The position numbers and the translations under genes are program-made. Positions 1 to 30,656 of a DNA stretch of 30,656 bases are shown here, piece by piece (the first letter of the stretch is position 1; the number at the start of each line of letters is the position of its first letter). The notes under the pieces are model-generated. The model was given only the letters and a program-made list of their open reading frames with translations, did not search any database and was not told the origin of the DNA. Source of the DNA: a virus; the IMG/VR virus record IMGVR_UViG_3300031951_000836, positions 1-30,656 of that record; one strand, written 5' to 3'.

Positions 1-857
1 GATGTGTCAATGCTCTTGATCACGTATCTCGTATCAATCGGAGAACTGTTAACCACCAAACTATCACCTACCTTTAGCGTCAAAGAACCTGTAACGGTTA
101 ATGAAGCATCGCTGTAAGTCAGCTTGTTCAATATGAAAAGCTTAGTAGTCTGAGAGCTCTGAACGCTGTTTACGACTTGAGTCACGTTAGACGTGGTAAT
201 ATCAACTACATCAAAATCTCCATAGTACTTGTTGATATTCGGAGGGAGATTGACCACGCTCTCGTCAGTAACATAAACGATTTGTTGATCATCTAATGCG
301 GTGAGAGTAGTTGAATAATCTAAAGTGGTCGAACCCTTCAAATTTTCGTTGAAATAGTTCAACTTCTGAGGAGTATCTAAAGTCATGAAGACTCTTTCAA
401 CTACAGCTTCTTCAGTCTGATTAGGAACCTGCCCTGTCAGATCAAATGAGATGTAAAGTAGAGGAGTCAAAAAGTCATCAAAGAAATAGTTGTCTTTGAC
501 TTTGAACTGATTTACGCTAGGAATGCTTGTCAAATCTGGAGCTTCAGAAAGGAGACTCGAAAGAATGATCTTTCTAAAAGTTCCATCGCTGAGAAGCAAA
601 CTACTGTTACCTCCTACGTTGAAGTTAGTCAGAGTCTTTATGTTCTGATCCAACCTGTCAATCTCACTCTTCAGATAACCGAAGCTAGGGACTTGGATTT
701 TTTTAGTATTTCCAAGCCCGTCAGTGAGATCCACTGAGACTGTCTGCGATGAGCTAGTGATTGCCTCGGTTATCTTCTCGTAAGCTGTTACGTTGTTATT
801 GTACAGCCTCAAGAGTTGAGGTAGGATCGTTGATATTGAATTTTGACTGTTCGACAT
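1..857 (-). CDS. Baseplate/fibre-type structural protein, 3' end cut by window edge
   Basis: An open frame starts at an ATG at 857 and runs without a stop to the left edge, giving at least 285 residues; the C-terminus is missing. The protein begins MSNSQNSISTILPQLLRLYN and continues with a predicted helical stretch (about residues 1-35). A short beta-like segment with a PSFGYL motif follows near residue 62, and then a coiled-coil-like stretch (SEIDRLDQNIKTL). The rest is rich in Ser, Thr, Asn and Val, as in phage tail proteins. It starts 11 bases after the stop of the 699-aa gene and so belongs to the same wedge operon. I recognise the general style of a baseplate or fibre-attachment protein but no named family. 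The call rests on position, composition and the long open frame. Confidence 0.8.
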   Translation of the reverse strand, partial: MSNSQNSISTILPQLLRLYNNNVTAYEKITEAITSSSQTVSVDLTDGLGNTKKIQVPSFGYLKSEIDRLDQNIKTLTNFNVGGNSSLLLSDGTFRKIILSSLLSEAPDLTSIPSVNQFKVKDNYFFDDFLTPLLYISFDLTGQVPNQTEEAVVERVFMTLDTPQKLNYFNENLKGSTTLDYSTTLTALDDQQIVYVTDESVVNLPPNINKYYGDFDVVDITTSNVTQVVNSVQSSQTTKLFILNKLTYSDASLTVTGSLTLKVGDSLVVNSSPIDTRYVIKSIDT

Positions 858-868
858 TTATTCTCGTA

Positions 869-2968
869 TTATCGTAGTATATCTATTGCGAAAACATAGA
901 GGTCAGCGTCCAAGCAGGTTACCTCAAAAATAGGTCTGCTCGATGATAAGTCAGAAGCGAAGATGTTACCCACCGTCACTCCGTAATTTCCAAAGCCTTT
1001 TCTGTTTACTGAATCTGTGAATATCTGAATGTTCCTTCCTGCCATATCTACTATGTTAGGAAATACCACTCTAGAAACTTGCCCTTTTAAGAAAGGAGCG
1101 CTGCTATCATCGATGAAGATCTTTAAGTCTCCGCCGGCTGAGCCTGTCGTGTAAACTCTACACATGTTAGTGTAAGGTTCTAAAAGATAGACTACACCGG
1201 GAGAAGATATTGAAATATCCAAAGGTGTTGCAGCTGTGATCAATGCGCCATTGAGGTCTGACGGAGCATCTATTGCATAAGTCTGGACCTTATTTGCGAT
1301 TTTGATCTTATTAGGAACTGATTTATCAAGAACTATTCCGGGACCTTGATATAAGACATCCGTGTTATACTGGAGATTCACGCTAATGCTGCCGTTGACC
1401 AGCGCATTTAACTCCTTATTGATCTTATTAATCATGTCTAACAATGCCGTAGACGAACTGTAATTCATTCGTGCGTTCTGCAAGTTAGTCTCCAGAGTCT
1501 GGATCTTTCCGTTAATGTCTTGAACATTAGGAATCGTGGCTGCTCTGTTCTCCAAAGCCTGAACTCTAGTGTTCAGCTCTGTATATTTCAGCTGTTGAGA
1601 TTCGAAGAATCTAACTGATTGTTGGAGCTCAGCCACAGCTTCTACGAATTGGCCAGTCGAGAAGTTGCTATATTCGTTGACTATTGAATTCACACCTACC
1701 GTAACCGAAGAAGCATCTATTCTAAGATTCAGCTTGAAACCGTAAGAGTTACCGTTCTCACCAGTTAGAGAGTTCGGTTTGAATTTCTGAAGTCTCTGAA
1801 TGTAACCGCCTTCTGTAGTTGGAGTGATGTTATCTAAAAGAAGAATTCCGTAAAGATTAGTCGATTTGTTCAGCGGGTTGCTGACATCGTAGAGATCGTA
1901 ATAGACTAAGACTGCATTGAATTCAAAGTTACCTGCCTGATCAGATCCGTTGAACTGCATGATAGTGTCCAAATTAGGATCTGCGACGATTGAAGCATAA
2001 TCGTTAGCTTCAAAGTCTACACCGATTCCGTCTAAGTTAGTTCTTCTGTAAGCAACTCCGTTGAAACCGACTGGATTGTTATAGTCTGCCGGATATTTCT
2101 GGATGTCAGAATTGGTAGCATCAGTGAAAGAACTTGGCTGAGTAAAATAAGCATTGACCACAGTCTGTGGGTACGGATCGTTCATCCAATCCGCGTCCGG
2201 ATCAGTCCAATCGACTTGATCATCAACGTCATAGTATGCTCTGATGTCCAATCCTTCTGGATGGATTGTATCTATGCTTCTACCTAAAATGTATTCGCTA
2301 TTTCCCTGAGCTATCATGTCAGGTTGGTAGTTAGCATCTGAAGTTGTTTGGAAAAGAACAGTAGGAGTGTTACCAACCTGAGTCGGTACGTAAATGTAAA
2401 CTTCTGTGTAGCTATCTCCTCCTTTTTCTACGTTATTGATGACGTCTATGTCACCGATAAATTTAACCACTCTCTGATACTGGACCGCTCCGGTGCCAGC
2501 TGAGTCTTCTTCCACAAATCTAGGATTGAGAACTGTAGGGCTGACTTCGGCTGTAGTTGCATTTCTGAATCGGATAGCTCCTGTTTCCTTCAGCCATTTG
2601 AAAAATAGTCTTTCTGCGACTCCTTGCTTCAAAGAAGTGTCGTATTCTACGTCGTTAAGTATCAAGCTCTCGAAATTAAGAGCATAATTCTGGAGGCTTT
2701 GAGCAAAGTCTACGTTAGGGTCTCCTGTCAATCCACCGTTAACTATGCATCCATCAATTGTGTTGAACTGCATGTAGTTATTGTAGTCCCCAAAATCTGA
2801 GAACGGGAGAGAATTAAAATCAGGAAGATCCAGAAGAACATATTTAGAAAACACGAATCTCAGATTCGTGTTGTTAATAGTCTTCGAAAGGTCTTTCGCA
2901 GCAGAAGAGAACGTATAAAACGTTCCTCCTTGCACCTGTGGCGTCCTTATGAGTGGGGCTACTGCCAT
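869..2968 (-). CDS. Large baseplate/tail structural protein with central coiled coil (699 aa), family not recognised
   Basis: The protein is 699 residues. The first 430 or so are acidic, aromatic-rich and beta-like (for example YYDLYDVSNP near 356). A helical, heptad-like segment with Leu, Gln and Asn follows at about 440-525, and then a beta-rich C-terminal domain of about 170 residues. This order (globular head, coiled coil, small C-terminal domain) is usual for trimeric phage fibre or baseplate-connector proteins. The ATG at 2968 has an A-rich leader without a Shine-Dalgarno sequence. The gene lies 18 bases after the 215-aa gene and 11 before the next, in the wedge block downstream of the gp25/gp6-like genes. 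By position it could do the job of T4 gp8-gp10. I see no sequence motif that proves this, so only a structural role is claimed. Confidence 0.75.
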   Translation of the reverse strand: MAVAPLIRTPQVQGGTFYTFSSAAKDLSKTINNTNLRFVFSKYVLLDLPDFNSLPFSDFGDYNNYMQFNTIDGCIVNGGLTGDPNVDFAQSLQNYALNFESLILNDVEYDTSLKQGVAERLFFKWLKETGAIRFRNATTAEVSPTVLNPRFVEEDSAGTGAVQYQRVVKFIGDIDVINNVEKGGDSYTEVYIYVPTQVGNTPTVLFQTTSDANYQPDMIAQGNSEYILGRSIDTIHPEGLDIRAYYDVDDQVDWTDPDADWMNDPYPQTVVNAYFTQPSSFTDATNSDIQKYPADYNNPVGFNGVAYRRTNLDGIGVDFEANDYASIVADPNLDTIMQFNGSDQAGNFEFNAVLVYYDLYDVSNPLNKSTNLYGILLLDNITPTTEGGYIQRLQKFKPNSLTGENGNSYGFKLNLRIDASSVTVGVNSIVNEYSNFSTGQFVEAVAELQQSVRFFESQQLKYTELNTRVQALENRAATIPNVQDINGKIQTLETNLQNARMNYSSSTALLDMINKINKELNALVNGSISVNLQYNTDVLYQGPGIVLDKSVPNKIKIANKVQTYAIDAPSDLNGALITAATPLDISISSPGVVYLLEPYTNMCRVYTTGSAGGDLKIFIDDSSAPFLKGQVSRVVFPNIVDMAGRNIQIFTDSVNRKGFGNYGVTVGNIFASDLSSSRPIFEVTCLDADLYVFAIDILR

Positions 2969-2986
2969 CTATTCTTTAGTTTATTG

Positions 2987-3634
2987 TTAGCTAGCTAGTG
3001 TGTATCCTAATCCACCGATCAAATACCAAACTGGATTATTTGATGCATCAGGAACACAAAGGAAGTGAGCAGTTTGACCGATTCCATCGAGAACTACCTT
3101 AGTCCAAGTTCCGGTGAGAACAAGCACTGTGCTTACGTCTGCGATGATGTCTACAGCTCCTGAAGTAGAATCATAGTAACAGAAGATGATCTCCTGTCCT
3201 ATTTCTCCTTCAAATACTGTGACAGTTACCGGAGTTGAGCCGTTGTTAGAGACTCTTTCGATCGTGTAAGTCGGTACAGCTGATGATGAGCCGATGCTCT
3301 TCGTGTAAGATGGAGCTGTGGTGACTTCGTTGATCAAAGTAGAATCGACATTATCTCTGTAGAGATTACCTTGAAGATTCATGTTACCTTGAACTACAGG
3401 GTTGGCCGTGATGTTAAAGGCCGAGGTAGTCACCTGCAGTCTCGGGGAACTCAGACCGACAGTTAGAGTGTTAGTCGTGAGGCTCGTGAGATTCGTTAAC
3501 GTGCCAGAAGAAGTGTTTAGATAGACCAAGACATCGTTTACAGCGTCCGCTAAGACGTTGAAGTTATCGTTGATCACTAACCTGGAACCTGCTAGTGAAT
3601 CCGTTCCGAGGATTTCCGTTACTGAGATTGACAT
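2987..3634 (-). CDS. Short fibre-like structural protein (215 aa)
   Basis: The protein is 215 residues. Near residue 16 it has the motif SRLVINDNFNVLADAVNDV. This 'INDNF' helix is common near the N-terminus of fibre and baseplate proteins of T4-like phages; a related VDDNF motif is in the 2,366-aa fibre of this window. Residues 45-100 are Thr, Leu and Asn rich with short beta-type repeats (LTNLTSLTTNTLTVGL), as in fibre shafts. The last 100 residues form a compact beta-rich domain. The gene sits between the 957-aa and 699-aa genes with gaps of 12 and 18 bases. The likely role is a trimeric baseplate-associated short fibre or connector. The family is not named with certainty. Confidence 0.7.
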   Translation of the reverse strand: MSISVTEILGTDSLAGSRLVINDNFNVLADAVNDVLVYLNTSSGTLTNLTSLTTNTLTVGLSSPRLQVTTSAFNITANPVVQGNMNLQGNLYRDNVDSTLINEVTTAPSYTKSIGSSSAVPTYTIERVSNNGSTPVTVTVFEGEIGQEIIFCYYDSTSGAVDIIADVSTVLVLTGTWTKVVLDGIGQTAHFLCVPDASNNPVWYLIGGLGYTLAS

Positions 3635-3646
3635 TTTTACTCGTTT

Positions 3647-6520
3647 TTAGTTTATTATGAGAAAATTCTTCACTGCTTCGTATTTGTTACCGTTCGTATC
3701 TTTCAGGTTGAGTCCTATTGAATACTCTCCTGGCATATCGAAAAGGTAAGCTAAATACCTCGCTGTAATATATTTATCATCGCCGAATTCTGAATTCGTG
3801 TTGTTACTGATTGACCAATTTGCTGTCATCGGGTCCTTTCCTCTAATGGCTGATAGATCGAAAGAAAATACCACGTGAGTGGAACGAGGTAGAGTGATCT
3901 GGTTATCTATCACTCTTGCAGAATTCCAATTTATCGAATAGTTTTTAGAAGTAGAAGTTCTTCCTATAGCTAATTCAGCAGTATTGCCGTACACGTCTGA
4001 AAAATCTCCAAAAGCTCCAAAATATCTAGAGACGCATTGAATGTACAAGATGTTATTGTAGTCGTCTTTGTCTCTGATAGGATTGTATGAGTACTTTGAG
4101 AATGTAGGATTTGTTGTACCGTTTAGCCACTGAGAGAGTTCTAAAAGACCACCGCCCAATTGAGGAATGCTTATGTTATGCGTACCTTCAGAATCTACCA
4201 AAGTCAAAACAGTATACGGAGAAGTTGGATTGTAGTAGATGATATTGAAAAACGCAGGCGTATCTCCAGCAACAACCGTCCCTTCCCACCAGTTATGCGC
4301 ATTGTCCATCCATCTGGAGTTTTCTAAATTATCCCAGAAGAAAGGACCTACAAAGCTGTATTCGTCATTATCTCTGAATGTCGAGATATGAAAATTGGCA
4401 AAAGGGCTGTATTGGTTGTTCAAAGCATAATTTCCACGGTTGAACATTTCCCAACTGACTTCGAATTTTTCGAAAGGATCGTTAGGGTGGAAAGGGAGAT
4501 CCCAATAAGCTGCATATTCTGCTATCATAGGAGACTGTGCAGCCGGTTTTCCAGGGACTCTAAGTCTCTGAGGAACTTCTATCTTAGTGTTCCAAGTGTA
4601 GTAAGGTTCTCTGATAGCGTAAGTCCCCAAAATCTCCAAGTTTCTGGCTTTAACGATGACGTAATCTTCCTGTCTGCTCGTCGAAATGTTATTGTAATAA
4701 TCGTAAAGTCTCATCTCTACGTCATAAGCTCCGATATAAGGTAAGAAAAGAGCTATTTGATCATAGTCTTTTATATTGCCTCTGAGAGAATAGAAGAAAG
4801 CTGGAGATTCATTAGTCTTAGGTTTGCTGACTATCCATTCTATCTCAGCTATGTTTCTGTATTCAATGTAGTTCCAACTGAATACCTGTGAACCGCTGCC
4901 AAAGGTGTCTAACTCATTCCAATAAGAATTCGAGTTATCCCATGTGGTGTCTTCAAAACTTGTGTTAATTAGAACTAACGGAGCTCCGACTGGAATGCCG
5001 GTATTATCTGGAAGCTGTTGAACTGTATTTAGATTAGGTGCATATCTGCTAAAATATGCTAGTAGCACGTTAGCCAGATCTCCGACGGTGAACTGTTTTC
5101 CGTCAGTAGGTCCGCCGAGCGGTCCGTTAGGGTTAGGGTATTTGTTAGTGAGATGCTCAACACCACCGATGCTTTGAGGGCTGAAACCGATATTGTAGCC
5201 ACCTACTGTGAAAGGTTCTCCTCTAGGACCTACGAAGATATTCTGCGGTATGTCATAAGGTGTGTACTTTGCAAAATCTAAGTCGTCTATAGTCCTCAAA
5301 TCTTGGAGAAAAATAGTCTTACCTGGACTCGTCTCGAATGACACACTGTAGCCGGTTATGACTGTATCAGTTCTGTTAGAACTAGGCTGAACTGTTATTA
5401 AGCTTTTCCCAAAAAAGTCGGCTTCTCCGACTATGTCGATGATCTTAGCATTTAAGGGTAGAAAATCTTTTTGAAGCTTTTGCTTTAGACCGTACAGTTT
5501 GATCAAGACTTCCTCTAAAGAATATGAAAAGGATTCTCTAGTGACAGGTAGATCGTACTCATCGTACTCGTCAGCGACGACTTCATTGATTCTATAGAAT
5601 AAACCGAACTTGCCCGTCTTTCTTAAATTTCGGCTAGGAACGTTCACGTTCATGTCATTGAAGCGAGCGCTAGGTTTCAATAGTTCTATGGGAAGAGTCT
5701 GCACATATTTGCCAAAGTAAGCAGAATACGGGTCGACATCTCTCCAATACTCTTTCATGTAGATGTCATCATATCCGAAATACTTGATGGCCGTCAAAAG
5801 AGCTCTATAAGAACCGGTGTACGGGAAGATGTTGCTCCCTTCTAAGAGAGCTTCTTTCTTCTTCTCGTTCAAAAGTATTTGATTGTACAGAGGCTCTTTA
5901 ACGTCGCTGTCTCTAAAAATCTGATAATCGCTATTATTGATAGCATAACCTAGATTTGAAGTCATGACGCTTAAACGAGGATCTTCACCTACGACTTCAC
6001 CGTAGATCATCACCTCAGCGATCAAATTGCCGCTAGGTCTATCGATGAGAGAGAATGTTCTCTTATAGATGTTCTCGTTCGGAGATGAGAGAGCCACGTT
6101 AATCTGTAGAACGCCATTAGTGACTACAGAAGTGTGTAAGTTACCTTCGGTATCATAGTATTGATAAGGATCCCAGTCAGGTTTTACTGAAAGTTCGTCA
6201 GCCTTTTCTAAGAAAGGTGCTAAAGATTCAGAATCATAAGTGAAGAAAAAGATCTCACTAGGCAGATCATAATTCCAAGCTGCAACCCAACCAGGTTCTC
6301 CAGTTGAAGAAGGCGCCTCAAGTTCATGAGGAAAAGCATATCTGACGACTCCTCTAGAATCATACATCTTCTGAACGACGAAGATCTGAGCAATCTCAAA
6401 AAGATCAGTTGATACTCTCGGAAGGTATATCGAACCATACCAGGCCTGAGCGGTCTCGTCGTAGGCAAAGTTTAAGTTGTTGCCCTGCTTATCGAAAAAC
6501 AGTAGGTCTTGGTACCTCAT
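3647..6520 (-). CDS. Large baseplate wedge protein in the gp7 position (957 aa)
   Basis: The protein is 957 residues, rich in Tyr, Trp, Asp and Asn. It follows the gp25-like, gp6-like and 98-aa genes. In T4-like phages a large wedge protein (gp7) follows gp6, so the gp7 role is inferred from order and size, not from a motif. Visible features are a beta-rich N-terminus, an aromatic helical region near residues 230-270 (KYFGYDDIYMKEYWRD), and a C-terminal domain of about 60 residues with an Ig/PKD-like pattern (DMPGEYSIGLNLKDTNGN). Ig-like domains are common on phage surface proteins. The start ATG at 6520 lies 3 bases after the stop of the 98-aa gene, suggesting coupled translation. Confidence 0.7.
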   Translation of the reverse strand: MRYQDLLFFDKQGNNLNFAYDETAQAWYGSIYLPRVSTDLFEIAQIFVVQKMYDSRGVVRYAFPHELEAPSSTGEPGWVAAWNYDLPSEIFFFTYDSESLAPFLEKADELSVKPDWDPYQYYDTEGNLHTSVVTNGVLQINVALSSPNENIYKRTFSLIDRPSGNLIAEVMIYGEVVGEDPRLSVMTSNLGYAINNSDYQIFRDSDVKEPLYNQILLNEKKKEALLEGSNIFPYTGSYRALLTAIKYFGYDDIYMKEYWRDVDPYSAYFGKYVQTLPIELLKPSARFNDMNVNVPSRNLRKTGKFGLFYRINEVVADEYDEYDLPVTRESFSYSLEEVLIKLYGLKQKLQKDFLPLNAKIIDIVGEADFFGKSLITVQPSSNRTDTVITGYSVSFETSPGKTIFLQDLRTIDDLDFAKYTPYDIPQNIFVGPRGEPFTVGGYNIGFSPQSIGGVEHLTNKYPNPNGPLGGPTDGKQFTVGDLANVLLAYFSRYAPNLNTVQQLPDNTGIPVGAPLVLINTSFEDTTWDNSNSYWNELDTFGSGSQVFSWNYIEYRNIAEIEWIVSKPKTNESPAFFYSLRGNIKDYDQIALFLPYIGAYDVEMRLYDYYNNISTSRQEDYVIVKARNLEILGTYAIREPYYTWNTKIEVPQRLRVPGKPAAQSPMIAEYAAYWDLPFHPNDPFEKFEVSWEMFNRGNYALNNQYSPFANFHISTFRDNDEYSFVGPFFWDNLENSRWMDNAHNWWEGTVVAGDTPAFFNIIYYNPTSPYTVLTLVDSEGTHNISIPQLGGGLLELSQWLNGTTNPTFSKYSYNPIRDKDDYNNILYIQCVSRYFGAFGDFSDVYGNTAELAIGRTSTSKNYSINWNSARVIDNQITLPRSTHVVFSFDLSAIRGKDPMTANWSISNNTNSEFGDDKYITARYLAYLFDMPGEYSIGLNLKDTNGNKYEAVKNFLIIN

Positions 6521-6523
6521 CGT

Positions 6524-6820
6524 TTAGTTTATGTAGCGTGTGTCTTTATCGACGGTAAAATTATAGTAGACTCTGATCTTTTTCACTGTCTCAATGTACT
6601 CCACACAGATGTCATTTAGATATTTCAAGAAGTTTGATACCTTCAAGTTTCTTAAAAGATAAGGAGATACCGAATTAGCTAAAAGCTTTTCTCTGTAATC
6701 GTAGCCTTGCCACTTAATGTTATCTCTAAGAGTGTCTTGTGCTGCATAGAGACTTACACCTCCGTTATTCTCTTCATTTTGAGAAAGAGCGTCGAATTCG
6801 CTCAAACTGTCAACTGCCAT
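6524..6820 (-). CDS. Small baseplate-block protein, unknown (98 aa)
   Basis: The protein is 98 residues. The first 20 are acidic and polar, and the rest looks helical (for example LLRNLKVSNFLKYLNDICVE) with a short Tyr-rich end. There is no signal peptide or membrane segment. The gene is packed between the gp6-like gene (12-base gap) and the 957-aa gene (3-base gap), so it is probably made together with the wedge proteins and could be a small wedge subunit or an assembly factor. The ATG at 6820 has the leader GAATAG directly before it, a context shared with the starts at 2968 and (nearly) 29574. The family is not recognised. Confidence 0.7.
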   Translation of the reverse strand: MAVDSLSEFDALSQNEENNGGVSLYAAQDTLRDNIKWQGYDYREKLLANSVSPYLLRNLKVSNFLKYLNDICVEYIETVKKIRVYYNFTVDKDTRYIN

Positions 6821-6832
6821 CTATTCAATTTT

Positions 6833-8656
6833 TTATCCGCCTAGAACTGAAGAAGGGTTAGAATCGACCACTGTATTATTGGTAGTCAGTGTTCGGTTTC
6901 TTAGCTTCTCAAAATTCTGATTTTGTATCTGATTGTACAAGTCAGCTTTGATGCTCTCCTTAAAGAAGACGTTCAAAGACGAGAGCTTGTTATCGTCTGG
7001 GTATTCTTCGTAATAGTTATTGTTTCTGTCATACCAGTCTCCTCTGATCGCGACTATTTCATCGTCTACGATTTTAATGTCTCCAAAATCGTCTAATCCA
7101 AGACCTGGATCTTCACCTGGCGTCAAAGTTATTCTCTTTGTAGCAAGAAGAGCCTTTTGTTTCGTCACTGGATCGTAACCTTGGACTTCGACATCGTAAT
7201 AACCGTTTCTAATAGCTGTCTCATTTTGCTCTGAAACGAAGAAGATATTCACCGAGTCTACGCCTGGTACTTGTTCTACGAGAGAAACTAAATCCGATCT
7301 AGGCACTCTGTCTCTTCTCTTCACGTTTAAGAAGTACTCATTTAATCTAGATCTAATAAGACTTCTAATCTGAGATTTATCTGCATTATCGAAGAATCTA
7401 AGAACTACGTTGATAGCGTATTTTCTAACGTCTATGTCAACTATTCTATTCTCAGCTGTTATTAACATTTGACCGCTGTTGTCTAGAAGTTCATAGACCC
7501 TTGTCTTTTCAGTTTCAGTAAGAGTAAATTCGTCCAAAGGAAGAGTGAAATAATCTAGATCTGACGTCAACTTTGCCTTTATGTCAGGTATTAAAACCAA
7601 ATAGACTATATTGTCATCATCTATATACTGGTCGTCCTTCGTGTTGTACGCGTTTACAAAAGAAAAGAAACCATATTTCTTCAGAAAATAGATGTAAGCG
7701 TCAGGATTCGCTAGGACAAAAGATTTACTAGCATGCGGAGCAATGATTCTAGTGAAGTCTGGATTCTCCGGGGCAGAACCGAAATCTGGCGGCAGAGAAA
7801 CGAAAATTTGGAAAGCATCGTTCAAATTGACGGTGTTTCCGAATTCATCCGAACCTTCAGTGATGAAAGTAAATGTCGCTCCAGCATTGCCTTGAAGATT
7901 ACCGATAGGACCGCGAGAAATCATGTATTCTACTTCTATCAAACTACCAGCAGGTGGCTTTCTTCCAAAATTACCGTTTCCGAAATAGACGTCTATGCCT
8001 CCACTGATTCCAGTTTTGACTAGGCATCCTCTTTCTTCAGGGCCCATGTCATAGAGAGAATCATATACAGAATACTCGACACCGTTGACTCTTACTCTGG
8101 TATAAAAATGATCAGTTGGGTTGTTGGTGATGATAGAGAAGCTCTGCATAGAAGTACCTAAGCCTGTGAAGCTTTGAGTCTCTATCGAACCTTCTTTGAT
8201 GGTAAAGTAAAAAGTCTCTTGGCTTGTCTTGTCAATTCTTTTTTCTGATGAATCCAAAAACATCATGTAGATCAAGCTGTTATCGAGACACTGTAATTCT
8301 GTTTTGTCTCTGATGACTATGTAATTTCCTTGAATTCCTTGTGCGGCATCAGTCTTGGGTACTAATGCTATTTTACCGATAGCTGATATTGCTCGGGTTG
8401 GATTGTGACCCGTAAGTCTTGAGAGACCGTAGATAGAAGCCACGTTCTTTGCAGTAGCAAAGTTAAGTTCAGATATTGCGCTCTCGATGTAATAGAAGAT
8501 TAACTCGCCTATGTTCGAAAGAACAGTAAGAAGCTGACCATAAGGTGAAGCCGGTGTGAAGGCGTTCTTGGTCTGCCCATAGACTTTCGTCATATAGTTG
8601 TAGGCTTGAGTATAGATCCTCAGGGCCGTGATTGCATTTTTACTTAAGAATCCCAT
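6833..8656 (-). CDS. Baseplate wedge protein, T4 gp6 / baseplate J family (607 aa)
   Basis: The protein is 607 residues, close to the 660 of T4 gp6. The N-terminal 90 residues are helical (YGQTKNAFTPASPYGQLLTV at about 26-45), as in gp6-type proteins. A baseplate-J-like beta domain follows. The middle contains the stretch IIAPHASKSFVLANPDAYI near 300-320. Residues 400-470 carry a recognisable pattern of the family: conversion to a beta-alpha segment (DIDVRKYAINVVLRFF), a helix (IRSLIRSRLNEYFLN) and PRSDLVSLVEQVPGVDSVNI. In T4, gp6 dimers join the wedges into the ring around the hub and drive the change from dome to star at contraction. The gene directly follows the gp25-like gene, the conserved gp25-gp6 pair of contractile systems (TssE/TssF-like order), which supports the call. 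Confidence 0.88.
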   Translation of the reverse strand: MGFLSKNAITALRIYTQAYNYMTKVYGQTKNAFTPASPYGQLLTVLSNIGELIFYYIESAISELNFATAKNVASIYGLSRLTGHNPTRAISAIGKIALVPKTDAAQGIQGNYIVIRDKTELQCLDNSLIYMMFLDSSEKRIDKTSQETFYFTIKEGSIETQSFTGLGTSMQSFSIITNNPTDHFYTRVRVNGVEYSVYDSLYDMGPEERGCLVKTGISGGIDVYFGNGNFGRKPPAGSLIEVEYMISRGPIGNLQGNAGATFTFITEGSDEFGNTVNLNDAFQIFVSLPPDFGSAPENPDFTRIIAPHASKSFVLANPDAYIYFLKKYGFFSFVNAYNTKDDQYIDDDNIVYLVLIPDIKAKLTSDLDYFTLPLDEFTLTETEKTRVYELLDNSGQMLITAENRIVDIDVRKYAINVVLRFFDNADKSQIRSLIRSRLNEYFLNVKRRDRVPRSDLVSLVEQVPGVDSVNIFFVSEQNETAIRNGYYDVEVQGYDPVTKQKALLATKRITLTPGEDPGLGLDDFGDIKIVDDEIVAIRGDWYDRNNNYYEEYPDDNKLSSLNVFFKESIKADLYNQIQNQNFEKLRNRTLTTNNTVVDSNPSSVLGG

Positions 8657-8670
8657 TCTCTTTTTCTAAT

Positions 8671-9027
8671 TTAGAATACCACAGTCAGCGCTGGAGCTCC
8701 GCTTATATTTATGTTGACCTCAGCCAAATCTCTAGATTCTCCTTCATAAAATGCCACTGACACATCCACCGGATACGTCGTGACTAGAGGAAGAAACAGA
8801 CCTATTTGAGTTCTAATAGTGCTCTCGATCGCTATAGTGTTGAAAGTCAGATCAAAAATGTAGTCTTCTAGGTTCAGCCCGAAATCTTGAACTCCCATTA
8901 CTCTAGACTTCGGAGTAGTCAAAAGACACTCTAGCTGTTGTAACAGAATACTGATGTCATCGTTCAGCTCCAGAGTTGTATCTGAATAACCGATCGAATC
9001 TATAGGCTTACAATAGATGTCTGACAT
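8671..9027 (-). CDS. Baseplate wedge protein, gp25-like (118 aa)
   Basis: The protein is 118 residues, within the normal 110-140 of gp25/TssE/GpW-type baseplate proteins. The family pattern is visible: an N-terminal lead, a helix (NDDISILLQQLECLLTT), then the loop KSRVMGVQDFGLNLEDYIFD, which corresponds to the conserved turn where related proteins have an EPR-type motif. A second helix (AIESTIRTQIGLFLPLV) and a C-terminal beta hairpin follow. gp25 binds the first sheath ring and the wedge core, and nucleates sheath assembly. The gp6-like gene starts 14 bases later. A TATAAATA octamer 16 bases before the ATG suggests that this gene opens the wedge operon. Confidence 0.9.
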   Translation of the reverse strand: MSDIYCKPIDSIGYSDTTLELNDDISILLQQLECLLTTPKSRVMGVQDFGLNLEDYIFDLTFNTIAIESTIRTQIGLFLPLVTTYPVDVSVAFYEGESRDLAEVNINISGAPALTVVF

Positions 9028-9043
9028 TCTCTTCTAATTTGTA

Positions 9044-9051
9044 TATTTATA
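9044..9051 (-). promoter_or_regulatory. T4-type late promoter octamer (TATAAATA)
   Basis: The minus strand reads TATAAATA here, an exact match to the T4 late promoter element recognised by the phage sigma factor gp55. It lies in a 62-base gap, 16 bases before the ATG of the gp25-like gene, which is normal late-promoter spacing. No phage sigma factor gene is in the window, so the use of this system is inferred. Confidence 0.55.
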
Positions 9052-9089
9052 TCGTTAGATTATTGTAATACATTCAGATCGTGTGATAG

Positions 9090-9308
9090 CTAGGCTATTC
9101 CCTTTTTCTGAATCTCTTTAGCTCTGTTCCAAAGCTTCTTGATCATAGCAGTGTCGCTGATTTCTCTGCTTTTCATGAAATCCTCAGTCTTTTCAGGTGA
9201 CTTTGGCAGTTCATTTCCATAGTAGTCAATCATGTCTACCGCTAAAAGATCTATCTTTTCTTTCTCAGATGCTTCGTTCAAGAAATTGTCAAAAGATTGT
9301 AGTTGCAT
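9090..9308 (-). CDS. Small protein with capsid-targeting-like N-terminus (72 aa)
   Basis: The protein is 72 residues, charged and mostly helical, with no membrane segment. It begins MQLQSFDNFLNEASEKEK. This resembles the start of T4 internal head proteins (MKTYQEFIAEA), the capsid-targeting sequence that brings proteins into the prohead and is removed by the gp21 protease after an acidic residue. The rest (TEDFMKSREISDTAMIKKLW and a basic end) is not recognised. If the likeness is real, this could be a small packaged protein; otherwise it is an unknown small protein of the tail block. It starts 10 bases after the 259-aa gene. After it comes the 62-base gap with the late promoter. Confidence 0.65.
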   Translation of the reverse strand: MQLQSFDNFLNEASEKEKIDLLAVDMIDYYGNELPKSPEKTEDFMKSREISDTAMIKKLWNRAKEIQKKGIA

Positions 9309-9318
9309 AGTTTAAATT

Positions 9319-10098
9319 TTAGTCTGTGAAGAAGTAGTCTGTTCCTTCGTCTTCTTTGATTTCTGTTTCTATTTCTTTCAATTCATCAACGCCTTCAGAT
9401 TTGATATCGGCATAGTTGATTTGAATGTTACCGGGTAGATTGAAAGTGAATGTCCCTAAAATTCTACCTAGCTGCTTTTTCACCTGTGCCACGACGTATC
9501 TGATGAAGATCTCGTCGCTGAAGAGAGCACAATCGCTGATTTTTTCGTAGATGAGGAAAATCACGTTGTTTGTAGGGAGTTCTCCCATGAATCTGAATTT
9601 CTTGTTCAGATAATTATAGTTATAGGAAATCATCCCTTGCAAGTTCATTCTCGCGATGTCGATGAAATAAGCATTGATAACATAGAACATCATCTGTTCT
9701 GAACCGATACCTGCACCGTAAACGTTATTATAGATGAACTTATCAAGAGCAAAATCCGGATCCAATCCTACAAAGCTCATACCTCCGAATCCACCGTCTT
9801 CTCCAGCCCAGCCTGATATCTGATAAACCGAATTGACTGCCCATACAGAATCAGGCATCGTAATCTCTCCAGTCTTTTTGAAAGTTTCAGTGTTAAATGT
9901 GGAAGCCTTGATAGCATAGTACTTCTCTTGAACAGAGTATTCGTAATGCTTATAAAACCACATTTTAGCGTTGTTAATGATACGTATCACCTCTTCTTTA
10001 GGAATAGTGAAAGGTATCTGGCAGAAAGACGTGATCTCCTGCTGTACCTGAGCAACCAGGCTATCATAACACGCTTTCTGTTCTGCTGTCATTGCCAT
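9319..10098 (-). CDS. Probable virion structural protein, unknown (259 aa)
   Basis: The protein is 259 residues. A helical N-terminus (residues 1-60, with WFYKHYEYSVQEKYYAIK) is followed by a Gly-rich loop near 95-108 (GWAGEDGGFGGMSF). A Tyr and Asn rich core contains YNYNYLNKKFRF (about 160-171) and IFLIYEKISD. A helix (FIRYVVAQVKKQLGRILGTF) is followed by NLPGNIQINYADI and an acidic C-terminal tail. I have the impression of a well-conserved protein of large T4-like phages, but I cannot tie it to a numbered T4 product; neck and tail-completion proteins are possible. The gene is 4 bases after the 426-aa gene and 10 before the 72-aa gene, so the three form one small operon. Confidence 0.7.
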   Translation of the reverse strand: MAMTAEQKACYDSLVAQVQQEITSFCQIPFTIPKEEVIRIINNAKMWFYKHYEYSVQEKYYAIKASTFNTETFKKTGEITMPDSVWAVNSVYQISGWAGEDGGFGGMSFVGLDPDFALDKFIYNNVYGAGIGSEQMMFYVINAYFIDIARMNLQGMISYNYNYLNKKFRFMGELPTNNVIFLIYEKISDCALFSDEIFIRYVVAQVKKQLGRILGTFTFNLPGNIQINYADIKSEGVDELKEIETEIKEDEGTDYFFTD

Positions 10099-10101
10099 TC
10101 T

Positions 10102-11382
10102 TTACGCTATTTTTTCAAATGAAATTATTTCTGTCATGTCTGATATCTTAGCCTGGCGAGTTACCACCTTTCCAGATATCAATCTGCCTCCATCCATTTT
10201 TCCAGAAATGATAGAAGAAAATCCCATCACATCGCAGTCAATCAGAGAGCTGTTACTATTTAGATAACTTTGATCGAAGAAGGAATCTCTCGCTGTGCTC
10301 TTATTGAAAAGGTTTGACATGTAGATATCAGAGTTTTCAATCATACAGCTGAAGAGGTCACAGTTAGAAATGTTACCGTTGATCTTGCTGTCAAATATAT
10401 CTATGCCTTCGAAGAGATAAGCATTCTCAATGGTGGTATCTTTAATCTGAAGCTTGCCCTGATTGCTGTCATAGTTCAAAAGACCTCTGGTCATTCTAGT
10501 CTCAGATAACAGCTTGAAAACTCTATCTCTGATATAAGGATAGAGAGTGCCTACTATCTGACGATTAGTCGTTAGATCTGTCAATAGAGTAATCTCAGGA
10601 AATTCTTTAACGAAGGCTTCTATAGAAGAATACGAGTTGATGATCTTCTGATTGCTTTCTAGAATTTCTTCTAGACTTTTCTTCTCTTCTTCAGTCAGTC
10701 CCGGATTAGTAATACAGTGTCTTAGACAGTCTATTGATAGATCGATGACCTGCCAGTTCTTATCGAACTTGCTTTCATAGTCAGTACCGCCCAGATATCT
10801 AAATCGAAGAGATCCTGTATCCAAAGACGTGAAGTCGATACCGTAGTATTTTCTAAGAGGAAACGTGAAGCTGTTACTGCTCAGGCTTGACGGAGTATCA
10901 ATGTAAAATTTGCTGCTCGGGTAGATGTTCTTGATAGACTTTGATCTAGGAAATCTCTTTCTCTCTGGAAATAGCCCGTAAACGGCTGATTCGGGATAGT
11001 GTAGTATCATCTTAAGAATGTTCAATCTCGACACGTTAGGAGTTCCTAAGATGCCAAAATCTTTGAACATAATGCTGAAATTGAAATCACAATCCCACAG
11101 TGTCTTGCCTTTTCTTTGAATCCATTCAAAGACTTTTTGAGTCAAGAGACGAGCCTCAGAGTAAGGTAAGAAGCCAGAGCTGAGCCTGTACTTCTTGCTA
11201 TGCATCTGCTCTAATTTGAGAAAATCAAAGTCTGGAAGCACCGGTTCCATCAAAACGTCTGCTTTGAGAACTTTTCTGCTCGTCGCCGAGGCCAACTGCA
11301 TTCTCACCGACGTCTCTAATTCTTTAGAATAGAAATCCATTTCTAAAGAGATCATGCTAGTATATCGATCTTGTACGAACAT
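10102..11382 (-). CDS. Unknown protein with C-terminal pentapeptide/beta-helix-like repeats (426 aa)
   Basis: The protein is 426 residues. The N-terminal 300 are mixed helix and strand with many Arg, Lys and Phe residues and no known motif. Residues 308-408 change character: short repeating units with alternating hydrophobic and polar side chains (ENAYLFEGIDIFDSKING, NCDLFSCMIENSDIYMSN, FFDQSYLNSNSSLIDCDVMG). This is the pattern of pentapeptide-repeat or right-handed beta-helix proteins, where A/C/S/N-(D/N)-(L/F) turns stack. It is the first gene after the terminator that ends the S1-like gene and has a GATAAATA element 19 bases before its ATG, so it probably starts a new transcript. A structural or assembly role is inferred from its neighbours only. 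Confidence 0.7.
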   Translation of the reverse strand: MFVQDRYTSMISLEMDFYSKELETSVRMQLASATSRKVLKADVLMEPVLPDFDFLKLEQMHSKKYRLSSGFLPYSEARLLTQKVFEWIQRKGKTLWDCDFNFSIMFKDFGILGTPNVSRLNILKMILHYPESAVYGLFPERKRFPRSKSIKNIYPSSKFYIDTPSSLSSNSFTFPLRKYYGIDFTSLDTGSLRFRYLGGTDYESKFDKNWQVIDLSIDCLRHCITNPGLTEEEKKSLEEILESNQKIINSYSSIEAFVKEFPEITLLTDLTTNRQIVGTLYPYIRDRVFKLLSETRMTRGLLNYDSNQGKLQIKDTTIENAYLFEGIDIFDSKINGNISNCDLFSCMIENSDIYMSNLFNKSTARDSFFDQSYLNSNSSLIDCDVMGFSSIISGKMDGGRLISGKVVTRQAKISDMTEIISFEKIA

Positions 11383-11400
11383 TGCACATTTTGGTTGTTC

Positions 11401-11408
11401 TATTTATC
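11401..11408 (-). promoter_or_regulatory. Late-promoter-like octamer (GATAAATA)
   Basis: The minus strand reads GATAAATA, fitting the NATAAATA form of T4-type late promoters with one change from TATAAATA. It sits directly after the U-tract of the terminator at 11409-11443 and 18 bases before the ATG of the 426-aa gene, where a new promoter is expected. The same octamer also occurs by chance inside genes, so this is a candidate. Confidence 0.4.
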
Positions 11409-11443
11409 CAAAAGAAAAAGGGAGAAGATCGAACCTTCTCCCT
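11409..11443 (-). terminator. Intrinsic terminator after the S1-like gene
   Basis: On the minus strand a perfect 9-bp stem (AGGGAGAAG pairing with CTTCTCCCT, 7-base loop) is followed at once by TTTTCTTTT. This is a textbook rho-independent terminator for leftward transcription, about 30 bases after the TAA of the S1-like gene. It has a weaker T-tract on the plus strand, so it acts mainly in the gene direction. Confidence 0.85.
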
Positions 11444-11454
11444 CTTGTCTTTCA

Positions 11455-11469
11455 AGGACATTTTGTCCT
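11455..11469 (-). other. Small perfect stem-loop between S1-like stop codon and terminator
   Basis: The sequence AGGACA-TTT-TGTCCT (plus strand) forms a 6-bp stem with a 3-base loop, 5 bases after the S1-like stop codon and 11 bases before the main terminator stem. It may protect the 3' end of the transcript or bind a protein. It is too short to claim a function. Confidence 0.4.
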
Positions 11470-11474
11470 ATCGA

Positions 11475-12584
11475 TTAAGCTTTTCGAAGAACTATCTTCC
11501 TAGAAGCCTGTTCGATTTTACTAATGATAACTTCTACGTCCTCACCTTCTTTGAAGTCAGAGTCTTTAGGGAGTTGAGAAGAATGCATCAATCCAGAAAT
11601 ACCTTTTTCGATCTCTACAAAGACGCCATAGTTAGTGATTTTGACAACCTGTCCTATGACGAGCTGCTCTGGAGAAAATCTGTTCTGGATGTCATCCCAT
11701 GGAGAGACTTCTTTTTCTTTCTCAGTCAAAAGTATTTTGCTGTCTGAGATGATCTGTTTAATTCTGAATTCTACAGATCGACCTGGTTTGATCAAACCAG
11801 CTTTGAAGTCTTCTTCGCTCTTCTCTATTTCAACTACTGGAATTAGACCGGTTAAACAATCTTCAAATTCTACGAAGATACCAGCACCGCTGGTTCCTGT
11901 CACGAAACCTGTTCTCCAAGAATCTATCGTCTCTGTTACTTTTTCGATCTTAGAAGGGATCATCGTCTTCAGATAGTCTCGGTGAGAAACTACAGGGATG
12001 TCTCTTTCTTTCGAATAGTTGACAGGCACTACGATGATCTCTTTACCTAAGAGACTTGCGAAGTCTACAAGCTTGTTCATTCCGGCTAAAGAACCAGGCA
12101 TGAAACATTTGATCACATCAATCTCTACGAAGTAACCTCCGTGGATGAGTTCGGTGACTTTGGCTCTGTAACCTACTTTTTGACCGATAGAATCTACGAT
12201 CTCTTGCATCTTACGCTTGTTGATAGCATCAGTGAAGCTCGCTTCGTAGTTACCGTTATGGCCGAATTTTAATTTAACTGGAATGTGATCGCCTACTCTG
12301 AGATCTTCTAAACCTCTCTCTTTTCTCATGTTCATGTAAGCGTCTTGCTTACCGTCCAAGCTGAGAATCACATGATCAGGTCTCATTGAGATGACCTCAA
12401 GCGTTCTGATTTCGTTTTCTTGTGGTGGTTCTTTGATCTCTAATCCCTCATAGAATCTGAGGAGTTCAAGCACGTTAGAATCCTGGGAAAGGATTTTTGT
12501 TCCTCTTGGAAGATCGACCTCTACTGTTACTGTGCTGAAGGGATCTTGGTCGTCTTGTCGGAACGTTACTTTTTGTTTGGGCAT
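11475..12584 (-). CDS. Ribosomal protein S1-like RNA-binding protein, four S1 domains
   Basis: The protein is 369 residues with about 55 leading residues and four S1-type OB-folds at roughly 58-118, 136-203, 222-289 and 306-369. The last is canonical (GQVVKITNYGVFVEI, GLMHSS, FKEGEDVEVIISKIE, IVLRKA). The third has VTGTSGAGIFVEFEDCLTGL and the second TELIHGGYFVEIDVIKCFMPG; the first is divergent. Bacterial bS1 has four to six such domains and brings mRNA to the 30S subunit. I see no clear N-terminal segment of the kind E. coli S1 uses to bind uS2, so ribosome binding is unproven. A role as an RNA chaperone or translation factor for phage mRNA is inferred. The gene has its own 74-base leader and an intrinsic terminator, and lies in a block of tail genes, which is unusual. 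Confidence 0.88.
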   Translation of the reverse strand: MPKQKVTFRQDDQDPFSTVTVEVDLPRGTKILSQDSNVLELLRFYEGLEIKEPPQENEIRTLEVISMRPDHVILSLDGKQDAYMNMRKERGLEDLRVGDHIPVKLKFGHNGNYEASFTDAINKRKMQEIVDSIGQKVGYRAKVTELIHGGYFVEIDVIKCFMPGSLAGMNKLVDFASLLGKEIIVVPVNYSKERDIPVVSHRDYLKTMIPSKIEKVTETIDSWRTGFVTGTSGAGIFVEFEDCLTGLIPVVEIEKSEEDFKAGLIKPGRSVEFRIKQIISDSKILLTEKEKEVSPWDDIQNRFSPEQLVIGQVVKITNYGVFVEIEKGISGLMHSSQLPKDSDFKEGEDVEVIISKIEQASRKIVLRKA

Positions 12585-12658
12585 TAATTTTTGAGATTAA
12601 AAGGTGAATGAAATAATGAATGTGTCTAAATAATATATCTAAGTCAGAAATGTTAGCG
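12585..12658 (-). promoter_or_regulatory. A/U-rich leader of the S1-like gene, possible promoter
   Basis: This is one of the longest gaps in the window (74 bases), between the 352-aa stop codon and the S1-like ATG. The minus strand is A/T-rich with an AT block (GATATATTATTTAGA) that could hold a -10 element, then a low-G stretch with the near-repeat CATTCATT and TTTCATTC. No Shine-Dalgarno sequence is visible before the ATG. Unstructured A/U-rich leaders are typical S1 binding sites, and E. coli S1 controls its own mRNA, so autoregulation is possible. No exact late-promoter octamer is present. Confidence 0.3.
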
Positions 12659-13717
12659 TCAGAATTTTAATAGAGATTTGATCACGGTAGGCAAAAAAGT
12701 TATTGCAAATGTTAGACTGCATGCAATCAGACCAAAAATCGGAGCTACCGCTTGAAAAACTTTAGAAGCAAATTTCTTCAAATCTATTTTTTTGAGAGAA
12801 AAAACGAGATTCAAAAAGTTTTTTATGTCTGCTTTGACTTTTGCCGCTGACTCTTTTACCTTAGAAAACTTTTTAGCCAGAGCGATGAGAATAGGCTCTA
12901 GAGCTTTTTTCAAAAGATCTAAAAAAAGCTTAACTGGATTTTTTATCAAATTGCTTAAGAGCTCAAGCAGCTTTTTCACAGGATTCTTCAGAGCATCGAT
13001 AGCAAGTTTGAAAGTACTTAAAATGAAATCTATTCCAGTTTGAACGAAACTGAGCAGCAACGTTATCTGTTTTATCACCCATTCAGGGCCCTTCGCGATT
13101 TCCTTGATGATCTCAGCTACATAAGCTTTGGCGTCTTGTAGTTCTTTCTCAGCTGCAGCTATTGCTTCATTTCCGCTTTGCTTAGCTTTTGCTACTTTAG
13201 CCGTCGCTTCTGACAATATCTCTTGAGCTCTTGTTTGTGATTCTGATCCGTCGCCTTTGACTAATTTTTTGAGAGCTTTCTTTCTTTCAGCATCTTTAAT
13301 GTCGTCAATTTTACCCGATAGATTTATTTTTAGAGGACCTATCGGTAAGGTGAGAGGAAGTGCGAATTTTTTAAGCGGCTCTACGATTTTTTCAACTACA
13401 AATTGGATTATGTTAGAAACTGCTTTCTGTATCTCTTGAATGAGCTCATTGATCTTTTTCACGATCTCGGCCAACTTCGGAGGATCTGTAAGAGCAGCTT
13501 TTACTCTTTTGGCCAGATCTACGAGTTTAGCATAAGGTGACAACGCAGTAGCGTAAATTTTATCAAAGAATTCTACGATGGTAAAGATAAGATTCTCTAA
13601 TCCGGGCTCGTTCTTTCTCTTAGGATCGATTTTTACTTTCAACCCTTTATCGTTGAGACACTTTTCAAACTGCTTGATTGCAGTGTCTATTCCTTTCGTA
13701 TCTAGAAATTCTGCCAT
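12659..13717 (-). CDS. Lys-rich, all-helical tail-block protein with hydrophobic C-terminus (352 aa)
   Basis: The protein is 352 residues, rich in Lys, Ala, Leu and Ile, with long amphipathic helices through most of its length, including a coiled-coil-like Ala/Glu/Lys region at about 165-205. The last 30 residues contain a membrane-like helix (VAPIFGLIACSLTFAITFLP). The start codon overlaps the stop of the spike gene (TAATG), so the two are translationally coupled. I do not recognise the family. A membrane-active protein carried in or near the tail spike, or a small tape-measure-like or chaperone protein, are possibilities. It is far too short to be the main tape measure of a T4-like tail. 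Compared with its neighbours it is unusually Lys-rich and Asp/Asn-poor. Confidence 0.75.
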   Translation of the reverse strand: MAEFLDTKGIDTAIKQFEKCLNDKGLKVKIDPKRKNEPGLENLIFTIVEFFDKIYATALSPYAKLVDLAKRVKAALTDPPKLAEIVKKINELIQEIQKAVSNIIQFVVEKIVEPLKKFALPLTLPIGPLKINLSGKIDDIKDAERKKALKKLVKGDGSESQTRAQEILSEATAKVAKAKQSGNEAIAAAEKELQDAKAYVAEIIKEIAKGPEWVIKQITLLLSFVQTGIDFILSTFKLAIDALKNPVKKLLELLSNLIKNPVKLFLDLLKKALEPILIALAKKFSKVKESAAKVKADIKNFLNLVFSLKKIDLKKFASKVFQAVAPIFGLIACSLTFAITFLPTVIKSLLKF

Positions 13718-14511
13718 TATTCAGTTTTAGACACCTTGCTCAGCTCCAATCCTGAAAGAGGAATGATCGGTGGCCCTGTCGGAGCTCCGAGGTTACCGAG
13801 GTGGGTGTGATTATTAAATAGTTTCTGAAAAGTATTGCCCTTAATTACAGCTTCAGCAGCATTAGGTCCTAGCTCGACATTAGGTGAGCTTAGATGAGCT
13901 TTTTGAGAAGCCTTTACTGTGGCGTTCTTACATTCTATATTGACGTCTGTTCTCACTTTGATTGTCAGATTACCGTCTTTTGTCAAAATGATGACGTCGC
14001 CTCCTGCATTTTTTACCTCTATCGATTCATCAGGTTTGATGTTGATCGTGTTTTTCTTGTAGTCGAGCATCAATCCTTTGCTCTCAGTAAAGAACACTTT
14101 GACAGCCCCTTCTGTAACAGTATCGTAGATTAAAGAATGAGCATTGGTGTAGCTGTCTTTTATTTCTGCTGTGAGTTCTTCTGAGAGGTGAGCCAATGCA
14201 CTGTATTCTGGGTAGTATGGGTTACCGTTGTCGAAAGAGACGTTCACGACAGATCCAGTCTTAGGCACTGAAAAAGATCCTGAACCGCTTGAACTTCCGC
14301 CGGAAAAATAACCTCTAGGAAAAGCCCATGGAATTGAATCATCAGGGATTACGTATCTGCTAGCCGGATCATAAGGATTTTCTCTCGTGTCAAACTTACC
14401 AAAGACTCTAACGCGTACTCTGCCTAGAAGAAGAGGATCAGAATTATCTACCACTTCTCCCAGCCAAGATGTACCGACTAGGTTATCACTTATGCTATCT
14501 AAGTTTATCAT
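13717..14511 (-). CDS. Baseplate spike protein, gp5/VgrG/GpV-like, without lysozyme domain (264 aa)
   Basis: The protein is 264 residues. Residues 12-107 form the OB-fold of gp5-type spikes (WLGEVVDNSDPLLLGRVRVR, then IPWAFP at 60-65, the Gly/Ser-rich loop 68-79, VPKTGSVVNVSF and a Pro-Tyr-Tyr-Pro stretch). Residues 125-215 have the short alternating strands of the triple-stranded beta-helix (INIKPDESIEVKNAGGDVII, LTIKVRTDVNIECKNATV, VELGPNA). The end carries NNHTHLGNLGAPTGPPI, a common C-terminal signature of this family. It should trimerise below the hub and pierce the outer membrane. T4 gp5 has a lysozyme domain between the OB-fold and the helix; none is present here. The gene overlaps the 576-aa gene by 4 bases (ATGA) and the next by 1. 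Confidence 0.88.
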   Translation of the reverse strand: MINLDSISDNLVGTSWLGEVVDNSDPLLLGRVRVRVFGKFDTRENPYDPASRYVIPDDSIPWAFPRGYFSGGSSSGSGSFSVPKTGSVVNVSFDNGNPYYPEYSALAHLSEELTAEIKDSYTNAHSLIYDTVTEGAVKVFFTESKGLMLDYKKNTINIKPDESIEVKNAGGDVIILTKDGNLTIKVRTDVNIECKNATVKASQKAHLSSPNVELGPNAAEAVIKGNTFQKLFNNHTHLGNLGAPTGPPIIPLSGLELSKVSKTE

Positions 14512-16238
14512 TCAAATAAATTTTCAGCCGTTAATACAGGGCCAGGAGGGCCTCCTGATCCAAGAACGTTAGTCCTAGTCAAAGTAGGCGTAGGTATTCC
14601 ATCGTTGTTAGTTGGTCTATATGCAGGTGGCATTATTCTCTCTGTAGAAAGACTCTGAGCAGGAGCTCCAGTACCCAAAGGATTAGTCCTAACTGCTGGC
14701 TGCAAAGGATCTCCCAGGCCTACAGGGTTTGATGACACCAACGGACCCGGTTGGTCTCCAGACTCTAAAGCTCTAAACGAAGTAAAGTTTGGATTTTGAA
14801 CTCCAGTCCCTATCAGATTCTCTTGATTCAGTGGAGGCTGATTCACTCCATCAAAATTAGTAGGTTGAAAAGCTTCACTAGGCAATGTATCGCTGCTTAG
14901 AGGATCTAATTTTTCTTGAAGAACATCGTTAGGTCTAGTGAATGCACTAAATACGGTGACGTCTGGCGGTAACTGAGAATTAACAGGTCTTCTTTGACCT
15001 GCAAAAACGTCGTTAGCTCCGAGGCCTCTTCCGAGTCTAGTGGTTAAATTGTTAGCGGCATTAGTCAAGAGAGATTCTCCGAATCTTACAACACCGTCAG
15101 CGCTTAGAAGAGTACTTACAGTGTTTAAAACGCCTAGAGGGTTCTTGATGCCCATTTGTTTAGCCTTATTGATCAAGGCGTCGCCGACTCTAGATTTTAC
15201 AGCTCCGGCGAGACTAGCCAGTACTCTTCTGCTAGCAGCTTGAAGAGCAGATTCTTGTCTACCTAAACGGGTGTTATCACCACGTGATAAACTATCACCG
15301 CTGAGGTCACCCTCAAGAGTCGAATATCTGTTTACTTCACTTACTTTTTCGTATTTGAATCCTATTTTAGACTGTGCAGCTGTTTTTTCTCCAGCATTAT
15401 TGAAAGCAGTAAAGACTGATGAAGCTGTTTCTGGAGTAAATTCGCAGAAATCTAAATTGAAAACTACTTGAGAGCAGTTATCATTGACCCAGAGAGACAC
15501 CGGATCATCTTGTTCTCCACTAGCTATTAAATTCAAGGTTGCTGCGTTGAAGAGACCTGATGCAGTGCTAGGAGAAACGAAATTAGTCTGTCCAAAGTTA
15601 GAACTCGTATCTGACTGTTGTGATCTAATGATGTCAGTCAGAGTCTTGAATCTTCTAATCTCTTGGACTATTATCGTACATTTGAATTTTCTGAGGTTAG
15701 CTGGAACTATCTCACGTCTACCGTTAGTATCGAAGACTATCTTTCTGTAGAGATCCATGATAGCTGTCATTCTCATGTCTAGAGATTCTAGACAAGCGAT
15801 TCCTATCTTAGCATCGTCTCCACCCATATAAGGATCTTTGAGATCTGTAGCTATGTTCCAACATCTGTCCAGGCCTTCTATCGATTGAAAGACGTAAGGC
15901 TTATTGTTTTGTAGATACTGAAGACTGTTAACGAATATCTTTAGGAGCTCTGCTCTCTGTGGGGAGACTTCAGAAAGATATTTGTAAGCATAATCGCCTT
16001 CTATTGCATTGTCGTCAGAGACGAAAAGAAGAGGAGAATTTACAAAGTCGAAAAAGATGCTGAAACCTAGATAGGTTGGATCATCTAAAACTTTATTGAC
16101 AACGCTGCCGCCGTTAGGTTGCCCAGATCCAGAAAAAACAGGCGCTTTGTTATCGACAAAACCCTTTACCACTCTGTCAGCAAAGCCAGAGGTTGGGTTC
16201 CTTCTGTTAGGATCTAGTATCTGTCCAGGTAGTGGCAT
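14508..16238 (-). CDS. Baseplate hub/tube-initiator-like protein with repetitive Pro-rich C-terminus (576 aa)
   Basis: The protein is 576 residues. Residues 50-310 look like a tail-tube-type fold: helix and strands with a Gly-Arg-Arg loop (FDTNGRREIVPANLRKFKC, about 168-186), a strand IIVQEIRRFKT, and later VVFNLDFCEFTPE, the kind of strand pair seen in tube and tube-initiator proteins. Residues 310-430 are Ala, Leu and Arg rich. The last 150 or so are low-complexity with repeated units, including PTNFDGVNQPPL and PTNNDGIPTPTL and four copies of an N-x-x-G-x-G pattern. The gene lies between the gp27-like hub (12-base gap) and the spike (4-base overlap). A role like T4 gp48/gp54 (baseplate-to-tube joint) or an extended hub is inferred. 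The family is not certain. Confidence 0.7.
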   Translation of the reverse strand: MPLPGQILDPNRRNPTSGFADRVVKGFVDNKAPVFSGSGQPNGGSVVNKVLDDPTYLGFSIFFDFVNSPLLFVSDDNAIEGDYAYKYLSEVSPQRAELLKIFVNSLQYLQNNKPYVFQSIEGLDRCWNIATDLKDPYMGGDDAKIGIACLESLDMRMTAIMDLYRKIVFDTNGRREIVPANLRKFKCTIIVQEIRRFKTLTDIIRSQQSDTSSNFGQTNFVSPSTASGLFNAATLNLIASGEQDDPVSLWVNDNCSQVVFNLDFCEFTPETASSVFTAFNNAGEKTAAQSKIGFKYEKVSEVNRYSTLEGDLSGDSLSRGDNTRLGRQESALQAASRRVLASLAGAVKSRVGDALINKAKQMGIKNPLGVLNTVSTLLSADGVVRFGESLLTNAANNLTTRLGRGLGANDVFAGQRRPVNSQLPPDVTVFSAFTRPNDVLQEKLDPLSSDTLPSEAFQPTNFDGVNQPPLNQENLIGTGVQNPNFTSFRALESGDQPGPLVSSNPVGLGDPLQPAVRTNPLGTGAPAQSLSTERIMPPAYRPTNNDGIPTPTLTRTNVLGSGGPPGPVLTAENLFE

Positions 16239-16250
16239 GTCTTCTATTTT

Positions 16251-17840
16251 TTAAGGAGCCGGAGAGTAATCTCTTCGACTGAGAGTAACTCTAGTCTTGA
16301 TTCCTTGGTCTTTTCTGAGGTCGTATTCATATTTGATGCCCGTTACCACATAGACTCCAGTATATGTATCGCTCAGAACAGCTGATGAATTTCCGTCCTG
16401 CGGATTCTGAAAGCTGTCAATTATCTTTTTGAGCTCTGTGCTTTGAGCTAGTTGCCCTGCTAAACCCGGGTTCATCACTTTATTTAAGACTTCATTGTTC
16501 AAAGTCGCTGATGCCGCAGGAGTTCCATAGCTAAAAATAGTGACGAAAATTCTGTCATACATCGTGATTGTTTGATCTAACTGGTCCAACACTATCTCTA
16601 TTCCAAATTTATCAATTTCTTTCAAGTTTTGAGAGTTAAAGACGTTAGAATAGAAAAAATTCTTGTGCATATTTCCACACTGCTTTCCGAGATACTTCAT
16701 TTTGAAATTAAGTACCTTGTCAATAGGTGTGCTAGCGTCTCCTTTTTCATATTCTCTAACGAAGCTTTCAGGGTTCGTCTTATCAGGAACATATCTCCCT
16801 TTCAAAAGAACTGTAGCATCATTTCCAGTGTTAGAAAGAGCTTCAGCATATTCGCTGATGAATTTCCTTTCTATCATGTCATAGTACTGATTGAATTTTC
16901 GGTACCCTGTTGCGTTAGTAATTTGATTTGCTCTGTTGAAAGGTGAATACTCTCTAACATATTTTCCGCTTCCTTGGAAGCCTTCATAGTTGCCGTAGAT
17001 TTGAGGATAATTGACTCCTTCGTTTCCAGTCTTAGGAAATCCAGTTGGGTTTGCCGAGAAGTCCACCGCACCGTAATTTTTAGCAACTGAAACCGTTCCA
17101 TCGTGATTGAAAAGACGATTCAGTTCCACGAAATTCATGTTGTAAAATTGATCGACAAATACAGTGAAGAAAGATTCTTCATCGAGATAAGCACTCTTAG
17201 AAATAGATTCAATGAAATCTATCGGATAGTCTGTAGGATTGATCCAAACCATGTCATCGCTGGTAGATTCGACGTTAGAAGCAAAGCCTAGTCCATAGCT
17301 GTTAGAAATCTTTAACATAGCATTGAAGCTAGTGTCTTTCAAAGAAGTGCAAGTATCCCTATAGAGGCTAGGGATTCTCATGTTCCCTGATACTTTATAT
17401 GTCGTGGTGTCTGCGCCGATTTCCTGAAAGGAAGTGACGTTAAAGTCAATTCTGACCGGCTTGTAAAACTTGTCGTCACCGGGTCCTCTGAGAAAGAGAG
17501 AAACGACTGTGCTATCGCCTAATACTCTGGAGCCCTTGTATTTTTGATCATTGTCATTAAAAGTAAAAGAGAGGCTAGGTAAAAAAGAACCACCTACAGT
17601 TAATTTCATCAAACTCACGCTTCCTACGTCTAAGACGTCTCCGTCTATAGCTATAAGAGGTGTTCCAGCTCCCATGAATTTAGAGGGCTCGATAGGCATT
17701 GCAGGCGCTCCCTGACCGGGAGTTCCTGTCTTAGTTTCCAGGTTAGGTATCGCTAGAGGATCTAAGACTATTTTCTTTGGATCGACTCTAGTGATCTGGA
17801 CAATTTTCGCTTGATCTATCGGAAAAGGTTTTCCTGGCAT
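16251..17840 (-). CDS. Baseplate hub protein, T4 gp27 / phage GPD-like (529 aa)
   Basis: The protein is 529 residues. After a Pro/Gly-rich N-terminus (residues 30-60), strands at about 75-155 fit the first beta domain of the hub. Residues 170-189 (TSFNAMLKISNSYGLGFASN) and 211-244 (ending in NFVELNRLF) match the pattern of gp27/GPD/VgrG hub proteins, in which a short helix is followed by 'LGLGFxSN' and then by 'SFFxxxxDxxYxxNFVELN'. The hub is a trimer that joins the tail tube to the spike. The C-terminal strands (TYTGVYVVTGIKYEYD, KTRVTLSRRDYSP) are typical of hub proteins. It lies 2 bases after the gp53/LysM-like gene and two genes before the spike, the expected neighbourhood. The start ATG follows an A/T-rich leader. 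Confidence 0.82.
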   Translation of the reverse strand: MPGKPFPIDQAKIVQITRVDPKKIVLDPLAIPNLETKTGTPGQGAPAMPIEPSKFMGAGTPLIAIDGDVLDVGSVSLMKLTVGGSFLPSLSFTFNDNDQKYKGSRVLGDSTVVSLFLRGPGDDKFYKPVRIDFNVTSFQEIGADTTTYKVSGNMRIPSLYRDTCTSLKDTSFNAMLKISNSYGLGFASNVESTSDDMVWINPTDYPIDFIESISKSAYLDEESFFTVFVDQFYNMNFVELNRLFNHDGTVSVAKNYGAVDFSANPTGFPKTGNEGVNYPQIYGNYEGFQGSGKYVREYSPFNRANQITNATGYRKFNQYYDMIERKFISEYAEALSNTGNDATVLLKGRYVPDKTNPESFVREYEKGDASTPIDKVLNFKMKYLGKQCGNMHKNFFYSNVFNSQNLKEIDKFGIEIVLDQLDQTITMYDRIFVTIFSYGTPAASATLNNEVLNKVMNPGLAGQLAQSTELKKIIDSFQNPQDGNSSAVLSDTYTGVYVVTGIKYEYDLRKDQGIKTRVTLSRRDYSPAP

Positions 17841-17842
17841 AT

Positions 17843-18388
17843 TTAAGAATTAACTAATCTGGTTGGTAGGTTGGTGCCCATCGCTAAATAACCTGAAGAG
17901 AGCTCAGTCTTCACATTTTCTCCCGGCTGAAGCTGATTAGGCGGTAAAGGAGTCGTAACTCCTGTTGGCTGTTTAGATGCTATCTCAGAAAGTCTAGCCA
18001 ATCTGCTAGGATCTATCGTAGACTGATCTTGATTGTTGCCAGTAGAAGATGCAGTACCCGTAATCTCTAGAGGTTTGTACACTGTAGGATACGAATAATA
18101 TGCAGACTCGTTATCTCGAGGTGATATCGGTACGAAAAGAATTTCTCCCTGTCCGACTGAAAAGGGGTTGAAAATTCCATTGACTTTAAGCACTGAATCC
18201 AAATATGTAGGATCATCTAAAAAGTCTAATGCCAATAAGTCGGGTCTCGAGTTATATCTCTCACTCAGATACGTGATCGTACCTGGATCATTATCTTTGA
18301 AATCAAAAGAAGCTTGAGATAGATCAAAGTAGATATTACCCTGAGCGTCAACTGCTTCATTCTTATATTGCAGACTCTTAATTTCCAT
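17843..18388 (-). CDS. gp53/LysM-like baseplate protein (181 aa)
   Basis: The protein is 181 residues. Residues 37-107 carry a LysM or gp53-like pattern: ITYLSERYNSRPDLLALDFL, then DPTYLDSVLKVNGIFNPF, and GQGEILFVPI. In T4-like phages gp53 (and the related tail X/LysM proteins) has the order 'Asp-Pro-x-x-Tyr ... Val/Leu-Lys-x-Asn ... Asn-Pro-Phe ... G-x-x-L-x-x-P', which is seen here. LysM-type baseplate proteins contact neighbouring subunits and help to clamp wedges around the hub. The last 70 residues are a Pro, Ser and Thr rich tail. The start codon overlaps nothing upstream beyond the TAATG junction with the 763-aa gene, and the gp27-like gene starts 2 bases after its stop. Confidence 0.7.
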   Translation of the reverse strand: MEIKSLQYKNEAVDAQGNIYFDLSQASFDFKDNDPGTITYLSERYNSRPDLLALDFLDDPTYLDSVLKVNGIFNPFSVGQGEILFVPISPRDNESAYYSYPTVYKPLEITGTASSTGNNQDQSTIDPSRLARLSEIASKQPTGVTTPLPPNQLQPGENVKTELSSGYLAMGTNLPTRLVNS

Positions 18389-20679
18389 TAGCTACTTACA
18401 TTTAATCTTACGTTATCCAACGCCTGTAAAGCAGCCTCATTCGACTGTTGAACTGAAGGTTGGTATCTAGCGTAAGCGTTTATGGCTTTACTCTTGCCAT
18501 TGTTGAGATTCTGTTGTATGTTGACTGATGCTTTCAAAAGCTGTTGAGAAGCAGCATTCTGAAGAACTTGTAGATCTTGTGCAGATCCTGCGCCACTAGC
18601 GAAATTCTTTAGAGCTTGAGCAGAAGTGTTTCCGGCATTTCCACCTCTCTGAGGAGAATTGCCTTGAGAGGTCTGCTTATTAGAAGGAGCTCCCGATGAA
18701 GCTGTGCTCGTAGGTGTACTTTTCTGAGGGTCATATGATTTTCCAGTAGCATAAAGTCGACCGGTTCCACCGTTGAACATAGATTCAAAGTCGTCCCTGT
18801 CTCTAGGTTTTCCGTGGAAGAGTGTGACTTCAAGTTTTAATCCTGATGGAAAGTCATCTTTTCCAAGAGGTCCTACGAAAGACAATGTCGAAGTTTCCAA
18901 ATGAAGGTTACCAATCATCGCAATAGGATAGATCGGATTGCCTAAAGTTAAGTGCCATTCACCGTGTGGAGCACCACTGACCAAAGCAGGCAGAGCCAAA
19001 GGAGCAGGACCAGTACCGAATGCACTGGTTGCTAAGTCTCCCAGGAAGTTACCCATGAACTGGTTCAATATCTTAGCTGCTCCGTTCAAAAACGTTTTAG
19101 CCCAGTCTCCGTTAGCTGGAGATATTTTTCCATCTTTGACAGAAATACCGAAATCATTAGAAAGTTTCTTCTGGAGGGTCCCTTTTACGCTGTTAAAGAA
19201 ACCCATATAATCACCTTTTTGAAGTTTGCTGTAGTCACCGAAAGGCTCCGCGTTATAGCCGCTGGATCCATAGAAGCGATGAGCTCCACCCCAGAAATTA
19301 GCTCTATTGTAAGTGAGTACCAAGAGGTTGGCCATGATGTCCATCATAGCTACTCTAGGATTGATCATGTTGAAAGATCTCAGTTCATATTCGAAGACTA
19401 TGGTCATCTTCTGTTCGAAATTCAAACCTCTGTCTTGGATCGTATTTTTATTGATCACGTTGACCGGACCTATGACGTAGTTTTTCATAGTAGTTCCAAC
19501 GTAATCTATGCTATTAGCTCCAGTTTCTCGTGAAATTCTGGCTGCTAATTTTCCTTGTGGTGAGTTTCCTACTAAAGCGTCAGCTAAGAATTGGAATTTT
19601 CCCATTTTTTGATAGAGAGGAGTGCTCTCCGCCGAGGTTGTTCTCCCTGCGACGCTCTGATCATAAATATCAGCAGTCTGAGTCTTCCAGGTAAGTCCGT
19701 ATGTGATCTTTAGAATTTCTTCAAGCTTGTTACCAGTAGATTCTCCAAAATACGTAATTGCTCGAGCAATGTCAGGTTGAGATAGAGAAGCGAGACCTAT
19801 TCCTTCTGGAGCTCCAGAAGGATCTGAGACTGCAGAGCCTTTCTTTTCATTGACTGACTGCTGCATCTCTATCAAGCTCTTGATCTCTTCGTCTAAACCA
19901 TCGGCACCTTGTTGAGAAGTTAGAACGTTGTTAATTCTATTTCTAAGATTCTCGTCAGAGACATAAATATCGACATTTTTACCCTGTACGGAAACTTTAT
20001 CAGCAGGCTGATCACCGGTTGTTGCTCCAGCGCTAGCATCTTTTGTTTTTAGATAGAGCCTCTGTCCGTTGTAGATGTTATCACTGACAGGGTTAGCGAA
20101 TCTTCTAAGAATTATCATCTGATTGTTCGGAATCTTTTGATAGTATTTACAATAGATGAAATCTGAAGGGCTGAAAGACGCTCTAGCATTATTTCTATCA
20201 TCAGCGAAAAAATTGATGATCTGTCTAGCTGTAGGATTGCCTAAGAACTGTGGAGGTACTAACTTGCCGCCGCCTGCAGATTGAGAAAAATAATCGCTGT
20301 AGGCTGCTGCTAATTCCTTTCCGCTGACTCCTGGTGAAAGGTAAGGTCCTCTATACTGTAATAGCGAATAATCGTTGATGATGGCTTCAGGAAGACCCTT
20401 GTTCCAAGACGGTTTCGGTGCTTCTGTCGGATCTGGACGATCTACTCCGCCGTACTTAGTCATTAATCTAGCATTTACATCGTTGACTGTCGTGTTGTTC
20501 TGAGCATAGTTAGATATCGCAGTGAACATGCTGGACAGTCCTGTCCGAGGAGCGTCATAGACTAAGTTGGAGAGGGACAGAGATTTACGAGTATAGCTCG
20601 TAGGAGTAGTCTGGTAATTTCCCAAAGCGAGACTTATTTGGTCTATATATTCTAATAATCTTAGATAGAATCCAGCCAA
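18388..20679 (-). CDS. Large tail/baseplate protein (763 aa), TTG start
   Basis: The protein is 763 residues. The start is a TTG at 20679, 19 bases inside the previous gene; the next Met is at about residue 51, so the TTG start best keeps the conserved-looking helical N-terminus. Residues 330-400 and 410-480 hold mixed strands and helices (for example FEQKMTIVFEYELRSFNMIN). Residues 575-645 form a distinctive block: LGNPIYPIAMIGNLHLETS, then GPLGKDDFPSGL and HGKPRDRDDFESMFN ending in GTGRLY. I believe this block recurs in tail proteins of large T4-like phages, but I cannot name the T4 counterpart. The last 115 residues are low-complexity Gln, Ser, Asn and Ala. It opens the hub block and is coupled to the gp53-like gene by a TAATG overlap. 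A tube-end or hub role is inferred. Confidence 0.72.
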   Translation of the reverse strand: MAGFYLRLLEYIDQISLALGNYQTTPTSYTRKSLSLSNLVYDAPRTGLSSMFTAISNYAQNNTTVNDVNARLMTKYGGVDRPDPTEAPKPSWNKGLPEAIINDYSLLQYRGPYLSPGVSGKELAAAYSDYFSQSAGGGKLVPPQFLGNPTARQIINFFADDRNNARASFSPSDFIYCKYYQKIPNNQMIILRRFANPVSDNIYNGQRLYLKTKDASAGATTGDQPADKVSVQGKNVDIYVSDENLRNRINNVLTSQQGADGLDEEIKSLIEMQQSVNEKKGSAVSDPSGAPEGIGLASLSQPDIARAITYFGESTGNKLEEILKITYGLTWKTQTADIYDQSVAGRTTSAESTPLYQKMGKFQFLADALVGNSPQGKLAARISRETGANSIDYVGTTMKNYVIGPVNVINKNTIQDRGLNFEQKMTIVFEYELRSFNMINPRVAMMDIMANLLVLTYNRANFWGGAHRFYGSSGYNAEPFGDYSKLQKGDYMGFFNSVKGTLQKKLSNDFGISVKDGKISPANGDWAKTFLNGAAKILNQFMGNFLGDLATSAFGTGPAPLALPALVSGAPHGEWHLTLGNPIYPIAMIGNLHLETSTLSFVGPLGKDDFPSGLKLEVTLFHGKPRDRDDFESMFNGGTGRLYATGKSYDPQKSTPTSTASSGAPSNKQTSQGNSPQRGGNAGNTSAQALKNFASGAGSAQDLQVLQNAASQQLLKASVNIQQNLNNGKSKAINAYARYQPSVQQSNEAALQALDNVRLNVSS

Positions 20680-21221
20680 AGCCTCGGTTCGATCCCTGCT
20701 CTTCTAATGAGATCACCAAAACCTATTTCTAAATTTCTGTTGAATTCTTTTTGGGAACCTAGACTGAAACAACCTTTGTAGAAAGGGCGTACTGAGTTTC
20801 TTTTGATCTCTGAAAACCAGCGGCTGATCAAAAAGAAAACAACATCGCTGAAGAGTTCTTCAAGATTCTTTTTTGTAGGGGACGTCATTACTGAATCTAC
20901 GTGAACGTAGAATCTGGCTTCATCGGCTTTGTTAAACCTCTCAATGATCTCTTCTAAGCTCTTAAAATCCTCATCTTTAATCCGAGTAGCTCTAATCTTC
21001 TTATCAATGTCTCGGAAAAAAGTCATGTCGAAGAAGTGAGTTTTGATGTAATGTAAGGTGTCATAGAACCCCACAATCTTAATCAGATATGAAGGGTTGT
21101 GAGCGTCCCACTTGACTTCTTTCACTATACCTCGAACGGGTATCAGAGTGTTGGGGTGACTAGAAGAGACGAGTATGCAGTAGATGGTTCTCCCTATTCT
21201 GTAAGTCTTTGGCTGTTTCAT
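20661..21221 (-). CDS. Unknown protein of the hub block (186 aa)
   Basis: The protein is 186 residues. The N-terminal 55 are beta-like (YRIGRTIYCILVSSSHPNTL, then IPVRGIVKEVKWDAHNPSYL) and could be a small SH3 or Tudor-type barrel. The remainder is helical with many Arg, Lys and Phe residues and ends with FGDLIRRAGIEPRLWLDSI. No catalytic motif is visible. The start codon overlaps the stop of the 150-aa gene by 4 bases (ATGA), and its 3' end overlaps the 763-aa gene by 19 bases. Tight coupling to the hub genes suggests an assembly role such as that of T4 gp26, gp28 or gp51, which is inference. Confidence 0.7.
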   Translation of the reverse strand: MKQPKTYRIGRTIYCILVSSSHPNTLIPVRGIVKEVKWDAHNPSYLIKIVGFYDTLHYIKTHFFDMTFFRDIDKKIRATRIKDEDFKSLEEIIERFNKADEARFYVHVDSVMTSPTKKNLEELFSDVVFFLISRWFSEIKRNSVRPFYKGCFSLGSQKEFNRNLEIGFGDLIRRAGIEPRLWLDSI

Positions 21222-21670
21222 GAAAAAGTCTTGACATCGTGAAAGAGAGAATTGTAGCCTTTTTCGAGATCTTGATCTCTAGAGACTAAAATAAAAGTGA
21301 AAGGCTGTTTGTAAAAATCTTTGATCATTGATCTAAGACCTTTGATCATTTCTTTATCCAGATCACTGATCACATAATAGACTTTAGTTTCTTCGTTACA
21401 ATCTACGAGAAGAGTTTTCTGAAGAAGAGCATAGACTTTGGAATAGACTACCATTTCGTTGGGCTCACTGAGATAGACATCATTCTTCGTCAGCTTATTA
21501 TAGATGTCAATGTAGCTGATTTTAATCGCCTTAGCGTTTACTCTACCAAGGTACTTTTTTATCGCAAGTGCATCCTTGGCGTACACGCAGTAAAACTCCA
21601 TCCAATCTGATCTGTGTTTAGGCTTGAGCCTTTCTGTCTCTGTTTCTGAAAATGGTGGTATGCCATTCAT
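21218..21670 (-). CDS. Unknown protein (150 aa), start uncertain
   Basis: The protein is 150 residues from the ATG at 21670, which overlaps the previous gene by 53 bases. An in-frame ATG at 21601 (residue 24, MEFYCVYAKDALAIKKYL) would begin 16 bases after the 103-aa stop and is the more usual spacing; the longer form is listed because it is open. The core alternates strands and helices (YYVISDLDKEMIKGLRSMIK, FTFILVSRDQDL), as in alpha/beta nucleotide-binding folds, but there is no Walker A motif. The stop overlaps the 186-aa start (ATGA). The function is unknown. Confidence 0.65.
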   Translation of the reverse strand: MNGIPPFSETETERLKPKHRSDWMEFYCVYAKDALAIKKYLGRVNAKAIKISYIDIYNKLTKNDVYLSEPNEMVVYSKVYALLQKTLLVDCNEETKVYYVISDLDKEMIKGLRSMIKDFYKQPFTFILVSRDQDLEKGYNSLFHDVKTFS

Positions 21671-21929
21671 CGAGGAATTTATCTATTTTCTCTTTCTCGT
21701 AACCTAATTCTTGCCAGAATTTGACCATCGAGTTTTCTTTCTGTTGTAATTGTTCGTAGACTTGTTTGTCGTAAAATTCCATGTTCTGAGAGTGGATCTC
21801 TCTGCCCTTCTTTATATTCTCAGAAGTAAATTGACACCATTCGTTGAATGGGAGATCTCTCTTAGCTCTGAGGATACCTGCAGCTTTCATGTAAGATCTT
21901 CTCTGTTTGCGATTAGGAGTTTGACTCAT
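21618..21929 (-). CDS. Small basic helical protein (103 aa)
   Basis: The protein is 103 residues with a very basic N-terminus (PNRKQRRSYMKAAGILRAKR) followed by helices with Gln, Glu and Lys (YDKQVYEQLQQKENSMVKFW, YEKEKIDKFLDEW). The start overlaps the 173-aa gene by 17 bases and the stop overlaps the next gene's long form by 53. The basic head could bind RNA, DNA or an acidic partner. No family is recognised; it is kept as real because the frame fits the run of overlapping genes. Confidence 0.65.
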   Translation of the reverse strand: MSQTPNRKQRRSYMKAAGILRAKRDLPFNEWCQFTSENIKKGREIHSQNMEFYDKQVYEQLQQKENSMVKFWQELGYEKEKIDKFLDEWHTTIFRNRDRKAQA

Positions 21930-22434
21930 AGTATTCAGTGATGAATTTTTTTGTTTTGTTTTTTACAGCTTCTTTGATCGAAGAATCGTCTAGTTGATCA
22001 ATTATGTATTGATACAAATCTTCGTATATCTCGTCTCCGAAAGAAGACTTGAGAACTTCTATCATCTCTTTCTTAGGCACTTTAACAGAAAATGAAATCT
22101 CCAGCTCTTCAGCTTCTCTATTTTTTTGTGCCATTAAGAGACGCATAACTGGACTCTGTAAAACTTCTTTGACCGGAGGCGCTGTATACGCAGGAGCCGG
22201 TGTAAATTGAGGCGCTTGTTCAATTGCAGATTCTTCTGCGATCTTTGCCTGATGTTCAGGAACCTCTATGAGATATTCTAACAGGAGGTCTGCGTTTATT
22301 CTTTTCCCTGATTCAAAGACTACAAAATTTAGACCATTTTCGTCTAAATTATCTTGTACAGTTTCTATTCTACCAGTGTAATCACCCTTGACCCATTGGT
22401 AATATCTGTTTTCATATTGAACTAGCTCACCCAT
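21913..22434 (-). CDS. Unknown protein with SH3-like N-terminus (173 aa), start codon inside a hairpin
   Basis: The protein is 173 residues. The N-terminal 55 look like a small beta barrel (YYQWVKGDYTGRIETVQDN, LNFVVFESGKRINADLLLEY). A Pro and Ala rich linker (QFTPAPAYTAPPVKEV) follows, and then a helical acidic and Lys-rich domain (VPKKEMIEVLKSSFGDEIYE, DDSSIKEAVKNKTKKFI). I do not recognise the family. The gene is the first after the giant fibre gene (39-base gap), and its ATG lies within a 15-bp stem, so its translation is probably controlled. It overlaps the 103-aa gene by 17 bases. An assembly factor for fibre or hub is possible from context only. Confidence 0.72.
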   Translation of the reverse strand: MGELVQYENRYYQWVKGDYTGRIETVQDNLDENGLNFVVFESGKRINADLLLEYLIEVPEHQAKIAEESAIEQAPQFTPAPAYTAPPVKEVLQSPVMRLLMAQKNREAEELEISFSVKVPKKEMIEVLKSSFGDEIYEDLYQYIIDQLDDSSIKEAVKNKTKKFITEYYESNS

Positions 22435-22454
22435 AAGTCTTATAGATGAGCTAG
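22422..22454 (-). promoter_or_regulatory. RNA hairpin covering the start codon of the 173-aa gene
   Basis: The 33-base element has two 15-base arms and a 3-base loop (GAC in the mRNA). In the leftward mRNA the arms give 13 Watson-Crick and 2 G-U pairs. On the plus strand the same two positions are A-C mismatches, so the structure fits the mRNA strand only. The ATG at 22434-22432 lies in the 3' arm next to the loop. No U-tract follows, so it is not an intrinsic terminator. Confidence 0.7.
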
Positions 22455-22473
22455 ATAGAAAGTTTCAAAACTA

Positions 22474-25400
22474 TTAAGGAAGACCGCCAAAACCGAGAAC
22501 ATTGAGTCTCGCGTTGGCTGACCAGTAGATACTGGTGCTTGCTGCACCTGTAACAGTTACCGTTAATCTCGGATAACCTGTAGCATTGTTAACTGCAACT
22601 GTTGCAGTCCATGTGCTTGCAGATGTATCTTCAGCGATAACTTCTTCGGTGATAGCGTCAATCACTGCTCCCGTACTAGAAGCTATTCTTATAGCTCCGG
22701 TAAATCTGTGATACCATCCCAGCGTTCCCGCTGAATTTGCAGCTGCCACATCTATTGAAAATCCTACTACACCTTGGATAGCGGTCGTTGTAGGTATGCT
22801 TGTAGTGCTGCCGTCTATTTTAAGCAGAGTAGGAGTTGCGTTAGCTGTAATGTTGCTCAACACATATTCTGTTAAAGTAAGTCTATTAACGCTTGCGACT
22901 GAGAAGTTACCAAAGAAGGATCTATTGACTATTCCGAATGAAGGCTGTTCCTGTGAAAGAAGTCCATTGTACAAACTACCAGCATTCTCAACCATGAACA
23001 TTTGGTTCAAGTTGTTATCGAAACCGTGTATGATATCTGTTGCGCTGGTTGCAATGATGTTCAAACGGGCACCTTGCTGAGAAGTACCACCTACTGTTAT
23101 GACTTGGCTAGTTCCGTTCAGGCCTTCAAAGATAGGAGTCTGCGTAGTACCTATAGTAGTAGATCCTGTAAACTTAACGATGTAACCGGAAGTTCCACTT
23201 ACTGATACGCTAGTTCCACTGGTTCCTGCTGTTCCGCTAGAACCGGAAGTTCCTGCTGTTCCGCTTGAACCCGAAGTTCCACTGGTTCCTGCTGTTCCAC
23301 TAGAACCTGATGTTCCTGCAGATCCACTAGTTCCTGCAGTTCCGCTTGAACCCGAAGTTCCACTAGTTCCTGCAGTTCCGCTTGAACCCGAAGTTCCACT
23401 AGTTCCTGCAGTTCCGCTTGAACCCGAAGTTCCACTAGTTCCTGCAGTTCCGCTTGAACCTGATGTTCCTGCAGATCCACTAGTTCCCGAAGTTCCACTT
23501 GAACCAGAAGTTCCACTAGTTCCTGCAGTTCCGCTAGAGCCCGAAGTTCCTGCAGTTCCGCTAGAGCCCGAAGTTCCCGAAGTTCCACTTGAACCAGAAG
23601 TTCCACTAGTTCCTGCAGTTCCGCTAGAGCCCGAAGTTCCTGCAGTTCCGCTAGAGCCCGAAGTTCCTGCAGTTCCGCTTGAACCTGAAGTTCCACTGGA
23701 ACCTGATGTACCAGAAGTTCCTGCAGATCCACTAGTTCCTGATGTTCCACTAGTTCCGCTTGAACCTGAAGTTCCACTAGTTCCGCTAGATCCAGACGTT
23801 CCGCTAGAACCTGAAGTTCCGCTAGTTCCGCTAGATCCAGACGTTCCGCTAGAACCTGAAGTTCCGCTAGATCCAGACGTTCCGCTAGAACCTGAAGTTC
23901 CGCTAGTTCCGCTAGAACCTGAAGTTCCATTGATAGCAGCTTTTTCAAATGAGATGAAGCATTCGTCGCCTACTGATAAACTACCGCTAGCTGAAACTAG
24001 CCAAGTACCACCGCCAGGTCTACCAAGAGTAAGTTCATTTGTGGTACTTAAAATATAATTGGCATTAAATAGTCCGTAAACTGCTGGGTTGCTCGCTTTT
24101 ACTATCTGAACATAAACATTGTCACCTGTTCCGCTGCCGCCACCCGGTGCATTGATCAAATACTCTAACACTGTAGTCCATGAAGTACCGTTCGAATCTA
24201 CCGCATAAACACCTAGAGCTGTTATGTTTGCTATCGGCATCGGTGTCTGGTTACCAGGTGAAGCCGCAAATTGACCAGTTGTTAAGGGATTATTGTCTTG
24301 CTTATAGACCCATTTTCCAGTTAAGGCACCGTATGCGCTCTGTCCACTGGTTCCTGCCGCACCGCTAGAACCTGAAGTTCCTGCTGTTCCGCTAGAACCA
24401 GATGTTCCTTCAGATCCGCTAGTTCCTGCTGTACCACTAGATCCTGAAGTTCCAGATGTTCCACTAGATCCTGATGTTCCACTGCTGCCTGAAGTTCCAG
24501 ATGTTCCACTAGAACCGCTAGTCCCATCAGAACCCGATGTTCCACTGCTGCCTGAAGTTCCAGCCGTTCCGCTAGAACCGCTAGTCCCATCAGAACCCGA
24601 AGTTCCGCTAGAACCTGAAATTCCAGATGTTCCACTAGATCCTGAAGTTCCGCTTGTACCACTGGAGCCTGAAGTGCCTGAAGATCCGCTAGTTCCAGAG
24701 CTTCCCGACGTACCAGCCGGTGTTGCTAACGTGGTTACTATATACGAATAGTGTAAGGTTCCTTCTGTATAGAAGGTTACCGTTCTAAGAGCATTATCAT
24801 TATTGTTAACGTACAGATCGACTATGATTCTGTCTGAAGTAGCCAATACAGCCGTCGTTGCTACTGAATTTATTTTTATCTCAACAGGATTCGTGTTGTT
24901 CTGATCCCATCCTATCGGAGTTACGTCTGATGTGAATAATGTCGTCTTCGTTCCTCCTGTAGTATAACTCGAAACTACGTAATAAACAGTTAAATTATCG
25001 TTTACTGCGGCTTTGGTAAAATAAAGATATGCGTGCCACAAGCCGTTAGGTATTACCGGAATTCCTGGAACTCCAGGGTCTGTGATGAATCCACCGCCTA
25101 CTAAAACATCTTGCTGATTCGCAGTCAAATTCACCGCGACAGTGCTTTGAGCTGCTCCATCTGTAAATTCACCTAGTTCTTTGTATGTGCTTACGCCTTG
25201 TGAAACCGACTGATTGAAGAATAAGTTCTGCCCTCCTGATATACCATTTTCTCCAGAAGAACCTGATGAACCGCTAGTTCCTCCCGTGCCAGATGTACCA
25301 GAAGATCCACCGGTCCCGCTAGATCCAGATGTTCCGCTAGAACCTGAAGTTCCACTTGAACCGCTAGTCCCATCAAAACCTGAAGTTCCGCTAGAACCAC

Positions 25401-28400
25401 TAGTTCCACTGGAGCCTGAAGTTCCGTCCGAGCCTGAAGTTCCTGAAGTTCCGCTTGAACCTGAAGTTCCCGAAGTTCCGCTTGAACCTGAAGTTCCCGA
25501 CTCTCCGCTGGTTCCTGATGTTCCGCTAGATCCTGAAGTTCCGCTAGAGCCACTAGTACCAGAAGAACCATCTGAGCCAGAAGTTCCGCTAGAGCCGCTG
25601 GTTCCTGAAGTTCCGCTAGAACCTGAAGTTCCATCAGATCCACTAGTTCCGCTTGATCCGCTAGTCCCAGAAGATCCTGAAGCACCTGAAGTACCGTTAG
25701 TTCCAGACGATCCGCTGGTTCCTGATGATCCATTTAGACCGTCTGCGCCAGGTTCACCTGATGCTGCTATCGACCAAGAGTTATATGTTCCTGAACCGAC
25801 TATTTCCTCAGTATTGTAAGTTATAGTGCTAGAAGTAGAACTAATAACTGTACCGATCAAATAATTGCTAGAATTATAAGATATGATGATATGTTGGCCT
25901 GCTACCCAGCAAGTATCACCTACAATGTTTATAGTCTTCTGAGAAGATCCTCCGCCTTGGCATATCGTATCTAGAGCCCATGCATCGGAAGTGCTATCGA
26001 TAGAAGTCTCAATTTGAAGAGTATAAGTATCGTTGTTAACAGCTACCGTTGCTGTTCCTGTATTAGCAGTTGCGATAGAAGAACCCCATGGTCCAGCATA
26101 CGATGCATTTCCTACCCAGCCACTTGTCCAAACTATAGTAGACGAAGAGTTTCTAATAGTGAATCTGTTAGGGACGTCATAAGCATACCACTGAACAGTG
26201 ATGTTGCCATTGAACGTAGAATAATTGAGCGTCTGCGAAGGATACATGTAGTATCCCGTGGTGCCTCCTGGAGAAGTTCCAGATAGATTGTAATTGCTAC
26301 AAACACTTCCAGAAAGAGCGATGCTATCGCTAGAAGTTACGCATATATTAGGCGTAGTTCCTGAAGTTCCACTAGATCCCGCAGTTCCACTAGATCCTGA
26401 AGTTCCTGAAGAACCGCTGGTTCCAGATTCGCCTGAAGTTCCGCTAGAACCAGATTCACCACTTGTTCCTGAAGAACCTCCAGTTCCAGATTCACCGCTT
26501 GTTCCGCTAGATCCCGAAGTTCCTGAAGAACCTCCGGTTCCAGATTCACCGCTCGTTCCGCTAGAGCCCGAAGTTCCTGAAGAACCGCTGGTTCCAGACT
26601 CACCGCTTGTTCCTGAAGAACCGCTAGTTCCAGCTGTTCCGCTAGAGCCCGAAGTTCCTGAAGTACCGCTAGAGCCTGATCCGCCTGCAGCTCCTTCCAA
26701 ATTAGAAGTCCAAGAAGTATAAGAACCAGATCCATAAATTGCTGTAACTTCCAAGGATAGAGCTCCAGTGCTAGGATTATAGCTAATAACGTCACCTGTA
26801 AAAGAGTTATTAACGTCATGTGCTACAAGAACGCCTTGAGCTAACGTATAAGAAAGACCGGTTGTCACTGTCAGATTGACGGTGCCACCGATAGTTAAAG
26901 AAGAAAGATTTATGTTATCTGAGCTCTGACCAATGTAGAGAGAACTCAAGCCACTTGTTCCAGCAGTGCCTGAAGAACCGGACGTTCCAGCAGTGCCTGA
27001 AGAACCGGACGTTCCTGCTGTTCCGCTTGATCCTGAAGTTCCTGCTGTTCCGCTTGAACCGCTAGTACCAGATTCGCCTGAAGTTCCTGAAGTTCCGCTT
27101 GAACCGCTAGTACCAGATTCGCCTGAAGTTCCTGCTGTTCCGCTTGATCCTGAAGCTCCTGAAGTTCCGCTTGAACCGCTAGTACCAGATTCGCCTGAAG
27201 TTCCTGCTGTTCCGCTAGAACCGGATGTTCCTGCTGTTCCACTAGAACCTGAAGTTCCGGAAATAGCTTTCTGCTGGAAAGAGAGAACGTATAGTGCAGT
27301 CTGCTGTAAAGCCGTGGACGTACCATCAACTAAAGTCAATGAAGAGATAACCAAAGCGGTTCCACCTAAAGAAGAGGCAGATACTAAATATAAACCAAAA
27401 GCTGTAGGATCTGTAGGTCTCTCTATTCTGAGATACCAAGATCCTCCAGACGCGTTATGAGTTACTAATGAACTGAAGAAATTGTACCAACTTGCATTAG
27501 GTACGACGGACGTATAGTTGATTTGTGTTGTAGTTAGAGAATCGAATGTGACGCCATTAGCGCTAAAACTACCTGAAGATGGAGGTACTGCAGCTCCATT
27601 GAATGTCCATTTTCCAGCCAATGCGCCGCTGACACCTGAAGATCCGCTAGTTCCAGCTGTCCCTGAAGATCCAGAAGTTCCATCAGAACCGGAAGTTCCA
27701 GCTGTCCCTGAAGATCCAGAAGTTCCATCAGAACCAGAAGTTCCGCTCGTCCCTGAAGATCCAGAAGTTCCATCAGAACCAGAAGTTCCGCTAGTTCCAT
27801 CAGAACCTGAAGTTCCATCAGAACCAGAAGTTCCGCTAGTTCCATCAGAACCTGAAGTTCCGCTTGTTCCATCTGTACCAGATTCACCGCTTGTTCCGCT
27901 TGTTCCATCTGTACCAGATTCACCGCTGGTGCCTGAAGATCCATCAGCACCTGAAGTTCCACTAGTACCATCATCGCCTGATGTTCCGCTGGTTCCTGAA
28001 GTACCATCATCACCTGATGTACCACTAGTTCCTGAAGTACCGACTCCGCTCGTGCCTGAAGAACCACTAGTTCCATCTGTACCGACTCCGCTGGTTCCTG
28101 AAGTACCAGAAGACCCATTTTCTCCGCTGGTTCCGCTGGTTCCGTCATCTCCTGAAGTTCCACTCGTTCCAGCATCACCTGAAGTTCCGCTAGTACCTGA
28201 AGTTCCGACTCCGCTCGTTCCTGAAGAACCGCTAGTTCCGTCTGTACCGACTCCGCTGGTTCCTGAAGAACCGTTTATTCCTGAAGTACCGCTAGTTCCA
28301 GCATCGCCCGATGTACCACTGGTTCCTGAAGTACCGTTTCCTGAGGTTCCTGAAGAACCGCTAGTTCCATCTGTACCGACTCCGCTCGTTCCTGAAGAAC

Positions 28401-29574
28401 CGCTAGTTCCATCTGTACCGACTCCGCTCGTTCCTGATGTTCCTGAAGAACCGTCATCACCTGAAGTTCCACTAGTGCCGTCTGTTCCGACTCCGCTCGT
28501 GCCTGAAGAACCGTCGTTACCTGAGGTTCCAGAAGTTCCATCTGTACCGACTCCGCTCGTGCCTGAAGAACCGTCATTACCTGAGGTTCCACTCGTTCCA
28601 TTTACACCTGAAGTTCCACTAGTTCCTGCAGTTCCGCTAGAACCAGAAGTTCCATCTCCTGAAGTTCCGCTAGAACCAGAAGTTCCATCTCCAGATGTTC
28701 CACTAGTTCCATCTGTTCCAAATCCACTAGTTCCTGAAGAACCGTTTATTCCTGAAGTTCCACTTGTTCCATTTACGCCTGAAGTTCCGCTTGTTCCATC
28801 TACTCCGCTCGTTCCTGAAGAACCGCTAGTTCCTGAACTTCCTGCAATACTGACACCGGAAGTTCCAGATGTTCCACTAGTTCCAGTCTGTCCGCTCGTT
28901 CCACTTGTTCCATTTGTTCCAGACTGACCACTGCTTCCGCTAGTACCTTCAGTTCCACTAGTTCCGCTTGAACCGTTATTGCCGGAAGTACCGCTAGTGC
29001 CTTCAGTTCCTGAAGTACCGCTCGTTCCGTTGCCGCTGGTTCCTGCAGATCCGCTAGAGCCTGCTGTTCCGCTAGTGCCATTTGTTCCACTAGATCCAGA
29101 AGTTCCGTTGATACCACTAGTTCCAGATGTTCCGTTGATACCACTAGTTCCAGATGTTCCGGAAGTTCCAGATGTCCCATTGCTACCTGAAGTACCGCTC
29201 GTTCCTGATGAACCACTAGTGCCGTCAGTTCCTGACGTTCCACTAGAACCGGAACGACCTGAAGTTCCAGATGTTCCTGGGATTCCGCCTCCACCAGTAC
29301 CTGACGCCCCTCCGATAGGATCCCATTGATCTGGGTTCCCTGGGACGCCATAGTAGAAAGTCCCTACTGTGGTTGTGGTGTTAGCCCTGAACCAACCCAG
29401 ATAAGAATCACCTGCGGTGTTGTAGACAATTTCTTTGTAGACGATATTGCCTTCGACATACTGACGGGTCTCTGACCAAGGGTTAGAGACCATCTTAAAG
29501 TTGTCATCGACTTCAGAGTTGAAGAGCTCACGCCCTAGCTCGGTTCGAAACTTGATATATTCTTGGAGATTCAT
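22474..29574 (-). CDS. Giant modular collagen-like tail fibre (2366 aa)
   Basis: The N-terminal 90 residues carry a virion-attachment pattern seen in T4-like phage fibres (SEVDDNFKMVSNPW, then RQYVEGNIVYKE and GWFRANTTTT). From residue 97, about 1,300 residues are Gly-X-Y triplets, mostly Gly-Thr-Ser and Gly-Ser-Ser, in six tracts. Five globular modules interrupt them at about 650-772, 875-960, 1073-1272, 1448-1620 and 1745-1882, and a C-terminal domain of about 245 residues (2122-2366) ends the chain. The fibre should be a trimer with a long collagen-like shaft, with host binding by the modules and the C-terminal domain. Modules 1 and 5 are related, as are 2 and 3. The start ATG at 29574 lies in a weak 6-bp hairpin (29572-29586), 6 bases after the 183-aa stop. 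Pro is scarce, so stability may come from Thr/Ser glycosylation, which is inference. Confidence 0.9.
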   Translation of the reverse strand: MNLQEYIKFRTELGRELFNSEVDDNFKMVSNPWSETRQYVEGNIVYKEIVYNTAGDSYLGWFRANTTTTVGTFYYGVPGNPDQWDPIGGASGTGGGGIPGTSGTSGRSGSSGTSGTDGTSGSSGTSGTSGSNGTSGTSGTSGTSGINGTSGTSGINGTSGSSGTNGTSGTAGSSGSAGTSGNGTSGTSGTEGTSGTSGNNGSSGTSGTEGTSGSSGQSGTNGTSGTSGQTGTSGTSGTSGVSIAGSSGTSGSSGTSGVDGTSGTSGVNGTSGTSGINGSSGTSGFGTDGTSGTSGDGTSGSSGTSGDGTSGSSGTAGTSGTSGVNGTSGTSGNDGSSGTSGVGTDGTSGTSGNDGSSGTSGVGTDGTSGTSGDDGSSGTSGTSGVGTDGTSGSSGTSGVGTDGTSGSSGTSGNGTSGTSGTSGDAGTSGTSGINGSSGTSGVGTDGTSGSSGTSGVGTSGTSGTSGDAGTSGTSGDDGTSGTSGENGSSGTSGTSGVGTDGTSGSSGTSGVGTSGTSGTSGDDGTSGTSGTSGDDGTSGTSGADGSSGTSGESGTDGTSGTSGESGTDGTSGTSGSDGTSGTSGSDGTSGSDGTSGTSGSDGTSGSSGTSGTSGSDGTSGSSGTAGTSGSDGTSGSSGTAGTSGSSGVSGALAGKWTFNGAAVPPSSGSFSANGVTFDSLTTTQINYTSVVPNASWYNFFSSLVTHNASGGSWYLRIERPTDPTAFGLYLVSASSLGGTALVISSLTLVDGTSTALQQTALYVLSFQQKAISGTSGSSGTAGTSGSSGTAGTSGESGTSGSSGTSGASGSSGTAGTSGESGTSGSSGTSGTSGESGTSGSSGTAGTSGSSGTAGTSGSSGTAGTSGSSGTAGTSGLSSLYIGQSSDNINLSSLTIGGTVNLTVTTGLSYTLAQGVLVAHDVNNSFTGDVISYNPSTGALSLEVTAIYGSGSYTSWTSNLEGAAGGSGSSGTSGTSGSSGTAGTSGSSGTSGESGTSGSSGTSGSSGTSGESGTGGSSGTSGSSGTSGESGTGGSSGTSGESGSSGTSGESGTSGSSGTSGSSGTAGSSGTSGTTPNICVTSSDSIALSGSVCSNYNLSGTSPGGTTGYYMYPSQTLNYSTFNGNITVQWYAYDVPNRFTIRNSSSTIVWTSGWVGNASYAGPWGSSIATANTGTATVAVNNDTYTLQIETSIDSTSDAWALDTICQGGGSSQKTINIVGDTCWVAGQHIIISYNSSNYLIGTVISSTSSTITYNTEEIVGSGTYNSWSIAASGEPGADGLNGSSGTSGSSGTNGTSGASGSSGTSGSSGTSGSDGTSGSSGTSGTSGSSGTSGSDGSSGTSGSSGTSGSSGTSGTSGESGTSGSSGTSGTSGSSGTSGTSGSDGTSGSSGTSGSSGTSGFDGTSGSSGTSGSSGTSGSSGTGGSSGTSGTGGTSGSSGSSGENGISGGQNLFFNQSVSQGVSTYKELGEFTDGAAQSTVAVNLTANQQDVLVGGGFITDPGVPGIPVIPNGLWHAYLYFTKAAVNDNLTVYYVVSSYTTGGTKTTLFTSDVTPIGWDQNNTNPVEIKINSVATTAVLATSDRIIVDLYVNNNDNALRTVTFYTEGTLHYSYIVTTLATPAGTSGSSGTSGSSGTSGSSGTSGTSGSSGTSGISGSSGTSGSDGTSGSSGTAGTSGSSGTSGSDGTSGSSGTSGTSGSSGTSGSSGTSGTSGSSGTAGTSGSEGTSGSSGTAGTSGSSGAAGTSGQSAYGALTGKWVYKQDNNPLTTGQFAASPGNQTPMPIANITALGVYAVDSNGTSWTTVLEYLINAPGGGSGTGDNVYVQIVKASNPAVYGLFNANYILSTTNELTLGRPGGGTWLVSASGSLSVGDECFISFEKAAINGTSGSSGTSGTSGSSGTSGSSGTSGSSGTSGSSGTSGTSGSSGTSGSSGTSGTSGSSGTSGTSGTSGSAGTSGTSGSSGTSGSSGTAGTSGSSGTAGTSGSSGTAGTSGTSGSSGTSGTSGSSGTAGTSGSSGTAGTSGTSGSSGTSGTSGSAGTSGSSGTAGTSGTSGSSGTAGTSGTSGSSGTAGTSGTSGSSGTAGTSGSAGTSGSSGTAGTSGTSGSSGTAGTSGSSGTAGTSGTSVSVSGTSGYIVKFTGSTTIGTTQTPIFEGLNGTSQVITVGGTSQQGARLNIIATSATDIIHGFDNNLNQMFMVENAGSLYNGLLSQEQPSFGIVNRSFFGNFSVASVNRLTLTEYVLSNITANATPTLLKIDGSTTSIPTTTAIQGVVGFSIDVAAANSAGTLGWYHRFTGAIRIASSTGAVIDAITEEVIAEDTSASTWTATVAVNNATGYPRLTVTVTGAASTSIYWSANARLNVLGFGGLP
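23211..23928 (-). repeat. Collagen tract 6 of the fibre
   Basis: About 240 residues of Gly-X-Y (mainly GTAGTSGSSG units) leading to the C-terminal domain. It contains the perfect 36-bp DNA repeats at 23333-23460. Confidence 0.85.
23333..23460. repeat. Perfect 36-bp tandem repeat, 3 copies plus 20 bases
   Basis: Units 23333-23368, 23369-23404 and 23405-23440 are identical, and 23441-23460 repeats the first 20 bases. Each unit encodes four Gly-X-Y triplets. Identity at third codon positions points to recent duplication. Confidence 0.9.
24343..24714 (-). repeat. Collagen tract 5 of the fibre
   Basis: About 125 residues of Gly-X-Y between the fourth and fifth modules; uninterrupted. Confidence 0.85.
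25234..25758 (-). repeat. Collagen tract 4 of the fibre
   Basis: About 175 residues of Gly-X-Y, entered by GEPGADGLNG and left through GENGISGG, with GSDGTSG units. Confidence 0.85.
26359..26694 (-). repeat. Collagen tract 3 of the fibre
   Basis: About 110 residues of Gly-X-Y with many GESGTSG and GESGTGG units; uninterrupted. Confidence 0.85.
26953..27258 (-). repeat. Collagen tract 2 of the fibre
   Basis: About 100 residues of Gly-X-Y, dominated by GSSGTAGTSG and GESGTSG units, with no one-residue breaks seen. Confidence 0.85.
26957..27010. repeat. Perfect 27-bp direct repeat, 2 copies
   Basis: Positions 26957-26983 and 26984-27010 are identical (three Gly-X-Y triplets each) in collagen tract 2, next to the second module. 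Confidence 0.85.
27628..29286 (-). repeat. Collagen tract 1 of the fibre, with Gly-X-Gly breaks
   Basis: About 550 residues of Gly-X-Y repeat, the longest tract. It contains roughly 13 places where one residue is missing (GVGTDG, GNGTSG, GDGTSG, GFGTDG) and one longer break (GVSIAG). Boundaries are by eye. Confidence 0.85.
29102..29155. repeat. Perfect 27-bp direct repeat, 2 copies
   Basis: Positions 29102-29128 and 29129-29155 are identical in collagen tract 1; each codes for three Gly-X-Y triplets including Gly-Ile-Asn. Confidence 0.85.
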
Positions 29575-29579
29575 CTATT

Positions 29580-30131
29580 TTAGATGCTTTTATTCATTAT
29601 CGTCTGTCTTCTAGCTTCCAAGAGTTCAGTCAGATTAAAATAACCTGGGTCTGAATAAATGAAAGCGAACACCGTCGGAAAGAGCTGGACAAACGGGTTG
29701 TACTCGCTCTTGTAACTATTTATCAAACTCGTAACAGACTGCCTGTGGAAGTCAATGCTTCTGTCTATTTCAGCAGTTCTCTGCACGTCAGCTGGGAAAG
29801 TATAGTTCACCGTGAATCCATTGAGGATATCGATGATCCTGATAGTGGCTGAAAAATTAAAAATTTGAAGAGTGCCAGCCACATATTCTACACCGACGCT
29901 GCTCCCAGACATATCGCTGGTAATGTAAGTCGGGTATGTGTTATTAAAATAAGATTTAGCAGAAGCGAAGGTTGTGAATCTCCTCTTGGTGTGCATACCT
30001 GGGGAAAAGCCGTATCCGGCAGAATTCACCCAGTAAAAATCCATACTGATGTCAGTAGGAACCACGCCTATCGATTGTAGGTCGTAAATAAAATTGAGCC
30101 CCAGTTTATAGGAAATTGCTTCAAGATACAA
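29580..30131 (-). CDS. Unknown protein before the fibre gene (183 aa), TTG start
   Basis: The protein is 183 residues. A TAA stop stands directly before the TTG at 30131, and no ATG occurs until residue 30, so TTG is the best start if the helical N-terminus is kept. The first 120 residues are aromatic and beta-like (DISMDFYWVNSAGYGFSPGM, ATIRIIDILNGFTVNYTFP), and the rest is helical (VTSLINSYKSEYNPFVQLF). There is no known motif. A GATAAATA octamer 20 bases upstream suggests that it heads the fibre operon. It may be a virion protein or a partner of the fibre, but this rests on position only. Confidence 0.68.
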   Translation of the reverse strand: MYLEAISYKLGLNFIYDLQSIGVVPTDISMDFYWVNSAGYGFSPGMHTKRRFTTFASAKSYFNNTYPTYITSDMSGSSVGVEYVAGTLQIFNFSATIRIIDILNGFTVNYTFPADVQRTAEIDRSIDFHRQSVTSLINSYKSEYNPFVQLFPTVFAFIYSDPGYFNLTELLEARRQTIMNKSI

Positions 30132-30151
30132 TTAGAAGATCTTCTTTGCTT

Positions 30152-30159
30152 TATTTATC
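30152..30159 (-). promoter_or_regulatory. Late-promoter-like octamer (GATAAATA)
   Basis: The minus strand reads GATAAATA at the stop codon of the deaminase gene, 20 bases before the TTG of the 183-aa gene. It fits the NATAAATA late-promoter form. It may drive the 183-aa and fibre genes. Confidence 0.4.
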
Positions 30160-30625
30160 TAAAGCGCTGAAAAGATCTTTCGTAATCTGACAAAAGGTTA
30201 TCGAAGTCACCACATGTAACTCCAGAGCGGTTAAAAATTTTAAGATGGCTGAGTTCTCGATAATTTTCGATCCAATAGACATGTTTGAAGCCTGCATTGA
30301 CCAAGACTTTAGTGCACATATCACAAGGAGAAAGAGTCAAAAGAATGATGTAGTTGTCTGGGTCGTTCTCTTTGAATTTGGCTATCATGTTGATCTCAGC
30401 GTGAATGAAGCCTGATTTTCCAGGTTCTAAGCTCTCTTCTTCAGTTCCGGTCTCTGGGTTGATTTCAGCACCAGCATACGATCCGTTATATCCGAAGCTC
30501 GCTATTTTACTAAAATCTTTTCTAAGAGCCATGCAACCGACTTTTTTCGTCGATGAAACGGAGAGATCTGCGACTTTGAGAAGCATCTCTTTGAAGATCT
30601 CTAATTTTTGTTTAGTCCTGGACAT
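30155..30625 (-). CDS. Zinc-dependent dCMP/cytidine deaminase family enzyme (156 aa)
   Basis: The protein is 156 residues. The zinc site of the cytidine/deoxycytidylate deaminase family is complete: His75-Ala-Glu77 (HAE) and Pro100-Cys101-x-x-Cys104 (PCDMC). The substrate-side motif GYNGSYAGAE at 45-54 is like the GYNG loop of dCMP deaminases. The length is near the 150-190 of phage and bacterial dCMP deaminases. The likely reaction is dCMP to dUMP, feeding dTMP synthesis for phage DNA, in the host cytoplasm; cytidine or another nucleotide cannot be excluded. It is the only metabolic gene in the window. The ATG at 30625 is kept because the family's N-terminal helix starts there. Confidence 0.88.
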   Translation of the reverse strand: MSRTKQKLEIFKEMLLKVADLSVSSTKKVGCMALRKDFSKIASFGYNGSYAGAEINPETGTEEESLEPGKSGFIHAEINMIAKFKENDPDNYIILLTLSPCDMCTKVLVNAGFKHVYWIENYRELSHLKIFNRSGVTCGDFDNLLSDYERSFQRFR

Positions 30626-30637
30626 GATGCGTCTTCA

Positions 30638-30645
30638 TTTTTATA
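30638..30645 (-). promoter_or_regulatory. Possible promoter element (TATAAAAA) before the deaminase gene
   Basis: The minus strand reads TATAAAAA, one base from TATAAATA, 12 bases before the ATG at 30625. The preceding bases CG match the context of the exact octamer at 9044 (CGATATAAA in both). It is near the window edge, so the upstream gene is not seen. Confidence 0.3.
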
Positions 30646-30656
30646 TCGTATTCTTC

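Follow-up and report, generated by a model that had tools for sequence, protein, structure and literature searches.

A start-codon hairpin overlapping a putative promoter behind the tail fibre gene of an uncultured phage

Genes and hairpin at the locus

The window, that is, the whole stretch of 30,656 nucleotides analysed here (IMGVR_UViG_3300031951_000836), carries on its minus strand a 2366-aa tail fibre gene with collagen-like repeats (29574-22474), followed by a gene for a 173-aa protein (22434-21913). The fibre gene is the presumed source of a read-through RNA. A promoter of its own was looked for and not found, and its start codon is also fully paired, in a weak 5-bp stem (CATCT-AAAAT-AGATG, 29570-29592).

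A conserved (Y/L)QW(I/V)KGDxxGxV motif is present in the 173-aa protein, which is predicted to consist of an N-terminal SH3/KOW-like barrel and a helical tail. Foldseek returned only weak KOW/SH3-like structural matches, family searches with the protein gave nothing firm, and a nucleotide search of phages and plasmids gave nothing useful. Two scans covering 85,000 genomes of bacteria and archaea detected no relative and give no host assignment. The N-terminus read from position 22434 agrees with that of the relatives (MGELVQYENRYYQW), and by this comparison 22434 is the true start of the gene, rather than a codon further downstream, which the preliminary description had kept in view.

An RNA hairpin of 15 bp with the loop GAC occupies minus-strand positions 22454-22422 (CUAGCUCAUCUAUAA-GAC-UUAUGGGUGAGCUAG), exactly where it had been placed earlier. 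The 15 pairs are contiguous, and two of them are U-G. The 5' arm (22454-22440) is made up of the last 10 nt of a promoter spacer and the TATAA of the -10 box, both described below; the 3' arm (22436-22422) contains UU, the AUG and codons 2-4. The ATG (22434-22432) is fully paired two bases from the loop, its position in the stem having been recognized from the start, and its partner is the UAU of the -10 box. The minimum free energy of 81 nt of the minus strand is -21.1 kcal/mol (z = -3.25), and 2 of 200 shuffles are equally good. Folding the plus strand over this stretch yields -12.4 (z = -0.6), no better than chance, and the two G-U pairs thus orient the hairpin. The earlier argument that these pairs point to selection on the RNA agrees with this difference between the strands, and also with the covariation and the frozen synonymous sites described below. 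Among the 23 gene starts of the window, that of the 173-aa gene has the lowest folding energy (-20.3, the runner-up having -13.0), and its start codon is practically never unpaired.

The fibre stop codon lies a mere 19 nt upstream of the hairpin (not 20, as first given), a proximity that favours translational coupling, in which the stem is opened by ribosomes finishing the fibre gene and, in the preliminary description, by these ribosomes only. A terminating ribosome covers about 12 nt beyond the stop, so the stem is out of its reach. Furthermore, the stop-to-start distance is not constant among the relatives but varies from 33 to 73 nt. Coupling of this kind is highly improbable.

Conservation of the stem

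The closest homologue of the 173-aa gene, in contig L001 (72% protein identity), follows the same fibre and has a stem at the same place, with 13 pairs, a loop of 7 nt that holds a further in-frame ATG, and a z-score of -4.9. All 13 of these pairs are intact, none being broken. The compensatory changes that were to be looked for are present: at pair 8 the A-U of the window became U-A, a double change whose 3' half falls on the wobble base of the Gly2 codon; at pair 9 U-G became C-G by a one-sided change. Sliding the arms in this comparison lowers the pairing to 27-46%; a shuffle control is powerless with two sequences. The stem sequence is common to only the window and L001, which rules out deep-alignment covariation (RNAalifold-style).

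Within codons 1-9 the compensated Gly wobble base is the single difference between the two genes. Codons 3-9 are identical, while 52% of codons 10-72 differ (P = 0.006). Identity with L001 extends to codons 5-9 (22407-22421), beyond the stem, synonymous sites included, for which no reason was found.

Judged by covariation, the hairpin is conserved, and it is a real element under selection. The covariation and the synonymous freeze, together with the recurrence of start-codon pairing in other relatives, support the idea that RNA pairing is under selection and that the start codon has a role in translational control. The translational switch suggested at the outset is thereby supported at the level of sequence comparison.

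The hairpin might instead belong to the fibre message, as a terminator or a site of RNase processing at its 3' end, and overlap the ATG as a result of compaction. A terminator-like hairpin with U6 is indeed found at the equivalent place in the relative L035. The hairpin of the window is followed by UUCAAUAUG and by no U-tract, as had been noted, unlike the terminators of this phage, which carry one (11383-11474). It does not have the intrinsic-terminator form of a G+C stem followed by a U-tract, a terminator scan gave no terminator-like site at the hairpin, and an Rfam search gave no family above the gathering score, with chance-level matches only. For RNase III, 15 bp is a short substrate, and nothing points to an RNase site. 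The conservation of the coding arm, too, speaks against a role confined to the end of the fibre message, and this explanation is quite unlikely.

A promoter motif in the 5' arm

The preliminary description had missed that the 5' arm is also the spacer of a putative promoter, TGAAAC-N17-TATAAG, with its -35 box at 22467-22462 and its -10 box at 22444-22439 of the minus strand. The -35 box is shared with L001 (TGAAAC-N18-TATAAT) and L035 (TGAAAC-N17-TATAAT) and occurs as TTAAAC in nearly all distant relatives. Relatives of the 173-aa protein were gathered from viral contigs, giving 59 that are non-identical, and nearly all of these have TTAAAC-N17-TATAAW in the stretch from the upstream gene to the homologue, with 4-20 nt from TTAAAC-N17-TATAAT/A to the ATG in most. 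A profile built from the relatives' sites peaks before coding-strand gene starts in other contigs, and its -35 variants include TGAAAC.

The window promoter is absent from the list produced by a sigma-70 consensus scan. Its -10 box does not have the final T, and only 4 nt separate it from the ATG, which would require the message to be leaderless. This gap is the main weakness of the promoter reading, since the usual 6 nt would cost the transcript its AUG. The same 4-nt gap occurs in L109 and L111 and is therefore at least a recurrent layout. The predicted promoter-initiated RNA leaves the AUG of the window largely free (unpaired 0.79).

The 68.9-kb genome G001 represents the phage of the window, with the gene at 100% protein identity. 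On its coding strand GAAAC-N16-18-TANAAW has 11 matches, almost exclusively with N17, and 7 of them lie directly 5' of genes (binomial P = 4.6e-8); rearranged -35 words show no such enrichment before genes in this genome. The genes behind GAAAC-N17-TANAAW include a dUTPase/MazG-like enzyme, DNA polymerase B parts, UvsX and DnaB. On these matches the promoter class is that of replication genes, which would suggest early or middle timing. A different motif, ATATATAGA, precedes several structural genes, and TATAAATA occurs at 2 sites and is absent from the hairpin site.

Several other features of these phages were observed. The T4 late promoter word TATAAATA is present at 9044-9051 of the window, shortly before a gene start at 9027. 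Gene starts of this phage have A-rich leaders with no evident Shine-Dalgarno sequence. At L127:4631-4690 (minus strand), also in the window's phage, a complete terminator-like hairpin with U6 comes immediately after TGAAAC-N18-TATAAA and is itself followed by an ATG, an attenuator-like arrangement. The Family B DNA polymerase is encoded in two ORFs (L126:11483-12628 and L126:17297-18706, minus strand) with ribonucleotide reductase genes between them. The gene at 11475-12584 of the window contains S1 RNA-binding domains (Pfam PF00575), and in relatives an S1-like gene has a promoter of the same class in front of it (G009:18130, G010:10645).

The spacer pairs with the start codon through unrelated stem sequences in at least four other relatives, namely L092 (a perfect 16-bp palindrome), L032, L087 and L111, the last of which shares the UAUAA-NNN-UUAUG end with the window. 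Shuffling of the spacer abolishes the fold in the window (z -4.4): none of 200 shuffles was as good there or in L001, L092, L032 and L111, and 2 of 200 were in L087. When spacers were swapped between loci, the own spacer ranked in the top 5% for start pairing at 8 of the 18 loci with a short gap between -10 box and ATG (P = 1.1e-6), or at 7 of 17 if L001 is left out (P = 9.7e-6), and it was favoured at 3 of 30 long-gap loci. By these tests, spacer-start pairing recurs in other lineages. In most relatives, with leaders of 16-20 nt, the start is not occluded. At 18 other gene sites with the same promoter class occlusion is mostly missing, G006:35117 being a weak case, which ties occlusion to the gene downstream of a fibre. 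L035 has this promoter within the hairpin ending in U6, which we propose to be another way of blocking read-through. A 433-aa gene in G009 (L122:16846, minus strand) starts within a hairpin of about 12 bp (GUUGGAAUAUAU...AUGUAUUCCAAC), the 5' arm of which contains the late-like ATATATAAA; a promoter of another class may be used here in the same way.

The strong occlusion of the start would also be expected if the hairpin simply damped translation, or switched it conditionally, on a joint message of the fibre and the 173-aa gene, being opened by an S1-like factor or by temperature, with the promoter as an inactive remnant. The weak -10 box, the short gap and the phage S1-domain gene in the same window fit such a damper. 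Against it, the -35 box, the spacing and TATAA are retained in L001, L035 and distant relatives, and the promoter spacer also serves as the 5' arm in unrelated lineages, whose stems differ in sequence. The damper is a minority possibility that deserves some weight.

An inverted repeat spanning a promoter is a classic form of operator, and the palindrome of L092 would suit a repressor that binds the DNA across spacer, -10 box and start. The repeats are unrelated in sequence between lineages, they include G-U pairs that form on the coding strand only (two in the window, one in L001, several in L087), and the fold is significant on that strand only, all of which makes an operator very unlikely. 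It might also be guessed that the 173-aa product binds RNA and regulates itself; sequence-specific binding is argued against by the unrelated stems of the different lineages.

A possible switch between read-through and promoter-started RNA

The best reading, and a probable one, is an occluding hairpin nested in a promoter, such that the read-through RNA is silent and the promoter-started RNA is translated. The 173-aa gene would have its promoter folded into its start site. In an RNA reading through from the fibre gene, spacer and -10 box would pair with the start codon and the codons that follow, and ribosomes could not start. RNA initiated at the promoter would begin at or next to the AUG, would be devoid of the 5' arm and thus of the stem, and would be translated as a leaderless or near-leaderless message. 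The 173-aa gene would in this way be insulated from fibre read-through and governed by its own promoter of the replication-gene class. From the sequence we infer that this promoter is active, that transcription starts at the A of the ATG, that the read-through RNA exists and is silent, and what the timing may be.

Related arrangements are known. Gibb and Edgell, in 2009, reportedly described the ribosome binding site of mobE of phage Aeh1 as sequestered in a hairpin (cited in PMC3014915). Like the 173-aa gene, mobE is a phage gene nested behind another with its initiation site in a hairpin; it is a homing endonuclease gene and has no sequence relation to the window. In phage T4 the long read-through RNAs of e, soc, 49 and I-TevI hide the AUG or the ribosome binding site in a helix, and the DNA encoding the 5' strand of the helix contains the promoter of e (and of I-TevI), whose transcript therefore does not include the helix (PMC3014915). 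The window resembles these genes in that, by computation, the start region is in a helix on the long transcript and, at the level of motifs (-35 and -10 boxes, N17, -10 box in the 5' arm), a promoter lies where its transcript would not contain the 5' arm. The T4 genes have early read-through silenced and are expressed late; in the window the promoter motif is not of the late type and its class precedes replication genes, which would make late fibre read-through the silenced RNA. Also unlike the T4 genes, the ATG has no visible Shine-Dalgarno sequence, the -10 box is the direct pairing partner of the AUG, and the message would be leaderless.

In Bacillus subtilis, translation of sigG from spoIIG read-through RNA is proposed to be blocked by a hairpin of at least 20 bp that cannot form in RNA from PsigG (PMC5942855), which is the likeness to the switch proposed here. 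SigG is a bacterial developmental gene with a leader and a ribosome binding site, unrelated to the window in sequence and host. In Bacteroidetes, which do without Shine-Dalgarno sequences, structure at the start site tunes initiation (PMC6847099). The principle is already known from the T4 genes and sigG, and the putative leaderless message whose AUG pairs with the -10 box is among the differences here.

More tentatively, and with the odds somewhat against it, a large group of huge uncultured phages may fold a replication-class promoter into a leaderless start, with the -10 box serving as an anti-start-codon. The device would have arisen repeatedly with unrelated stems, and its effect, opposite to that in T4, would be to shield an early or middle gene against late read-through. 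If this is true, a few dozen bases would act as promoter, insulator and translational switch in phages known from metagenomes only, and the principle of T4 e and sigG would extend to leaderless messages. It would also allow testable predictions, for compact genomes that do without terminators, of the genes protected from read-through, and the promoter motif TWAAAC/TGAAAC-N17-TATAAW can be used for annotating this phage group.
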